Assembly (NCBI RefSeq): GCF_003258945.1
Contig: NZ_QLIX01000002.1
Coordinates: forward strand, 843 to 64,842
Source: Roseicella frigidaeris
GTDB taxonomy: Bacteria > Pseudomonadota > Alphaproteobacteria > Acetobacterales > Acetobacteraceae
Direction: 5' to 3'
Length of the DNA stretch: 64,000 bases
Shown: in pieces, positions 1 to 64,000 of the stretch
Numbering within the stretch: position 1 is the first letter of the stretch
Layout of the letters: each line of letters begins with the position of its first letter
The notes under the pieces: model-generated
Database searches by the model: none
Told to the model about the DNA's origin: nothing
The model's input: only the letters and a program-made list of their open reading frames with translations
Position numbers and translations under genes: made by a program

Positions 1-30
1 TCTAGGCAGCGCGTCGCCGATCCTCCGCCT

Positions 31-80
31 AAAGCATCTTCACCCGTTCGAGTGTTTCCACTCGAACGGGCTCTGCTCCA
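31..80. repeat. Stem-loop intergenic repeat, family 1, copy 1
   Basis: A perfect 12-bp inverted repeat (arms 43-54 and 59-70) closes a 4-base loop TTTC. It is flanked by AGCATCTTCA on the left and CTCTGCTC on the right. The second copy, at 10996-11040 in reverse orientation, has nearly the same flanks but a different stem sequence that also pairs perfectly. Read from the neighbouring Bug gene, the element begins 11 bases after the stop codon. It lacks a T-run, so a classical rho-independent terminator is not evident. An RNA 3'-end or processing element is possible. Confidence 0.7.
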
Positions 81-90
81 GTCTCGTGCA

Positions 91-1080
91 TCAGCCCGTG
101 GCGTAGAGATCGAGGCCCGCGGCCAGCTCCTCCCATTGCCGCAGCGTGCGCTGGATGGAGGCGCGGAAGCGCGCCGGCTCCTCGTAGCCCGGCACCGTGT
201 CGATGGCGCGCAGCCGCCGCAGCATGCCCGGCGAGGTGGCGACCTTGCGGAAGGCCTCCGCCAGCCTCTCGCAGATCGGCGCCGGCACGCGCACCGGCGC
301 GAACAGCCCGGTGAAGCCGGTGAAGTCGAAGCGCCGGGAATAGCCGAGCTCGATCAGGGTCGGCACCTCGGCGGCCAGCGAGGGCACGCGGTCCGGCCCG
401 CCGGTGGCCAGCGGCCGGATCCGCCGCAGCCGGATCATCTCGCCCGAGGCCGTCATGCTGTTGAAGCTGGCATGGACGCTGCTGGCCAGCAGGTCCTGCA
501 GCATCGGCGCCTCGCCGCGATAGGCCACCTGCGTCACCCGCAGCCCGGCCTCCTGCGCCAGCAGCGCGGCGAAGGCGTGGCCGGTCGAGCCCTGGCCGTA
601 ATTGCCGAAGGCGAGGTCGCGGCCGCGGCCCCAGGCGACGAACTCGGCGAGCGTGGTGACGGCGGCCGGCACGCTCGGCCCGATGCAGAAGCTGATGGCG
701 GTGGTGCCGAGCCGGCCTACGGGGAAGAAGTCGCCGACCGGATCGTAGGGGAAGCGCCGGAAGGTCACCGGCGCCTGCACATGGGTGGTGATGTTGTAGA
801 GCAGGGTGTAGCCGTCGGGCACCGCCTTGGCGGCGAACTCGGTGCCGATCATGCCGCCGCCGCCGCCGCGATTCTCGATGATGATCGGCTGGCCGAGCTC
901 GGCCTGCAGATCCTCGCAGACCATGCGCGCCCAGACATCGGTGCCGCCGCCGGCCGGGAAGGGCACGATCATCCGGATCGGCCGGTCCGGATAGCGTGCC
1001 TCGGCGCGGTCCTGCGCCCGGGCGAGGGCGGGAATGGCGAGACCCTGGGCGGCGAGGCCCAGGACGGTGCGACGATGCAT
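91..1080 (-). CDS. Bug/TctC-family periplasmic substrate-binding protein
   Basis: This 329-residue protein starts with an arginine-bearing signal peptide (MHRRTVLGLAAQ, cleavage probably near ALARA) and continues with the YPDRPIRMIVPFPAGGGTD block and the IIENRGGGGG loop typical of Bug/TctC receptors. These proteins bind carboxylates or related small organic ligands in the periplasm and normally serve tripartite tricarboxylate transporters. No TctA or TctB gene lies nearby, so its transport partner is unknown. GGGAGGATCGCC precedes the ATG and supports the start. A paralogue lies 120 bases upstream in the same direction. The ligand cannot be predicted. Confidence 0.93.
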   Translation of the reverse strand: MHRRTVLGLAAQGLAIPALARAQDRAEARYPDRPIRMIVPFPAGGGTDVWARMVCEDLQAELGQPIIIENRGGGGGMIGTEFAAKAVPDGYTLLYNITTHVQAPVTFRRFPYDPVGDFFPVGRLGTTAISFCIGPSVPAAVTTLAEFVAWGRGRDLAFGNYGQGSTGHAFAALLAQEAGLRVTQVAYRGEAPMLQDLLASSVHASFNSMTASGEMIRLRRIRPLATGGPDRVPSLAAEVPTLIELGYSRRFDFTGFTGLFAPVRVPAPICERLAEAFRKVATSPGMLRRLRAIDTVPGYEEPARFRASIQRTLRQWEELAAGLDLYATG

Positions 1081-1200
1081 GGCGATCCTCCCGCGGATGC
1101 CGCTCTCCGGCGGCTGCCGGGCGGAAGCTTCACCGATTCGGCCCGCGCAACGGCAGCGGAATCGGCGCGCGCCGAAGATCGTGAGGACCGTCCGCTGCCC

Positions 1201-2160
1201 CTATCCCTCCGCGGTCAGGTTCAGCCGCTCGACCAGCGCCTGCCAGAAGCGCAGATAGGCCGCGACATCGGCGCCGAAGGCCACGGGGTCGAGATACTGC
1301 GCGATGGTGTCCATGCCGGCGAGGCGCTGCAGCACCTCCGGCTGCGCCATCGCGCCGCGGAAGGCCTCGGCGAGCTGCGCCTGGATCGGCGCCGGCACCT
1401 GCACCGGCGCGAAGAGGCCGACGAAGCCGGAATTGCCGAAATAGGCGGGATAGCCGAGCGAGACGAAGCGCGGCAGCGCCGGCAGGCTCGGGATCGGCAT
1501 GCTGCCGATCGTCGCCAGCGGCCGGATGCGGCCGGCGCGGATCTGCTCGCCCGAGCCGGTCATGGAGTGGAAGGCGCAGTCGACGCGCCCGCCCAGCACG
1601 TCCTGCAGCATCGGCGCCTCGCCGCGGTAGTGCACCGCGGTCATGTCGAGGCCCTCGAGGTCGGACAGCGCCTGGGCGAAGGCATGGCCGGAGGAGCCGG
1701 GCGAATAGGTGCCATAGGCCAGGTGCCGCCCCTTGGCGTAGGCGACGAACTCCGCGAGCGTCGTCACCGGCAGGTCGGCGTGGACGCAGAAGGGCAGGGG
1801 CGTGGTGCCGAGCTTGCCGAGCGGCGCGAAATCCTCGATGCGATAGGGCCAGCGCCGCAGCACCACCGGCGTCTGCACGAAGCTGGCGATGTGGAACAGG
1901 ATGGTGTGGCCATCCGGCGGCGCGTTCTTCACCGCCTCGGTGCCGATCATCCCGCCGGCGCCGGCGCGGTTCTCGATGACGACGGGCTGGCCGAGGCTGG
2001 CCGCCATGGGCTCGGCCACCAGCCGGGCCCAGATATCGGTGGCGCCGCCGGGCGGCAGCGGCACCACCATGCGGATCGGGCGGCTGGGGAAGGCGGGCTG
2101 GGCGAGCGCCGGCGCGGCGAGGCCGGCGGCCGCGAGCCCAAGCAGGCTCCGGCGGTGCAT
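1201..2160 (-). CDS. Bug/TctC-family periplasmic substrate-binding protein (tandem paralogue)
   Basis: A 319-residue Bug receptor with a signal peptide (MHRRSLLGLAAAGLAAPALA), the FPSRPIRMVVPLPPGGATD strand-loop and VIENRAGAGG. It shares recognisable blocks with the downstream 91-1080 product (for example HYRGEAPMLQD versus AYRGEAPMLQD), which suggests an old tandem duplication whose members probably bind different ligands. A good ribosome site, GGGAGACGTCC, precedes the ATG. The pair may be cotranscribed. As with its neighbour, no membrane subunits are encoded nearby. Confidence 0.93.
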   Translation of the reverse strand: MHRRSLLGLAAAGLAAPALAQPAFPSRPIRMVVPLPPGGATDIWARLVAEPMAASLGQPVVIENRAGAGGMIGTEAVKNAPPDGHTILFHIASFVQTPVVLRRWPYRIEDFAPLGKLGTTPLPFCVHADLPVTTLAEFVAYAKGRHLAYGTYSPGSSGHAFAQALSDLEGLDMTAVHYRGEAPMLQDVLGGRVDCAFHSMTGSGEQIRAGRIRPLATIGSMPIPSLPALPRFVSLGYPAYFGNSGFVGLFAPVQVPAPIQAQLAEAFRGAMAQPEVLQRLAGMDTIAQYLDPVAFGADVAAYLRFWQALVERLNLTAEG

Positions 2161-2247
2161 GGACGTCTCCCGAAAGGCGGCCGCCGCCTGGGCGGCCCGG
2201 CGCCAAGGGTGGCCGCGGCGGCGGCCCGGCGCAATCCGCGGATGGCG

Positions 2248-2865
2248 TCAGGGCCGGTAGGCGGGCAGCGACCAGCCGCGCCGGATGGCGATGGCGCGGA
2301 TGCCGAATCCCGTGGCCAGCCCCGCCAGCAGGGCCGGGTCCCGCCATACCCCCTCGATCCGGAGGAGCACGAAGACGGCCGCGCCGGCGAGCGCCGCCAG
2401 CGCATAGATCTCCTGCCGCAGCAGCAGCGGGATCTCGTTGCAGATCACGTCGCGCACCACGCCGCCGAAGGTCGCGGTGACGGTGCCGAGCAGCACCGCG
2501 GCCCAGGGCTGCGCGCCGGCGAGCAGCGCGATCTCGGCGCCGAGCACCGCATAGAGCGCGAGGCCGAGCGCGTCGGCCCAGAGCAGCGCCTGGAAGCGGC
2601 TCTCCAGCCGATGCCCGAGGAAGAAGACCAGCAGCGCGACGGCGCTGGCGATGGCGAGCCAGGTGGGGTCCTGCAGCCAGAAGGGCGGCATCCGGCCGAG
2701 CAGCAGGTCGCGCAGCGTGCCGCCGCCGAAGCCGGTGACGACGGCGATGACCACGAAGCCGACGGCATCGAGCCCCTTGCGGGCGGCGACCAGGGCGCCG
2801 GATGCGGCGAAGACGGCGCTGCCCGCGAGGTCCAGCCAGCGCAGCAGGGAGGCGAAGGCATCCAT
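2248..2865 (-). CDS. TRIC/UPF0126-family membrane channel protein
   Basis: A 205-residue integral membrane protein with about seven hydrophobic segments arranged as two homologous halves. Each half carries the family signature: GGGTLRDLLLGRMPP near residue 48 and FGGVVRDVICNEIP near 133. Bacterial members of this family (YadS/YicG) are related to the trimeric intracellular cation channels and are thought to conduct monovalent cations across the inner membrane. The ATG is preceded by AGGA. Its length matches the family. It lies between the Bug pair and an MFS gene on the same strand, without an obvious functional link. Confidence 0.88.
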   Translation of the reverse strand: MDAFASLLRWLDLAGSAVFAASGALVAARKGLDAVGFVVIAVVTGFGGGTLRDLLLGRMPPFWLQDPTWLAIASAVALLVFFLGHRLESRFQALLWADALGLALYAVLGAEIALLAGAQPWAAVLLGTVTATFGGVVRDVICNEIPLLLRQEIYALAALAGAAVFVLLRIEGVWRDPALLAGLATGFGIRAIAIRRGWSLPAYRP

Positions 2866-2908
2866 CCGGGCATCCTGGAACCGCCCGGGCGGGATGCCCA
2901 GGCCGCGG

Positions 2909-4141
2909 CTACTCGGCCGGCAGGGGATCAGCCTTGGCGCCGGCGGCCCGGGCCGAGCCCTGGGCGCTGCCCATGCAGAGCAGCGACAGGCCGAGGAAGC
3001 CGGCGATCACCGGCAGCACCAAGCCGGGATGCCCGAAATCGATCAGCAGGCCGAGCGGCACCGGGGTGATGGCGCCGCCGAGCGGCAGGCCGGCGGAGAC
3101 GAAGCCGAAGACCTTGCCGATCTGGCCCGGCGGGCAGGCATCCTTCAGCATGACGTCGCGCGGGGTGCGCGAGGTGCCGAGCGCCAGGCCGGCGCAGACC
3201 GCGACCACCGGCAGCACTGCCTCGGAGAGCGGCACCAGGCCGGGCAGCAGCAGCAGCGCCATGGCGACGAGCGTCAGCAGGGTGACGAGGCCCATCAGGT
3301 TGCGCTTGCTCTTGTCGGCGATCCAGCCGCCGATCAGCGTGCCGCCGGTCGCGCCCATCATGTAGCCGGTGAGCGCCGCCGAGGCGGCCAGCACCGGCGT
3401 GCCCCACATCTTGCCGAGCACCGTCACCAGCCAGGACTGCACGCCCGAGCCGGCCATGGCGCTGAGCAGGAAGAAGGCGAAGAAGAGCAGCATCGGCCGG
3501 CTGAGCAGCAGCTCCCGCCCGCCCGGCCCGGCCTCCTGCGTCTTCGCCTTGGCCTGGTCGCGCAGCACGCCGCTCTGCAGCAGGATGGCGAAGACCACCG
3601 GCACGCCGAGCAGCCCGACGGTCAGCAGCGCCATGCGCCAGTCCATCACCGAGAGCAGCAGGGCGATGGTCGGCGGCGCCAGGGCGAAGCCGAGATTGCC
3701 GGTGAAGGTGTGCAGCGCGAAGGCGCGGCCCATGAAGCCCTTGCTGACGCTGCCGGCGAGGATGGCGTAGTCGGCCGGATGGATGACGCTGTTGCCGATG
3801 CCGGACAGCACCGCGAGCGGCAGGATCATCCAGAAGGCCGGCGCGAAGGCCATGGCGGAGATGGAGAGCGCCATCAGCAGCGTGCCGCCGACCAGGAAGG
3901 GCCGGGCGCCCCAGCGGTCCACCCAGAAGCCGACCGGGGTCTGCAGCAGCGCCGTGGTCGCGCTCATCAGCGCCACGGCGAGGCCGAGCGTGGCGTAGGA
4001 GACGCCGAATTCCTGCCGCCAGACCAGGAAGAGCGGCGGCAGGCAGAGCATGTAGAAATGCGACAGGAAGTGGCCGGTGCCGATCAGGGCGCAGATGCGC
4101 GCATCGCGTCTGCCCGCGGCGTGGTCGGGTGGGCTGGTCAT
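2909..4141 (-). CDS. MFS transporter
   Basis: A 410-residue polytopic protein with roughly twelve hydrophobic segments. The motif DRWGARPF after the second helix corresponds to the major facilitator loop 2-3 signature, and a soluble linker sits near the middle (LRDQAKAKTQEAG). Early residues GHFLSHFYMLCLPPL resemble the fosmidomycin-resistance/cyanate-type branch, but the substrate is unknown. It acts in the inner membrane as a proton-coupled carrier. The ATG lacks a strong Shine-Dalgarno. The LysR gene upstream on the same strand could regulate it. Confidence 0.88.
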   Translation of the reverse strand: MTSPPDHAAGRRDARICALIGTGHFLSHFYMLCLPPLFLVWRQEFGVSYATLGLAVALMSATTALLQTPVGFWVDRWGARPFLVGGTLLMALSISAMAFAPAFWMILPLAVLSGIGNSVIHPADYAILAGSVSKGFMGRAFALHTFTGNLGFALAPPTIALLLSVMDWRMALLTVGLLGVPVVFAILLQSGVLRDQAKAKTQEAGPGGRELLLSRPMLLFFAFFLLSAMAGSGVQSWLVTVLGKMWGTPVLAASAALTGYMMGATGGTLIGGWIADKSKRNLMGLVTLLTLVAMALLLLPGLVPLSEAVLPVVAVCAGLALGTSRTPRDVMLKDACPPGQIGKVFGFVSAGLPLGGAITPVPLGLLIDFGHPGLVLPVIAGFLGLSLLCMGSAQGSARAAGAKADPLPAE

Positions 4142-4242
4142 GGGCGACCCCGATGAGGCGCGGCCCCGGGCACGGCGGGGCTGGCGCTGGCGATGTCCGG
4201 CGCCTTCCGGTTACCCCTGGTCTCGCCGCCGCGCAACCGGCT

Positions 4243-5139
4243 TCAGGCGGCCGTGGCGAGGACCGGATCGGCCAGGCTCTCCCGCAGGAAGCGGACCAGC
4301 GGCTCGGCGAGCGGGCTCTGGCCGCCGGCATCGCCGAAGAGGCACATCTCCACCGTGCCGAGCGGCGGCAGGCCCGGCACCTCGACCAGGCCGGGGGGCA
4401 GACCGCTGCGGCCCAGCACGGTCAGCGCGAAGCCCGCCTGGGCGGCGGCGGCGACGCCGAGCAGGCTGGCCGAGGTGTAGACCACCTCGAAGGCGAGCCC
4501 GGCCCGGGCCAGCGCCGCCAGGGCGCGGTCGCGGAACATGCAGCCCGGCGGCAGCATGGCGAGTGGGATCGGCCCGCCCAGGGGGCCGCCCTCCTGCGGC
4601 CAGCCCGCGGCGGGCGCCCAGTCCGGGGCGGCCACCCAGACCACGCTCTCGGTCCAGATCGGCCGGCCCGCCGTCTCGCCGTCGCGCCGCTTGCCGAGCA
4701 CCAGGTCGAGCGCGCCCCGCTCCTGCGCCGTCCGCAGCTCGTGGCTGCGCCCCACCTCCACCTCCAGCCGCACCTCCGGCCAGGTGCGGGCGAAGCGGGC
4801 GAGCAGCGGGGCGAGGTTGCGCGGCACGAAATGGTCGGCGACGCCGAGCCGGAAGCGGCCGGCGACCGGCGGCGCCACCAGCCGCCGCACCGCCTCGTCG
4901 TTCAGCGCCAGGAGGCGCCGGGCATAGGCGAGCAGCGTCTCGCCGTCGCGGGTGAGGCCGGTGCTGCGGCTCGTCCGCTCGAAGACCCGCCGCTGCAGCA
5001 GCGCCTCGAGCCGTTTCACCTTCAGGCTGATGGCCGACTGCGTCAGGCCGAGCGCCTGCCCCGCGGCGGTGAAGCCGCCGCGCTCCGCCACGGCCACGAA
5101 GCAGCGGAGGAGGTCGAGATCGAGATCGGGACTGCGCAT
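4243..5139 (-). CDS. LysR-family transcriptional regulator
   Basis: This 298-residue protein has an N-terminal winged helix-turn-helix (about residues 6-65, LDLLRCFVAVAERGGFTAA then LTQSAISLKVKRLEALL) and a C-terminal periplasmic-binding-like effector domain from about residue 90. LysR proteins bind DNA as tetramers and respond to small ligands. Instead of the usual divergent layout, it lies upstream of and parallel to the MFS gene (102-base gap), so its target is a guess. The DNA-binding part resembles regulators of the IlvY/CynR type only at family level. Confidence 0.92.
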   Translation of the reverse strand: MRSPDLDLDLLRCFVAVAERGGFTAAGQALGLTQSAISLKVKRLEALLQRRVFERTSRSTGLTRDGETLLAYARRLLALNDEAVRRLVAPPVAGRFRLGVADHFVPRNLAPLLARFARTWPEVRLEVEVGRSHELRTAQERGALDLVLGKRRDGETAGRPIWTESVVWVAAPDWAPAAGWPQEGGPLGGPIPLAMLPPGCMFRDRALAALARAGLAFEVVYTSASLLGVAAAAQAGFALTVLGRSGLPPGLVEVPGLPPLGTVEMCLFGDAGGQSPLAEPLVRFLRESLADPVLATAA

Positions 5140-5243
5140 GGCGGAAGGATCGCGGAGGCCCCGGGCGATTTCAATGCGGCCGGGCGTCGGCCGCCCGGCG
5201 CCCGGATGGCCGCGCCGCCGGCCAAGGCGAGCGCCGGCCGGGC

Positions 5244-6071
5244 TCAGACCTCGTCGTCGTAGCCGCCGCCCGCATCGTCGAAGCCGCCGGCGCCGCTGTC
5301 GTCGTTCTGGTAGCCGGCATTGTCCGCGTAGCCGGCATTGCCGCCATCGTCATAGCCGGCGCCGGTCGCATCCGGGGCGGCATAGGCGTCCTGGCCGCCG
5401 CTGCCCCAACCCTGATCGGCCGCCGCGCTGCCCGGATCGGTCCAGGGGGAGGAGGCCGGCACCGCTTCCTGCGCGAAATCCGCGTTGCCGGCATCGAAGC
5501 CGGCCGCATGCGCCGCGCCGCCATGGCCGGAGAAGGCGTTCATCAGCATGTTGCCGAGCACCATGCCCCCGGCGACGCCGGCCGCGGTGGTCAGCGCCGT
5601 GCCGAGGAAGCTCGAGCCGCCGCGCTGCTGCAGCATGCCGGGGTTGTAGCCCGGCGGGTAGACCGGCTGCGGCGGCGGCGACATCGGCGCGGCCGGGCGC
5701 TGCGCCCCGCCGCCGCCGAACATGCCGCCGAACAGCCCGCCGCGGGCGGGTTGCTGCGCCGCCTGCGCCTGCTGCTTGGCGTTCTCCAGCTCCCATTCCA
5801 GCCGGCGGATGCGGTTCTGCGCCTCGACCAGTGCCGCCTCCTGCACGAAGGCCGTCTGGGTGATGCGGTAGCGCGCTTCCGGGTAACGGGTGAAGAGATC
5901 AGCGATGAGCGCGTCCGCCTCGCGGTCCACCGGCGGCAGCGTGGGCCGGGCCGGCTGGGTCGCGGGCACGCTGCCGCCCCAGGGGCTGGCGGCGGGGCCG
6001 GCCTGGGCGGGGGCCGCGCCGGCCACCCGCTCGACATACTGCGTGATGATCCGGCGCTCTTCGTCGTTCAT
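5244..6071 (-). CDS. DUF2076 domain protein with Gly/Asp/Tyr-rich tail
   Basis: The first ~110 residues match the DUF2076 layout: MNDEERRIITQYVERV, then PVDREADALIADLFTRYPEARY and TQTAFVQEAALVEAQNRIRRLEWEL, a helical likely coiled-coil part. A Gly/Pro-rich segment follows (GGLFGGMFGGGGA), then a small hydrophobic Gly/Ala stretch (GTALTTAAGVAGGMVLGNML). The last ~60 residues are very rich in Gly, Asp, Tyr and Ala. An ATG six codons upstream (6089) is in frame, but the family start matches the chosen one, which has AGGA four bases before it. The function of DUF2076 proteins is unknown. The acidic tail may bind metal or be disordered. Confidence 0.85.
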   Translation of the reverse strand: MNDEERRIITQYVERVAGAAPAQAGPAASPWGGSVPATQPARPTLPPVDREADALIADLFTRYPEARYRITQTAFVQEAALVEAQNRIRRLEWELENAKQQAQAAQQPARGGLFGGMFGGGGAQRPAAPMSPPPQPVYPPGYNPGMLQQRGGSSFLGTALTTAAGVAGGMVLGNMLMNAFSGHGGAAHAAGFDAGNADFAQEAVPASSPWTDPGSAAADQGWGSGGQDAYAAPDATGAGYDDGGNAGYADNAGYQNDDSGAGGFDDAGGGYDDEV

Positions 6072-6206
6072 CGGTCCTGCGTCTCCCATCGGTGGGCGCG
6101 GGTGCCGGCAGCCTGCGGCCCGCCGGCCTGCCCCGCCCCATCGTGCGGCTGCGAAGTGGCCCGCCCCGCCATCGCTTTCAAGTCGGCCCGGCGGCGAAAA
6201 TGAACT

Positions 6207-6626
6207 TCATGCAATCTTCGCCGGCAGGCCGAGGCGGCGCCATTCGATGACCGGGCAGCGATCCTGCACGAAGCGCAGTCCGGCGGCGCGCGCCCGCTCG
6301 CCCGCCGCGTCGTCGCGGACGCCGAGTTGCAGCCAGACGCTGCGGGCACCGAGGCGGATCGCCTCGTCGACCACTGCGCCGGCCTCCTGGCTGCGGCGGA
6401 AGACATCCACCATGTCGAGCGGCGCCGCGGCCTCGAGCCGCCCGGCGACCGGCGCGCCGTGCAGCGCCCGGCCGGCGATGCCGGGATTGACCAGCGTGAC
6501 GGCATAGCCGCGATCGACCAGGAAGCGGGCGACGCCCCAGCTCGGCCGCTCCGGCCGGTCCGAGGCGCCGACCACGGCGATGCGGCGGGTGGTCAGGAGG
6601 ATGTCGCGGATCTCGTCATCGGTCAT
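6207..6626 (-). CDS. CoA-binding domain protein (YccU type)
   Basis: A 139-residue single-domain protein with a Rossmann-like start (RIAVVGASDRPERPSWGVARFL), VTLVNPG, the block PLDMVDVFRRSQEAG, and VWLQLGVRDD. These are hallmarks of the stand-alone CoA-binding proteins related to the succinyl-CoA synthetase alpha N-domain. They bind CoA or a nucleotide, but their physiological role is not settled. GAGGA lies upstream of the ATG. It sits 97 bases from the tRNA on the opposite strand. Confidence 0.9.
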   Translation of the reverse strand: MTDDEIRDILLTTRRIAVVGASDRPERPSWGVARFLVDRGYAVTLVNPGIAGRALHGAPVAGRLEAAAPLDMVDVFRRSQEAGAVVDEAIRLGARSVWLQLGVRDDAAGERARAAGLRFVQDRCPVIEWRRLGLPAKIA

Positions 6627-6723
6627 GCGGGGGTCCTCGCTCCCGGCTGGAACGCCCGGCGCCGCCGGCGGCTCCGCAACGCTTGCCAGCCCGCGCCCCA
6701 GCCGCCATCACTCGCCTGCGGCG

Positions 6724-6796
6724 GGGCCTGTAGCTCAATGGTCAGAGCGGACCGCTCATAACGGTTTGGTTGCAGGTTCGAGTCCTGCCGGGCCCA
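6724..6796 (+). tRNA. tRNA with CAU anticodon, probably tRNA-Ile2 (lysidine type)
   Basis: A full 73-base cloverleaf folds by eye. The acceptor stem is GGGCCTG/CGGGCCC, the D-stem GCTC/GAGC, the anticodon stem GACCG/CGGTT with loop CTCATAA (anticodon CAT), and the T-arm GCAGG-TTCGAGT-CCTGC; the discriminator base is A. CCA is not encoded. The anticodon stem closes with G27-U43 and is followed by variable loop TGGTT, as in bacterial tRNA-Ile2, whose C34 is converted to lysidine by TilS. Elongator tRNA-Met shares the loop but usually has a GGGTC-like variable region. Initiator tRNA is excluded because the three G-C pairs at the base of its anticodon stem are absent. Confidence 0.93.
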
Positions 6797-6810
6797 GTCC
6801 GCCGCCGGTC

Positions 6811-7542
6811 TCAGGTGAAGTGCATCCCGCCATTCACCGGCACCGTCTGCCCGGTCATGTAGGCATTCCCCGCCACCAGCAGCACGGCCTCGGCCACCTC
6901 CTCCGGCCGGCCGAGGCGGCCGAGCGGCACCTTGCGGGCCAGCGCCTCCCGCCCCTCGGCCAGCATGTCGGTCTCGATCAGCGAGGGGGCGACGGCATTG
7001 ACCGTGACGCCCTCGCCGGCGAGGCGCGCGGCATAGCCGCGGGTCAGCCCCTCCAGCCCGGCCTTGGAGGCGTTGTAATGCACGCCGATGATGCCGCCGC
7101 CGCGGGCGGCGCCGGAGGAGATGTTGACGATCCGGCCCCAGCGGCGCCGGCGCATGCCCGGCAGCACCCGCTGGATGCAGAGGAAGGCGCCGGTCAGGTT
7201 CACCGCCAGGGTGCGGGCGAACTCCGCCTCGCTCAGCGCCTCGGGCGTGCGGCGGAGGGCGATGCCGGCATTGTTCACCAGGATGTCGATGGGCCCGAGC
7301 GCCGCCTCGGCCCGCGCGACCATGGCCGCCACCGCGTCGCCCTCGGCGACATCCGCGCCGAGGGCGAGGGCGCGCCGGCCGAGCGCCCGCGCCTCGGTGG
7401 CCACCGCCTCCGCCGTCGCGGCCTCCCGGCGGTAGTTCACGACGAGATCCGCCCCCGCCGCCGCGAGGGCAAGCGCGATCGCCCGGCCGATGCCGCGCGA
7501 GGCGCCGGTGACCAGCGCGACGCGGCCGCCGAAGCCGCTCAT
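6811..7542 (-). CDS. SDR-family oxidoreductase (FabG-like)
   Basis: A 243-residue classical short-chain dehydrogenase with the cofactor motif TGASRGIG at about residues 13-20, NNAG near 90, the catalytic Ser in NISSG, and Tyr/Lys in HYNASKAG. The end NGGMHFT is the usual C-terminus. It probably reduces or oxidises a keto/hydroxy group using NAD(P)H. The start codon overlaps the stop of the upstream CoA transferase by four bases (ATGA), so the two are translationally coupled. They may act on the same CoA-linked substrate. FabG itself is less likely, as no fatty acid synthesis genes are near. Confidence 0.93.
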   Translation of the reverse strand: MSGFGGRVALVTGASRGIGRAIALALAAAGADLVVNYRREAATAEAVATEARALGRRALALGADVAEGDAVAAMVARAEAALGPIDILVNNAGIALRRTPEALSEAEFARTLAVNLTGAFLCIQRVLPGMRRRRWGRIVNISSGAARGGGIIGVHYNASKAGLEGLTRGYAARLAGEGVTVNAVAPSLIETDMLAEGREALARKVPLGRLGRPEEVAEAVLLVAGNAYMTGQTVPVNGGMHFT

Positions 7543-8702
7543 GCCGCCGGGCCGTCGAGCCAGGCGCGGATCTCGGCGTCATGCTCGCCGAGCCCGGGGG
7601 CACGGCGGCGGATGCGGGCGGGCGTCTCCTCGAGCCGGACCGGCGGCGCCAGATGCGGCAGGACACCGAGCTCGGGATCCTCGAAGGGCACCACCAGCCC
7701 GCGCGCCTGGCCCTGCGGATGCGCCAGCGCTGCGTCGTAGGAGAGCACGGGCTCGGCCGGGATGCCGGCGGCCTCGAAGGCGGCGAGCCAGTGCGCGCTC
7801 TCCCGCTCGCCGAGCGCCGCCTGCAGGATCCCGATCAGCGCCTCGTTGTTGGCGACGCGGGCGGCGTTGTCGGCGAAGCGCGGATCCTCGGCGAGCGCCG
7901 GCTGGCCGAGGATGCCGCAGAGCGCGCGCCAGAATTTCTCCTTCGAGGCGCCGAGGGTGATGTGGCCGTCGCGGGTGCGGAAGACCCGGTAGGGGGCGGA
8001 GCCGCGATGCCGCTGGCCGAGCCGCTCGGGCCGCGTGCCATGGGCGAAGACATGCGCCGCCTCGTAGACGCCGAGCGAGACGCCGGCCTCGAAGAGCGAC
8101 TGGTCGATCCGCTGGCCGCGGCCGGTGCGGTGCCGCGCCTCGAGCGCGCCGAGCACGGCGATGGCGGCATACATGCCGGCGGTGAGGTCGGTGATGGCGA
8201 TCGGCAGGCGGTAGGGCTCGCCCTCGGGCGGGCCGTTGCCGGCCATCAGCCCGGACATGCCCTGCGCCATCATGTCGAGCCCGCCATGCGAGGCCCAGGG
8301 GCCGGTCTGGCCGAAGCCGGAGATGGAGCACCAGATGAGGCGCGGGTTCGCGGCGCCCAGCCCCTCCCAGCCGAGGCCGAGCCGGTCCAGCGTGCCGGGG
8401 CGGAAATTCTCCACCAGGATATCCGCCCTCGCCGCCAGGCGGCGCACCAGCGCCACGTCCTCCGGCCGCTTGAGGTCGGCGGTGATGCTGCGCTTGTTGC
8501 GGTTCCACACCGCGAAGGGCTGGCTGATCCTTCCCCCGGGCCCCGCCACGAAGGGCGGCATGCGGCGGGCATCGTCGCCGCCATCCGGGCGCTCCACCTT
8601 GATGACCTCGGCGCCCATGTCGCCGAGCAGCATGGTGCAGTAGGGGCCGGAGAGGAAATTCGTCAGGTCGAGGACGACGAGGCCGTCGAGCGCCGCCGGC
8701 AT
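7539..8702 (-). CDS. CaiB/BaiF family CoA transferase (class III)
   Basis: This 387-residue protein begins LDGLVVLDLTNFLSGPYCTMLLGDMGAEVIKVE, the standard N-terminus of class III CoA transferases, followed by NRNKRSITADLK, ENFRPG and GGLDMMAQGMSGLM. These enzymes move CoA between carboxylic acids through an aspartyl-CoA thioester. The chosen ATG has GGGAGGAG eight bases upstream; a longer reading frame adds 24 residues unrelated to the family. It is coupled to the downstream SDR. The donor and acceptor acids are unknown. Confidence 0.93.
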   Translation of the reverse strand: MPAALDGLVVLDLTNFLSGPYCTMLLGDMGAEVIKVERPDGGDDARRMPPFVAGPGGRISQPFAVWNRNKRSITADLKRPEDVALVRRLAARADILVENFRPGTLDRLGLGWEGLGAANPRLIWCSISGFGQTGPWASHGGLDMMAQGMSGLMAGNGPPEGEPYRLPIAITDLTAGMYAAIAVLGALEARHRTGRGQRIDQSLFEAGVSLGVYEAAHVFAHGTRPERLGQRHRGSAPYRVFRTRDGHITLGASKEKFWRALCGILGQPALAEDPRFADNAARVANNEALIGILQAALGERESAHWLAAFEAAGIPAEPVLSYDAALAHPQGQARGLVVPFEDPELGVLPHLAPPVRLEETPARIRRRAPGLGEHDAEIRAWLDGPAA

Positions 8703-8714
8703 GCTCTCTCCTCC

Positions 8715-8742
8715 CTTGGGCAAGGGGCCTTGGGCAAGGGGG
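8715..8742. repeat. Tandem 14-bp direct repeat
   Basis: Two adjacent copies of CTTGGGCAAGGGGC/G differ only in the last base. They lie just upstream of the ribosome site of the CoA transferase (7539-8702), within its likely leader, and 104 bases before the aminopeptidase start on the other strand. They could be slippage products or paired binding sites. Confidence 0.6.
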
Positions 8743-8846
8743 CCAGCCTCCGGGCGGCAAGGGGAAGCTGTCAAGCGAGCGGCGCTCCGCCTGCGGCCGC
8801 CCGGCGGGATGCGCTATGCTCGGCCCAACCGGACAGGGGAAGCAGC

Positions 8847-10106
8847 ATGGACACGCATATCGGCCTCGACCAGGCGGGCGCCGCGCGGGCGGCCCGGCTC
8901 GACCGGCTGGCGGAACTCGCCATCCGCGTCGGGCTGAACCTGGCGCCGGGGCAGGAGCTGGTGATGACGGCGCCGGTCGAGGCGATCGACCTCTCGCGCC
9001 GCATCACCGAGCAGGCCTATCGCGCCGGCGCCTCGCTGGTGACGACCCTGCTGGCGGACGACCGGGCGGTGCTGGCGCGCTACCGCCACGCCAGGGAGGA
9101 GAGCTTCGATACCGCCGCCGGCTGGCTCTATGACGGCATGGCGACGGCCTTCCGCAACGGCGCGGCGCGGCTGGCGATCGTCGGCGACGACCCGGCGCTG
9201 CTCGCCGGCCAGGACCCGGACCGCGTTGCCCGCGCCAACCGCGCCCGCTCCAAGGCCTATCGCCCGGCGCTGGAACTGATCTCGGCCACCGCCATCAACT
9301 GGACGCTGGTCGCGGCCGCGACGCCGGCCTGGGCCGCCGCGGTCTTCCCTGGCCTGCCGGAGGCCGAGGCGATGGACCGGCTCTGGGACGCGATCCTCGC
9401 CGCCTCCCGCGCCGACCGGCCCGACCCGGTCGCCGACTGGGCGGCGCACAACGCGGCGCTGCTGGCGCGGCGCGAGAGGCTGAACGAGCGGCGCTACGCC
9501 GCGCTGCACTTCCGCGGCCCGGGCACCGATCTCCGCGTCGGCCTGGCCGATGGCCATGCCTGGATGGGCGGGCTCTCCACCGCGAAGAACGGCATCACCG
9601 GCAACCCGAACATCCCGACCGAGGAGGTCTTCACCACCCCGCACAAGGACCGCACGGAGGGGGTGGTGGCCGCGACCAAGCCGCTCGCCTATCAGGGCAC
9701 GCTGATCCAGGACATCGCCGTGCGCTTCGAGGCCGGCCGGATCACCAGCGCCACGGCGCGCACCGGCCTGCCGGTGCTGGAGCGGATGATCGGCACCGAC
9801 GAGGGCGCCCGGCGGCTCGGCGAGGTGGCGCTGGTGCCACATTCCAACCCGATCGCGCAGAGCGGGCTGCTCTTCTACAACACGCTGTTCGACGAGAATG
9901 CGGCGAGCCATATCGCGCTCGGCCAGGCCTATTCGAAATGCTTCCTCGACAAGGCGCTGACCGAGGCCGAGCTGGCGGCGCGCGGCGCCAACCGCAGCCT
10001 GATCCATGTCGACTGGATGATCGGCTCGGCCGAGACGGATGTGGACGGGATCGATGCCGAGGGCCGCGCCGAGCCGCTGATGCGCGGCGGGGAGTGGGTG
10101 CGCTAG
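8847..10106 (+). CDS. M29-family aminopeptidase (AmpS/AmpT type)
   Basis: A 419-residue protein with the thermophilic-type metallo-aminopeptidase layout: LAIRVGLNLAPGQELVM near the start, GLADGHAWMGG, the metal-binding segment NIPTEEVFTTPHKDRTEG, then EVALVPHSNPIAQSG, FYNTLFDENAASHIALG and HVDWMIGS. Conserved Glu, His and Asp ligands for a dinuclear metal site are visible in these blocks. It should remove N-terminal residues from peptides in the cytoplasm. The start has AGGGGA upstream. A much longer in-frame extension across the divergent CoA-transferase gene is an artefact of GC bias. Confidence 0.92.
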   Translation: MDTHIGLDQAGAARAARLDRLAELAIRVGLNLAPGQELVMTAPVEAIDLSRRITEQAYRAGASLVTTLLADDRAVLARYRHAREESFDTAAGWLYDGMATAFRNGAARLAIVGDDPALLAGQDPDRVARANRARSKAYRPALELISATAINWTLVAAATPAWAAAVFPGLPEAEAMDRLWDAILAASRADRPDPVADWAAHNAALLARRERLNERRYAALHFRGPGTDLRVGLADGHAWMGGLSTAKNGITGNPNIPTEEVFTTPHKDRTEGVVAATKPLAYQGTLIQDIAVRFEAGRITSATARTGLPVLERMIGTDEGARRLGEVALVPHSNPIAQSGLLFYNTLFDENAASHIALGQAYSKCFLDKALTEAELAARGANRSLIHVDWMIGSAETDVDGIDAEGRAEPLMRGGEWVR

Positions 10107-10230
10107 CTTTCCCCACGACGGCGCTGCGCGCCGCCGCGAGGGCGCCGGGATTCGCCTCGGGCCCGAGGGGAGCCACAGCCTGCCGCCGCAACGCCGCGGC
10201 AGGGCAACGGGTGGCGACGGGATGCGGCGA
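10107..10230 (+). repeat. Double-hairpin intergenic repeat, family 2, copy A (degenerate)
   Basis: Directly after the aminopeptidase stop, a first GC-rich palindromic part is followed by a second hairpin at 10179-10203 (CCTGCCGCCGC, short loop, GCCGCGGCAGG with mismatch). It is flanked by GAGCCACAG before and GGCAACGGGTGGCGACGG after. The same order of elements appears at 23418-23532 and 31173-31285, and in part at 11103-11200. All copies begin within about ten bases after a stop codon on the same strand or directly after a family 1 element. Confidence 0.7.
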
Positions 10231-10296
10231 AGGGCCGGGTGGTCACGGGCCGCATGGGCTGCTGCGAGGCGCCGCGACTCGGGCTATGCTCGCCCC

Positions 10297-10995
10297 ATGC
10301 AGCCCGCCGCCGAGTCGCAGCCTGCCGCCCAAGCTCCCGCGCGCATGCCGTGGGACTTCCACCCCGCCCTGACCGAGGAGCGGCTCCGTCTCTGCGCCCG
10401 TATGCTGGCCAACGCCCGGCGCGACGCCCTGGCCATGGCGAGCTACGAGCTCGGCGACGACCCCTGGTCGGTCGGCTGCCGCGCCTTCGCCTTCGGCCGC
10501 CACCGGCTGCGCCGCGCCGCCGAATCCGGCGACTATCCCTGGCTGGAGGTGCTGGACGACAGCGCGCATTTCGTCTTCGTCATCGGCGGCAACGGCCAGG
10601 GCGTGCCGGTGCGCTTCTATCGCGGCGCCGCCGACGACCCGACCGACCGCACCCTGCGGCGGCAGGAGACGGAATCCGAGCAGCTCTCCCTCGCCCTCGG
10701 CGAGGAAGCGGCGGCGGGGCTGGTCTTCCGCTTCGCGGTCGAGACCGGGGAGGGCGGCCGCGTCGATCGCGTGGTGTTCCTGGCGCTGCGCGGCGAGGAG
10801 CGCGTGGAGTGCTTCTGGCCGGTGCCGCTCGAGCTGCCGCCGGCCAGCGCCGGCGCCGCCGAGCAGCTTCGGCTGATCGCCGATGACGGCTATGCCGGGC
10901 CGGCGCCGCATGTGCCGGGCGCGCCGCCGGGCCCGGCCCTGCCGCGGCGCAAGCCGGTGCCGCCGCTGCATCGCCGCCAGGCCGGGCTGTTCTAG
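10297..10995 (+). CDS. Conserved-looking hypothetical protein
   Basis: A 232-residue soluble protein that I do not recognise. Past a Pro/Ala-rich start, the core runs from MPWDFHPALTEERLRLCARML to LPPASAGAAEQLRLI, with GDYPWLEVLDDSAHFVFVIGG and a C-terminal Pro/Arg-rich tail. Codon use matches the neighbours, and it has no signal peptide or membrane segment. Start choice is uncertain between the ATG used here and one 48 bases downstream (MPWDFHP), which begins the better-ordered part. The stop is fused to the family 1 repeat (TCTAGAGCAG). Confidence 0.65.
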   Translation: MQPAAESQPAAQAPARMPWDFHPALTEERLRLCARMLANARRDALAMASYELGDDPWSVGCRAFAFGRHRLRRAAESGDYPWLEVLDDSAHFVFVIGGNGQGVPVRFYRGAADDPTDRTLRRQETESEQLSLALGEEAAAGLVFRFAVETGEGGRVDRVVFLALRGEERVECFWPVPLELPPASAGAAEQLRLIADDGYAGPAPHVPGAPPGPALPRRKPVPPLHRRQAGLF

Positions 10996-11100
10996 AGCAG
11001 ATCCTGTCCGGATGAACTCATCCGGACAGGTGAAGATGCTCGTAAAAACAAGTACCTAGAGCATTGCAGGTGAACGGAAGTTCGCGGGAAATGCTCTAGA
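10996..11100. repeat. Stem-loop intergenic repeat, family 1, copy 2, plus adjoining palindrome
   Basis: A 12-bp stem (11003-11014 with 11019-11030) and 4-base loop AACT are flanked by AGCAGAT and TGAAGATGCT, matching the reverse complement of the 31-80 element. It is followed by a second structure: TAGAGCATT at 11057-11065 pairs with AATGCTCTA at 11090-11098, enclosing a GTGAAC/GTTCGC hairpin. With copy 1 it forms a small family of structured 3' elements. Confidence 0.7.
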
Positions 11101-11102
11101 AC

Positions 11103-11200
11103 GCCCCACGAAGCCGCTTCGTGGCTTCTCGGGGCCCATGGGGTCCCTCCCGCCCGAGCCGCGACGGGACAACGGGCCGCGACGGTTCCGCCAGGCGCCA
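11103..11200 (+). repeat. Double-hairpin intergenic repeat, family 2, copy B (partial)
   Basis: Contains the first hairpin (CCACGAAG-CCG-CTTCGTGG at 11106-11124) in the CCCC...GGGG context of the family, and a GACAACGGGCCGCGACGGTT end like the consensus tail. The second hairpin is missing. It directly abuts the family 1 palindrome, so two repeat types are stacked after the same gene. Confidence 0.55.
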
Positions 11201-11292
11201 TTGCCCGCTGCTTGACCACTCCGGCGACGCATGGTCGCCTGCGGCAAGGCCCGTGGGCATCCCGACCCGCGGCCGCGGAGGAGGAACGCGCC

Positions 11293-11349
11293 ATGTCCCG
11301 GTATCCGGCCAGGGGCCGCCATGGCGGGCGGCGGGCGATCCCGGCATGA
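11293..11349 (+). CDS. Possible 18-codon leader ORF overlapping the thiolase-like gene
   Basis: ATG at 11293 is preceded by a strong ribosome site (GGAGGAACGCGCC). The frame encodes MSRYPARGRHGGRRAIPA and stops with TGA at 11347, overlapping the downstream ATG at 11346 by four bases (ATGA). The thiolase-like gene itself has no visible Shine-Dalgarno, so translation may reach it by coupling from this basic mini-peptide. No long stretch of one amino acid suggests attenuation. It may simply be a ribosome-loading device. Confidence 0.4.
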   Translation: MSRYPARGRHGGRRAIPA

Positions 11350-12503
11350 GCCTCTCCGGCCAGGCCGCCGTCACCGGCATCGGCGAGACCGACTACCGGC
11401 GCGATGCCGGCGGCCGCAGCGTGCTGCGGCTGCAGCTCGAGGCCTCGCTCGCCGCCATCGCCGATGCCGGGCTGGCGCCGCGCGAGATCGACGGCATCGT
11501 CCTGCCGATGGGCACCGGCGGCACCGTCGCCGAGGATTTCGTCACCAATCTCGGCATCCCCGACCTGCGCCTCTCCACCACCACGCCGCTCGGCGGCGCC
11601 GGGGCGGTGGCGGCGGTGCAATGCGCCGTGGCGGCGGTCGCGGCCGGGCTCTGCCGGCACGTGCTGCTGCCGCTCGGCCGCACCGGGCGCACCGGCAGCC
11701 GCATCGGGGCGCGCATCCATCAGATGCCGCAATTCCGCACCGTCGGCGAGTTCGAGGCGCCGGTCGGCGCCCTCGCCCCGGCGCAGTACTACGCGCCCAT
11801 GGCGCGGCGGCACATGGAGCTCTACGGCACCACCAGCCGCCAGCTCGCCGAGATCGCCGTCACCACGCGCCGGCACGCCATCCTCAACGGCAATGCCAGC
11901 ATGACCGGGCCGATGACGATCGAGGACCACCAGGCCTCGCGCCTGATCGCCGACCCGCTGCGCCTGCTCGATTGCAGCCTGGAGAGCGACGGCGCCGCGG
12001 CGGTGGTGGTGAGCGCGGCCGAGATCGCCCGCGACGCGCCGCGGCCGCGCGTGCTGGTGACCGGCGTGGCGGAGGGGCATCCGGACAGCCCGAGCGCCAT
12101 CACCCAGCGGCCGGACCTGACGCGGCTCGGCCTCGCCAAGGCGGCGCCGCGCGCCTTCGCCATGGCCGGGGTGACGCCGGCCGATATCCAGGTCGCCGAG
12201 ATCTACGACTGCTTCACCTATATCGTGCTGTGCCAGATCGAGGATCTCGGCTTCTGCGCCAAGGGGGAGGGGGGTGCCTTCGTCGAGGGAGGCGCGCTCG
12301 GCCTCGGCGGCAGGCTGCCGGTGAACACCCATGGCGGGCTGCTCTCGCAGTCGCACATGGCGGGCATGAACCATGTGGTCGAGCTGGTGCGGCAGCTCCG
12401 TGGCGAGGCGGGGGCGGCGCAGGTCGAAGGCGCCAGCCTCGGCCTCGTCACCGGTTATGGCGATCTCGGCGACGGCACGGTCGCCATCATGGCGCGGGGC
12501 TGA
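11346..12503 (+). CDS. Thiolase-like protein (SCP-X/Ltp type) lacking the nucleophilic cysteine
   Basis: A 385-residue thiolase-fold protein: VTGIGETDYRRDAGGRS, LAAIADAGLAPREIDG, EIYDCFTYIVLCQIEDLGFC and a C-terminal His block NTHGGLLSQSH. The position of the thiolase nucleophile (normally C-A/S-S/G) reads GGAGAVAA near residue 86, so Cys is replaced by Ala, and the second catalytic Cys is also absent. Related proteins paired with DUF35 partners act as retro-aldolases (Ltp2-ChsH2) or non-canonical thiolases. The next gene is exactly such a partner, five bases downstream. The substrate is unknown. Start chosen as above. Confidence 0.88.
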   Translation: MSLSGQAAVTGIGETDYRRDAGGRSVLRLQLEASLAAIADAGLAPREIDGIVLPMGTGGTVAEDFVTNLGIPDLRLSTTTPLGGAGAVAAVQCAVAAVAAGLCRHVLLPLGRTGRTGSRIGARIHQMPQFRTVGEFEAPVGALAPAQYYAPMARRHMELYGTTSRQLAEIAVTTRRHAILNGNASMTGPMTIEDHQASRLIADPLRLLDCSLESDGAAAVVVSAAEIARDAPRPRVLVTGVAEGHPDSPSAITQRPDLTRLGLAKAAPRAFAMAGVTPADIQVAEIYDCFTYIVLCQIEDLGFCAKGEGGAFVEGGALGLGGRLPVNTHGGLLSQSHMAGMNHVVELVRQLRGEAGAAQVEGASLGLVTGYGDLGDGTVAIMARG

Positions 12504-12507
12504 GGGG

Positions 12508-12936
12508 ATGGCTGCGACAATGACGGAGATGCCGCGGAAGCCCCTGCCCGAACCGAGCGGGGAAAGCCGGCCCTATTGGGAGGGCCTCGCCGCCGGGCGG
12601 CTCATGCTGCAGCGCTGCGCCGCCTGCGGCCGCATCCGCCACTATCCGCGTCCGCTCTGCGACGCCTGCCACTCCTTCGAGACGGGCTGGGTGGCGGCGA
12701 GCGGCGAGGCATCGGTGCAGAGCTGGACCGTCGCGCATCACCCCTACCACCCCGCCTTCCGCGGCGAGCTGCCCTACACGCTCGTCACCGCCGACCTGCC
12801 GGAGGGCGTGCGGCTGGTCGCGCAGCTCCGCGATGCCGGGCCGGAGGCGCTGCGCCTCGGCGCGCCGCTGCGCATCGGCATCGAGGAGAATGGCGAGGGG
12901 CAGGCCCTGCCGGTGCTGCGCCTCGCCGGGGGCTGA
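12508..12936 (+). CDS. DUF35 OB-fold/zinc-ribbon protein (acyl-CoA-associated)
   Basis: This 142-residue protein has a zinc ribbon at about residues 35-53 (CAACG...LCDACH, C-x2-C-x11-C-x2-C) and a C-terminal OB-fold (SWTVAHHPYHPAF, PYTLVTADLPEGVRLVAQL). Such proteins bind CoA moieties and form complexes with thiolase-like enzymes, as in ChsH2-Ltp2 or BbsA-BbsB. It lies directly after the thiolase-like gene and probably forms a heteromer with it. A second ATG (12520) four codons inside is an equally good start with AGGGG upstream. Confidence 0.9.
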   Translation: MAATMTEMPRKPLPEPSGESRPYWEGLAAGRLMLQRCAACGRIRHYPRPLCDACHSFETGWVAASGEASVQSWTVAHHPYHPAFRGELPYTLVTADLPEGVRLVAQLRDAGPEALRLGAPLRIGIEENGEGQALPVLRLAGG

Positions 12937-12937
12937 G

Positions 12938-12962
12938 GCGGGAGGGCAGGGGCCCCTCCCGC
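12938..12962. terminator. Bidirectional hairpin between convergent genes
   Basis: GCGGGAGGG (12938-12946) pairs perfectly with CCCTCCCGC (12954-12962) around a 7-base loop. It starts two bases after the DUF35 stop and ends eight bases before the stop of the opposing LLM gene. A 9-bp GC stem between converging stops suits a shared terminator, although no T-tract follows on either strand. Confidence 0.55.
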
Positions 12963-12969
12963 GGTGGCG

Positions 12970-14067
12970 TCAGGCCGCTGCCTGGCCGGTGGATGCCTTG
13001 CCCCAGGATTTCAGCACCGGCAGCACCTCCTTGGCGAAGAGCCGCAGGCCCCGCTCGGCGACGTCATAGGGCGTGCCGCCGAAGCGGAAGGAGACGTTGA
13101 GCTCGAAATCGCCGAGCAGCGTCCGCCGCGCCTCCAGCCCGCGCAGGATCTTCTCCGGCGTGCCCCAGCTCGCCGCCTGCATGAAGCCCTTCACCGCGCC
13201 CTCGAGCCCGCCGGCCTTCCGCGCCAGATCGGCCTTCTGCTGGTAGGAATCATAGCCCTTCACGCTGGCGAAATGCTCACCCAGGAATTCGTAGTGATGG
13301 AAGTTGCTCTCGACGAATTTGCCCTGGTAGCGATAGGCCTCCTCCTCGCAGCGCGCGAGGTCGGTGCCGCAGATCACGAACTCGGTCATCATCAGCGTCG
13401 GCGGCTCGGTGCCGTGATATTGCCGGTGCAGCGCGCGGCCGCGCTCGATCACCGGCTGGCGCATCTCCCAGGGCCGGTCGGCGAACATCACCATATGCGC
13501 GCCGAGCTTGGCCGCGGAGTTGACGGAATCCTCGCTGGACGCCACCGCGTAGATGCGGCCCTCGAAGCTGTGCTGCGGCCGCGGGCGGAGCTCGATGCGC
13601 GGCTGCTTGTAGAACTTGCCCTTGCCCTCGATGAAGCCGGTCCGCAGCGCCTCGATGATCATCGGCGCCGCCTCGTCGAAGCGCTCGCGCGATTCGTCCA
13701 TGCTGACGCGGAAGGCCTCGAATTCCCGCCGCGCCAGGCCGCGGCCCATGCCGAAGCGGAACCGCCCCTTGCTCAGCAGGTCGAGCACGGCGGCGTTCTC
13801 GGCGACGCGCAGCGGGTCGTGCCAGGGCAGGATGACGGCGGCGGTGCCGACATCGATGCCCGGGCAGGCCGCCGCCAGATAGGTCATGAGCTGGATGTTG
13901 TCGGGCACGAAGGAATAGTCGTTGAAATGGTGTTCGGCCGACCACAGGCAGTCGAAGCCGGACTCGGCCGCGATGCGGGCGAGGCGCAGCTCCTCCTCCC
14001 AGACCTGGCCATCCGGGCAGCCTTCCCAGCCGTAGCTGGAGAAGATCATCATCATCCCGACATCCAT
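12970..14067 (-). CDS. LLM class flavin-dependent oxidoreductase
   Basis: A 365-residue luciferase-like monooxygenase-fold enzyme. It begins MDVGMMMIFSSYGW, followed by ARIAAESGFDCLWSAEHHFNDYSF and the family block GTAAVILPWHDPLRVAENAAVLDLLSKGRFRFGMGRG. These proteins use FMN or F420 and a reductase partner to oxygenate small organic molecules. The ATG at 14067 carries GAGAG upstream; a longer frame adds 78 low-complexity residues. It faces the PEP-mutase-family gene across a 324-base divergent gap. It shares its fold with the 26311-27318 product; both lie within a few kb of a thiolase-like/DUF35 pair. Confidence 0.92.
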   Translation of the reverse strand: MDVGMMMIFSSYGWEGCPDGQVWEEELRLARIAAESGFDCLWSAEHHFNDYSFVPDNIQLMTYLAAACPGIDVGTAAVILPWHDPLRVAENAAVLDLLSKGRFRFGMGRGLARREFEAFRVSMDESRERFDEAAPMIIEALRTGFIEGKGKFYKQPRIELRPRPQHSFEGRIYAVASSEDSVNSAAKLGAHMVMFADRPWEMRQPVIERGRALHRQYHGTEPPTLMMTEFVICGTDLARCEEEAYRYQGKFVESNFHHYEFLGEHFASVKGYDSYQQKADLARKAGGLEGAVKGFMQAASWGTPEKILRGLEARRTLLGDFELNVSFRFGGTPYDVAERGLRLFAKEVLPVLKSWGKASTGQAAA

Positions 14068-14391
14068 GGCGTTTCTCTCCCATTCTCTTGTCGCGGGCGC
14101 GCCGCGAGGGACCGGTGCCGGGCGGGCGTCCCCGGCGCAGGCGCCGGGGCACGGCTTTGCGGCAGGACCGGGGAAGGATGCGGGCTCTTGGTCGGGCCGG
14201 CCGCCATTCCGGGGCGAGGATCCGCGCGGCACCAGGGGATCCGACGCTATCGCCCTTCCCCGGGGGCGGCAACCGGGCGCCCGCGCCCATGCCGCGCCCA
14301 TGCCGCGCCCATGTCGCGCCCCTGGCCGGATCGCCGGAGCGGCCTATGCTTCCGGCACGCGGCGCCCCGAGAGGCGCCTGAGGAGAGACGC
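14068..14391. other. Divergent intergenic region with a triple 11-bp repeat
   Basis: This gap separates the divergent LLM (minus) and PEP-mutase-family (plus) genes and must hold both promoters. CCGCGCCCATG occurs three times in perfect tandem at 14281-14313, followed by a partial TCGCGCCCC. No convincing -35/-10 pair stands out, and I see no small gene. Confidence 0.5.
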
Positions 14392-15255
14392 ATGACCCCG
14401 CCCGACCGCCTGCGCGCCCTGCTCGCCGAGCCCGGCTTCGTCGTGATGCCCGCCGTCTGGGACGGGCTGAGCGCCAAGCTCGCCGCCGGCGCCGGCTTCC
14501 GCACCGCCTTCCTCTCCGGCTCCTGCGTCGCGGCCAGCCGCCTCGGCGGCCCGGATCTCGACCTCGTCTCCTTCGGCGAGATGTTCGACAGCTTCACCAT
14601 GGTCCGCAACGCGGCGCCGGAGACGCTGATCCTCGCCGATGGCGACCATGGCTATGGCAACGCCATGAACGTGCAGCGGGTGGTGCGGCAGTATGGCCGG
14701 GCCGGCGCCGCGGCGGTGCTGATCGAGGACAAGATCACGCCGCGCGCCCTGACCGCCGCTGGCAAGCCCTGCCTGCCGCGGCAGGAGGCGCGGATGAAGA
14801 TCCGCGCCGCGGTCGAGGCGGCGCGGGAGTCCGGCATCCTGGTCCTCGCCCGGACCGATTGCCGCCCCACCCAGGGCATCGACGAGGCGGTGGCCCGGAT
14901 CGAGATCTTCGCCGAGGAGGGGGCCGACATCTTCCTCCTCGACAGCCCGGCCGATGCGGCGGAGATCCGCCGCGCCGTCGCCGCGACGGGCGGCCGCCCC
15001 TCCTTCGCCGTCCTCTCCCCGGGCGGCGCCCGCGCCAACCCCTCGCGCCGGGAGGCCGAGGCGCTCGGCTTCAAGATCGGCACCTATCCGACCGCCATGC
15101 TCTCGCCGGCCGTCGCCGGCCTGCAGGCCGGGCTGGCGGCGCTGCAGGCCGGCGCGGCGGAGGCGGCGAGCGCCTTGCCGCCGGCCGAGCTGCGGACGGT
15201 TCTCGGCTATGGCGATTACGATCGCGAGGCCGCGCCCTTCGCCCCGCCGGGGTGA
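14392..15255 (+). CDS. Isocitrate lyase/PEP mutase family enzyme
   Basis: A 287-residue (beta/alpha)8-type enzyme: LLAEPGFVVMPAVWDGLSAKLA, LADGDHGYGNAMNVQRVVRQYGRAGAAAVLIED, then RMKIRAAVEAARESGILVLARTD and AEEGADIFLLDSP. The Asp and Glu metal-binding positions of the superfamily are present (DGDHGYG, IEDK). The KKCGH catalytic loop of isocitrate lyases is replaced by ITPRALTAAGK, which points to a carboxy-lyase, hydrolase or oxaloacetate decarboxylase activity. GAGGAGAG precedes the ATG. Exact substrate unknown. Confidence 0.88.
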   Translation: MTPPDRLRALLAEPGFVVMPAVWDGLSAKLAAGAGFRTAFLSGSCVAASRLGGPDLDLVSFGEMFDSFTMVRNAAPETLILADGDHGYGNAMNVQRVVRQYGRAGAAAVLIEDKITPRALTAAGKPCLPRQEARMKIRAAVEAARESGILVLARTDCRPTQGIDEAVARIEIFAEEGADIFLLDSPADAAEIRRAVAATGGRPSFAVLSPGGARANPSRREAEALGFKIGTYPTAMLSPAVAGLQAGLAALQAGAAEAASALPPAELRTVLGYGDYDREAAPFAPPG

Positions 15256-15299
15256 TTTCCGTCCCGGAACGCCGGTTGCGCTCGGCATGCCGCTATTTC

Positions 15300-15328
15300 T
15301 TGGACCTCAAAACTGTCGATGCTAATCT
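15300..15328 (+). promoter_or_regulatory. Candidate sigma-70-type promoter for the sensory operon
   Basis: TTGGAC (15300-15305), a 17-base spacer and TAATCT (15323-15328) lie in the short AT-richer gap between the PEP-mutase-family gene and the hybrid kinase. Placement and spacing suit a housekeeping promoter for the kinase-FIST-kinase operon. The hexamers match the consensus only partly. Confidence 0.35.
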
Positions 15329-15391
15329 TCGGGATGGTGTACGTCCGTTTTGGTGAGCGGCACGCACCGTCCATGCGGGCAACGGCAATCG

Positions 15392-17131
15392 ATGCGAGCG
15401 TCTATCCGACCTGTCGCCGGGCAGGCCGACCAGCGGGCCGATCCTGGCGGTCGCCTGGCCGGCCTGGGTGACCATCACTGGCGGCGGGTGCCGGAACGCA
15501 CCGCCGCGCCGGAGGTCGGTTGCGTGGCGGATGCGGTGCCGGCGCTGATCTGGGCGACCGACGCGGCCGGCCGGATCACCTATGTCAACCGCCGCTTCGA
15601 GGCGGCCTTCGGCCCGCTGGCCGCCGGGATGCCGGGCGATGGCTGGCAGGCGATCCTCGCCCCCGCCTCCCGGACGCCCTTCCGCGACGCCTTCGCCCTG
15701 GCCATCCACGGCCGGACGGCCCTGCGGGTCGAGGTCGAGGTCCGGCTGCGCGACGGCACGCCGCGCTGGCACCGCTGCGAGGCGACCCCGACGCTGGATG
15801 CCGAGGGGCGGCTGAGCGGCTTCGCCGGCTGCAACATCGATCTCACCGAGGCCCGCGAGGCGGAGGCGGCGCTGCGCGAGCTGAACGCGACGCTGGAGCG
15901 CCGCGTGGTGGAGCGGACCGCCCAGCTCGCCGCCGAGGCCGCCGCCCGTTCGGCGGCGCAGGATCGGCTGCGCCACACCCAGAAGCTGGAGGCGCTGGGC
16001 CAGCTCTCGGGCGGCGTGGCGCATGACTTCAACAACGCCTCGGCGGCGGTGCTCGCCGGGATCGCCCTGCTCGAGAAGCGGCACGGCAAGGCGATCGCCG
16101 CTGTCGGCCCGGGCTCGGCGGGGCTGCTGGCCGGGCTGCGCGAGGCGGCGGAGCGTGGCGCCGCCATCTCGCGCCGTATGCTCGCCTTCGCCCGGCGCGA
16201 GGAGCTGCGGGCGAGCGAGGTCGAGCCGACCGAGCTGCTGCGCAACCTTCGGGCGATCCTCGCCAATGCGATCGGGCCGGTGGTGCGCATCGCGGTCGAT
16301 GCCCCGGGCGCCCTGCCGTCGCTCCGCGTCGACCGGGCCCAGCTCGAGACCACGCTGATCAACCTCGCCGTCAATGCCCGGGACGCCATGCCGGAGGGCG
16401 GCACGGTGACGCTCGGCGCCGCGCTGGAGGAGGTGGCGGCCGGCCAGCCGGCTTCCCCGCAGCGCCCCGTCCTGCCGCCCGGGCCCTATCTGCGTCTCTG
16501 GGTGGCCGATACCGGCATCGGGATGGATGGCGAGATCCTGCACCGGGCGGCCGAGCCGTTCTTCACCACCAAGCCGCGCGACAAGGGCACCGGCCTCGGC
16601 CTGTCCATGGCGGATGGCTTCGCGGTGCAGTCGGGCGGCGCCATGCGGATCGAGAGCCGCCCGGGCGAGGGCACGAGGGTGACGCTCTGGCTTCCCTGCG
16701 GCCGCGACCAGCGGGCGCCGCCGCCCGAGCCGGCATCGGGCGCGCGGCGCCGGGTCCTGGTGGTCGATGACCAGCCGATGATGCGCCGCTTCCTGGCCGA
16801 TTGCCTCGGCCATGAGGGGTGGGAGGTGCAGGAGGCGGAGGATAGCGGCCAAGCGCTGCTCGACCTGGCCTCCGGGAGGCCCTGCGACCTTCTCATCTCG
16901 GATCTGAGCATGCCGGGCATGGATGGCACCGCCCTCATCCAGGCCGCCCGCGAACGGCGCCCCGGTCTCGTCGCCGTGCTGCTGACGGGCACGGGCCAGA
17001 TGGCCGATCTCGCCCCGCTGGCCCGACGCGGGGGGTTCACCCTGCTCCGCAAGCCGGTCTCCCCATCCGAGCTGGCGGATTGCCTGGCGGCGCTGACGCA
17101 TGCGCCGCCGGTCGCCGAGCCGATGCCATGA
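15392..17131 (+). CDS. PAS-containing hybrid histidine kinase with C-terminal receiver
   Basis: About 579 residues. A PAS domain comes first (ALIWATDAAGRITYVNRRFEAAFG), then a coiled linker, then HisKA with H211 in GGVAHDFNN. A HATPase follows (NLAVNARDAMPEGG, DTGIGM, TGLGLS), and the receiver starts near residue 456 with VLVVDDQPMMRRF; the acceptor Asp is D504 in SDLSMPG. No membrane segment is visible, so it is a cytosolic sensor. There is no DNA-binding output. Start is uncertain: a GTG at 15353 would add 13 residues. A FIST gene and a second kinase follow closely, suggesting one signalling unit. Confidence 0.88.
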   Translation: MRASIRPVAGQADQRADPGGRLAGLGDHHWRRVPERTAAPEVGCVADAVPALIWATDAAGRITYVNRRFEAAFGPLAAGMPGDGWQAILAPASRTPFRDAFALAIHGRTALRVEVEVRLRDGTPRWHRCEATPTLDAEGRLSGFAGCNIDLTEAREAEAALRELNATLERRVVERTAQLAAEAAARSAAQDRLRHTQKLEALGQLSGGVAHDFNNASAAVLAGIALLEKRHGKAIAAVGPGSAGLLAGLREAAERGAAISRRMLAFARREELRASEVEPTELLRNLRAILANAIGPVVRIAVDAPGALPSLRVDRAQLETTLINLAVNARDAMPEGGTVTLGAALEEVAAGQPASPQRPVLPPGPYLRLWVADTGIGMDGEILHRAAEPFFTTKPRDKGTGLGLSMADGFAVQSGGAMRIESRPGEGTRVTLWLPCGRDQRAPPPEPASGARRRVLVVDDQPMMRRFLADCLGHEGWEVQEAEDSGQALLDLASGRPCDLLISDLSMPGMDGTALIQAARERRPGLVAVLLTGTGQMADLAPLARRGGFTLLRKPVSPSELADCLAALTHAPPVAEPMP

Positions 17132-17171
17132 CTGTCGCCCCCCGCCCGCGGCGCTTCCCGAGGAACCCGGT

Positions 17172-18371
17172 GTGATCAGCGTGGCCTATGCGAAGCATTC
17201 CGATCCGGCGACGGCCGTCCGCGGCTGCGCGGCTTCGCTCGGGACCGGCCCGCTGGAGATGCTGCTCGTCTTCTGCGGCGGCAAGCACGATCCGCATGTG
17301 GTGCTGTCCGCGCTGCGGCAGGCCTTCGGCGCGGTGCCGGTCGTCGGCGGCTCGGCCGCCGGCGCCATCGCGCGGGAGGGCTTCGGCTACAGCGGCTTCG
17401 AGCTCGGCATCATCGCCTTCCGCGATCCGGCGGTGACGCCGCGCTGCGTGACGACGCGGGAGCTGCTGCCGGACGAGCGCGCCGGCGGCGCCGCGCTCGG
17501 CATGCGGGTGGCCGAGGTCGCGCATGCCGACGACGTCGTGCTGCTGTTCTTCGACAGCGTCGCCCTGGCCTCGCCGCTGCGGCTGCACCCGGCGAGCGCG
17601 ATCGTGGACGGCTTCCATGCCGGCTTCGGCGAGCGCCCGGTCTGCCTGATCGGCGGCGGGCTGCTGACCGACATGAACCTGGCCGGCGGCTGGGTCTTCG
17701 ACGGCGCGGCGGTGGTCAAGCACGCCGCGGTCGCCCTGGTCTTCCCCTCCCTGGTCCGCGCCGAGACGGCGGTCATGCATGGCTGCCGGCCGGTCAGCAC
17801 CTTCATGGAGATCACCCGCATCGACGGCGCCGAGGTCTGTGAGCTCGACGGCCGCCCGGCCCTGACGGTGATCGAGCGCATGCTCGGCCTGCCGCTCGGC
17901 GGCAGCCGCGGCCATGAGCTGACGCTCACCGCGACGCTCGGCGAGAAGCAGGGAGATCCCTTCGCCCCCTATGACGAGAATGCCTATGTCAACCGGCTCA
18001 TCCTGCGGGCCAATCCGGAAACCGGCTCGGTGACGCTGTTCGAACAGGATTTCGCCCTCGGCACCCGGGTGCAGATCATGAGCCGCGACAACTCGCTGAT
18101 GCTGGAATCGGTGCGGCGGGGCGTCGCGGAGATCAACCGGGCGGTGGCCCGCAGCGAGGCGCTCTTCGGCCTCTACATCGACTGCGCCGGCCGCGGCAGC
18201 GCCCGCAGCGGCGCGCCGGTGGAGGAGGCGGCGCTGGTGCAGACGGGGCTGGATCCGGCGGTGCCGCTGCTCGGCTTCTACTCCGGCGTCGAGATCGCGC
18301 CCTTCGCCGAGGGCCGCAGCCGGCCGCTCGACTGGACCGGGGTGCTGACGGTGCTGCGGAGGCGCGCCTGA
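17172..18371 (+). CDS. FIST-domain sensory protein (NosP-like candidate)
   Basis: A 399-residue protein with FIST_N (AYAKHSDPATAVRGC, LLVFCGGKHDPHVVLSALRQAF, VVGGSAAGAIAREGFGYSG) and FIST_C (NRLILRANPETGSVTLFEQDF, ARSEALFGLYIDCAGRG, LGFYSGVEIAPF). FIST proteins are small-ligand sensors. In the NosP subgroup they bind haem and nitric oxide and control an adjacent histidine kinase. The start is GTG with GAGGAACC upstream; 40 bases separate it from the hybrid kinase, and its stop overlaps the next kinase start by one base. Haem binding cannot be judged by eye, so amino acids or other ligands remain possible. Confidence 0.88.
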   Translation: MISVAYAKHSDPATAVRGCAASLGTGPLEMLLVFCGGKHDPHVVLSALRQAFGAVPVVGGSAAGAIAREGFGYSGFELGIIAFRDPAVTPRCVTTRELLPDERAGGAALGMRVAEVAHADDVVLLFFDSVALASPLRLHPASAIVDGFHAGFGERPVCLIGGGLLTDMNLAGGWVFDGAAVVKHAAVALVFPSLVRAETAVMHGCRPVSTFMEITRIDGAEVCELDGRPALTVIERMLGLPLGGSRGHELTLTATLGEKQGDPFAPYDENAYVNRLILRANPETGSVTLFEQDFALGTRVQIMSRDNSLMLESVRRGVAEINRAVARSEALFGLYIDCAGRGSARSGAPVEEAALVQTGLDPAVPLLGFYSGVEIAPFAEGRSRPLDWTGVLTVLRRRA

Positions 18372-19723
18372 TGTCGGACGGGGCGCAGGAGATCATGATC
18401 GGCCAGCTGGAGCGCGAGCTCGCCTATTACCGACGGGAATGCAACGATCTCGGCGCCCGGCTGCTCCGCCTGCAGGAGGAGCAGAGCCAGACCTTCCGCG
18501 AGGCGCGCCGCAGCCGCACCGTCGCCAAGCTGATCCGCGAGGCCTATCGCCTGGCCGATGGCGAGCTGACGCCGGCCGAGATCGGCACGCCGATGCTCGA
18601 GATCATCATCGAGAACGCGCTCTGCGACGGCGCCGCGCTGCTCGAGGAGCAGGGGGAGGGCTTCCGGATCAGCCATGCGATCGGCGTCGGCGTCGAGGCG
18701 CCCTCGCATCCGGTCGCCATCCCCTCGCCGCCGGCCTTCTTCTACACCACGGCGCGGACGCCGATCGAGCCGCTGGCCTATGAGCTGACCGGCATCCTGC
18801 GGCTGCCCTACGTGCTCTGGGCCTATGACAAGCCGACCGGCCGCGCCCTGATCCTCGGCAACCGCTCGGAGAGCAATGTCAGCCGGCCCTTCGAGGCGGG
18901 GGACCAGGAGCTGATCGAGGGCGCCCTCTCGGTCTATATCGATATCATGCTCCGCAAGCAGGCGGAGATGGCGCTGCGCGGCGCGAAGAGCACGGCCGAG
19001 CGGGCGAGCGCGGCGCGGGCGCGCTTCCTGGCCACCTTGACGCATGAGCTGCGCACGCCGCTGAACGCCATCGTCGGCTATTCCGAGATGATGGTCCCCG
19101 GCTCGCGCTACGACCCGAGCCCGGCCGATCGCGGCCGCTACACCGAGATGATCCTCGACGCGGCGCATTACCTGCTGAAGCTTGCCGACGGGATCCTCGA
19201 CTACTCCTACCTGGAGCAGGCGTTGCCCTCGCTGCGGCCGGAATGGCTGCCGGCGGGCAAGGTCATCGCCAATACGGTCGCGCTCGCCTCCGGCGAGGGC
19301 CAGAGCCGCGAGGTGGCGATCAGGGCCTTCGCGATCGACCCGGCGCTCGAGCTCTGCATCGATCCGGTGCGCTTCCGGCAGGTGCTGCACAACCTGCTCG
19401 GCAATGCGGTGAAATTCTCGCCCGCCGGCAGCACCGTCGAGGTCGCCCTGCTGCAGGGCGACGATGGCGGCATCGCCGTGACGGTGCGCGATGCCGGCAT
19501 CGGCATGCGGCCGGAGGACATCCCGCGCGCGCTCGAGCCCTTCCAGCAGCTCGACCATCAGGCGGCGCGCAGCTTCGGCGGCGCGGGGCTCGGCCTGCCC
19601 ATCGCCAAGCGGCTGGTCGAGGCGCATGGCGGCGAGCTCAGCATCGAGAGCTGGCCGGGGACGGGGACGCTGGCGACGGTCACCCTGCCGCCGGAGCGCG
19701 TCCGCCTGCGGCTCGAGGATTAG
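18371..19723 (+). CDS. Histidine kinase coupled to the FIST protein
   Basis: 450 residues. An N-terminal coiled coil (about 5-45, QLERELAYYRRECNDLG) is followed by a GAF-like region of about 130 residues, HisKA with H225 in LATLTHELRTPLN, and HATPase motifs (NLLGNAVKFSPAG, DAGIGM, GGAGLGLPIAK). No transmembrane segment and no receiver. The layout resembles kinases that FIST/NosP proteins regulate. The ATG overlaps the FIST stop (TGATG), indicating tight co-expression. The cognate response regulator is not in the operon except for the receiver of the 15392-17131 protein. Confidence 0.9.
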   Translation: MSDGAQEIMIGQLERELAYYRRECNDLGARLLRLQEEQSQTFREARRSRTVAKLIREAYRLADGELTPAEIGTPMLEIIIENALCDGAALLEEQGEGFRISHAIGVGVEAPSHPVAIPSPPAFFYTTARTPIEPLAYELTGILRLPYVLWAYDKPTGRALILGNRSESNVSRPFEAGDQELIEGALSVYIDIMLRKQAEMALRGAKSTAERASAARARFLATLTHELRTPLNAIVGYSEMMVPGSRYDPSPADRGRYTEMILDAAHYLLKLADGILDYSYLEQALPSLRPEWLPAGKVIANTVALASGEGQSREVAIRAFAIDPALELCIDPVRFRQVLHNLLGNAVKFSPAGSTVEVALLQGDDGGIAVTVRDAGIGMRPEDIPRALEPFQQLDHQAARSFGGAGLGLPIAKRLVEAHGGELSIESWPGTGTLATVTLPPERVRLRLED

Positions 19724-19760
19724 CGCCGTGGCGGGGAGCACATCGGCGCCGGCCCTTGCA

Positions 19761-19785
19761 GCGGCCGGGCGCGGGGCCCGGCCGC
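19761..19785. terminator. Hairpin between convergent kinase and desaturase genes
   Basis: GCGGCCGGG (19761-19769) pairs with CCCGGCCGC (19777-19785), giving a 9-bp GC stem and a 7-base loop. It lies 37 bases after the kinase stop and 22 bases before the desaturase stop on the other strand, a place that suits a shared terminator. There is no T-run. Confidence 0.5.
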
Positions 19786-19807
19786 CGATGCACGAGGCCG
19801 GGCCGGC

Positions 19808-21004
19808 TCAGCGGCCCAGCGCCTCCCGCGGGGTCGCCGCCAAGCTGGCCAAGTTGTGGTCGATCGCCTGGAACAGCCCCCAATTCTCGAAATAGCCGGC
19901 CGGGAAGCCCGGCGAGCCGGCCTCGAGATCCTGCTGCCGCGCATGGATGTAGTCGGCCCAGCGGCGGGTCGCCGGCTTGCGGTGGTGGAAGTCGTGGCAG
20001 GGGGCGTCGCCCACCAGCACGAAGATCCGGGCGAAGAGGTGCACGGTCAGCATCTCCGCCCACCAGGCGGCCCACTGGCAGGCGCCCCGCAGGGTGTTGG
20101 CCCGCAGCTCGGGCGGCATGACGCCGGGGAAGACGCCGGCCGTCGCGTGGCAGACGAAGTTGCGGTCACGCTTCTGCATCGTCTCCGGCTCCGGGAAGCG
20201 GTGCTCGCAGAGGATGCGGAAGACGGTCGCCATCTGCAGCAGCACCGTCACCGGCAGCACCCAGGCGAGCAGGAAGGCGGGCAGCGTGCCGGTCGCGGCG
20301 GCGAGGCCGAAGGCGCCGAGCCAGAAGCCGCGGCTCACCAGATCGTGGCGACGGTCGCCGGTGAACATGCTGGCGCCCAGGCGACGCTGCAGGAAGCGCC
20401 AGTGGAAGACCGGCGAGGCGGTGTTGACCAGCACCCGGCGCCACAGCGTGCGCTTCGGCAGGCCGGGCTCGAGGCCGCACATGCCGAGGACGAAATCGGC
20501 GAACTCATCCTCCTCGGTCAGCAGCTTGTTCGGGCTGTGGTGCAGCATGTGCTCGCGCTGGTAGTCCTCGAAGCGCTTGAAGAGCAGCAGCGCCGAGATC
20601 AGGCGCCCGGCGCGGCGGTTGGCGGCGCGGGTCCGCAGCACGGTGCCGTGCGAGCAATGATGGAACACCACGACCTGGAAGAGGCCGAGGCCGCAGCAGG
20701 TCGCCAACCAGCCGGCCGGCAGCAGCAGCCAGCTCAGCAGCGGCGGATCGGCCAGCAGCAGGGGCAGCGCGGCGAGGGTGCAGCCCAGCACGATCCAGGC
20801 GAGGGCGCCGAGCACGAAGGCGGTCGCGGAGCGGCCGGGCGCCACCTCGCCCGGCGCCGGCTTCGCCGTCAGCCAGGTCAGGAAGGGCTGCAGGAGGCGC
20901 GGCAGGCGTGCCGCCATGCGGGCACGGGGATCCGGCGGAGAAACGATCGAGAGCTGGGGCTCCTCTGCCGAGGTGAAGTTCGTGTAAGAATTGAGGGCCG
21001 TCAT
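19808..21004 (-). CDS. Membrane fatty acid desaturase/hydroxylase
   Basis: A 398-residue membrane enzyme with paired hydrophobic segments and the histidine clusters of the di-iron desaturase superfamily: FHHCSHG, REHMLHHS, a HRFPE region and CHDFHH near the C-terminus. Such enzymes insert a double bond or hydroxyl group into a lipid acyl chain or carotenoid using oxygen. The ATG at 21004 has AGGAA six bases upstream and is preceded by an unusually AT-rich leader. A longer frame adds 30 residues with little family character. Which lipid it modifies cannot be told. Confidence 0.85.
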   Translation of the reverse strand: MTALNSYTNFTSAEEPQLSIVSPPDPRARMAARLPRLLQPFLTWLTAKPAPGEVAPGRSATAFVLGALAWIVLGCTLAALPLLLADPPLLSWLLLPAGWLATCCGLGLFQVVVFHHCSHGTVLRTRAANRRAGRLISALLLFKRFEDYQREHMLHHSPNKLLTEEDEFADFVLGMCGLEPGLPKRTLWRRVLVNTASPVFHWRFLQRRLGASMFTGDRRHDLVSRGFWLGAFGLAAATGTLPAFLLAWVLPVTVLLQMATVFRILCEHRFPEPETMQKRDRNFVCHATAGVFPGVMPPELRANTLRGACQWAAWWAEMLTVHLFARIFVLVGDAPCHDFHHRKPATRRWADYIHARQQDLEAGSPGFPAGYFENWGLFQAIDHNLASLAATPREALGR

Positions 21005-21851
21005 TTTCCATTCCTGTTCATGAGGCGGCGGCACGGGAGCCGCTGCCGCACTAACGAGTAGCAACAAACCCCAATCACTTGTTGTAGGGTTCAATCGCGT
21101 ATCGTTTTCCAGGCCGCCTCAAGACCCTGGATTTGGCGACGCGGCACGATGTTCCGAACGCTGAGGTTGTCAGAGGTGTTCGCGCATCGGTTTCGAAGCT
21201 GGACGCTTCGGATCGCATTCTGTGCAGATCCGGCAGTTGCTTCGACGTCATCGGCAGGAAATCGCGCTTGGATCGACAATTCTGAAAAAGGCTTCGTGGC
21301 CTTTGCCGACTTTCGTGGACTTCCGGCGCACCGTGCCGCTTGCAGGGCGGTGGGGACCGCGAACTTGCGGCGGATTGTCAGAGGGAAGTCACGCGCTCAG
21401 AATTGCCGGAATTGTTCTTGAATCGGCGCTGGATTACGGTGCCACCGGGTCTGCGGTGGGGCTGCCGTTACTGGCGCAGGATGGAGATTCTGTCCGGAAA
21501 CCGAGCGGACGGGGCCAATATTGATCCCTGTCCCCGATAAAAGAACGATGTGGAAAATCTGCAATCTGCCAATTCCGTGCGCGATCGCCTGCCGCGATGG
21601 TCCAACCTCCGCCCGCAGGCATTTTCACTTCGCATCGATTGGCCGCGGGCACCCGGACGGGCGGGCCGATCCGCCCCGGGCCGCTGCCCCCGGGCTGGGT
21701 TGTGGGGTGCGTCGTGGGATGGCAGCGCCCCAGGCATGGCCGCCGGCCCAGGCTCCACCGGCCTGCCGGTCCTGCGGGCCGTCGCATCCGATGGGCCGGC
21801 TGGTCGCCGCCACCAGATGCGCGCACCATGCGGGCAGGAGGGACGGTGGCC
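21005..21851. other. Long AT-richer intergenic region
   Basis: About 850 bases separate the desaturase (minus) and thiolase-like gene (plus). From about 21050 to 21560 the base composition is clearly less GC-rich than the surrounding genes, with runs such as CTGAAAAAGG and GATAAAAGAACG. Short frames of 60-100 codons exist on both strands, but none has a good start site or a recognisable family. The part nearest 21004 must hold the desaturase promoter. It could be a decayed gene or foreign insert. Confidence 0.5.
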
Positions 21852-23018
21852 ATGACGATCAAGAGGAAGGCCTATATCGCCGGGGCGTTCGAGCACCCGA
21901 CGCGCCTGGCGAAGGACCGGAGCGTCGCGCAGCTCCACGCCGAATGCGCGCTTGGCGCGCTCCGGGATGCCGGCCTCACCAAGGAGGATGTGGACGGCTA
22001 TTTCTGCGCCGGCGACGCGCCCGGCCTCGGGCCGCTGGCCATGGCCGACTACATGAACCTGACGCTGCGCCATCTCGACAGCACCGATGTCGGCGGCTGC
22101 TCCTACATCGCCCATGTCGCGCATGCGGCCGAGGCGATCGCCATGGGCAAGTGCCGGGTGGCGCTCATCACCCTGGCCGGACGGCCGCGCTCCGAAGGGC
22201 ATTCCGGTGCCGTGCCGCGGGTGCGCGGGGCGGATGCGCCGGACACGCAGTGGGAATTCCCGACCGGCATCGCCACGGTCAACGCCTATGCCATGTGCGC
22301 CGCGCGGCACATGCACCAGTACGGCACCACCGCCGAGCAGCTCGCCTGGATCAAGGTGGCGGCCAGCCACCACGCGCAGTGGAACGAGCACGCCATGCTG
22401 CGCGACCTGGTCACCGTCGAGCAGGTGGTGGGCAGCCCGCTGATCGCAACCCCGCTGCACCGGCTGGATTGCTGCGTCGTCTCGGATGGCGGCGGCGCCC
22501 TCGTCGTGGTGGCGCCCGAGGTGGCGCGCAGCCTGAAGCGGCCGCTGGTGAAGGTGCTGGGCGCCGGCGAGAGCATGAAGGGGCAGATGGGCGGGGCGGT
22601 GGACCTCACCTATTCCGCCGCGGTGCGCAGCGGCCCGGCCGCCTTCGCCGAGGCGGGGGTGACGCCGAAGGACATCAAATACGCCAGCGTCTACGACAGC
22701 TTCACCATCACGGTGCTGATCCAGCTCGAGGATCTCGGCTTCTGCGAGAAGGGCCAGGGCGGAAAATTCGTCGCCGACGGCAACCTGATCTCGGGGGTCG
22801 GCAAGCTGCCCTGGAACACCGATGGCGGCGGGCTCTGCAACAACCACCCGGCCAATCGCGGCGGCATCACCAAGGTGATCGAGGCGGTGCGCCAGCTCCG
22901 CGGCGAGGCGCATCCGAAGGTGCAGGTGCCGAATTGCGACCTCGCCCTGGCGCATGGCACCGGCGGGCTGCTCGGCAGCCGGCATGGCGCCGCAACCCTC
23001 ATCATGGAACGGGAGTGA
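21852..23018 (+). CDS. Thiolase-like protein (SCP-X type), second copy
   Basis: A 388-residue thiolase-fold protein (AYIAGAFEHPTRLAKDRS, GYFCAGDAPGLGPLAMADYMNL, YDSFTITVLIQLEDLGFCEKG). Unlike the 11346-12503 paralogue, it keeps a cysteine at the nucleophile position (C83 in DVGGCSYIAHV). The C-terminal histidine block reads LCNNHPANRGG and the last catalytic Cys is replaced (LAHGTGG). It may be a non-canonical thiolase or acyl-CoA aldolase acting with the DUF35 protein that follows five bases later. GGAGGGACG lies upstream of the ATG. Confidence 0.9.
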   Translation: MTIKRKAYIAGAFEHPTRLAKDRSVAQLHAECALGALRDAGLTKEDVDGYFCAGDAPGLGPLAMADYMNLTLRHLDSTDVGGCSYIAHVAHAAEAIAMGKCRVALITLAGRPRSEGHSGAVPRVRGADAPDTQWEFPTGIATVNAYAMCAARHMHQYGTTAEQLAWIKVAASHHAQWNEHAMLRDLVTVEQVVGSPLIATPLHRLDCCVVSDGGGALVVVAPEVARSLKRPLVKVLGAGESMKGQMGGAVDLTYSAAVRSGPAAFAEAGVTPKDIKYASVYDSFTITVLIQLEDLGFCEKGQGGKFVADGNLISGVGKLPWNTDGGGLCNNHPANRGGITKVIEAVRQLRGEAHPKVQVPNCDLALAHGTGGLLGSRHGAATLIMERE

Positions 23019-23023
23019 CCCCG

Positions 23024-23416
23024 ATGGCCAAGGAGCGCTCGATCCCCGCGCCGCTCACCAACCCCGAGACCGAGCCCTTCTGGGCCGCCGCGCGCGAGGG
23101 CCGCTTCCTGCTGCGCGCCTGCACCGCCTGCGGCAAGGCGCATTGGTACCCGCGCGCCGTCTGCCCCTTCTGCATGAGCGAGAAGACGGAATGGCGGGAG
23201 GCCTCGGGCCGCGGCACGATCTACAGCGTCAGCGTCATGAAGCGGGCGCCGGAGGTCTATGCGGTCGCCTATGTCACGCTGGAGGAAGGCCCGACGATGA
23301 TGACCAACATCGTCGATTGCGACTTCGATGCGCTGGCCATCGGCCAGGCGGTGGCGCTCACCTGGCGGCCCACGCAAGGCGACGGGCCGCCCTATCCGCA
23401 GTTCAGGCCGGCCTGA
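23024..23416 (+). CDS. DUF35 OB-fold/zinc-ribbon protein, second copy
   Basis: 130 residues with a zinc ribbon (CTACGKAHWYPRAVCPFCM, four cysteines) and an OB-fold (GTIYSVSVMKRAPEVYAVAYVTLEEGP). The gene pair repeats the 11346-12936 arrangement. It likely scaffolds the CoA part of the substrate for its thiolase-like partner. The start has GGGAG upstream. A double-hairpin repeat follows five bases after the stop. Confidence 0.9.
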   Translation: MAKERSIPAPLTNPETEPFWAAAREGRFLLRACTACGKAHWYPRAVCPFCMSEKTEWREASGRGTIYSVSVMKRAPEVYAVAYVTLEEGPTMMTNIVDCDFDALAIGQAVALTWRPTQGDGPPYPQFRPA

Positions 23417-23417
23417 T

Positions 23418-23532
23418 CACGCCCCGCGAAACCGCGTCGCGGCTTTGCGGGGTCCACAGGGAATCCCTCATGGTCGAGGGACGTCACAGCCTGCCGCGGC
23501 GAAGCCGCGGCAGGGCAACGGGCAGCGGTGGC
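23418..23532 (+). repeat. Double-hairpin intergenic repeat, family 2, copy C
   Basis: The best-preserved copy. Hairpin 1 spans 23422-23452 (CCCCGC at one end, GCGGGG at the other, AAACCGCG/CGCGGCTTT inside). Hairpin 2 spans 23490-23514 with a perfect 11-bp stem CCTGCCGCGGC-GAA-GCCGCGGCAGG. The segment GGACGTCACAG joins them, and GGCAACGGGCAGCGGTGGCT ends the unit. It may terminate transcription of the thiolase-like/DUF35 operon. Confidence 0.8.
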
Positions 23533-23598
23533 TCTGACCGGCACCCCAAGAGCAGGCGAGGGCGGCACAGCCGGCAAGCGAGCCGCCCCTGGCCTGCC

Positions 23599-25251
23599 TC
23601 AAACAGGCGCCGGCGCCTCCAGCCGGAAGCCCTCATAGCCCTTGGCCGCCACATCGGCGCAGATGCCGCGATAGCGCGCCATGCCGCCGGCATAGGGCAT
23701 GAAGACCCGCGGCTTGCCCGGCACATTGGCGCCGAGATACCAGGAATGCCCGGCCTGCGGCAGCAGCGTCGCATGCGCCGCCTCGTTCACATGCGCCACC
23801 CAGCGCTCGACCGCCGCCGGCTCCGGCTCCATCCGGGCGATGCCGTTGCCGCGCAGATGCGCGATGCAGTCGGCGATCCACTCCGCATGCTGCTCGATGC
23901 AGACCGGCATGTTGCAGAGCACCGAGGGGCTGCCCGGCCCGGTGATGGTGAAGAGGTTGGGGAAGCCGTCCACCTGCAGGCCGAGATAGGTGCGCGGCCC
24001 GGCCGCCCAGGCTTCGGCCAGCGGCAGCCCGTCGCGGCCGGTGATGTTCAGCCGCAGCAGCGGCCCGGTCATGGCATCGAAGCCGGTGGCGAAGACGATG
24101 ATGTCGAGCGCGTGCTCGGTGCCGTCGCGCAGCCGGATGCCCTCGGGCGTGATGCGCTCGATCGGGTTGGCGCGGACATCGACCAGGGTGACGTTGTCGC
24201 GGTTGAAGGTCTCGAAGTAGTGGGTGTCGATCGGCGGCCGCTTCGCCGCATAGGGATGGTCGATATCGGCGAGTTTCGCCGCCGTCTCCGGGTCCTGCAC
24301 GATCTCGCGGATCTTGGCCTTCAGGAAGGCGGCCGCGGTGTCGTTCGCCGCCTTGTCCATCAGCAGGTCGCGGAAGGCGGCGCGGAATTGCAGCCCGCCC
24401 TTCTCCCAGGCCGCCTCGTAGATCGCCTGCCGCTCGGCCTCGGTCACGTCCCAGGCGGAGCGGTCGGCGATGATGAAGGGATGGCCGTTGGGCGTGGATT
24501 GCGTCGTCTCGCGGATCGCCTGCCAGTTCTCCCGCGCCCAGGCCTTGAACTCGGCCGCGAGGGGGCCGTTGCGGGCCGGGACGCTGTAATTGGCGGTGCG
24601 CTGGAAGACGGTGAGGTGCTTCGCCTCGGCGGCGATGACCGGCACGGCCTGGATGCCGGTGGAGCCGGTGCCGATCTGCCCGACCCGGGCGCCGGTGAAG
24701 TCCACCCCCTCATGCGGCCACTGGCCGGTATGGTACCAGCGCCCCCCGAAGCTCTCGAGGCCGGGGATCTTCGGCACGTTGGCGGTGGAGAGGCAGCCGA
24801 CCGCGGTGATCAGCCAGGTGGCGGTCAGCCGCTCGCCGGTCGCCGTCTCGACCTCCCAGAGATTGGCCGCCGCGTCGTAGCGGCAGGCGGTGACGCGGGT
24901 GTCGAAGGCGATGTCGCGCTTCAGGTCCAGCCGGTCGGCGACCCAGTTCATGTAGCGCATGATCTCGGCCTGGCCGGGATAGCGCTCGCTCCACTCCCAC
25001 TCCTTGTAGAGCGCCTCGGAGAAGGTGAAGCAGTAGGAATGGCTCTCGGAATCGCAGCGGGCGCCGGGATAGCGGTTCCAGTACCAGGTGCCGCCGACGC
25101 CGCCGCCCTGCTCCAGCACCCGCGCCTTCAGCCCCAGCCGGTCCCGCAGCAGGTGAAGCTGGTACATGCCGGAAAAGCCGGCGCCGACGATGATGGCATC
25201 GAAATCCGCCGCGCCGGCGCGCGGGGCGGACTGCATCATGGTATCGGGCAT
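23599..25251 (-). CDS. Type I Baeyer-Villiger flavin monooxygenase
   Basis: A 550-residue flavoprotein with the FAD motif GAGFSG (23-28), the Baeyer-Villiger fingerprint FGGRWYHTGQWP (168-179) and the NADPH motif GTGSTG (194-199). It also has GGTWYWNRYPGARCD near 53-67. These enzymes insert one oxygen next to a ketone to give an ester or lactone, using NADPH and O2. All signature residues are intact, and the length is normal. An SDR gene lies 96 bases upstream on the same strand and could supply a ketone from an alcohol. The true substrate (cyclic, steroid or terpenoid ketone) is unknown. Confidence 0.95.
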   Translation of the reverse strand: MPDTMMQSAPRAGAADFDAIIVGAGFSGMYQLHLLRDRLGLKARVLEQGGGVGGTWYWNRYPGARCDSESHSYCFTFSEALYKEWEWSERYPGQAEIMRYMNWVADRLDLKRDIAFDTRVTACRYDAAANLWEVETATGERLTATWLITAVGCLSTANVPKIPGLESFGGRWYHTGQWPHEGVDFTGARVGQIGTGSTGIQAVPVIAAEAKHLTVFQRTANYSVPARNGPLAAEFKAWARENWQAIRETTQSTPNGHPFIIADRSAWDVTEAERQAIYEAAWEKGGLQFRAAFRDLLMDKAANDTAAAFLKAKIREIVQDPETAAKLADIDHPYAAKRPPIDTHYFETFNRDNVTLVDVRANPIERITPEGIRLRDGTEHALDIIVFATGFDAMTGPLLRLNITGRDGLPLAEAWAAGPRTYLGLQVDGFPNLFTITGPGSPSVLCNMPVCIEQHAEWIADCIAHLRGNGIARMEPEPAAVERWVAHVNEAAHATLLPQAGHSWYLGANVPGKPRVFMPYAGGMARYRGICADVAAKGYEGFRLEAPAPV

Positions 25252-25347
25252 GGGATCGTTGCCTCCGTCCGTTCGGGCGGAGGATAGCAGCCGTCACCCA
25301 CGGGCGCAGCCCCCGGACGGTCGCCCGACCAGACCGCGCCGGCCTAC

Positions 25348-26106
25348 CTATTGGATCGTGTAGCCCCCATCCACCACGAGGTCGTGACCCTGGATGAAAT
25401 GCCCCTCGGCCGTCGCCAGGAAGGCGATCACCTCGGCGATCTCGCGCGGCTGGCCGAGCCGGCCGAGCGGCACCCGCCCGGCCATCTGCTCGGTCCGGCC
25501 CGGGATGCGGCCATAGCTCTCGATATTGTACTGGGTGGCGATCGGGCCGGGGCTGACGGAGTTCACCTCGATCCCGTCCTTCGACAGCTCATAGGCCATG
25601 TTGCGGGTGAGCTGGATCAGCGCCGCCTTCAGACTGCCATAGAGGGCGTTGTCCTCGAAGGCGACGCGCCCGGCCTGGCTGGCGACATGGATGATCCGGC
25701 CGCCACCCTGCCGCCGCATGGCCGGCAGCACCGCCTGGCTGGCGAAGAAGGCCGCGGCGAGGTTGACCGAGACCAGCGCCGTGAACTCCTCCCGCGTGAA
25801 GCTGCCGAAGGGCTTGCGGCAGCGGATCGCGGCATTGTTCACCAGCACGTCCACCCGGCCGAAGCGCTCGAGGGCGCTGCCGACCATGGCCTCCGCCGCC
25901 CCCGGCGCGGCGAGGTCGACCAGCGCCACGGCGACCTCCGGGGCCCCGGCCCGGCGGCAGGCCGCCTCCGCCTCCGCCAGCTCGGCCTCCGTCCCCTCGG
26001 CCACGAGGAAGAGGCTCAACCCCTTCGCCGCCAGCGCCTCCGCGCTCTCCCGCCCGATGCCGCGCGAGGCGCCGGTCAGCAGCGCCACCTTCCCGATCCC
26101 GGCCAT
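25348..26106 (-). CDS. SDR-family oxidoreductase
   Basis: A 252-residue classical short-chain dehydrogenase: TGASRGIG at 10-17, NNAA near 90, Ser in HVASQAG, Tyr and Lys in ALYGSLKAA, and a GGYTIQ end. All catalytic residues are in place. GGGAGGG lies a few bases before the chosen ATG; the longer frame adds 29 unrelated residues. It precedes the Baeyer-Villiger enzyme in the same direction, so alcohol-to-ketone oxidation followed by ester formation is a reasonable but unproven joint role. Confidence 0.92.
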   Translation of the reverse strand: MAGIGKVALLTGASRGIGRESAEALAAKGLSLFLVAEGTEAELAEAEAACRRAGAPEVAVALVDLAAPGAAEAMVGSALERFGRVDVLVNNAAIRCRKPFGSFTREEFTALVSVNLAAAFFASQAVLPAMRRQGGGRIIHVASQAGRVAFEDNALYGSLKAALIQLTRNMAYELSKDGIEVNSVSPGPIATQYNIESYGRIPGRTEQMAGRVPLGRLGQPREIAEVIAFLATAEGHFIQGHDLVVDGGYTIQ

Positions 26107-26251
26107 GCCGCCCTCCCTGATCCGGGGATCGAGCATGCCATGCGGGCGCGGGCCTGCCACGGTCCCCTGCCGGGCCCGGGCCGGACTTCCCATCCGCGCC
26201 GCGCCTGCCCACCATGCCGGCGGGACGGAACGGCGCGCGCCGGTCGATCAC

Positions 26252-26310
26252 GGGGAGCCCCAAGGGGAGCCCCCAAGGGGAGCCCCAAGGGGAGCCCAAG
26301 GGGAGCCAGG
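26252..26310 (+). repeat. Five-unit tandem repeat of a Shine-Dalgarno-like sequence
   Basis: Units begin at 26252, 26264, 26277, 26289 and 26300. Each starts GGGGAGCC, and they vary between 11 and 13 bases through the number of C residues (GGGGAGCCCCAA consensus). The last unit ends AGG directly before the LLM start codon at 26311. Each unit offers an AAGGGGAG ribosome-binding core. The differing unit lengths point to slippage, which could tune translation. Confidence 0.85.
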
Positions 26311-27318
26311 ATGCAGTTCGGATTGTTCGGCGGCGCCCGCACCGGGACAGGCCATGGGCCCGGCGATGGACCCGGCGCCGGCCTCGCCGACAGCCAGGGC
26401 TATGAGAGCTTCATCGACTATGTGACGGAGGCCGACCGCCTCGGCTTCCGGCACATGTTCATGGTGGAGCACCACGCGACCGGCCAGGGCCAGGTCTCGG
26501 CCTCCATGACCCTGCTGGCCTATCTCGCCGCCCGGACCCGCCGGATCCGCCTCGGCACCGCCGTGTTGGTGCTGCCCTGGCACAATCCGGTGCTGATCGC
26601 CGAGCAGGCGGCAACCCTCGACCTGCTGAGCGGCGGGCGCTTCGATTTCGGCGTCGGCAAGGGCTATCGCCGCGCGGAGTTCGACGCCTTCTGCATCCCG
26701 ATCGAGGAGGCAAGCGAGCGCTTCGACGAAGCCATGGCGGTGATCCGCAAGGCCTGGACCGCCCGCGGCCGCTTCAGCCATCACGGCCGGCGCTGGCATT
26801 TCGAGAACATGCTGGTGGAGCCCGCGCCGCTGCAGCGCCCGCATCCGCCGCTCTGGCTGGCCGCCGGCAGCGCCGAGAGCATCCGCCGCGCGGCGCGCGA
26901 GGGCTACAACCTGCTGCTCGACCAGCTCGCCTCCATCGAGCAGATCGGCGAGCGGATCGCGCTGTTCCGCGCCGAGTGCCGGCAGGCGGGCCGCGCCTTC
27001 CGCCCCGAGTTGGTCGGCACCGCCCGGGCCCTGCAGATGATCCATGCGGAGTCGGAGCGCGCGGCGGCCTACGAGACCCGCCGGCGCGTGCTCGGCGTGA
27101 TCGGCGACCTGGCGCGCGGCCCGCTCGCCCGCCGCATCGAGGAGGACACCGCGCCGCTGCTCGGCCTGCCCGGGGAGATCGTCGCCCGGCTGCGCCAGCT
27201 TGAGGCGGTGGGCGCGACGAATATCCTGCTCGTCGATCCCGAGGCCTCGCCCGAGCGGCTCCGCGCCTTCGCGCGCGAGGTCATGCCGGCCTTCGGGGCC
27301 GAGCCCGGCGCGCCGTGA
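26311..27318 (+). CDS. LLM class flavin-dependent oxidoreductase
   Basis: 335 residues: MQFGLFGG, a short Gly-rich insert, then ADRLGFRHMFMVEHHATGQGQ and the family block GTAVLVLPWHNPVLIAEQAATLDLLSGGRFDFGVGKGYR. It is a luciferase-fold flavin monooxygenase or reductase. The N-terminal insert GTGHGPGDGPGAG is unusual and may be disordered. It is divergent from the SDR/Baeyer-Villiger pair and followed 99 bases later by a CMD-family gene on the same strand. Confidence 0.93.
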   Translation: MQFGLFGGARTGTGHGPGDGPGAGLADSQGYESFIDYVTEADRLGFRHMFMVEHHATGQGQVSASMTLLAYLAARTRRIRLGTAVLVLPWHNPVLIAEQAATLDLLSGGRFDFGVGKGYRRAEFDAFCIPIEEASERFDEAMAVIRKAWTARGRFSHHGRRWHFENMLVEPAPLQRPHPPLWLAAGSAESIRRAAREGYNLLLDQLASIEQIGERIALFRAECRQAGRAFRPELVGTARALQMIHAESERAAAYETRRRVLGVIGDLARGPLARRIEEDTAPLLGLPGEIVARLRQLEAVGATNILLVDPEASPERLRAFAREVMPAFGAEPGAP

Positions 27319-27417
27319 CGTTGCCGCATCGATGCCTGCCGTCGCCCGGCGCGCCGCCGGCTGCACGCCGGACTTGATGCGGGCCGATAGAACCACCCGT
27401 TCCAGGAGGAGACAGCC

Positions 27418-27969
27418 ATGCCCCGCCTTGCCACCCCGAGCCGCGACGCGCTCGACCCCGCGCAGCAGGTGGTCTGGGACCGCATCGCCTCTGGCGCCCG
27501 GGGCGGCGTCGGCGGGCCCTTCACGGCGCTGATCAGCAGCGCCGAGCTCTGCGCCCGGGTCGAGCAGCTCGGCGTCTTCATCCGCTACGACTGCAGCGTG
27601 CCGATGCGGCTGCGCGAGATCGCCATCCTCTGCGTCGGGCAACACTGGAAGGCGGCGTATGAGTGGTATGCGCATGCGCCGATCGCGGCGAAGCAGGGCG
27701 TGCCGGAGGCGGTGATCGCGGCCATCGGCCGCGGCGCGGCCGAGATCCCCTTCGAGGCGGAGGCGGACCGCGTGGTGGTCGGCTTCGTGCGCGAGCTGCT
27801 CCGCGCCGGCCAGGTCGGCGACGAGGCGTACCGCGCGGCGGTGGCGCTGCTCGGCGAGAAGGGCACGGTCGAGCTCACCGGCCTGGTCGGCTATTACAGC
27901 CTGCTGGCGATGCAGCTCAACGTCTTCCAGGTCGCGCCGCCGCCGCCCTTCGAAGCGCCCTGGGGGTGA
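27418..27969 (+). CDS. Carboxymuconolactone decarboxylase family protein
   Basis: An 183-residue all-helical protein of the CMD/AhpD superfamily: VPMRLREIAILCVGQHWKAAYEWYAHAPIAAKQGV corresponds to the core helix pair. The redox CxxC of AhpD is absent, which favours a decarboxylase-like or gamma-lactone role over peroxidase. AGGAGGAGACAGCC is a strong ribosome site. Neighbouring LLM and Baeyer-Villiger genes make a part in ring or lactone breakdown plausible. Confidence 0.9.
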   Translation: MPRLATPSRDALDPAQQVVWDRIASGARGGVGGPFTALISSAELCARVEQLGVFIRYDCSVPMRLREIAILCVGQHWKAAYEWYAHAPIAAKQGVPEAVIAAIGRGAAEIPFEAEADRVVVGFVRELLRAGQVGDEAYRAAVALLGEKGTVELTGLVGYYSLLAMQLNVFQVAPPPPFEAPWG

Positions 27970-27994
27970 GTCCCCCAAGGCCGTGGCGCGCCCC

Positions 27995-29332
27995 TCAGGC
28001 GAGCAGCGCCATGAGGCCGGCGACATCCGGCGCCGCGTCGAGCGCCCAGATGGCGGCGATCTGCGCCGCCGCGCGGTCGGCGAAGCCGCCGAGCGCGGCA
28101 TTCTCGCGGAACTTCGCCTCCAGCTCGGCATCGCTGAGCGGCCGTGCCTCGCTGCCGCGCGGCGTCAGCACCGTCGCCTCCGCGCTACGCCCGTCCAGGA
28201 GGCGCAGCGTGACGCGCGCCGCGCCGCGCGGCAGCGTCTCGTCCCGCACCGCGCGCACCCGCGCGCGGAAGGCGGCCAGCGCCGGGTCCTCCACCGCCGC
28301 CGCCTCGAACTCGGCGACGCTGGCACGCCCGCGCAGCAGGCCGAGCGCCGCGGCGTGGTGGATGCTCACCCGGGCGTCGCGCGCATTCCGCACCGGCCGG
28401 TCGCCGCGGGCGAGCAGCAGCGCGTCGCCGGCGACGGTGACGCTGTCGATCGCCTCCGGCACCAGGCCGGGCCGGGCGCGCAATTCCAGGCAGGCATCGA
28501 TCACCGCATGGAAGACGATGCCGGCCGGATAGGGCTTGTAGGTGTTGCGCGCGATCTCCCATCGCTCGCCAAGCCCCGCGGCGATGGCGGCGGGATCGGC
28601 CGCGTCGCCGGCGGCCCGGGCCCAGCCGAGCCGCCCCTCGATCGCCTGCGCCGCCGCCTCCCAGCCCTCGGCGGCGAAGAGCGCGGCCAGGATCCCCTGC
28701 CGCGCCGCGTTGCCGACGCCGACATTCTTCGCCGCGGTGGGCAGGTTCTCGACCGTCCCCGCCGCCTCGCTGCTGGCGATGCCGATCGCCGCCGCGACCT
28801 GCGCGGCATCGAGGCCGAGCAGCTTCGCCGCCGTCGCCGCCGCCCCGAAGGTGCCGCAGGTCGAGGTGATGTGCCAGCCGCGGTCGTAATGCCCCGGCGA
28901 GACCGCCAGGCCGATGCGGCAGGCCACCTCGCCGCCGAGCAGCAGGGCGTGCAGCGCCGCGGCGCCCGAGAGGCCGCGCTGCTCGGCCAGCGCCAGGGCC
29001 GGGGGCGCGACCGGTGCGGCGGGATGGATCACCGTGTCCAGATGCGTGTCGTCGTAGTCCAGCAGGTTGCCGGCGACGGCGTTTACGAAGGCCGCGCCCA
29101 TGACGTCGAGCCGCGCGCCCTGGCCGAAGACCGTCGCCTCGACCCGGCCGCCGAGACCCCGCATCACCCGCAGCGCTCCCCGCACCGCCGGATCGCGCGC
29201 CACGCCGAGGGCGCAGCCGATATGGTTCAGCAGCGCCCGCTTCGCCTCGTGCCGCAGCGCCGGCGGCAGCTCCTCCCAGCGGGAGGCGGCGACGAAGCGG
29301 CCGAGCGCCTCGGTGGCGGTGGGGTCGGGCAT
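27995..29332 (-). CDS. MmgE/PrpD family protein
   Basis: A 445-residue protein with the PrpD-type core: RHEAKRALLNHIGCALGVARD, GNLLDYDDTHLDTVIHPAAPV, HITSTCGTFGAAATAAKLLGLD, KNVGVGNAARQGILAALFAAEG and YKPYPAGIVFHAVIDACLEL. The family includes 2-methylcitrate dehydratase, cis-aconitate decarboxylase and related enzymes acting on small carboxylates. No prpB or prpC lies nearby, so methylcitrate dehydratase is not supported. It is divergent from a Bug receptor gene, which may import its substrate. Start ATG chosen by family alignment. Confidence 0.9.
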   Translation of the reverse strand: MPDPTATEALGRFVAASRWEELPPALRHEAKRALLNHIGCALGVARDPAVRGALRVMRGLGGRVEATVFGQGARLDVMGAAFVNAVAGNLLDYDDTHLDTVIHPAAPVAPPALALAEQRGLSGAAALHALLLGGEVACRIGLAVSPGHYDRGWHITSTCGTFGAAATAAKLLGLDAAQVAAAIGIASSEAAGTVENLPTAAKNVGVGNAARQGILAALFAAEGWEAAAQAIEGRLGWARAAGDAADPAAIAAGLGERWEIARNTYKPYPAGIVFHAVIDACLELRARPGLVPEAIDSVTVAGDALLLARGDRPVRNARDARVSIHHAAALGLLRGRASVAEFEAAAVEDPALAAFRARVRAVRDETLPRGAARVTLRLLDGRSAEATVLTPRGSEARPLSDAELEAKFRENAALGGFADRAAAQIAAIWALDAAPDVAGLMALLA

Positions 29333-29448
29333 GGCGGCGGGCCTTCTTCCTGGACCCGCCCGGCATAGGGCATCGCCGGCGGGGCGCCAGCCCTTTGCGC
29401 CGGCGGCGGGGCATGGAATGAATGCGGCAGGGGAAGGAGGGGATGCCC

Positions 29449-30417
29449 ATGCGACGCCGCGGCCTGCTCGCCGCGCTGGCCCTGCCGGGGCTGGCGGCAC
29501 CCTGGCCCGGCCGCGCCCAGCCCGGCTGGCCGTCGCGGCCGATCCGCCTCGTCATTCCCTTCCCGCCCGGCGGCACCACCGACATCCTGGCCCGGCTGAT
29601 CGCGCCGCCGCTCGCCGCCGCGCTCGGCCAGGGCGTGGTGATCGAGAATCGCAGCGGCGGCGCCGGGGCGGTCGGGGTGGTGGAGACGCTGCGGGCGCCG
29701 CCGGATGGCCACACCATCGCCATCACCATCAGCACGCTGATCACCGCCGCGCTGCTGACCCGCCAGCCCTATCACCCGGTGAACGACGTCGCGCCGATCC
29801 TGCACCTCGCCAACGTCGCCAACATCCTGGTGGTGAACAAGGCGCTGCCGGTGACGAGTGTCGGCGAGCTGATCGCCCATGCGAAGGCGCGGCCCGGCCA
29901 GCTCTCCTACGGCTCGCCCGGCATCGGCACCTCGGTGCATCTCTCGGCGGTGATGTTCGAGCAGGCGGCGGGTGTCGAGATGGTGCATGTCCCCTATCGC
30001 GGCGGCGGGCCGGCGCTGGCGGATCTGGTCGGCGGGCAATTGCAGCTCATGTTCGGCAATGCCAGCTCGACGCTGCCCTTCGTCCGCGCCGGCGATGTCC
30101 GGCCGCTGGCGGTGACGGCGGCGCAGCGGCAGGCCTATGCGCCGACGCTGCCGACCATCGCCGAGGCGGCGATCCCGGGCTTCGAGGTCGCGGAATGGTA
30201 TGCGGTGATCGGCCCGGCCGGCCTGCCGCCCGAGATCGCCGCGCGGCTGAACCGCGAGATCCTCGCCATCATCGGCACGCCGGAGGGACGGGCGAAGCTG
30301 CTCGAGCTCGGCGCCGAGGTGGTCGGCGGCACGCCGGAGGAATTCGGCGCCTTCCTCCGCGCCGATTTCGCCCGGACCGAGGCGGTGATCCAACGGGCCG
30401 GCATCAAGGCGGAGTAG
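29449..30417 (+). CDS. Bug/TctC-family periplasmic substrate-binding protein
   Basis: A 322-residue Bug receptor with signal peptide (MRRRGLLAALALPGLAAP), WPSRPIRLVIPFPPGGTTD, VIENRSGGAG, YGSPGIGTSVHLSAVMFEQ and VPYRGGGPALADLVGGQLQ. AAGGAGGGG lies 8 bases before this ATG and only 2 before the alternative at 29443. It faces the PrpD-type gene and is followed five bases later by an SDR gene, giving a candidate uptake-plus-catabolism set for a small carboxylic acid. Confidence 0.94.
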   Translation: MRRRGLLAALALPGLAAPWPGRAQPGWPSRPIRLVIPFPPGGTTDILARLIAPPLAAALGQGVVIENRSGGAGAVGVVETLRAPPDGHTIAITISTLITAALLTRQPYHPVNDVAPILHLANVANILVVNKALPVTSVGELIAHAKARPGQLSYGSPGIGTSVHLSAVMFEQAAGVEMVHVPYRGGGPALADLVGGQLQLMFGNASSTLPFVRAGDVRPLAVTAAQRQAYAPTLPTIAEAAIPGFEVAEWYAVIGPAGLPPEIAARLNREILAIIGTPEGRAKLLELGAEVVGGTPEEFGAFLRADFARTEAVIQRAGIKAE

Positions 30418-30422
30418 GCGGC

Positions 30423-31172
30423 ATGGCGCGCGGGTTGCGGGGCAAGGTGGCGCTGGTGAGCGGCGCGAGCAGGGGCATCGGGCGTGCCATCGTGCAGCGC
30501 CTGGTCGAGGAGGGGATGCAGGTGCTCGGCGTCGCGCGCAGCGGCTGCACGGTGCCGGGCGCCATCGGCCTCACCGCCGACCTGCGCGACCCGGCGGCGC
30601 CGGCCGCCGTGGTGGCGCGGGCCGTCGCGGATTTCGGCCGGCTGGACCTGCTGGTGAACAGCGCCGGCGCGACCCAGCGCGGCGACTTCCTGGCGCTGGA
30701 CGATGCCGCCTGGCAGGACAGCTTCGCCGGAAAATTCTTCGCCGCGGTCCGGCTCAGCCGCGCCGCCTGGCCGCATCTGCAGACGACGGCGGGCAGCGTG
30801 GTGCAGATCGCCGGGGCCGGCGGCAAGATCGCCAGCGCCGATTTCACCATCGGCGGCTCGGTGAACGCGGCGCTGATGAACCTGACCAAGGCGCTGGCCG
30901 ATCGCGGCGTGCGGGACGGCGTGCGGGTGAACTGCATCAATCCCGGCAGCATCCGCACCGACCGCCTGACCGGCCGCATCGCCACGGTGATGCGCGAGCA
31001 GGGCCTGGACGAGCCGGCGGCCGCCGCGGCGCTGGCCCGGGCCACCGGCGTCGCGCGCTTCGGCGAGCCGGAGGAGATCGCCGCGACGGTCGCCTTCCTC
31101 GCCAGCGCCGAGGCCGGCTACATCCAGGGCGCCATCCTCGACGTGGATGGCGGCTGGATCCGCGCCGTCTAG
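30423..31172 (+). CDS. Atypical SDR-family protein without the catalytic Ser-Tyr-Lys triad
   Basis: 249 residues with an intact cofactor motif (SGASRGIG 13-20), VNSAG and a normal C-terminal GGWIRAV. Where Ser, Tyr and Lys are expected, it has QIAGAGG (about 128-134) and TIGGSVNAALMNLTK (142-156); Tyr is replaced by Gly and Lys by Asn (N148). The rest is well ordered and the reading frame is intact, so this looks like a divergent subfamily rather than a decaying gene. It may bind NAD(P) without classical SDR chemistry. It is cotranscribed with the Bug gene and followed by a family 2 repeat. Confidence 0.85.
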   Translation: MARGLRGKVALVSGASRGIGRAIVQRLVEEGMQVLGVARSGCTVPGAIGLTADLRDPAAPAAVVARAVADFGRLDLLVNSAGATQRGDFLALDDAAWQDSFAGKFFAAVRLSRAAWPHLQTTAGSVVQIAGAGGKIASADFTIGGSVNAALMNLTKALADRGVRDGVRVNCINPGSIRTDRLTGRIATVMREQGLDEPAAAAALARATGVARFGEPEEIAATVAFLASAEAGYIQGAILDVDGGWIRAV

Positions 31173-31285
31173 CTCCCCGCAAAACCGCGTTGCGGCTTTG
31201 CGGGGCCCCGGTGATTCGCATCGAGCCCAAGGGACGCCACAGCCTGCCGCGGCAAAGCCGCAGCAGGGCAACGGGCAGCGACGGC
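31173..31285 (+). repeat. Double-hairpin intergenic repeat, family 2, copy D
   Basis: Hairpin 1 at 31175-31205 (CCCCGC...GCGGGG with AAACCGCG/TGCGGCTTT inside) starts three bases after the SDR stop. Hairpin 2 at 31243-31267 is CCTGCCGCGGC-AAA-GCCGCAGCAGG with one mismatch. The joining GGACGCCACAG and the tail GGCAACGGGCAGCGACGGCT match copy C closely. Confidence 0.8.
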
Positions 31286-31316
31286 TTCGACCGGCGCTGC
31301 AAGCTGCGAGGCCCGG

Positions 31317-32858
31317 CTACACCCGCGAGCTTGGCCGGTAGAAGGGCTCGTGGCGCGAGGGGTCGATATAGTCGGCATAGAAGCGCCGGGCATGCGGTAG
31401 CAGCGCCTTGGAGAGCTGCCGCCGCTCCACCTCGTCATCCGAGAGCGCCCGCGCCAGGTCGTCATGCAGCGCCTTCAGCGCCCCGTCGCGGTCGACGCGG
31501 GTGAAGGCGCCGTCCTTGTAGATCACCTCGCCGTCGCACATCACGGTGGTGACGGCGCTGGCCTTGGCGCGCTGGATGACGGCATCGAGCGTCGGGGTCA
31601 GCTCGTCGAGGAAGGGGTAGGAGACGGCCTGCCAATCCACCAGCGAGAGGTCGGCGCCCTTGCCGACCTCCAGCGTGCCGAGGGTCTCGCGATAGGGCGT
31701 GGTGCGGCTGCCGCCGATCGTCGCCATGCGCAGCACCTGGGCCATGCCGGGCACCTCGCTCTCCCCCATGCCGGGCACGCGATGCGCCCGCAGCACCAGC
31801 CGCATCTCCTGCAGCATGTCGCGGTCGTCGTTGATGCCGGCCTCGTCCAGCCCGATGGCGGTGTTCACCCCCATCGCCTCGAAGCGGTTGAGCGCGGCGA
31901 CGCCGGAACGGAGCCGGAAATTCGAGGAGCAGTTGTGGCAGATGCAGGTGCCGCTCGCCGCCACCTTCTCGATGTCCCGCTCGTTCAGCCAGACGCCATG
32001 GCCAAGCGTGAGGTTCGGCCCGAGCATGCCGAAGCGCTCGATATAATCGAGCGCCGTGCCGCCGCCGCGGCGCCGGGCGTATTCCTTCTGATAGGCGGTC
32101 TCGACCAGATGCATGTGCATCGGCACGTCATGGGTGCGGGAGAGGTCGGCCAGCGCCGCCAGCGCGGCATCCGAGCACCAGTGGAGGTTGGCCGGGGCGA
32201 GCTGCACCTTCACGCGGCGCTTGTCGGCATGCCCGCGATGCAGGTTGCGGAACAGGTCGAGGCTTTCCTCCAGCCCCATGCGGAAGCGCTCGAACCAGCG
32301 GCTCATCGGGCCGCGCAGCTCCTGCGGCAGGCTGGCGACGAACTCCTCGTCGGCCTGGTAGACCAGCCGGTTCTGGTCGCGCAGGGCGAAGCAGTAGGAC
32401 ACCCGCATGCCGATATCCTCATAGGCGCGGATGACCTCGTTGGAGCGCGCCTCCACCTCCGGCAGCGTCCCCGGCATCCAGCCATGGATGTGCTGCACCG
32501 TGGTGATGCCGGAGGCGATCATCTCGAAGGCGGAGTAGAGCGTGTCGAGATAGAGGTTCAGGTTGCGCGCCACCATGCGGGTGACGAACCAGAGCTCCAG
32601 CGGCATGTCCGGCGAGCCGAGCTGCACCGGCGTCAGCCCGACATGGTGATGGCCGTTGACGAAGCCCGGCAGCAGGATCTCGCGCCCGCTGCCGATGACG
32701 GGGACCGTCGGATGCCGGGCATGCAGGTCGGCATAGGTGCCGATGGCGGTGATGATGCCATCCTCCTGCAGCACCGCGCCGTCCGGGATCTCCTCCCATT
32801 CGGTGGCGGACAGGGTGCGGGTGATCATCGCGCGGCTGCGCACCAGGGACACGGCCAT
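31317..32858 (-). CDS. Amidohydrolase-family deaminase/chlorohydrolase
   Basis: A 513-residue metal-dependent hydrolase of the cytosine-deaminase/TrzA-AtzB branch. It shows the first metal motif HxH at H70-H72 (PGFVNGHHHVG), then MHMHLVET, LGHGVWLNE, CHNCSSNFRLRSG and IGLDEAG, with late His and Asp ligands in place. Members deaminate or dechlorinate nitrogen heterocycles such as 8-oxoguanine, guanine or triazines. It lies 61 bases after the ABC ATPase gene in the same direction, so the transporter probably brings in its substrate. An N-heterocycle is likely but not identified. Confidence 0.9.
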   Translation of the reverse strand: MAVSLVRSRAMITRTLSATEWEEIPDGAVLQEDGIITAIGTYADLHARHPTVPVIGSGREILLPGFVNGHHHVGLTPVQLGSPDMPLELWFVTRMVARNLNLYLDTLYSAFEMIASGITTVQHIHGWMPGTLPEVEARSNEVIRAYEDIGMRVSYCFALRDQNRLVYQADEEFVASLPQELRGPMSRWFERFRMGLEESLDLFRNLHRGHADKRRVKVQLAPANLHWCSDAALAALADLSRTHDVPMHMHLVETAYQKEYARRRGGGTALDYIERFGMLGPNLTLGHGVWLNERDIEKVAASGTCICHNCSSNFRLRSGVAALNRFEAMGVNTAIGLDEAGINDDRDMLQEMRLVLRAHRVPGMGESEVPGMAQVLRMATIGGSRTTPYRETLGTLEVGKGADLSLVDWQAVSYPFLDELTPTLDAVIQRAKASAVTTVMCDGEVIYKDGAFTRVDRDGALKALHDDLARALSDDEVERRQLSKALLPHARRFYADYIDPSRHEPFYRPSSRV

Positions 32859-32919
32859 GCCGTTCTCCTCCTCGTTCTGGTCGATGGGTGACGTTCGTGG
32901 GTCGCCGAGGCGGCGGGGC

Positions 32920-33733
<814 letters not shown>

Positions 33734-33744
<11 letters not shown>

Positions 33745-34654
33745 GGAGCACCCCCGCCGTTTCCGGCACCCAGTAGAGCACGCGCTTCTGCACCAGCCGC
33801 AGCAGCCAATCCGAGAGGAAGCCGAGCAGGCCGATCAGGGCGATGGTGAAGAAGACCAGGGACGGGTTGAAGGTGTTGCGCGCCATCATGATCACCTGGC
33901 CGAGGCCGAAGCCGACGCCGGTGCTCTCGGCCACCAGCACCACCATCCAGGCGCCGAAGAGATTCAGCCGCAGCACGATGAGGAGCTGCGGCAGGATCGC
34001 CGGCACGATCACCCGGGTGTAGATCTGCCGCTTGGTGGCGCCCATGGTGCGGGCGACGTTGATGAAGGCGCGGCTGACATTGTCGATCTGGCTGATGGTG
34101 GACAGCACCATGTGGAAGAAGAGCGCGACCACCACCATGAAGATCGCCGGGGCGTTGCCGATGCCGAAGATGAAGATGGCGACCGGCAGCCAGGCGATGG
34201 GCGAGACCGGCGAGAGCAGGGTGATGGTGGGCAGCACCAGCTTCTCGAGCAGGCCGAAATAGCGGATCAGCACGCCGATGCCGATCGAGAGGGTGGCGGC
34301 GATCAGCAGCCCGACCAGCACCCGCATGCCCGTCGCGCCGATGGTGATCGCTACCGCCTCGTAGGGCGAGGGGCCGTCGGCCGGGTTGACGCCGATCTGC
34401 CAGCGCGTCGCGGTGTTGAAGTAGCGTGCCTGGTCGGGGATGTCGCCGAGGAAGACATGCGGCGGCGGCAGCAGCTTCGGGTCGGCCCAGCCGATCGCCC
34501 AGAGCAGCTCCCAGATCCCGGCGAAGAGCCCGACCGAGAGCACCGCCCAGCCGCAGCGCGCGAGGCTCTGCCGCAGGCCGGGCGAGAGGCCGAGGCTCGC
34601 CAGCCATGGCACCGGGCGCGGCGGCGCCGCCACGCCCGCGATGTCGCTTCGCAT
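33734..34654 (-). CDS. ABC transporter permease (NitT/TauT type)
   Basis: A 306-residue inner-membrane protein with about six hydrophobic segments and the EAA-type cytoplasmic loop (VARTMGATKRQIYTRVIVPAILPQLLIVLRL). An extra soluble region after the first helix (LPPPHVFLGDIPDQARYFNT) is common in SsuC/TauC permeases. It lies between the binding protein (9-base gap) and the ATPase (overlap), as expected for one importer operon. Confidence 0.94.
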
Positions 34655-34663
34655 GGCCCGCCC

Positions 34664-35737
34664 TCAGGCCGACTTGTATTTCAGCGAGGCGTAGAGCGCG
34701 GCGTTCTCGGCGATCACCTGCTCCAGCAGCGTCCAGTCGATGGCGTCACGGCCGGGCTTGTTCTTGATGTAGCCCATCTCGACCAGGCTGTCGGTGCGCT
34801 GCAGGATGAAGTCGGTCTGGCTGCGGGCATCGACCACGGCGGGCTGCTTCTCCATCGCCAGCTGCGCGTTCGGCATCGAGGTCTTGTAATAGGTGCCGAC
34901 CAGCTTCGGCAGCACCTCCTCGGGCTTCGTTTCGGCCATGGCCTGCGCCTTCATCATCGCCTTGATGACCGATTTCAGCGCCGCCGGATTGTCCTTGATC
35001 AGGCTCGCGCGGCAGGCGAGCACGCAATCCGTGTAGCCGGCACCGTAGATGTCGCGGCCGTCGGAGAGGCGGACGGCGCCGGGCACGTCGTTCACCAGCG
35101 CCGTCGCATAGGGCTCGATGGTGCAGATCCAGTCGATGGCGCCGGCCTTGAAGGCCTCCACCGCCTCGGGCGTGTTGCCCATGTAGCGGACCTTCACGTC
35201 CTTGAAGCTGACATTGTGCTTCTTCAGCCAGTCATAGGGCATGACCTCCAGCGTATCGAGCTGGAAGGTGCCGAGCGTCTTGCCCTTCAGCTTCGCGGCG
35301 CTGTCGAGGCCGGGGCGGGCGACGATGCTGCAGCCCTCGATGCCGCCGCCGGCGATGATCTTCACCGGCGCGCCGGCATTGAAGAGCGCGATGAAGGAGG
35401 TGTAGGGCATCAGGCCGAGATCGACCTGGCCCATGCCAAGGAAGGTCACCTGCTCGGCGAAGGTCGGCGTGTTGACGAACTGGATCTCGAGCCCGTCCTC
35501 CTTCGCCAGCTGCAGCGCATGGGCGAGGAAGAGGTTGAGGTTGCAGAAGCCCGTGCCATGCGTCGATTTCAGGCTGCCCTTGGCCTGGGCATGCGCCGGG
35601 CCGCCGAAGCCGGCGATGGTCAGCACGCTGGCCGCCGTCGCCTGCAGCATGCCGCGGCGGCGCAGCGCCAGGCCATCCTGGGCCCGGCCGATGGCGGCAT
35701 AGTCGGGCAGGATCGAGGTTCCGTACCGGTCACACAT
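34664..35737 (-). CDS. ABC transporter substrate-binding protein (NMT1/SsuA-like)
   Basis: 357 residues. A twin-arginine-like signal (LRRRGMLQATAASVLTIAG, ending AHAQA) is followed by LAKEDGLEIQFVNTPTFAEQVTFLGMGQVDLGLMPYTSF, DWLKKHNVSFKDVKVRYMG and AVEAFKAGAIDWICTIEPYAT, typical of NitT/TauT/THI5-like binding proteins. An upstream GGAGGGG supports the ATG. The operon order is binding protein, permease, ATPase, amidohydrolase. The ligand is probably a small nitrogenous or sulfonated compound; the deaminase neighbour favours a pyrimidine or purine-like one. Confidence 0.93.
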   Translation of the reverse strand: MCDRYGTSILPDYAAIGRAQDGLALRRRGMLQATAASVLTIAGFGGPAHAQAKGSLKSTHGTGFCNLNLFLAHALQLAKEDGLEIQFVNTPTFAEQVTFLGMGQVDLGLMPYTSFIALFNAGAPVKIIAGGGIEGCSIVARPGLDSAAKLKGKTLGTFQLDTLEVMPYDWLKKHNVSFKDVKVRYMGNTPEAVEAFKAGAIDWICTIEPYATALVNDVPGAVRLSDGRDIYGAGYTDCVLACRASLIKDNPAALKSVIKAMMKAQAMAETKPEEVLPKLVGTYYKTSMPNAQLAMEKQPAVVDARSQTDFILQRTDSLVEMGYIKNKPGRDAIDWTLLEQVIAENAALYASLKYKSA

Positions 35738-36000
35738 CGCTGGTCCCCTCCAGGGACGGGCGATGGGATCGGCCCGTCCCTCCTGTTCAGGATGACGCTG
35801 GCACGCCCACCGAAGCGGCCGCGGGCGCGGCGCTGCGCTGGCGCAGGGAAAGCAAGCGTCATGCCAGCGGAACGGGGCGCCTGGTGACGGGGGCCTGAGG
35901 GCGCGCTGCCAGCCGCGCGGGCAGCATCTGCCGAAAGCAGCGGCAGGGGCCGGCGGCGGGCGATGCCGGCGGGGTCAGTGGGCGGGACCGGACGTCCGGA

Positions 36001-36222
36001 TCAGGAGGCGTCCGGGAGATGCACCGACCAGACCGGGGGCGGCGCGTCCCAGTCGAGCATCATGCCCCGCGCCTGCCGGGCCGAGGCCACGGCGCTGCGG
36101 GCGGCGGCGGCGAGGGCATGAATGGCGGCGGCCCGCTCCGGCATGTCCGGCCCCGGGGCAGGGCCGCGGGGCGAGGCTGTTCTGCCAGTGCCATCCCGGT
36201 CGGGCGCAGAGGCCTGGGGCAT
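36001..36222 (-). CDS. Small hypothetical protein
   Basis: A 73-residue frame with a strong ribosome site (GGAGGAG, eight bases from the ATG). It has a Pro/Gly/Arg-rich first half and an Ala-rich helix (AAAIHALAAAARSAVASARQARG), then a conserved-looking end DWDAPPPVWSVHLPD. I do not recognise it. No membrane segment is evident. It stands alone between the ABC operon and the exopolysaccharide genes; a longer frame with 25 more residues starts at 36297. Confidence 0.5.
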   Translation of the reverse strand: MPQASAPDRDGTGRTASPRGPAPGPDMPERAAAIHALAAAARSAVASARQARGMMLDWDAPPPVWSVHLPDAS

Positions 36223-36766
36223 GGCGTGCTCTCCTCCGTTGCGGCCTGATCGGGCGACGATCGTCCTACGGGCCGGCCGATCATGTCTGGAAGGCAATCA
36301 TGGCCATGGAAGGGCGATGGCGCGCCCTCGGGACGGCAAGCGGGCCGGAGGCCGCAGAGTCGGGCACCCAACCATAAGTTGCCATCAGCGATGGCGATGA
36401 CGCTTGTGCAATGCCACTGCAGATCCTATTGCGCCGCAGCATCACAAAATAGTGAGTAATAGAAACGCAAAAATGGCGCTTCGCGCGGAAAGTGAGACGG
36501 CGCGCCTCCGCTCGTCACGGCGCTTCGGGACCCTCCTGGCGGGAAGCCCCGTCCCGCCAAGGGAATGGCGCTGCCGCTTCCCGCCTCAAGCGTGGAGGCG
36601 CAGATAATATTTCTACCTTAAGTAGCAATGCGCGGGACGCTCCATCCGGCCCGCGGCCAGCTCCATGCCCTGCGATGCAAACCAAATAAGGGAAAATCTT
36701 GCTTCCAATCTTGCCTTGAACGAGGGTGGCGCCGGTTAGCGTCCTGAAGAGAACCGAGCCGGTTCG
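36223..36766. other. AT-richer regulatory region before the exopolysaccharide genes
   Basis: From about 36370 to 36720 the DNA is much less GC-rich than its surroundings (for example ATAGTGAGTAATAGAAACGC and AGATAATATTTCTACC). No reading frame here has a family match or ribosome site. It probably contains the promoter and regulatory sites of the sugar transferase gene. A GAAC (36718-36721), 18-base gap and CGTC arrangement resembles an EcfG stress-sigma site, but the match is weak. Confidence 0.45.
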
Positions 36767-37498
36767 ATGGGGCGCAGCACATCGGACAACGGGACGCCCA
36801 TGTCGGACACCACGCTTGCAGCTCGGGGCGCGGCCCCCGCCGCCAGGCTTCCGCGGCATCATCGCGCCAGCTGTCCAGCCGGCCTCCAAGGCCGTCTCAA
36901 GCGCGCCCTGGATGTCCTCGGCGCCGCCACCCTCCTGCTGTTGATCCTGCCCATCCTGCTGCCCATCGCCCTGGCGATCCGCGCCGATGGCGGGCCGATC
37001 CTCTTCCGCCACGCAAGGATCGGCCTCGGCGGCCGCAGCTTCGGCTGCCTGAAGTTCCGCTCGATGGTGACGGATGCGGATGCCCGGCTGGCACGGCTGC
37101 TCGCCGAGGATCCCGCTGCCGCGGCGGAATGGGCGTTGCGGCGCAAGCTCCCCCGGGATCCGCGCATCACCCGGATCGGCGCCTTCCTGCGCAGCACCAG
37201 CCTCGACGAGCTGCCGCAGCTCCTCAACGTGCTGCGCGGCGAGATGAGCCTGGTCGGCCCCCGCCCGGTCGTGCAGCAGGAACTCGATCAGCACTACAGC
37301 CAGGCTGCCGCCGACGCCTACTGCGCGATGCGCCCCGGCATCACCGGGCTCTGGCAGGTGAGCGGCCGCAGCGACACGACCTATGCCGAGCGCGTCGCCC
37401 TCGACACCCGCTACGCCCGCGAGTGGTCGATCCTCCTCGACCTCCGGATCCTGCTCCGCACCATCCCCGCCGTGCTGCAGCGCCGCGGCGCCGTCTGA
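36767..37498 (+). CDS. Undecaprenyl-phosphate sugar transferase (exopolysaccharide priming)
   Basis: 243 residues. One N-terminal membrane helix (ALDVLGAATLLLLILPILLPIALAI, about 47-71) precedes the bacterial sugar transferase domain: KFRSMVTDADARL, RITRIGAFLRSTSLDELPQLLNVL, GEMSLVGPRP and GITGLWQVSGRSD. It transfers a sugar-1-phosphate to the lipid carrier, the first step of repeat-unit assembly (ExoY/WcaJ type). The full set of signature motifs is intact. A second ATG at 36800 is possible. A glycosyltransferase and a Wza-like export protein follow. Confidence 0.92.
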   Translation: MGRSTSDNGTPMSDTTLAARGAAPAARLPRHHRASCPAGLQGRLKRALDVLGAATLLLLILPILLPIALAIRADGGPILFRHARIGLGGRSFGCLKFRSMVTDADARLARLLAEDPAAAAEWALRRKLPRDPRITRIGAFLRSTSLDELPQLLNVLRGEMSLVGPRPVVQQELDQHYSQAAADAYCAMRPGITGLWQVSGRSDTTYAERVALDTRYAREWSILLDLRILLRTIPAVLQRRGAV

Positions 37499-37625
37499 GG
37501 GCCGGCGCCGCAATGGCGACGCCGTCCCGATCCCTGCCGCCCTCCCGTCCTCGTCGTCCCGCCCCGCGCCGGCCCATCCACGGCCGGTCCGCCATGGGCG
37601 CCCGCCTGCCGAAAAGAGGCATTGC

Positions 37626-38804
37626 ATGACGCTCGTCCTCAGGACGCTCCCGCAGAAGCCCGGCCCGGTCCGGCGCTCGCCCGAAGCGCCGCTGCCGAAG
37701 GAGATCACGGGGGAGGGGCCGGCCACCCATCCCTTCGTCACCATCGTCGTGCCGACCCTGAACGAGGCCGGCTACATCGAGGCCTGCCTGGCCAGCCTGG
37801 TGAAGCAGTGGCCGGCGGCGGCTTGCGAGATCCTGGTGGTCGATGGCGGCAGCCGGGACGAGACGCTGGCCCTGGTGGAGGACTTCGCCGGCCGCCATCC
37901 GGTGCCCGACTTCCCCGCCATCCGCGCCCTGCCCAACCCGCAGCGAATCCAGTCCGCCGCGGTGAACCTCGCCGCCCGTCTCGCCTCGCCGCGTTCGACC
38001 ATCCTGATCCGGGCGGATGCGCATGCCCGCTATCCGGGCGGCTTCGTGCGCCGCTGCGTCGCCGACCTGCTGCGCACGGGGGCGACCTCGGTCGTGGTGC
38101 CGATGCGCAACGAGGCGCAGCAGGGCCATGGGTTGCAGCGGGCCATCGCCACGGCGCAGTCGAGCCGCCTCGGCAATGGCGGGTCCGCGCATCGCGCCAA
38201 GCCGCGCTCGGGCTTCGTCGACCACGGGCATCATGCCGCCTTCGACCGCCAGTTCTTCCTGTCGGTCGGTGGCTACGACGAGAGCTTCACCCATAACGAG
38301 GATGCCGAGCTCGACCACCGGGCGCAGCTCGCGGGCGGGCGGGTCTGGATGTGCGCCGAGGAGCCGGTCACCTATTTCCCGCGCAAGGACCTGCCGGCGC
38401 TGGCGCGGCAGTATTTCAAGCACGGCGCCGGCCGGGCGCGCACGCTGCTGAAGCACCGGCTGCGGCCGCGGCCGCGGCAGATGGCGCCGGTGGCGGCGCT
38501 CGGCTGCAGCCTCGGCGGCCTGCTCGCCGCGCCGCTCGAGCCCAGCCTGGCGCTGGCCGCCGCCGCCTATCCGGCCGCCTGCCTCGGCTGGGGGGCGGTG
38601 CGCGCGGCGCGGGCGAGGGATGCCTGGCTGCTCGCAGCCGGTCCGGCGCTGATCACCATGCATCTGAGCTGGGCGGCCGGCTTCCTGCGGTCCGTGGCGA
38701 CTCGCGGCGGGGCGCAGCCGCCGATCGCCGTGCCGCCGGCGGCGCCGACGGTCGCGCCGGCCGCGGCGCCGGTGCGCGTGGCCGAGCGTTATCGGGTCGG
38801 GTAG
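37626..38804 (+). CDS. Family 2 glycosyltransferase (ExoA-like)
   Basis: A 392-residue GT-A enzyme: VTIVVPTLNEAGYIEACLASLVKQ, EILVVDGGSRDETL, LIRADAHARYPGGFV, the donor-site region GGYDESFTHNEDAELDHRAQ and FKHGAGRARTLLKH. Two or three hydrophobic segments lie near the C-terminus (about 300-360). The resemblance is to ExoA of succinoglycan synthesis, which adds a glucose to the growing repeat unit at the inner membrane. AGAGG precedes the ATG. Probably in one unit with the sugar transferase 127 bases upstream. Confidence 0.9.
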   Translation: MTLVLRTLPQKPGPVRRSPEAPLPKEITGEGPATHPFVTIVVPTLNEAGYIEACLASLVKQWPAAACEILVVDGGSRDETLALVEDFAGRHPVPDFPAIRALPNPQRIQSAAVNLAARLASPRSTILIRADAHARYPGGFVRRCVADLLRTGATSVVVPMRNEAQQGHGLQRAIATAQSSRLGNGGSAHRAKPRSGFVDHGHHAAFDRQFFLSVGGYDESFTHNEDAELDHRAQLAGGRVWMCAEEPVTYFPRKDLPALARQYFKHGAGRARTLLKHRLRPRPRQMAPVAALGCSLGGLLAAPLEPSLALAAAAYPAACLGWGAVRAARARDAWLLAAGPALITMHLSWAAGFLRSVATRGGAQPPIAVPPAAPTVAPAAAPVRVAERYRVG

Positions 38805-39174
38805 GGGCGCGCCGCCCGATCGGCCACCTGCCGGCGGCGATCGTGCCGGCACCCGCCGGGCGGCGGCGCCGCGGCCGGGCTGCCGGGCGATGACACCCGG
38901 AGAGCGGCGTGCGTCCCGGCTGTGTGGCCAGGACGCTCTGGGGGATAGAAAATCGCGGTGTGCTGCACCGCGAGGTTGAACTCACGCTGTAGTGACGATA
39001 GTTTGCTCCTTGCAGTATTCACGTTTTAGAGAATTCACCGCGGCGCCTGCCTCCAACCCCCTCGGTGCCTGTCCCCGGGCTGCCTCTGACCGGACCCTGG
39101 CCGGGGCGCCGCGGGGCTGGCCGGGCGGCCGTGCGGGACCGGCCGGGGCGCCCGGCGCTCGATAAGGACATCGG
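38805..39174. other. Intergenic region with hairpin, upstream of the export gene
   Basis: The first half is GC-rich and palindromic. At 38953-38973 an 8-bp stem (TCGCGGTG/CACCGCGA, loop TGCTG) sits just before the candidate promoter at 38976-39004. The stretch 38935-39040 is AT-richer. No gene is seen. The hairpin could be an operator or the end of the upstream transcript. Confidence 0.5.
38976..39004 (+). promoter_or_regulatory. Candidate promoter for the Wza-type export gene
   Basis: TTGAAC (38976-38981), a 17-base spacer and TAGTTT (38999-39004) lie in AT-richer DNA about 170 bases before the start codon. Its position right after an 8-bp inverted repeat would allow control by a bound repressor. 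Hexamer matches are partial. Confidence 0.35.
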
Positions 39175-40398
39175 ATGGCAGCCTCGGATCATGCCCGGCC
39201 CCTCGCGCGGCGCTTCCTGCTTCGCGCCGGCGCCACCACCGCGGTCCTGGCGACGGCGGGGTGCAACAGCTTCCTGCCCAGCAGCGGGCCGCGCATGGAG
39301 GGCGTCGTCGGCCCGGCCACCGCGCGGGCGGGCGATCCCGGCCCGAATTCCGATCCGAGCCTGCACTATGCGGTGCTGACCCTCGATCCCGGCGTCGTCG
39401 CGGCGGCGGAGGCCGACGGCCCCGGCAAGCTCTTCAGCGCCGGGCTGCAGGGGCAGGGCGCCGCCGAGGTGCGCTTCGGCACCGGCGACATCCTGGCCAT
39501 CACCATCTTCGAGACCCAGGCCGGCGGCCTCTTCATCCCGGTCGATGCCGGGACCCGGCCGGGCAATTTCATCACCCTGCCGCAGCAGCAGGTGGGCCGC
39601 ACCGGCATGGTCACGATCCCCTTCGCCGGCACGGTGCCGGCGGTGGGCCGCACGGCGGGCGAGCTCGAGCGGGCGATCGCCGGCCGGCTGCGGCAGCGGG
39701 CGCTGGAGCCGCAGGTCATCGTCTCCCTCGTCGAGCGGCGCTCGGCCAATGTCTCGGTCGTCGGCGATGTCGACCAGTCGCTGCGCTTCTCGCTCGATCC
39801 CGGCGGCGAGCGGCTGCTCGGCGCCATCGCCCGGGCCGGCGGCACCCGCTTCGCGCCGCACGAGACGCTGGTGACGCTGCAGCGCGGCGGCGTCTCCGAA
39901 TCGGCGATCATGGCGGAGATCGTCGACAACCCGCGGCTCAACCTGCAGCTCGCCCCGGACGACACCATCATCGTCTCGCGCCAGCAGCGCTACTTCCTGG
40001 CCCTCGGCGCGGTCGGGCAGAGCGCCAGCATCACCCAGCTCAACCGCCGCTTCCCCTTCGACGACCGGCATATCAGCCTCGCCGATGCGGTGGCGCGGGC
40101 CGGCGGGCTGCAGGACGACCGGGCGAATCCAAGCGCCGTCTTCCTCTTCCGCTTCGAGCACCGGCCGATGCTCGAGCGCATGGGCGTCGCCACCGCGGCC
40201 TTCCAGGGCAACGAGATTCCCACGGTCTACCGGGCCGACCTGCTCAATCCGAGCTCGATGTTCCTCACCCAGCGATTCCCGATGCGCCACAACGACCTGA
40301 TCTTCGTCTCCAACGCGCCGAGCACCGACCTGCTGAAATTCCTCCAGGTGCTGCTGCCCATCGCACAGACCGGCTACTTCGCGGCCGGCATGCAGTAG
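39175..40398 (+). CDS. Outer-membrane polysaccharide export lipoprotein (Wza/ExoF type)
   Basis: 407 residues. The signal with a twin-arginine-like start (ARRFLLRAGATTAVLATAGC) ends in a lipobox, giving a lipidated Cys near residue 34. The poly_export domain follows (VRFGTGDILAITIFE, MVTIPFAGTVPAVGRTAGELERAIAGRL, PQVIVSLVERRSANVSVVGDV), then SLBB-like repeats (LLGAIARAGGTR, LADAVARAGGLQDD). It should form the outer-membrane channel for exopolysaccharide. No Wzc or polymerase gene is in the window, so the export set is incomplete here. Confidence 0.92.
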   Translation: MAASDHARPLARRFLLRAGATTAVLATAGCNSFLPSSGPRMEGVVGPATARAGDPGPNSDPSLHYAVLTLDPGVVAAAEADGPGKLFSAGLQGQGAAEVRFGTGDILAITIFETQAGGLFIPVDAGTRPGNFITLPQQQVGRTGMVTIPFAGTVPAVGRTAGELERAIAGRLRQRALEPQVIVSLVERRSANVSVVGDVDQSLRFSLDPGGERLLGAIARAGGTRFAPHETLVTLQRGGVSESAIMAEIVDNPRLNLQLAPDDTIIVSRQQRYFLALGAVGQSASITQLNRRFPFDDRHISLADAVARAGGLQDDRANPSAVFLFRFEHRPMLERMGVATAAFQGNEIPTVYRADLLNPSSMFLTQRFPMRHNDLIFVSNAPSTDLLKFLQVLLPIAQTGYFAAGMQ

Positions 40399-40700
40399 GC
40401 CATCGCCCCCAACCGCCCTGGCCCCGGCCCGGCCCCGTCCGCGGGGACGGGTTCCGGTCTGGTTTGCACTTGAGTCGCGCTCCCGCAATCGCCATGACAG
40501 GGTGAAGGGGAGGGGCGGCAGATCAGTACGATTTTGCACCTGTTTGCTCGACATGCGCTTTCGTGATTGAGTATTGTACACAAGCGTGCGATGCTCCTGC
40601 CTCTGCTTCGCGATACCGCGATCGGGTGGGGCCGGCGTGGTGCACGTGGGTCGAGGCCGATCTCCTTCGGCGCCGGTCGCAAGCCTTTACCGGAGGCCTC
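40399..40700. other. Intergenic region before the HWE kinase
   Basis: CCCGTCC-GCGG-GGACGGG (40434-40451) forms a 7-bp hairpin 35 bases after the export gene stop and may end its transcript. From 40515 to 40600 the DNA is AT-richer (GATTTTGCACC, GATTGAGTATTGTACAC) and probably holds the promoter of the signalling operon. No gene is seen. Confidence 0.45.
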
Positions 40701-42377
40701 ATGTCCAGCCCCTGGCGCGCAGGCGACCGTTCCGGCGTCCTTTGGTCCAACCCATCCGAGGCCCCCGGCGGTCCGGTAGCCATGTCTGCCTTCATGATCG
40801 CCTTCGCCGCGGCGGCCGGCCTGCTCGCCCTGGTGTTCACGGTGCCCATCACCGGCACGCTCGAAGCCTCCGGGGTGGCCGGCCTGCCCCTCCTCTGGGG
40901 CGGCCTCGCCGTCGCCGCGCCGGCCCTACTCGGCGCCGGCGTGCTGCACCGGGCCCATCACCGCGAGAAGGCGCTGCGGCGCGAGAAGGCGGCGCTCGAG
41001 GAGCGGCTGCACACGGTCGCCGACCTGTCGCATGCCTTCGAGCTGAGCGCCGTCATGCTGCGCGACGCCGATGGCACCATCCGCCACTGGTCGGCCGGCT
41101 GCGAGCGGCTCTTCGGCTTCACCGCCGCCGAGGCGATCGGGCAGCGCTCGCACGAGCTGCTCGGCACGCGCTTCCCCGATGGCGGCCGGCGGGCGGCGCA
41201 GGACAGCCTGCTCGCCAGCGGCGAGTGGCAGGGCGAGTTGCGGCACCGCCGCCGCGGCGGCCAGCCGGTCGTCGTCGCGGCGCACTGGATCCTCCGCCAT
41301 GGCAGCCATGCCGGCGCCGTGGTCGAGGTGCATGCGGATGCGACCGAGCTGAAGGCGACCGAGGCGGCGCTGCGCGCCGGCGAGGCGCGGCTGCGCCTGG
41401 CCCAGGAGGTTGCCGGCATCGGCACCTGGGAATGGGACCCGGAGGCCGACCGCTTCCTCTGGTCGCCCGAGCATTCCACCCTTTTCGGCGGCGCCTCGGC
41501 GGCGATGCCGGTGACCCTCGAGGGCTTCCTCGGCCTGGTGCATCCGGATGACCGGGCGGCGGTCCGCGCCGGCGCCTGGCGGGCGCTTGAGAGCGGCGAG
41601 TACGAGGCGGAGTTCCGCATCCTGCGCCCGGGCCGCGATGGCGGCGAGGAGATGCGCTGGCTGCTCGGCCGCGGCCGCCGCATGCCCGGCCCGGCCGGGC
41701 GGGTCGGGCCGATCCTCGGCGTGCATATGGACTTCACCGCCCGCAAGGAGGCGGAGGAGCGGCAATCCCTGCTGATGCGGGAGGTCGACCACCGGGCGAA
41801 GAACGCGCTCGCCGTGGTGCAGGCGGTGCTGCGCCTGACCAAGGCCGACAACGCGCAGGAATTCGGCCGCGCCATCGAGGGCCGGGTGGCGGCGCTCGCC
41901 CGGGCGCAGACCCTGCTGACCGAGAGCCGCTGGATGGGCGCGGACCTCAACGCCATGCTGCGCGGCGAGCTCGATCCCTTCCTCGGCAATGCCGGCAGCA
42001 CGCGGGTGATCCTGGACGGGCCGCCGCTCACCGTCTCGCCCATGGCGGCGCAGCCGCTCTCGATGACCCTGCACGAGCTCGCCACCAACGCGGCGAAGTA
42101 TGGCAGTCTCTCCGCCCCCGGCGGCACGCTCGAGCTGCGGTGGGCGGTCGATCCGGCGCAGGACCGGCTGCGGCTGCGCTGGGCCGAATCCGGCGGGCCG
42201 CCGGTCGCTGGGCCGCCGCGCGGGCGCGGCTTCGGCTCGCGCGTCATCCGCACCACCATCCACGACCAGCTTGGCGGCGAGGTGACTTTCGAGTGGCAAC
42301 CGACCGGTCTCGTCTGTCTTATGGAATTGCCGCTCGGCCGCGTCGTGACCCGGGCGGAGAGCGGACGCCGCGCCTGA
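40701..42377 (+). CDS. Membrane-bound PAS-PAS HWE-family histidine kinase
   Basis: 558 residues: two membrane helices (about 29-52 and 60-82), a short coiled coil, and two PAS domains (VMLRDADGTIRHWSAGCERLFGF; IGTWEWDPEADRFLWS). The HWE kinase core has its phosphoacceptor H364 in MREVDHRAKNALAVV, followed by LHELATNAAKYGSLS and GFGSRVIRTTI. HWE kinases are typical of alphaproteobacteria and often signal to single-domain or stress regulators. GGAGGCCTC supports the ATG. It lies 10 bases before a REC-PAS gene, so the two probably form a pair. Confidence 0.92.
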   Translation: MSSPWRAGDRSGVLWSNPSEAPGGPVAMSAFMIAFAAAAGLLALVFTVPITGTLEASGVAGLPLLWGGLAVAAPALLGAGVLHRAHHREKALRREKAALEERLHTVADLSHAFELSAVMLRDADGTIRHWSAGCERLFGFTAAEAIGQRSHELLGTRFPDGGRRAAQDSLLASGEWQGELRHRRRGGQPVVVAAHWILRHGSHAGAVVEVHADATELKATEAALRAGEARLRLAQEVAGIGTWEWDPEADRFLWSPEHSTLFGGASAAMPVTLEGFLGLVHPDDRAAVRAGAWRALESGEYEAEFRILRPGRDGGEEMRWLLGRGRRMPGPAGRVGPILGVHMDFTARKEAEERQSLLMREVDHRAKNALAVVQAVLRLTKADNAQEFGRAIEGRVAALARAQTLLTESRWMGADLNAMLRGELDPFLGNAGSTRVILDGPPLTVSPMAAQPLSMTLHELATNAAKYGSLSAPGGTLELRWAVDPAQDRLRLRWAESGGPPVAGPPRGRGFGSRVIRTTIHDQLGGEVTFEWQPTGLVCLMELPLGRVVTRAESGRRA

Positions 42378-42387
42378 AGGTCCTGCC

Positions 42388-43203
42388 ATGGCGATGATCC
42401 TGATCCTCGATGACCGCGCGACGAACCGCAGCATCTATGCCCGGCTCGCAACGGTGATCGAGGACGATGTCTCGGTGGAGGTGTTCGGGGACCCGCTCGA
42501 CGCGCTGGAATGGCTCGAGGGCAACCGCATCGACCTGGTGATCACCGACTTCAAGATGCCTGGGATGGACGGGGCCGAGTTCACGCGGCGGCTGCGGGCC
42601 CTGCCGGGCAAGTCGGCGGTGCCGGTGCTGGTGGTGACGGCGCATGACGACCGCGGCTTCCGCGTCCGCGCCCTCGATGCCGGCGCGACCGATTTCCTGC
42701 AGAGCCCGATCGACCATTTCGAGCTGGTGACCCGGGCCCGCAACCTGCTGGCCCTCGGCCGCCGTGGCCAGTCGGCGCCGCCGGCCGCGGGCCTCGCCGA
42801 GCCGCTGCCGGCGCCGCCCCTGCCGCCCGGCGCCGACCCGTTGCAGACGCATGGCACCGACGGCCTCGCCCGCATCCTCGACAGCCTGCCCGCCCAGGTG
42901 AGCGCGATCGACCGCGAGGGCCGGTGCATCTATGCCAATGCCGCGATGGCGGCGGCGCTCGGCGCCCGGCCGCGGGAGCTGGTCGGGGTCGGCGCGGCGG
43001 CGCTGTTCGGGCCGCAACGCGCCGAGCGGAGCCGGGCCGCCGACCTGGCGGTGTTGGCGACCGGCGCCTCGCTGCCGCCCTATCGCGAGGAAGGGGCGGG
43101 CGGCCAGCTGCTCACCACCAAGGCCCCGCTGCGCGACGCCAGCGGCGAGATCACCGCGGTGATCACCACCTCGATTCCGCTGGGGCCGGAGCCGGAGCGG
43201 TGA
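42388..43203 (+). CDS. Response regulator with REC and PAS domains, in the position next to rpfC
   Basis: 271 residues. The receiver (about 3-125) has acid residues DD, phosphoacceptor D54 in ITDFKMPGMDG, Thr in VVTAHDD and a late SPID in place of the usual K-P (the Lys is replaced by Ser: LQSPID). Its sequence style (ILDDRATNRSIYARL, DFKMPG) resembles the RpfG receiver. A Pro-rich linker follows, then a PAS domain (LDSLPAQVSAIDREGRCIYANAAMAAALG). No HD-GYP, GGDEF or DNA-binding output is present. Its stop overlaps the downstream sensor start by four bases (GTGA). Confidence 0.88.
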   Translation: MAMILILDDRATNRSIYARLATVIEDDVSVEVFGDPLDALEWLEGNRIDLVITDFKMPGMDGAEFTRRLRALPGKSAVPVLVVTAHDDRGFRVRALDAGATDFLQSPIDHFELVTRARNLLALGRRGQSAPPAAGLAEPLPAPPLPPGADPLQTHGTDGLARILDSLPAQVSAIDREGRCIYANAAMAAALGARPRELVGVGAAALFGPQRAERSRAADLAVLATGASLPPYREEGAGGQLLTTKAPLRDASGEITAVITTSIPLGPEPER

Positions 43204-45692
43204 GCGGCCCCGCCGCGTTGCGCGCGCCCATCCTCGGCCGGGCGCGCGGCCGCGTCGGGACGGAACAGGAGATGAGCGTCAACCGGCTCGCCTTCACCGC
43301 CGTCTTCGCCCTCTACCTGCCCACCCTCGGCGCGCCCATCCTCAGGATGGGCCTGCCCCTGCTGGTGGTCTGGGCGCTGTGCGGGCTGTTCATCGCGCTG
43401 CACATCCGGCTGCGGCCGGAGCCGAACACGCCGCGGCGGGCCTTCGCCCTGCTGCTCGACATCGGGGTGCTCTCCGGCTTCCTGCATCTTGGCGGCGCCC
43501 ATGCCGCGCCCTTCTTCCCGGTCTATCTCTGGATCGCGCTCGGCAACGGCTTCCGCTTCGGCCCGGCCTGGCTGCTGGCCGGCATGCTGGCCTTCATCGC
43601 CGGCTTCGGCGCCGTGGCCGTGACCACGCCCTATTGGCAGGCGATCCCGGAGCTTGCCATCGGGCTGCTGGTCGGGCCGGTGATCCTCGCCCTCTATGCC
43701 GGGCGGCTGATCCGCAAGCTCTCCCAGGCGCGGCTCGCCGCCGAGCAGGCGAGCGAGGCGAAGACCCGCTTCCTGGCGGGGGTGAGCCATGAGTTGCGGA
43801 CGCCGCTGAACGCCATCATCGGAATGGGAGGCCTCCTCCGCGGAACGGCGCTGGACCGCGAGCAGCAGGAGATGGCACAGACCATCGATCTGGCGGCGCG
43901 CGGCCTGCTCGGGGAGATCAACGGGCTGCTGGACATATCGAGGATCGAGGCCGGCGCGACCGTGATGCGTTCCGAGAGCGTGGACCTGCCCTCCCTGCTC
44001 GCCGAGGCGCGGGGGCTGCTGCTGGCCCAGGCGCGGGAGAAGGGGCTGCGGCTGCGGCTGCACGTCACCCCGCGCACGCCGACCCGCATCCTGTCCGATG
44101 CCTCGATCCTGCGCGACCTGCTGCTGAACCTCGGCGGCAACGCGGTGAAATTCACCACCGTGGGCAGCGTCACCATCGCGCTCGACGCCGAGCCGGGGGA
44201 GGGCGATGCCCTGCACCTGCGGCTCGAGGTCAGCGACACCGGCATCGGCATCAACGAGTCGGCGCAGGCGCGCATCTTCGAGCGCTTCGCCCAGGCCGAC
44301 GAGACGATCATGGGCCGCTTCGGCGGCACCGGACTCGGCCTCGCCCTGTGCAAGGGGCTGGTGGAGCTGGCCGGCGGCACGATCGGCGTGCGCAGCCAGC
44401 CCGGCGCCGGCAGCTGCTTCCATGTCCTGTTCCCGGTGCGCCGCGACCCGGGCCTGGCCGAATCGCCGCCGCCGCCGCAGGCGCTGCTGCTCGGCCCCGA
44501 TGCGGCGGCGCTCGCCGGGCTCGCGGCGGCGCTCGCCGGCCTCGGGGTGGCGCCGCTCACCAGGACCGTGACACCGGCGACCTTCGCGGCGCTCTGGGGC
44601 GGCGATGGCCCGTCGCCGCGGATGCTGGTCGCCTGCATCGGCGAGGGGGCGGCGCCGGCGACCGAGGAGATCGCGGCCGGGCTGCGCGGCACCGGGCCGA
44701 CGGCGGAGATGCTGGTCTTCGCCCTCGGCGGCGAGGCCGGCCCCGGCCTGCCGGACCAGCTTCGCCGGCGGCAGGTGGCGAGCATCCTGCCGGCCGAGCC
44801 GGGCGCCGCGGACTGGGCCATGCCGCTCGCCCTGGCCGGGGCGCTGCTGCCGCGCCTGCGGATGGCGGCGCCGTCGCCCGGCGGGGCGGCGGTCGCGCCG
44901 ATGCGGGTGCTGGTCGCCGACGACAACCGGGTGAACCGCCTCGTGGTGCAGAAGATCCTCGACCGCGAGGGCCACCGGGTGACGCTGGTCTCGGACGGGG
45001 AGGCGGCGCTCGATGCCCTGGAGGCGGGCGAGTTCGACCTCGTCCTGATGGACCTGAACATGCCGGGGACGGACGGCATCACGGCCACCAAGCTGTATCG
45101 CTTCAACGCCCTCGGCCGGCCGCATGTGCCGATCCTCGGCCTGACGGCGGATGCGACGCCGGAGGCGGCGCAGCGCTGCCGCGAGGCCGGCATGGATGGC
45201 TGCCTGGTGAAGCCGATCGAGCCGGCGCAGCTCGCCGCCGCGGTCGCCGCCTATGCGCCCGACGCGGCGGGGCCGCCGGAGGCGGGGGCGCCGGCTCCGG
45301 CCGTGACCCGGATCGAGGCGCATCCGCGCTTCCGGCCCTCGCTGCCGCCGGCGCTGGACCCGGCGGTGACGGCGGATCTCATCGCCCTTGGCGGCCGCCG
45401 CTTCGCCGCCGACCTGGCGCGCGACTTCGTCACCGATGCGAGCGATCTGCTCGACGGCATCGAGGCGGCGCTGGACCAGGGCGATGTGGCGCGCTTCCGC
45501 GCCGCGGCGCATGGGCTGCGCAGCAGCGCGGCGAATATCGGCGCGCGCGGCCTCTTCGCCCTCGGCAGCGCGGCCGAGGCGCTGCCCGCCATCGAGGTGG
45601 CGAAGGCTGGGCGGCAGCAGGTGGCGCTGATGCGCGAGGAGCTCGAACGGGTCCGTGCCGCCGGCCAGGCCGCGGCGGACGGCGCGGCCTAG
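43200..45692 (+). CDS. rpfC: RpfC-like hybrid sensor kinase (probable DSF receptor)
   Basis: 830 residues with the RpfC layout: a short N-terminal cytoplasmic segment, about five membrane helices (32-170), HisKA with H197 (FLAGVSHELRTPLN), HATPase, a degenerate middle receiver-like region, a true receiver (from ~568, VLVADDNRVNRLVVQ, D618 in MDLNMPG) and a C-terminal Hpt domain with H771 (AAHGLRSSAANIG). The regions TTPYWQAIPELAIGLLVGP and ATKLYRFNALG...GLTADATPEA recall Xanthomonas RpfC. The GTG start is preferred over ATG 43272 because the extra 24 residues fit the sensor N-terminus. An rpfF homologue lies downstream. Confidence 0.85.
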   Translation: MSGPAALRAPILGRARGRVGTEQEMSVNRLAFTAVFALYLPTLGAPILRMGLPLLVVWALCGLFIALHIRLRPEPNTPRRAFALLLDIGVLSGFLHLGGAHAAPFFPVYLWIALGNGFRFGPAWLLAGMLAFIAGFGAVAVTTPYWQAIPELAIGLLVGPVILALYAGRLIRKLSQARLAAEQASEAKTRFLAGVSHELRTPLNAIIGMGGLLRGTALDREQQEMAQTIDLAARGLLGEINGLLDISRIEAGATVMRSESVDLPSLLAEARGLLLAQAREKGLRLRLHVTPRTPTRILSDASILRDLLLNLGGNAVKFTTVGSVTIALDAEPGEGDALHLRLEVSDTGIGINESAQARIFERFAQADETIMGRFGGTGLGLALCKGLVELAGGTIGVRSQPGAGSCFHVLFPVRRDPGLAESPPPPQALLLGPDAAALAGLAAALAGLGVAPLTRTVTPATFAALWGGDGPSPRMLVACIGEGAAPATEEIAAGLRGTGPTAEMLVFALGGEAGPGLPDQLRRRQVASILPAEPGAADWAMPLALAGALLPRLRMAAPSPGGAAVAPMRVLVADDNRVNRLVVQKILDREGHRVTLVSDGEAALDALEAGEFDLVLMDLNMPGTDGITATKLYRFNALGRPHVPILGLTADATPEAAQRCREAGMDGCLVKPIEPAQLAAAVAAYAPDAAGPPEAGAPAPAVTRIEAHPRFRPSLPPALDPAVTADLIALGGRRFAADLARDFVTDASDLLDGIEAALDQGDVARFRAAAHGLRSSAANIGARGLFALGSAAEALPAIEVAKAGRQQVALMREELERVRAAGQAAADGAA

Positions 45693-46118
45693 GGGCCGGT
45701 GCCGTTCGGGGGGCAACGCTCGAAGGGGTGACGGTGCCCCGGGGCGTGGTCGCCCGATCCGCTGCGCCGACCCGGACGGGATTCTGGGCCGGCGTCCCGG
45801 CCCATGCGGCGGATCGGCGACCTGCTGCGACCAGGGGCCGTGCCGGATCGGCGGTGGGCAGGAGCGCCTGGAAGCCGGCCTTGGCGCCACTGGCATGATC
45901 GGGATCGCCGCGAACGCGGCAGGCCCAGGTCCCCTCGGGCCGGGGCCGGTGGGGGCGCCGGCGGCGAAGCGCCAGGGGCGATCTCTGCTGGCTTTGGGCC
46001 GGCGGCAGGCCGCGGGGCGCGGCGGCTCGCCTGGAGGAGGCCGTTCTGGCCTCGCGGCGTCACAACGATGGCAGGCGTCCGACGTGGTCCCGGGTCGCCT
46101 CGGGCGCTGGTGCGTCGT
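45693..46118. other. GC-rich gap between rpfC-like and rpfF-like genes
   Basis: 426 bases between convergent stops. The sequence is GC-rich, with many short inverted repeats such as CCCCGGGGCG and CGGGCCGGGGCCG. Reading frames here have no ribosome sites or family signatures. I see no gene. Confidence 0.45.
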
Positions 46119-47036
46119 TCAGGCGAGGCCGATGCGGCGATCCTGCGCGGCGCAGAGGCGCGCCATCCGTCGCAGGTCCTGCTCGGAGAGACGCAGCGCC
46201 GCCTCGGCCCAGACCTCGACCACCTCGCGCAGCTCCTGCAGGGTCACCGGGTCGACCTTGCGGCGGGCGCGGTACAGGGCCTGCTGCGCATTGTGGAAGC
46301 GGCCGCTCTTGTCGAGATGCGCGAGCAGCGCCGCCTCGCCCTCGCCATCCTCGGCCAGGACATCGACCAGGCCCATGGCCTGCATCTCCTCGGCGGTGTG
46401 GATGGTGCCGGAGAGGATGAGCTTCTCCGCGGCGGCGCGGCCGATGCGGCGGGAGAGGAAGCTGTAGGCGCCCATGCCCGGGAAGAGGTTGAACAGCACC
46501 TCGGGCAGGCCGAATTTGGCGCTCCGCTCGGCGACGATGAGGTCGTGCGCCAGGGCGCATTCGAAGCCGCCGCCGAGCGCATCGCCCTGGACCAGCGCCA
46601 CGGTGATCATCGGCAGGTCGAGCGCGGTGTGGTTGCGGTGGATGGCCTCCACCGCCGCATGGCCATAGCGGACGAGGCCGTCGCGGTCGCCGGCGGCGAT
46701 GAGCTGGCGGAACAGGCCGAGATCGCCGCCGAGGTTGAAGATCCCGGGGATGGCGGAGCCGCAGACGAACCAGCGCGGCGGCGGCAGCGGCGCGTCCTTG
46801 GCGAAGAGCTCGGGGATGGCGGCGTGCATGGCGGCGATGTCGCGCAGCAGGGCCGGGCTGAAGCAGGGCCGCTCGGTCGGGCGCAGCCGGCACCAGTAGA
46901 CCCCGCGCTCGGCGTCATAGGCGGTATCGAGCGTCTCATGGGTCGCGGCGGGGCGGCCGGAATGGCTGGCATTGGCCAGGACCTGCTGGGCGAGGGCGGG
47001 GAAGCCGGCGGCCATCGGGCTGCGGACAAAGGTCAT
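46119..47036 (-). CDS. rpfF: RpfF-like DSF synthase (crotonase family)
   Basis: A 305-residue crotonase-fold enzyme with the specific RpfF signature: RPCFSPALLRDI, AIPGIFNLGGDLGLFRQLI, GDALGGGFECALAHDLIVAE and FGLPEVLFNLFPGMGAYSF. Glu159 and Glu179 match the two catalytic glutamates of Xanthomonas RpfF (E141, E161; same 20-residue spacing). That enzyme is a dehydratase and thioesterase on 3-hydroxyacyl-ACP, making the cis-2-unsaturated fatty acid signal. The ATG at 47036 is preferred to a TTG at 47090. It is convergent with the rpfC-like gene. An ordinary enoyl-CoA hydratase is unlikely given the FNLGGDL and LFPGMGAYS blocks. Confidence 0.92.
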   Translation of the reverse strand: MTFVRSPMAAGFPALAQQVLANASHSGRPAATHETLDTAYDAERGVYWCRLRPTERPCFSPALLRDIAAMHAAIPELFAKDAPLPPPRWFVCGSAIPGIFNLGGDLGLFRQLIAAGDRDGLVRYGHAAVEAIHRNHTALDLPMITVALVQGDALGGGFECALAHDLIVAERSAKFGLPEVLFNLFPGMGAYSFLSRRIGRAAAEKLILSGTIHTAEEMQAMGLVDVLAEDGEGEAALLAHLDKSGRFHNAQQALYRARRKVDPVTLQELREVVEVWAEAALRLSEQDLRRMARLCAAQDRRIGLA

Positions 47037-47302
47037 GATCAGGGCCTCGTCGTTGAAGCACGTCGGCGCCGGGATCGGCGTCCTGATCAAACCTTAGCGC
47101 CTCACGAATATGTTATACAATAGTCGATGCGCGCACAGGTTGCTTTTCTCCGGTTTGGTTCGGAAAGCGTATCCGAATTGCCACAGGGGGTCAGCCGACC
47201 CTGCGGAGAGTACAGGCCGCTCATTTTCTATCAATGGGAGAATGCCTCGGCCAGGCGCCGACGCCGCCGGCCCTGGGCCACCTCCGGCGCGTGGCGTCGG
47301 AC

Positions 47303-47620
47303 TCAGTCCTCGTCGAGGAGGCTGGCAAGCTTCAGCGCTACGCCCTTCGAGCCCTCGATCCGCAATCGCCCGGTCGAGAAGGCGAGCATCGGGCTGAGCC
47401 GGCCGGCCATCAGCTTGCCCAGGTTCTCGGCCGACATGCGCAGCACCGTATCCGCCTCCGCCGTGTCGTCCACCTGCTGGATCACGGCCTCGGGCCCGGT
47501 CGCATCGAGCAGCACGCTCTCGCCGAGATCGGTGAGGTCGAAGCGCATCCGGTAGCCAAGCTGGCGGAGCAGGGGCGCCCGCTCCTGCATCGCCGCCATC
47601 AAGGTCGCTGCATCGGTCAT
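47303..47620 (-). CDS. SCP2 sterol-binding domain protein
   Basis: A 105-residue single-domain protein: MRFDLTDLGESVLLDATG, ADTVLRMSAENLGKLMAGRLSPMLAFSTGRLRIEGSKGVALKLASLL. This is the SCP2 fold, a hydrophobic cavity that carries fatty acyl or sterol ligands. AAGGAAGG lies upstream of the ATG. It is divergent from the FadL-type porin across 151 bases, so the shared region may be coregulated. A role as cytosolic acyl carrier for the uptake operon is likely. Confidence 0.9.
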   Translation of the reverse strand: MTDAATLMAAMQERAPLLRQLGYRMRFDLTDLGESVLLDATGPEAVIQQVDDTAEADTVLRMSAENLGKLMAGRLSPMLAFSTGRLRIEGSKGVALKLASLLDED

Positions 47621-47771
47621 GGGCGTTTTGCCTTCCTTGGCATTCAGTAATATCCTATACAGGCATAGTGTCCCCGTTGCGTCACCCGGATGCCGGGTGG
47701 CACGCCCCATCGCCGGCCGAGGGGCGCGAGCAAAGGGCGAAACGAATCGCGTGGGGAGGGCGCCGAGCGGC

Positions 47772-49115
47772 ATGACCAGCACGCGGTCCCCTGGCCTCGC
47801 CTCCATCGCCGCCGGCCTCCTCCTCGGCAGCCTGCCCCTGGCCGGCCCTGCCGGCGCCACCGGCTTCGAAGTGCGCGAGCAGAGCGCCATCGGGCAGGGC
47901 GCGGCCCAGGCCGGCGTCGCGGCGCGCGACGACGATCCCTCCATGCTGTTCTTCAACCCGGCCTCCATGGCCTCCCTGCCGGGAGTCCAGAGCGCCGTGG
48001 TCGGCTCCGGCATCTTCCCCCATGCGGCGATGACGGAGGGCATGGCGAGCCGCAACGCCCTCGTCGGCGGATCGCGCGTCACCGGCAGCCTCGGCGGCGA
48101 TATCGGCGTCGATGCCTTCCTCCCGGCCGTCTACAACACCGTCCAACTGGCAACGGACTGGCATCTCGGCCTCGGCGTCACCAGCCCCTGGGGACTCATC
48201 AGCAAGAGCCCGGAGGACGGCATCGCCCGCTACCATGCGCTCACCTCCACGCTGCGGACGGTGAACATCACGCCGGCCCTGTCCTGGCAGGCCACGCCCA
48301 GCCTCGCCCTCGGCGCCGGGCTGCAGGTCCAGTACGCCACCGCGCGCCTCTCGAGCGCCATGGATTTCGGTGCCATCGGCGCGGCGCAGCGGATCCCGGG
48401 CTTCGTGCCGGGCGCGCGGGACGGGCGCTCCACCCTCTCGGGCGACGACACGGCGCTCGGCTGGCAGGTCGGCGCGCAATGGCAGCCGCTGCCGGGCACC
48501 CGGCTCGGGCTGGCCTTCCGCTCCGCCGTCTTCCACACGCTCGGCGGCGACGCCCTCTTCGAAGGCGTCCCCTCGGCGCTCGCGCCGGCCTTCGCCAAGA
48601 CCGGCGGCAAGGCGAAGCTGACGACGCCGGAGACGGCGACGCTCGGCCTGCGGCAGCGCCTCGACGACCGCTGGACCCTGCTCGGCGGGCTGGAATGGAC
48701 CAACTGGTCCCGCTTCCGCGACCTCACCATCAGCTTCGCCAATGGCCGCCCGCCCTCGGTCACCGAGGAGCGCTGGCGGGACAGCGTCTTCGTCTCGCTC
48801 GGCGGCGAGTATCGCTGGAGCGAGGCGCTCACGCTGCGCGCCGGCTTCGCCTACGACCAGACGCCGGTGCCGGAGGCCACCCGCACGCCGCGGATCCCGG
48901 ACAACGACCGCTACTGGCTCTCGGTCGGCGCCAGCTACGAGGTCTGGCGGAACGTCACGCTGAGCGCCGCCTACACCCATATCTTCGCGCCTGGCGCCAC
49001 GGTGAACCTGCAGGATCCCGGGCCGGGCAACACCAACCTGTTCCGCACCAACCTGGTCGGCACCTACCAGGTCTCCGTCGACATCGTGACCGCCCAGCTC
49101 CGCTTCGCCTTCTGA
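47772..49115 (+). CDS. FadL/OmpP1/TodX-family outer-membrane porin
   Basis: 447 residues with a signal peptide ending GATG, then the family N-terminus GFEVREQSAIGQGAAQAGVAARDDDPSMLFFNPASMASL (NPA motif intact), alternating beta-strand pattern, and a C-terminal aromatic strand ending QLRFAF. It imports long-chain fatty acids or other hydrophobic molecules across the outer membrane. It is the first gene of a five-gene operon with an acyl-CoA synthetase, thiolase, FadN-type enzyme and acyl-CoA dehydrogenase. GGGAGG precedes the start. Confidence 0.93.
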   Translation: MTSTRSPGLASIAAGLLLGSLPLAGPAGATGFEVREQSAIGQGAAQAGVAARDDDPSMLFFNPASMASLPGVQSAVVGSGIFPHAAMTEGMASRNALVGGSRVTGSLGGDIGVDAFLPAVYNTVQLATDWHLGLGVTSPWGLISKSPEDGIARYHALTSTLRTVNITPALSWQATPSLALGAGLQVQYATARLSSAMDFGAIGAAQRIPGFVPGARDGRSTLSGDDTALGWQVGAQWQPLPGTRLGLAFRSAVFHTLGGDALFEGVPSALAPAFAKTGGKAKLTTPETATLGLRQRLDDRWTLLGGLEWTNWSRFRDLTISFANGRPPSVTEERWRDSVFVSLGGEYRWSEALTLRAGFAYDQTPVPEATRTPRIPDNDRYWLSVGASYEVWRNVTLSAAYTHIFAPGATVNLQDPGPGNTNLFRTNLVGTYQVSVDIVTAQLRFAF

Positions 49116-49120
49116 CAGGG

Positions 49121-50836
49121 ATGGCCCGCCGCATGGTCATGCATTCCACCGCGGCCTCTCCCCGTTGCCACAGCGCCTATCCGCCCGGCATCGCCTGGGA
49201 CATGGCGCTGCCGCCGGAGACGCTGGTCGAGATCTTCGAGGCCTCCGCGCGCCGCTTCGCCGACCGTCCCTGCCTCGACTTCCTCGGCCGGCGCTGGCGC
49301 TATGCCGAGGTCGGGGCGCTGGTCGAGCGCGCCGCCGCCGGGCTGCAGCGGCTCGGCGCCGGGCCGGGAACCCGCATCGGCCTCTGCCTGCCGAACGGCC
49401 CGCACTACGTCATCGCCTTCTTCGCCGCCCTCCGCTGCGGCGCCACGGTGGTGAACTGCAACCCGCTCTACAGCACCGCCGAACTGGCGGCGCAGCTCGC
49501 CGATTCCGACACGCGCATCCTGGTCGCGCCCGATCTCGCGCCGATCCTCGGGCGGGTGCTGCGGCTGCGCCAGGACGGCGTGCTGGCGCAGGTGATCGTC
49601 TGCCCCTTCGCCGAGGCGCTGCCGCCGCTCAAGGGCCTGCTCTTCCGCACCCTGCGCCGGCGCGCCATCGTCGCGATCCCGGCGTTGCCGGGCCTGCTGC
49701 GCTGGGAGGCGCTGCTGCAGGGGCCGCCGCTGACCCAGCCCCGCCCGCGGCCCGAGGATGTCGCCGTGCTGCAATACACCGGCGGCACCACCGGCACGCC
49801 CAAGGGGGCCATGCTGACCCATGCCAACCTGGCCGCGAATCTGCGGCAGGTGCAGGCCTGGTCGCCGCAATGCCGCCCCGGCGAGGAGCGCACTCTCGCC
49901 GTGCTGCCCTTCTTCCACGTCTTCGCGCTCACCGCGGTGCTCGGCGCCTCGATCGGCTGGGGCGCCGAGCTGGTGATGCTGCCGCGCTTCGAGCCGAAGC
50001 AGCTCATCGCCACGCTGCGGCGAAGGCGCCCGACGGTCTTCCACGGCGTGCCGACGCTGTTCCGGGCGGTGATCGAGCAGGGGGCGACGCGCCGGGACCT
50101 CGCCTCGGTGCGCATCTGCATCTCGGGCGGCGCGCCGCTGCCGGCCGAGGTGAAGCGGGAATTCGAGGCGCGCAGCGGCTGCCGCCTGGTCGAGGGCTAC
50201 GGCCTGACCGAGGCCTCGCCGGTCTGCTTCTGCAACCCGCTGGAGGGCGAGGCGCCGGAGGGCAGCATCGGCCTGCCGCTGCCCGGCATCCGGGCCGAGA
50301 TCCGCGCCCTCGACGACCCGGGCCGTGCCCTGCCGCCGGGCGAGAAGGGCGAGCTCTGCGTCGCCGGGCCGAACGTCATGGCCGGCTACTGGAACCGTCC
50401 GGAGGAGACCGCGAACGCCATCGATGCCGGCGGCTTCCTGCACACCGGCGATGTCGGGATCATGGATGCCGCGGGCTACGTCACCCTGGTCGACCGCATC
50501 AAGGACCTCATCATCTGCAGCGGCTACAACGTCTATCCGCGCGCCATCGAGGAGGCGCTCTACGCCCATCCGGAGGTGGCCGCGGCGACGGTGGTGGGCC
50601 AGCCCGACCCCTATCGGGGCGAGAGCCCGGCCGCCTTCGTGCAACTGCGCCCGGGCAGCGCGTTGACGCCGGAGAGCCTGCGCGCCTTCCTGAAGGACCG
50701 TCTCTCGGCGATCGAGATGCCGAAGCTGATCGAGATCCGGGCCGAGTTGCCGCGCACGCCGATCGGCAAGCTCTCCAAGAAGGAGCTGAAGGCGGAACTG
50801 CTGCAGCGGGCCGCCGACCGGCCGGGGCGCGGCTGA
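49121..50836 (+). CDS. Long-chain acyl-CoA synthetase (FadD/RpfB-like)
   Basis: A 571-residue adenylate-forming enzyme: YTGGTTGTPKGAML (P-loop-like A3 motif), SGGAPLPAEVKREFEA, EGYGLTEASPVCFCNP, HTGDVGIMDAAGYVTLVDRIKDLIICSGYNVYP and the catalytic Lys in PRTPIGKLSKKEL. It couples fatty acids to CoA using ATP. Five bases separate it from the porin gene. In Xanthomonas the neighbouring rpfB encodes such a ligase and clears DSF, so a similar side role is possible here. Start uncertain among ATGs at 49121, 49133 and 49139. Confidence 0.93.
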   Translation: MARRMVMHSTAASPRCHSAYPPGIAWDMALPPETLVEIFEASARRFADRPCLDFLGRRWRYAEVGALVERAAAGLQRLGAGPGTRIGLCLPNGPHYVIAFFAALRCGATVVNCNPLYSTAELAAQLADSDTRILVAPDLAPILGRVLRLRQDGVLAQVIVCPFAEALPPLKGLLFRTLRRRAIVAIPALPGLLRWEALLQGPPLTQPRPRPEDVAVLQYTGGTTGTPKGAMLTHANLAANLRQVQAWSPQCRPGEERTLAVLPFFHVFALTAVLGASIGWGAELVMLPRFEPKQLIATLRRRRPTVFHGVPTLFRAVIEQGATRRDLASVRICISGGAPLPAEVKREFEARSGCRLVEGYGLTEASPVCFCNPLEGEAPEGSIGLPLPGIRAEIRALDDPGRALPPGEKGELCVAGPNVMAGYWNRPEETANAIDAGGFLHTGDVGIMDAAGYVTLVDRIKDLIICSGYNVYPRAIEEALYAHPEVAAATVVGQPDPYRGESPAAFVQLRPGSALTPESLRAFLKDRLSAIEMPKLIEIRAELPRTPIGKLSKKELKAELLQRAADRPGRG

Positions 50837-50864
50837 GACCCGGCGCGGCCGGAGAGGAGCGAGC

Positions 50865-52001
50865 ATGACCGATGTGGTGATCGCGGCCTATCGCCGCTCC
50901 CCCTTCCAGCCGGCGCACAAGGGCGCGCTGACCCGGCTGCGGCCGGACGAGATGGCGGCGCAGGTGGTCCGCGCCCTGGTCGATGAGACGGGCATCGACC
51001 CCGCCACCATCGAGGATGTGGTGCTCGGCTGCGCCTTCCCCGAGGGCGAGCAGGGGCTGAACGCGGCGAAGCTGGTCGCCTTCATCGCCGGCCTGCCCGA
51101 GGGCGTCGCCGGCGCCACGGTGAACCGCTTCTGCGGCTCCTCCATGCAGGCGGTGCACCAGGCGGCGGGCGCCATCCATCTCGGCGCCGGCGAGGCCTTC
51201 CTCTGCTGCGGCGTCGAGAGCATGAGCCGCGTGCCGATGATGGGCTTCAACCCGATGCCGCATCCCGGCCTCGCCGCCCGCTATCCCCAGGCCTATGTCT
51301 CCATGGGCGAGACGGCGGAGAACGTCGCCCGGCTGCACCAGGTGGGGCGGGCCGAGCAGGAGGCCTTCGCCCTGTCCAGCCACCGCAAGGCCGCGGCGGC
51401 GCAACGCGAGGGGCGCCTCGAAGCCGAGATCGTACCCGTGGAGGTGGGCGGCCAGCGCGTCGCGCAGGATGGCTGCATCCGCGCCGATGCCTCGCCCGAG
51501 GGGCTCGCCGCGCTGAAGCCGGCCTTCCGCCAGGACGGCACGGTGACCGCCGGCACCGCCTCGCCGCTCACCGATGGCGCCGTGGCGCTGCTGGTCTGCT
51601 CGGGCGATTACGCCCGGACGCATGGGCTCGCCCCGCTCGCCCGGGTGCGGAGCATCGCGGTCGCCGGCTGCGGGCCGGAGGTGATGGGCATGGGGCCGGT
51701 CGGCGCCACGCGGAAGGCGCTGGCGCGGGCCGGCATCACCGCGCGCGAGCTCGACGTGGTGGAGCTGAACGAGGCCTTCGCCAGCCAGGCTATCGCCTGC
51801 CTGCGCGAGCTCGGCCTCGACGAGGCCAAGGTGAACCTCGATGGCGGCGCCATCGCGCTCGGCCATCCGCTGGGCGCCACCGGCGCCCGCATCACCGGCA
51901 AGGCGGCGCAGCTCCTGCGGCGCGAGGGCGGGCGCTACGCCCTGGCGACGCAATGCATCGGCGGCGGCCAGGGCATCGCCACCGTGCTGGAGGCGCCGTG
52001 A
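50865..52001 (+). CDS. fadA: Acetyl-CoA acyltransferase (3-ketoacyl-CoA thiolase)
   Basis: A 378-residue thiolase with all catalytic residues: nucleophile C90 in NRFCGSSMQAVHQ, His in GHPLGATGAR and the final Cys in QCIGGGQG. It cleaves 3-ketoacyl-CoA to acetyl-CoA and a shortened acyl-CoA in beta-oxidation. GGAGAGGAG lies upstream of the ATG. The stop overlaps the FadN-type gene start (TGATG), indicating coupled synthesis of the two subunits. Confidence 0.95.
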   Translation: MTDVVIAAYRRSPFQPAHKGALTRLRPDEMAAQVVRALVDETGIDPATIEDVVLGCAFPEGEQGLNAAKLVAFIAGLPEGVAGATVNRFCGSSMQAVHQAAGAIHLGAGEAFLCCGVESMSRVPMMGFNPMPHPGLAARYPQAYVSMGETAENVARLHQVGRAEQEAFALSSHRKAAAAQREGRLEAEIVPVEVGGQRVAQDGCIRADASPEGLAALKPAFRQDGTVTAGTASPLTDGAVALLVCSGDYARTHGLAPLARVRSIAVAGCGPEVMGMGPVGATRKALARAGITARELDVVELNEAFASQAIACLRELGLDEAKVNLDGGAIALGHPLGATGARITGKAAQLLRREGGRYALATQCIGGGQGIATVLEAP

Positions 52002-54307
52002 TGGACCCGATCCGCCGCGTCGGCGTGATCGGCGCCGGGGTGATGGGCGCGGGCATCGCCGCGCAGGTGGCGAATGCCGGCATCCCGGTGGTGCTGCTCG
52101 ACATCGTGCCCGGCGCGGCCGAGGCGGCGGTCGCGCGCATGCTGAAGACCGAGCCCGCCCCCTTCATGCACCGGGCGGCGGCGCGGCTGGTCGCCTGCGG
52201 CGATCTCGACCGCGACCTGGCGCTGCTCGCCGAGTGCGACTGGATCTGCGAGGCGATCGTCGAGCAGGCCGAGGCCAAGCGCGCCCTCTATGCCCGGCTG
52301 CAGCCGGTGCGGCGGCCGGGCGCGATCCTCTCCTCCAACACCTCGACCATCCCGCTCGCGGCCCTGACCGAGGGCATGGCGGCAGAGGCGGCGGCGCAGT
52401 TCCTGGTCACGCATTTCTTCAACCCGCCGCGCTACATGCGGCTGCTGGAGCTGGTGCAGGGACCGGCGACGCGGCCGGAGGTGGCGGCGCGCATCGCCGA
52501 TTTCGCCGATCGCGGCCTCGGCAAGACGGTGATCGCCTGCCGCGACCGGCCCGGCTTCATCGCCAACCGCATCGGCGGCCATTGGCTGCAGAGCGCGGTG
52601 AACCATGCGGTCGATCTCGGCCTCACGGTGGAGGAGGCGGATGCCGTGATGGGGCGGCCCTTCGGCATCCCGAAGACCGGCGTCTTCGGCCTGCTCGACC
52701 TCGTCGGCCTCGACCTCATGCCGCATGTCGCGGCCAGCATGAAGGCGGCGCTGCCGGCGGACGACCCCTATGTGCGGGCGATGCGCGAGCATCCGGTGAT
52801 CCTCGGCATGATCGCCGAGGGCCGCACCGGGCGGAAGGGCAAGGGCGGCTTCTATGCGCGCGAGCGCGGCCCGGGCGGCGAGCGGCTGAAGCGCACGGTC
52901 GATCTCGCCACCGGCCGCTACCGCGACAGCGAGAAGCCGGTGCTGGAGAGCCTGGCGCTGCGCGACCTGCGGGCGCTCGCCGGGCATCCCGATCGCGGCG
53001 GGCGCTATGCCCGCGCCGTGCTGCTCGACCTGCTCGGCTATGCCGCCGCGCTGGTGCCGGAGGTGGCCGAGGGCATCGCTGATGTCGATGCGGCGATGCG
53101 CCTTGGCTACAACTGGCGCTACGGACCCTTCGAGCTGATCGACCGGCTCGGCGCCGGCTGGCTGCGGGCGGCGCTGGCCGCGGCGGGGCGGCCGGTGCCG
53201 CCGCTGCTCGAGCGGGTGGGGGAGGGCGGCTTCTACCGCGTCGAGGCCGGGCGGCTGGAAGCCTTCGGCCTGGACGGCGCCTATCATCCGGTGCCGCGGC
53301 CGGAGGGGGTGCTGCTGCTCGCCGACATCAAGCGCCGCTCGACGCCGCTGGCGCGCAACGGCTCGGCCTCGCTCTGGGAGATCGGCGAGGGCGTCGCCTG
53401 CCTCGAATTCCACAGCAAGATGAACGCCCTCGATCCCGGCACGCTGGAGATGCTCGGCACATCCGTGGCGATGGGCAGGAAGGGCGCCTTCCGGGCGCTG
53501 GTGATCCACACCGAGGGCGAGCAATTCTCGGTCGGCGCCAATCTCGGCCTCGCCCTCTTCGCCGCCAACATCGCCGCCTGGGGCGAGATCGAGGGGCTGA
53601 TCGAGCAGGGGCAGAAGGCGATGCGGGCGCTGCGCGACGCGCCCTTCCCGGTGGTCGGCGCCCCCTCCGGCATGGCGCTCGGCGGCGGCTGCGAGATCCT
53701 GCTGCATTGCGACGCGGTGCAGGCGCATGCCGAGAGCTATATCGGCCTGGTCGAGGCCGGGGTCGGGCTGATCCCCGGCTGGGGCGGCTGCACCGGCCTG
53801 CTGCGCCGCTGGGCCGAGGATCCGCGCGCGCCGCAGGGGCCGATGCCGCCGGTCGCCAAGGCCTTCGAGGCGATCTCGACCGCGCAGGTGGCGAAATCCG
53901 CCTTTGAGGCGCGCGAGATGCGGCTGCTGCGCCCGACCGACGGCATCACCTTCAACCGCGACCGGGTGCTGGCGGAGGCCAAGGCGCGCGCCCTGGCCCT
54001 GGCCGAGGGCTACGCCCCGCCCCCGGCGCCGGCGCCGCTGCACCTGCCGGGGGCGAGCGGGCGCGTCGCCCTCGGCCTCGCGGTGCGGCAGCAGGCGGCG
54101 CTCGGCCGGGCGACGCCGCATGACCTCGTAGTCTGCGACCATCTGGCCGAGACGCTGACCGGCGGCGGCAGGGACCCGGTCGATGCGGTGACCGAGGCCG
54201 AGCTGCACGCCCTGGAGCGGCGCAATTTCATGGCGCTGCTGCGCCTGCCGGCGACGCTGGCGCGGGTCGAGCACATGCTCGAGACCGGCCGGCCCCTGCG
54301 GAATTAG
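52001..54307 (+). CDS. fadN: 3-hydroxyacyl-CoA dehydrogenase/enoyl-CoA hydratase (FadN-type fusion)
   Basis: 768 residues. An N-terminal NAD-binding hydroxyacyl-CoA dehydrogenase domain comes first (VGVIGAGVMGAGIAAQVANAG, NTSTIPLAAL, FFNPPRYMRLLELV), then its C-terminal domains, and finally an enoyl-CoA hydratase part (CLEFHSKMNALDPG, GAPSGMALGGGCEILLHCD). This order is the reverse of classical FadB and matches Bacillus FadN. It catalyses the two middle steps of beta-oxidation. It is coupled to the thiolase before it and lies five bases ahead of the acyl-CoA dehydrogenase. Confidence 0.93.
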   Translation: MDPIRRVGVIGAGVMGAGIAAQVANAGIPVVLLDIVPGAAEAAVARMLKTEPAPFMHRAAARLVACGDLDRDLALLAECDWICEAIVEQAEAKRALYARLQPVRRPGAILSSNTSTIPLAALTEGMAAEAAAQFLVTHFFNPPRYMRLLELVQGPATRPEVAARIADFADRGLGKTVIACRDRPGFIANRIGGHWLQSAVNHAVDLGLTVEEADAVMGRPFGIPKTGVFGLLDLVGLDLMPHVAASMKAALPADDPYVRAMREHPVILGMIAEGRTGRKGKGGFYARERGPGGERLKRTVDLATGRYRDSEKPVLESLALRDLRALAGHPDRGGRYARAVLLDLLGYAAALVPEVAEGIADVDAAMRLGYNWRYGPFELIDRLGAGWLRAALAAAGRPVPPLLERVGEGGFYRVEAGRLEAFGLDGAYHPVPRPEGVLLLADIKRRSTPLARNGSASLWEIGEGVACLEFHSKMNALDPGTLEMLGTSVAMGRKGAFRALVIHTEGEQFSVGANLGLALFAANIAAWGEIEGLIEQGQKAMRALRDAPFPVVGAPSGMALGGGCEILLHCDAVQAHAESYIGLVEAGVGLIPGWGGCTGLLRRWAEDPRAPQGPMPPVAKAFEAISTAQVAKSAFEAREMRLLRPTDGITFNRDRVLAEAKARALALAEGYAPPPAPAPLHLPGASGRVALGLAVRQQAALGRATPHDLVVCDHLAETLTGGGRDPVDAVTEAELHALERRNFMALLRLPATLARVEHMLETGRPLRN

Positions 54308-54312
54308 AGCCG

Positions 54313-56091
<1,779 letters not shown>

Positions 56092-56102
56092 AACCCGGCG
56101 CA

Positions 56103-56119
56103 GGACGGTGAAGCCGTCC
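56103..56119. terminator. Small hairpin between convergent genes
   Basis: GGACGG-TGAAG-CCGTCC (56103-56119) lies 11 bases after the acyl-CoA dehydrogenase stop and 11 bases before the stop of the opposing lactamase-fold gene. Its 6-bp GC stem suggests a weak shared terminator; no T-run is present. Confidence 0.4.
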
Positions 56120-56130
56120 CGCGCTCCCTA

Positions 56131-57126
56131 TCACAAGGCGCTCGACCAGTCGGCCGGCACGAAGCGGTAGCCCGCGCCCTCCTTCGCCAGATAGCCATTG
56201 GCCGGGAAGGGGAAGTGGTAGCCGGTGATGCGGACGCGGTCGGCGGCGATGCGGTCGAAGAGGCGGCGGCGCGTGGCCTCGGCGAGATCGGCGTCGAAGT
56301 CGAAGACCGCGTGGAAATCCGGCCGCCGGGCGAAGATCTCGGGCCGGTTGGTAGTGTCGGCGACGAAGATCATCTCCGCCGCGCCATCGGCGACGTGATA
56401 GGCGGTGTGCCCCGGCGTGTGGCCGGGCGCGGCGATGGCGCGCAGGCCCGGGATCACCTCGGCGCCCTCCGCCACCTGCCGGATGCGCCCCTCATAGGGG
56501 GCGAAGCAGCGGGCGGTGTTGGCGAAGGTGGCGCGCTGCCCCTCCGGGCTGCGGCTCTCATTGCCGCGGTCGCGCCACCAGGCCCATTCCGCGGCGGGCA
56601 CCACCACCTCGGCATTCGGGAAGGCGCGGCCGCCCTCGGCATTCAGCAGGCCGTTGATGTGGTCGGCATGGAAATGGCTGTGGACGACGAGATCGACCTT
56701 CGCCGGATCGATCCCGGCGGCGCGCATCGTCTCCGGCAGGCGGCCCAGCGTCGCGCCGGGCGGCGTCACGCCATTGCCGGTGTCGAAGGCGACGAGCTGC
56801 CGGCCGGTATCGAGGAAGGTGACGGTGAAGGGGATGCGGTAGCGCTCGGTCGGCAGGAAGCTCTCGGCGAGCAGCGCCTGCACCGCCTCGAGCGGCGCGT
56901 TGCGCACGAAGCCCTGCAGCGGGATGTCGCGGAAGCCGTCATGCACCGTCGTCACGGTGAAGCCGCCGAGCCGGAAGCGGTAGAAGCCGGGGGCCGGTGT
57001 TGGGGCCGTCCCCGGGCCAGGACCGGCCGCCGCCTGCGCCAGGGCCGGTCGGGGGAGCAGGGCCGGCGCGGCGAGCAGGGCAGGCAGGCTCGCCATCGCC
57101 ATCCGGCGACGCAGCGGCTGATGCAT
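56131..57126 (-). CDS. Exported metallo-beta-lactamase-fold hydrolase
   Basis: A 331-residue protein with a signal peptide (MHQPLRRRMAMASLPALLAAPALL, cleavage near ALAQA) and metal motifs HSHFHADH, AAPGHTPGHT and VADTTN, plus a late GYHFPFPA His. It resembles quorum-quenching lactonase and alkylsulfatase-like periplasmic hydrolases of the lactamase fold, but the substrate is unknown. GAGGAACGTCCC supports the chosen ATG over the upstream one at 57183. Confidence 0.88.
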   Translation of the reverse strand: MHQPLRRRMAMASLPALLAAPALLPRPALAQAAAGPGPGTAPTPAPGFYRFRLGGFTVTTVHDGFRDIPLQGFVRNAPLEAVQALLAESFLPTERYRIPFTVTFLDTGRQLVAFDTGNGVTPPGATLGRLPETMRAAGIDPAKVDLVVHSHFHADHINGLLNAEGGRAFPNAEVVVPAAEWAWWRDRGNESRSPEGQRATFANTARCFAPYEGRIRQVAEGAEVIPGLRAIAAPGHTPGHTAYHVADGAAEMIFVADTTNRPEIFARRPDFHAVFDFDADLAEATRRRLFDRIAADRVRITGYHFPFPANGYLAKEGAGYRFVPADWSSAL

Positions 57127-57222
57127 GGGACGTTCCTCGAATGCCGTTGCCGCCATGAAGGACCGGGCCGCCGCCGGGTGCAAGCGCGATACAGGGAAGG
57201 CTCTGACTCGTAGTTAAGAGCT

Positions 57223-58497
57223 TCAGCGGCCGAGGACGACCACGCTCTCCAGATGCGGCGACCAGAGGAACTGGTCCACCGGGGTCGCGGCCAGCACGCC
57301 GTAGCCGGCCCGGGCCAGGGGCTGCAGGTCGCGCGCCAGGGCCGCCGGGTTGCAGGAGACATAGATGATCCGCGGCACGCCGGCGCGGGCGAGCAGCGGG
57401 ATCTGCGCCGCGGCGCCGGCATAGGGCGGGTCGAGCACCACCGCGGCGAAGCCCTGCAGCTCCTTCGCCGTCAGCGGCTGCCGGTCGAGGTCGCGCCGCA
57501 CCGCCTGCACCCGGGCGCCGGCCTTGCCGGCGGCGGCGGCGAGGGCGGCGACCGAGTCCAGCGCGCCCTCGAAAGCGGTGACGCGCGCGCGCGCCGCGAG
57601 CGGGAAGGTGAGGGTGCCGTTCCCGGCGAAGAGATCGGCGAGGGCGGCGCGGGCCGGCAGCCGCTCCGGCAGCCCGGCGAGGACCGCGGCGAGGATGGCC
57701 GCCTCGCCGGCCGGGCTCGCCTGCAGGAAGGCGCCGGGCGGCGGCGCCACCATCACCCCGCCGAAGCGGATGCCGACCGGCCCGAGCTGCACCGCCGTCT
57801 CGGCCGGGCCGCTCCCCGCCGCCCAGGCGATGCGCGGCAGCCCATGGTCCGCGGCGAAGCCGGCCAGCAGCGCCCGGCCGGGCGCCTCAAGCGGCCCATC
57901 GGTGCGCAGCAGCAGGTCCGGGCCGGTCTCCAGCAGGTTCAGCACCGCCGATCCCTCGCGTCGCAGCGCCGGCAGGCGCCGCAGCACCTCCCGCAGGGAA
58001 CCGAAGAGGGCGACGAGGTGCGGGTCGAGCACGCAGCAGGTGGCAAGATCCACCACCTGCCGGCTGCCGGCGGCGTGGAAGCCGAGCGTGACGCCCGCCG
58101 GGCCGCGGCGCAGCGCCAGATCGGCCCGGCGCCGGGTGGCGGGCGGCGTCCGGGCCAGCGCCGCGACCGGCGCCCCGGGGAAGCCGGCGCGGGCGAGGGC
58201 GGCCACCAGCGTTGCGCGCTTCCAGGCGGCATAGGGGGCGTCCGCCAGATGCTGCACCGCGCAGCCGCCGCAGCGGCCGAAATGCGGGCAGGGCGGCGCC
58301 ACGCGGTCCGGGGAGGGGTCGAGGACGGCATCGACCTCGGCCAGCCAGGCCTCGCCGCGCCGCCCGGCGAGCCGGGCCGCCACCCTTTCGCCCGGCAGCG
58401 CCCCGGGCAGGAAGACGGTGCGCCCCTCCTGCCGGGCGATGCCATCCCCGGCGGCGCCGAGCGCCTCGACGGCGAGGGGCAGCGGCTCAGTCGTCAT
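57223..58497 (-). CDS. Class I SAM-dependent RNA uracil methyltransferase (TrmA/RlmD family)
   Basis: 424 residues: an N-terminal TRAM-like part, an iron-sulfur motif CPHFGRCGGC with a later Cys (CCVLDP), the SAM-binding region LADLFAGNGTLTFPLA and the catalytic Cys in YVSCNPAALARDL. It methylates C5 of a uridine in tRNA or 23S rRNA. Which site is modified cannot be told by eye. Its start overlaps the end of the DUF2721 gene by 11 bases. Confidence 0.93.
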   Translation of the reverse strand: MTTEPLPLAVEALGAAGDGIARQEGRTVFLPGALPGERVAARLAGRRGEAWLAEVDAVLDPSPDRVAPPCPHFGRCGGCAVQHLADAPYAAWKRATLVAALARAGFPGAPVAALARTPPATRRRADLALRRGPAGVTLGFHAAGSRQVVDLATCCVLDPHLVALFGSLREVLRRLPALRREGSAVLNLLETGPDLLLRTDGPLEAPGRALLAGFAADHGLPRIAWAAGSGPAETAVQLGPVGIRFGGVMVAPPPGAFLQASPAGEAAILAAVLAGLPERLPARAALADLFAGNGTLTFPLAARARVTAFEGALDSVAALAAAAGKAGARVQAVRRDLDRQPLTAKELQGFAAVVLDPPYAGAAAQIPLLARAGVPRIIYVSCNPAALARDLQPLARAGYGVLAATPVDQFLWSPHLESVVVLGR

Positions 58498-58918
58498 GGC
58501 CGAGGGGCAGGTGGTGCGAGGCGAGGCGGATCTCCCGCAGGAAGAGGCCGAGGGCGCCGATCATCGCCAGCATGGCGGCGACCAGGAGCAGGCCGAGCAG
58601 CCAGGCGACGCGCAGCCCGAGGAAGATGCCGCTGAAGGAGATGACGATCAGCGAGCAGAGCAGGATCGCGGCCAGCACGCAGCCGCCGATCGCGGCATGC
58701 GCGGCCCGGGCGCGCTGCCCCAGCCGCCGGCCCTCGCCGGGCAGGGCAAGGCTGGCATCGCGGCGGATCGACCGCTCCCGGTCGATGACCCGGGCCAGCC
58801 GGCCCGCCAGGACGTTCAGCAGGCTGAAGATCCCGGTGAGCAGGAAGGCCGGCGCGATCGCAAGCTGGATCGCGCGCTCGAGCTCCGCGACATCCGCCAT
58901 GCCGAAGGCGCTGGGCAT
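58487..58918 (-). CDS. DUF2721 membrane protein
   Basis: A 143-residue protein with three hydrophobic segments (about 18-40, 75-98, 104-126) and the loop RLARVIDRERSIRR after the first one, a pattern of DUF2721 proteins. Function unknown. It lies 18 bases downstream of gcdH and overlaps the RNA methyltransferase gene, suggesting shared transcription. Confidence 0.82.
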   Translation of the reverse strand: MPSAFGMADVAELERAIQLAIAPAFLLTGIFSLLNVLAGRLARVIDRERSIRRDASLALPGEGRRLGQRARAAHAAIGGCVLAAILLCSLIVISFSGIFLGLRVAWLLGLLLVAAMLAMIGALGLFLREIRLASHHLPLGHDD

Positions 58919-58936
58919 GGCGGATGGTCCCGCGCC

Positions 58937-60199
<1,263 letters not shown>

Positions 60200-60362
60200 G
60201 GCGATCTCCTCGGATGCCCTTGGCGGGCTTGCGGATGGGCGCAATCTGGCGCGCCGGCGAACGGCCTGCAACCAGGGCGCGGAGGGGTCCCGGCGCCCGA
60301 CGGGGCGCCGGCAGGCGGCGAGAGGACCGACGCCGCCGCGGCGCGGCGGCGCGGGCCCCGGC

Positions 60363-62429
60363 TCAGGCCGCTTCCTGCTCCTGCTCGGTCGCGGCGTCGC
60401 GGCGCGGGCGGGGGATCGGGATCAGCATGAAGGCCGGCACGGCATCGCCGAAGCCGCGCACCGCGGGGCCGAGATCGTCGCGATCCCGCCGCCGGTAGTC
60501 GTCCCGGTCGCGGCGCCGGTCATCGCGCGGGGCATAGCCGCGCTCCCGCTCGAAGCGCTCCGGCCGGTCCTGCTCGGGCCGCGCGGCGCGCTCGCGGCCG
60601 GCGCCGCGGTCGCGCTGCTCGGCGGGCTCGTTCCGGTCGCGGCTGCCGCGCTCGCTCCGGCCACGGTCGGGGCGCTCGCCCCGGTCCCGCTCGCCCGCCT
60701 CGGCCCGGACCCGATCGCCACGCTCCGGCCGATCCCTGTCGCTGCGCTCGGGCCTGTCCCTGTCGCTGCGCTCCGGCCGATCCCGGTCGCTACGCTCCGG
60801 CCGATCCCGGTCGCTGCGCTCAGGCCTCTCACGATCGCCGCGCTGCTCCGGCCGATCCCGATCGCCGCGCTCGGGTCTGTCCCTATCGCTCCGCTCGGGC
60901 CTGTCGCTGCGCTCCGGCCGCCCCCGCCCGCCGCGGTCACGGTCGCGCTCGCGGCCCCGGCCGGCATCGCGGCCGCCGCGGCCACGGCCCTTCGGCCGCG
61001 CCGCCGCCTCGGCGATCTCCTCGTTGCTCACCGGATCGAGTCCCTCGATCTCGATGCGCGGGATCGGCATGCCCGTCAACTTCTCGATCGCGGCGACGTT
61101 GCGGGCATCGTCCACGGTGGCGATCGTATAGGCATGGCCCTGTCGCCCGGCGCGGCCGGTGCGGCCGATGCGGTGGACATAGTCCTCGTCGCGGAAGGGC
61201 ACGTCGAAATTGAAGACGTGGCTGAGCCCGCCGATATCGATGCCGCGCGCCGCGACATCCGAGCAGACCAGGAGCTGCAGCTCGCCCGCCTTGAAGCGGT
61301 TCAGCGTGGCGAAGCGGCTCGGCTGGTCCATGTCGCCATGCAGGGCGCCGACCGAGAAGCCGTGCCGCTTCAGCGACTTGTAGAGGATGTCCACCTCGAT
61401 CTTCTTGTTGCAGAAGATCAGCGCGTTCTGCACGTCCTCGCGCCGGATCAGCCGGCGCAGCGCCTCGCGCTTGTCGAGCTCGCGGGTCCAGAGCAGGCCC
61501 GCGGTGATCGTCGTCGCCACGCTCGCCGGCGCGGAGACGCTGATCTCCTTCGGGTTCTGCAGGAAGGCATCGGCGAGCTTGCGGATCTCGGGCGCCATGG
61601 TGGCCGAGAAGAACAGCGTCTGCCGCATCCCCGGCAGCAGCGAGACGATGCGCTCGACATCGGGGATGAAGCCCATGTCCAGCATCCGGTCGGCCTCGTC
61701 GATGACGAGCACCTTGCAATCGGCCAGCAGGATGCGGCCGCGGTCGAACAGGTCGAGCAGCCGGCCCGGGGTCGCGATCAGCACGTCGACGCCCTTCTCG
61801 AGCACCGCGCGCTGGTCGTTCATGCTCTCGCCGCCGATCAGCAGGGCATGCACCAAGTTCAGGTGCTTGCCGTACTTCACGAAATTCTCGGCCACCTGCA
61901 GCGCCAGCTCGCGCGTCGGCTCGAGGATCAGGCTGCGCGGCATGCGCGCCTTGGCCCGGCCGCTGGCCAGGATGTCGAGCATCGGCAGGGTGAAGCCGGC
62001 GGTCTTGCCGGTGCCGGTCTGGGCGCAGCCGAGCACGTCGCGGCCCATCAGCACGACCGGGATGGCCTGCTCCTGGATCGGCGTCGGGGTCACGTAGCCG
62101 GCCTCGGCCACCGCCCGCAGGATCGGCTCGGACAGGCCGAGATCGGTGAAGGTGACGCGCGGCGCGGCGGGCTCCTCGCCCTCCGCCTCGCCATCATCCT
62201 CCTCCTCATCGGTGGCCGCGACGGCTTCGTCGTCCTCCGCCTCGGCCCTCATGGGCTCCGCCGGGGCGTCTTCGGCCACGGCATCCGGCGCGGCCGGTTC
62301 GGCCGCCGCGGGGGGCGCCTCGGCGGACGGGGCAGGCCCAGCCTCGGCCGGGGCGCCCTCGGCCGGGTCGGCCATGTGGTGCGGGAGGTCGGCTGCCGCC
62401 TCGGCGGGCCGGTCAGGGGTATCGGTCAA
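60363..62429 (-). CDS. DEAD-box RNA helicase with Arg/Asp-rich repeat tail
   Basis: 688 residues from a TTG start with AAGGAA upstream; the first in-frame ATG is 18 codons later (62375) without a ribosome site. An acidic, Ala/Pro-rich N-terminus (~100 residues) leads to the helicase core: [48 protein letters not shown] and [10 protein letters not shown]. The ~200-residue tail is charged, with repeats of RPERSDRD and RGG-like motifs. It unwinds RNA, probably in ribosome assembly or cold response (RhlE branch). The tail likely binds RNA or phase-separates. Confidence 0.92.
60700..60925. repeat. In-frame 24-bp repeat array in the helicase gene
   Basis: The minus strand encodes about eight variants of the octapeptide RPERSDRD (including RPERGDRD and RPEQRGDRE). 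The DNA units are about 24 bases and differ mostly at third codon positions, so the amino acid pattern is kept while the DNA drifts. Boundaries are approximate. Confidence 0.75.
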
Positions 62430-62663
62430 GTGCGATCGGTTCCTTCGCCGGGACGGCGACGGCAAGGCGGCCTTTCCGCCAGCACAGAGGCTGCAGCGCA
62501 AGGCCGAAAACCGACGCCCGGCGTGCCGAATTGCAGGGCCGCCGTTCCAGGTCCGGCCGCCATATGCGCTCTCGGGGGCGGGAAATCAAGCGTTGCAGGC
62601 GATTGCCGCTGCGGCGGTTGCGGGCGATTGTCGCCCCGGCCGGCCGGCAGTATGCGAGGGGCC

Positions 62664-63362
62664 ATGCCCGAGGCCGTTCCGCTGCTGCTCCTGCCCGGCC
62701 TGCTCTGCGATGCCAGGCTCTGGCGAGACCAGGTCGCCGGCCTCGCCGGCCTGGCCGCCTGCAGCATCGCCGACACGCTCCAGGATGACAGCCTGGGCGC
62801 CATGGCGGCCCGGGCGCTGGCCGCCGCGCCGCCGCGCTTCGCGCTCGCCGGCCTCTCCATGGGCGGCTACCTCGCCTTCGAGATCCTGCGCCAGGCGCCC
62901 GGGCGGGTCAGCCGGCTGGCGCTGCTCGACACCTCCGCCCGGCCCGACGATGCGCAGCAGGCGCGCCGCCGCCGCGGCCTGATGGCGCTCACCCGCTCCG
63001 GCCAGTTCCGCGGCGTGACGCCGCGGCTGCTGCCGCAGCTCGTGCATCCGGATCGGCTGGCCGGCCCGGTCGGGCAGGAGGTCATGGCCATGGCCGAGCG
63101 GGTCGGCCGGGACGCCTTCCTGCGGCAGCAGGCGGCCATCCTCGGCCGGCCGGACAGCCGCCCGGACCTGCCCGGCATCCGGGTGCCGACGCTGGTGGCG
63201 GTGGGGGAGGCGGATCTGCTGACGCCGCCGGCCCTGGCCGAGGAGATCGCCGCCGGGATCGCCGGCGCCCGGCTGCACCGCATCCCCGGCTGCGGCCACC
63301 TGCCGCCGCTGGAGGAGCCCGGCCTGGTGACGGCGCTGCTGCGGGACTGGCTGTTGGCCTGA
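62664..63362 (+). CDS. Alpha/beta hydrolase
   Basis: A 232-residue alpha/beta-fold hydrolase with the oxyanion region LLLLPGLLCDARLWRDQ, the nucleophile elbow GLSMGG, the acid segment VAVGEADLLTPP and catalytic His in GCGHLPPLEEP. It is likely an esterase or C-C hydrolase; the substrate is unknown. GAGGGG lies before this ATG; an ATG 12 bases upstream (62652) is possible. It is divergent from the helicase gene. Short GGCCTGATC repeats follow its stop. Confidence 0.9.
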   Translation: MPEAVPLLLLPGLLCDARLWRDQVAGLAGLAACSIADTLQDDSLGAMAARALAAAPPRFALAGLSMGGYLAFEILRQAPGRVSRLALLDTSARPDDAQQARRRRGLMALTRSGQFRGVTPRLLPQLVHPDRLAGPVGQEVMAMAERVGRDAFLRQQAAILGRPDSRPDLPGIRVPTLVAVGEADLLTPPALAEEIAAGIAGARLHRIPGCGHLPPLEEPGLVTALLRDWLLA

Positions 63363-63399
63363 TCTCCCTGGCCTGATCCCTTTGGCCTGATCCCCTCAA
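63360..63399 (+). repeat. Short tandem TGGCCTGATC repeat at the hydrolase stop
   Basis: GGCCTGATC occurs three times within about 35 bases, beginning with the stop codon itself (ttGGCCTGATCTCC, then ctGGCCTGATCCC and ttGGCCTGATCCCC). Each unit repeats an in-context TGA. It looks like local duplication of the gene end. Confidence 0.55.
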
Positions 63400-63496
63400 C
63401 CCGACGGCCGCTCCGGCCAAGGCCGGGGCGGTGGCCCCTGGGGTTTCGGTCCGCCCGCCTCCTGGGGCATCGTCCTGCCCCGGAGGAACCAACATC

Positions 63497-64000
63497 ATGT
63501 CCAGGATCGAACGACGCGCCCTGCTCGCGGGCGCCACGGCGCTGCCCCTCGCCAGGCCCGGCCTGCTGCGGGCACAGGCCCGGGGGCCGGTGCAGATCGG
63601 GCTGTTGAGCGACATGAGCGGCCCCTTCCGCGATGTCGGCGGGCCGGGCAACCGGGTGGCGGCGGAGCTGGCGGTGCAGGATTTCGGCGGCAGCCTTCTC
63701 GGCCGGCCGATCACCGTCCGCCAGGCGGATGGGCAGAACCGCGCCGATGTCTCGGCGGCGCTGGCGCGGGAATGGATCGACAGCCTCGGCGTCGATGTCC
63801 TGGCCGATGGCGCCGCCAGCAGCTCCGGCCTCGCCATCCAGGAGGTCTGCCGCGAGAAGAAGCGGATCTACATTATCACCGGCCCCGCCACCTCTGACAT
63901 GACCGGGGCGAAGTGCTCGCCCTATGGCATGCATTTCGGCTTCGACACCTATGCGCTGGCCCATGGCACCGGCACGGCGCTGACCCGCTCGGGCGGCGAC
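63497..64000 (+). CDS. ABC-type branched-chain amino acid-like substrate-binding protein (cut by window end)
   Basis: The first 168 residues of a LivK/Leu-Ile-Val-binding-type periplasmic protein: signal MSRIERRALLAGATALPLARPGLLRAQA, then VQIGLLSDMSGPFRDVGGPGN, AAELAVQDFGGSLLGRPITVRQADGQNRADV and SGLAIQEVCREKKRIYIITGPATSDMTGAKCSPYGMHFGFDTYALAHGT. GGAGGAACC precedes the ATG. The gene continues beyond base 64000, so the end and any permease genes are not seen. Confidence 0.92.
   Translation, partial: MSRIERRALLAGATALPLARPGLLRAQARGPVQIGLLSDMSGPFRDVGGPGNRVAAELAVQDFGGSLLGRPITVRQADGQNRADVSAALAREWIDSLGVDVLADGAASSSGLAIQEVCREKKRIYIITGPATSDMTGAKCSPYGMHFGFDTYALAHGTGTALTRSGGD

What the first reader, a model, noticed from the sequence alone, without database searches (positions are those of the whole stretch)
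43200..47036. Probable DSF quorum-sensing pair (RpfC-like sensor with RpfF-like synthase) in an alphaproteobacterium
The protein at 46119-47036 carries the RpfF-specific blocks FNLGGDL and FGLPEVLF.LFPGMGAYS and both catalytic glutamates at the spacing known from Xanthomonas RpfF. The convergent gene encodes the full RpfC-type chain: about five membrane helices, HisKA, HATPase, receiver and Hpt. DSF systems are best known from Xanthomonadales and Burkholderia; in this lineage the arrangement seems little described. That last point is from general knowledge, not a search.
Basis: partly seen in the sequence, partly recalled or inferred. Interest (0 to 1): 0.85.

Follow-up and report, generated by a model that had tools for sequence, protein, structure and literature searches.

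The report
DSF-type quorum-sensing pair, rewired output
A bacterium related to Roseicella and Roseomonas carries relatives of the fatty-acid "quorum-sensing" synthase and sensor known from Xanthomonas, but the protein that should pass the message on lacks its usual output part and sits beside a separate sensor kinase instead.

Summary
46119-47036 (-) encodes an RpfF-family enzyme: its twelve best PDB fold matches are all RpfF-family synthases, and it scores 196-203 bits against them versus 72 for the next crotonase. Convergent 43200-45692 (+) encodes an RpfC-lineage hybrid kinase: about five hydrophobic segments, HisKA, HATPase, receiver, Hpt.

The REC-PAS protein at 42388-43203 overlaps the start of rpfC and is, by reciprocal best match, the RpfG receiver, without HD-GYP. 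In relatives a regulator with this receiver carries HD-GYP (xanthomonad-type loci), GGDEF-EAL (51 of 91 fetched loci of the window's family), a histidine kinase (15 of 31 other alphaproteobacterial loci) or, in the window's clade, PAS alone beside an HWE kinase (11 of 91). None of the 91 showed HD-GYP; the own genome has no HD_5 match. Of the five DSF-hook residues of RpfC, this clade keeps two throughout; Asp17 is Gly.

So: an Rpf synthase-sensor pair, frequent in this family, with a changed output and sensor hook. Ligand, phosphotransfer and HWE coupling are inferred. New variant of a known kind.

The parts
46119..47036 (-). RpfF-family DSF synthase candidate, 305 aa, ATG 47036
   Evidence: PRK08788 367.6 bits (cut-off 177); PDB RpfF-family chains 196-203 bits; AF2 pLDDT 90.9 and top 12 PDB fold hits all RpfF-family; tree
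43200..45692 (+). RpfC-lineage hybrid histidine kinase, 830 aa, GTG 43200; expected phospho-sites H197, D618, H771 (from motif positions)
   Evidence: Pfam HisKA, HATPase_c, Response_reg, Hpt; hydrophobic segments and motifs; receiver matches RpfC receiver 3m6m_D at 92.1 bits; tree
43251..43274 (+). Equivalent of the DSF-binding hook of RpfC just before the first hydrophobic segment: RVGTEQEM (read as Xcc positions 15-22: R15 kept, D17 to G, S18 to T, E19 kept, Q22 to M)
   Evidence: (PMC5391125 passages)
42388..43203 (+). RpfG-derived response regulator reduced to REC-PAS (271 aa); stop overlaps the rpfC start
   Evidence: Pfam Response_reg and PAS_4; reciprocal best match with RpfG receivers; AF2 model pLDDT 86.7, residues 130-152 under 50
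40563..42377 (+). PAS-PAS-HWE histidine kinase ending 10 bp before the REC-PAS gene; start codon not settled
   Evidence: Pfam HWE_HK 77 bits, PAS; neighbourhoods; gap; best relatives in G063 and G290 are the genes at the same place
47303..47674 (-). SCP-2 sterol-carrier-like protein beside rpfF (start not settled); found beside rpfF only in the closest genus; not part of the core
   Evidence: Pfam SCP2; neighbourhoods
47772..54307 (+). FadL-type porin, AMP-binding acyl-CoA ligase, thiolase and FadB-type enzyme beside rpfF; as a block only in the closest genus; possible signal turnover, not core
   Evidence: Pfam; neighbourhoods

Best explanation
This is an Rpf-type cell-cell signalling locus whose output has been exchanged. 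RpfF makes a DSF-family cis-2-unsaturated fatty acid from acyl-ACP (inferred from family and fold). The signal, or a relative of it, is felt by the short N-terminal hook and membrane helices of RpfC, which relays phosphate His-Asp-His (domains shown, relay inferred). The Hpt passes phosphate to the receiver of the neighbouring REC-PAS protein, which descends from the RpfG receiver (shown by reciprocal best match and synteny; phosphotransfer inferred). With no HD-GYP, GGDEF or EAL domain, REC-PAS should not turn over cyclic di-GMP itself; it most likely acts by binding a partner, and the best candidate is the co-encoded PAS-PAS-HWE kinase, so that the quorum signal feeds a second kinase instead of cyclic di-GMP. 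How likely: RpfF family member about 0.95; RpfC-RpfG-lineage pathway about 0.9; product a DSF-family fatty acid about 0.75; REC-PAS acting through the HWE kinase about 0.4.
For: RpfF identity. Calibration of the NCBIfam RpfF cut-off of 550 bits (window 220.3): of 8 RpfF-family proteins from fetched loci, 1 reached it (L218, 580.2); L049 471.3, L220 356.4, L212 236.4, L025 204.4, L028 193.5, L226 from an RpfR-type locus 181.9, L051 164.8; all 8 and the window passed PRK08788. RpfC. RpfG receiver: the receiver of an RpfG with HD-GYP (L218) finds the window's REC-PAS first among 38 matches in the own genome, 98.4 versus 58.4 bits; the window's receiver finds the rpfC-linked regulator first in 7 of 7 genomes (93.7-174.3 bits; second match at most 72.5 in six, 103.6 in G048). 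Linkage: HWE, REC-PAS and rpfC in a row with a 10 bp gap and a GTGA overlap. Rows labelled REC-PAS plus HWE: 13 with the window, the label requiring both; 12 of them (L050 left out) plus L023 form one clade in the RpfF tree (SH-aLRT 97, quick method) beside GGDEF-EAL carriers. Output modules. No HD_5 match in the own genome.
Against: No chemistry or phosphotransfer is shown. In the window's clade (9 rows) the hook keeps S/T18 and E19, but D17 is Gly and Q22 is Met in all and R15 is kept in 2; R15, D17, S18, E19 and Q22 are reported essential for DSF sensing in Xcc. The receivers of this regulator in alphaproteobacteria lack the canonical receiver lysine (Ser in 13 of 13 REC-PAS rows; Ser 14 and Thr 1 of 15 REC-PAS-kinase rows; 48 of 56 GGDEF-EAL rows read Ser, Thr or Ala and the other 8, outside the pattern, show S, T or M by eye; Lys in 9 of 10 HD-GYP rows), so a normal phospho-switch is uncertain. 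The PAS of REC-PAS and the PAS region of the HWE kinase are not detectably similar. The RpfC tree leaves the REC-PAS rows in two groups of 9 and 4 without firm resolution. Such kinases are abundant here (13 matches at 1e-25 in the own genome, 32 in G063), so adjacency may mean less. L115 has a longer REC-PAS regulator and no HWE gene called beside it. Eight of the 91 family loci have rpfF with no RpfC called within 7 kb.
Confidence: 0.6

Rival explanations
1. Ordinary DSF signalling to cyclic di-GMP: REC-PAS partners in trans with one of the genome's own GGDEF or EAL proteins, so the output is still c-di-GMP and only the fusion was lost.
For: The own genome has 6 GGDEF and 6 EAL matches; near relatives carry the same REC-PAS fused to GGDEF-EAL; in Xanthomonas RpfG binds GGDEF proteins (PMC3749722 passages).
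Against: No GGDEF or EAL domain was called within 7 kb at the loci of this clade; the neighbour is an HWE kinase; the stretch between REC and PAS, similar across GGDEF-EAL relatives, is a Pro/Ala-rich, low-confidence stretch here (by eye).
Confidence: 0.25
2. The pair no longer senses DSF: RpfF still makes fatty acids, but RpfC of this clade answers to another ligand or only binds RpfF through its receiver.
For: D17 is Gly in all 9 rows of the window's clade and R15 is kept in 2 of 9.
Against: S/T18 and E19 are kept in 13 of 13 REC-PAS rows, though the search pattern partly builds this in; the 4 rows of the Roseomonas pecuniae group have the same REC-PAS/HWE layout with RPDSEHEM; Q22 is already Met in 26 of 34 GGDEF-EAL rows and D17 is Gly in 6 of 34, so these changes are not special to the layout; the sensor data come from one species.
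Confidence: 0.25
3. The synthase is an ordinary crotonase of beta-oxidation, next to a fad cluster by function.
For: FadL-type porin, acyl-CoA ligase, thiolase and FadB-type genes lie beside it.
Against: Among the 65 loci that block lies beside rpfF only in the closest genus, while RpfC is linked across the family and beyond; fold and sequence place it with RpfF, far from other crotonases; of 24 crotonase matches in the genome the second scores 52.3 bits against 676.3.
Confidence: 0.04

Closest known systems
RpfF-RpfC-RpfG (rpfBFCG) of Xanthomonas
   Same: RpfF-family synthase convergent with a hybrid RpfC kinase of the same domain order; regulator gene upstream of rpfC with an RpfG-type receiver
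   Different: Regulator has PAS instead of HD-GYP and no receiver lysine; an HWE kinase gene lies upstream; DSF hook altered; the acyl-CoA ligase gene is divergent from rpfF, not upstream in one operon
RpfF-RpfR of Burkholderia and Enterobacteriaceae
   Same: RpfF-family synthase; PAS-GGDEF-EAL occurs in the regulator of the window's relatives
   Different: RpfR has no receiver and senses the signal itself; here a phosphorelay kinase stands between; the window's protein lacks GGDEF-EAL
RpfS of Xanthomonas (PAS_4 sensor kinase that binds DSF)
   Same: The PAS of REC-PAS matches Pfam PAS_4, the domain type reported to bind DSF in RpfS (PMC4504480, PMC5391125 passages)
   Different: No kinase domain on the same protein; no evidence of fatty-acid binding here; PAS_4 is a broad family
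DspI of Pseudomonas aeruginosa
   Same: Crotonase-fold synthase of a cis-2 fatty acid in a cluster of fatty-acid genes (PMC4504480 passages)
   Different: DspI structures rank far below RpfF-family structures in the fold search (E 2e-13 and 6e-13 versus 6e-23 or better)

Membership tests
RpfF (DSF synthase) | Sequence and fold nearer to RpfF than to other crotonases | tested here: met
   tree with two PDB anchors
RpfF (DSF synthase) | Both catalytic Glu and conserved RpfF blocks | tested here: met
   E159 in 52 of 52 and E179 in 51 of 52 aligned rows, window included; blocks present
RpfF (DSF synthase) | NCBIfam equivalog NF053515 cut-off (550 bits) | tested here: not met
   220.3 bits; 1 of 8 other RpfF-family proteins reached it, so it is narrow
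RpfF (DSF synthase) | Makes cis-2-unsaturated fatty acids from 3-hydroxyacyl-ACP | not testable with these tools
   needs enzyme assay
RpfC | About five membrane helices, HisKA, HATPase, REC, Hpt | tested here: met
   (helices by a simple hydropathy scan)
RpfC | Convergent with and adjacent to rpfF | tested here: met
   relatives
RpfC | Hook residues R15, D17, S18, E19, Q22 | tested here: not met
   window RVGTEQEM: R15, T18 and E19 kept; D17 and Q22 changed
RpfC | Binds DSF and autophosphorylates | not testable with these tools
   needs purified protein
RpfG | Receiver orthologous to RpfG receiver, gene next to rpfC | tested here: met
RpfG | HD-GYP output domain | tested here: not met
   Pfam shows REC-PAS only; no HD_5 match in the own genome
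RpfR | PAS-GGDEF-EAL protein without receiver beside rpfF | tested here: not met
   window genes on the rpfC side are REC-PAS, RpfC and HWE kinase

The most novel reading that the evidence does not exclude
In Alphaproteobacteria the DSF phosphorelay has exchanged its output more than once on one conserved receiver: GGDEF-EAL, a fused histidine kinase, or, in the Roseicella-Belnapia-Roseomonas clade, a bare REC-PAS that controls a separate HWE kinase. In this last clade the quorum signal would have left cyclic di-GMP altogether and would run kinase to kinase, with a sensor hook tuned to a different fatty acid.
Probability: 0.3. Interest if true: 0.72.

Novelty: new variant of a known kind. Interest (0 to 1): 0.55.

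Why it matters
[quoted passage not shown] Here alphaproteobacterial relatives keep the synthase and sensor but carry different machines on the receiver, giving a natural series to ask what the receiver really controls and whether this kind of quorum sensing can be cut free of cyclic di-GMP. The natural change in the hook (D17 to Gly) also makes signal specificity testable with purified proteins.

Tried and rejected
Ordinary crotonase: rejected. Missing the NCBIfam RpfF cut-off as proof against RpfF: rejected after calibration on 8 proteins, some of them from the same alphaproteobacterial type of locus. First start choice for rpfC, ATG 43272: dropped because it cuts off the hook region seen in many relatives; GTG 43200 preferred. 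RpfG elsewhere in the genome: no HD_5 match; the six general HD matches were not followed up one by one. The fad block as part of the system: beside rpfF only in the closest genus among the 65 loci, so left out of the core; acyl-CoA-ligase-like genes also lie near rpfF in L049, L218-L222 and L228 (directly upstream) and in L162, L194, L206 and L216. Shared origin of the PAS of REC-PAS and of the HWE kinase: no significant similarity. Promoter and terminator scan 45600-47400: nothing found. Fold search with the REC-PAS model listed receivers, some in longer regulators, and said nothing about the PAS. PAS sequence against PDB: weak matches only. One Pfam scan of the acyl-CoA ligase was run in a wrong frame and repeated. 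Literature: 9 searches. Papers were seen as search listings, and as passages for PMC9040811, PMC8895600, PMC4504480, PMC5391125, PMC7889782, PMC9878147, PMC3749722 and PMC10226988; none was read whole.

Dropped rows and limits: from the architecture table, 17 loci that duplicate a genome already present, and L082, L083, L084, where no long enough RpfF was called (L082 is cut at the contig end but has RpfC, REC-PAS and HWE). The 91 family loci come from 90 genomes; G243, a short piece, was not fetched. Of 53 non-alphaproteobacterial genomes with a match, loci of 29 were fetched. The RpfF tree used 104 rows: every second GGDEF-EAL row plus two, all rows of four other types, and a choice of the rest; L050 was left out because its rpfF reads as two pieces; the program warned of long branches and that the outgroup was not one side of a branch. 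The RpfC tree was a quick one without the mixture model, with a warning too. The named-genome scan used short patterns from the window protein and finds close relatives only.

Full report
What is there. The window lies in an alphaproteobacterial genome close to Roseicella (nearest named relative Roseicella sp. DB1501, 96% RpfF identity; lineage of Roseicella). On the minus strand, 46119-47036 is a 305-aa crotonase-fold protein. On the plus strand, converging on it with 426 bp between the stops, 43200-45692 is an 830-aa hybrid histidine kinase. Upstream on the plus strand are a 271-aa REC-PAS protein (42388-43203), whose stop overlaps the rpfC start as GTGA, and, ending 10 bp before it, a PAS-PAS-HWE kinase (40563-42377).

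Is the synthase RpfF? NCBIfam PRK08788 is hit at 367.6 bits (cut-off 177). The RpfF equivalog NF053515 is hit at 220.3, under its cut-off of 550. That cut-off is narrow: of 8 RpfF-family proteins from fetched loci only L218 passes (580.2); L049, beside a REC-HD-GYP regulator, has 471.3 and a protein from an RpfR-type locus (L226) 181.9; all 8 pass PRK08788. By sequence, the four RpfF-family sequences in the PDB score 196-203 bits and the next crotonase 71.7. The AlphaFold2 model (mean pLDDT 90.9) has as its first 12 PDB matches only chains of 5fus (DfsA), 3m6m and 3m6n (RpfF), 7zq7 (RpF-1) and 6dgn (RpfF), E 1.4e-25 to 5.8e-23; the next is an ordinary crotonase-type protein at 2.5e-15. In an alignment of 52 rows E159 is invariant and E179 is kept in 51. 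In the tree of 104 rows it sits with alphaproteobacterial RpfF that are linked to rpfC. The own genome has 24 crotonase matches; the second best scores 52.3 bits.

Is the sensor RpfC? Domain order and phospho-site motifs agree. Its receiver matches the RpfC receiver 3m6m_D at 92.1 bits, the best of the receiver-only chains among the 60 listed. In the RpfC tree (80 rows, quick method) the alphaproteobacterial rows lie together (SH-aLRT 99), apart from all 10 rows linked to HD-GYP. Xcc RpfC binds DSF with an N-terminal 22-aa region in which R15, D17, S18, E19 and Q22 are reported essential and S18T works (PMC5391125, passages). I looked for this hook by pattern. It reads R-x-D-[ST]-E-x-x-Q in 8 of 8 HD-GYP rows and 14 of 15 REC-PAS-kinase rows where it was found. 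Of 34 GGDEF-EAL rows with a match, 19 read R-P-D-[ST]-E-H-E-M; D17 is kept in 27, Q22 in 1. In the window's own clade (9 of the 13 REC-PAS rows) it reads x-x-G-[ST]-E-x-E-M; the other 4, the Roseomonas pecuniae group, read RPDSEHEM. In 19 GGDEF-EAL, 2 HD-GYP and 5 rpfC-only rows the pattern was not found; a pattern search favours rows that keep S/T18 and E19, and some gene starts are uncertain.

In Xanthomonas the regulator encoded in the same operon as rpfC is RpfG, a receiver fused to HD-GYP (PMC3749722 passages). The receiver of such a protein (L218, HD_5 and Response_reg by Pfam) finds the window's REC-PAS as best of 38 matches in the own genome, 98.4 versus 58.4 bits. The window's receiver finds the rpfC-linked regulator first in 7 of 7 genomes tested (in G048 a second receiver comes close, 103.6 against 118.3 bits). 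So REC-PAS is the RpfG receiver by descent, without the HD-GYP. The own genome has no HD_5 match, although it has six GGDEF and six EAL matches.

The output across relatives (Pfam check of four examples of three types). Window's family, 91 fetched loci: GGDEF-EAL regulator 51, REC-PAS plus HWE 11, RpfC or a part of it without a called regulator 12, too little sequence 9, rpfF without a called RpfC 8, HD-GYP 0. Other alphaproteobacterial loci, 31: REC-PAS-kinase (some called REC-kinase) 15, GGDEF-EAL regulator 4, RpfR-type 3, rpfC part only 1, neither 6, too little sequence 2. Elsewhere in the phylum, 29 loci: HD-GYP 9, RpfR-type 9, RpfC or a part of it only 11. Twelve REC-PAS rows with L023 form one clade in the RpfF tree (SH-aLRT 97) beside GGDEF-EAL carriers; in the RpfC tree the 13 rows fall into two groups, 9 and 4, without firm resolution. 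The simplest reading is loss of GGDEF-EAL from a REC-PAS-GGDEF-EAL ancestor and recruitment of an HWE kinase gene; neither tree can tell gain from loss by itself. In G063 and G290, which have the REC-PAS layout, the best match of the window's HWE kinase is the gene at the same place (63% over residues 148-598, 56% over 158-592); in three genomes with the GGDEF-EAL layout the best matches are G031 49% over 221-598, G020 57% over 389-601, and none at 1e-25 in G011. L115 shows a REC-PAS protein with further sensor-like sequence (612 aa) that ends, by eye, where an HWE kinase would begin, possibly an intermediate; described only.

An odd receiver. The lysine that receivers use to switch (role recalled) is Lys in 9 of 10 HD-GYP regulators, but Ser in 13 of 13 REC-PAS rows and Ser or Thr in 15 of 15 REC-PAS-kinase rows; of 56 GGDEF-EAL rows 48 read Ser, Thr or Ala, and the other 8, outside the pattern, show Ser, Thr or Met by eye. 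The phospho-acceptor Asp54 is invariant in 38 aligned regulators. Phosphorylation may be read out in an unusual way.

Mechanism. Shown: the genes, domains, descent, linkage and sequence changes. Inferred: DSF-family product, sensing by RpfC, relay to REC-PAS, action of REC-PAS on the HWE kinase. The PAS of REC-PAS matches PAS_4, the domain with which RpfS binds DSF (passages), so a second signal-binding site is possible but untested.

What is known. A review names two core designs, RpfC-RpfG and RpfR (PMC4504480, passages). A KEGG-based study states that alpha- and betaproteobacteria contain the pair RpfC-RpfG (PMC8895600, passages). A survey of acidophiles that included Acidiphilium, an Acetobacteraceae genus (recalled), names DSF systems in Leptospirillum and Acidithiobacillus in the passages seen (PMC9040811). 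A Bradyrhizobium paper treats an RpfB-like FadD (PMC10226988, abstract start and passages). Searches for DSF or RpfF with Acetobacteraceae, Roseomonas, Rhodospirillales, Alphaproteobacteria or Azospirillum listed no description of this system, and a search for RpfC with GGDEF/EAL regulators showed no alphaproteobacterial title in its 25 listed of 30. Only open-licence papers are held, so this is not proof of absence.

Verdict. Real, conserved, and a new variant of a known kind: an Rpf synthase-sensor pair, frequent in this family, with an exchanged output module and, in this clade, an altered hook.

Noticed in passing
L051-L081 (31 loci, mostly Aquimarina and other Flavobacteriaceae): Bacteroidota carry RpfF-family proteins (30-41% identity) with no RpfC-like gene called within 7.5 kb; the one tested, L051, passes PRK08788.
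   Followed up: partly
L050 / L237 (Siccirubricoccus sp. G192), rpfF region: rpfF reads as two ORFs of 245 and 127 codons; broken gene or sequencing error. Described only.
   Followed up: no
L115:5412-7250 (-): Regulator of 612 aa that starts as REC-PAS, continues with more sensor-like sequence and stops, by eye, just where an HWE kinase would start.
   Followed up: partly
L204, L208, L209 (alphaproteobacterial genomes G1021, G939, G1119): Alphaproteobacteria with an RpfR-type layout: rpfF beside a GGDEF-EAL protein, no receiver or RpfC called next to it.
   Followed up: no
window:37614-40398: Glycosyltransferase family 2 and a polysaccharide export protein (Poly_export, SLBB) lie directly upstream of the HWE kinase gene; also in L020 and L082. 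Exopolysaccharide is a classic DSF target in Xanthomonas (recalled).
   Followed up: partly
L130, L135, L141, L145, L147, L154, L156, L242: Eight family loci with rpfF but no RpfC called within 7 kb; of the five placed in the RpfF tree, L135, L145 and L154 form one clade.
   Followed up: partly
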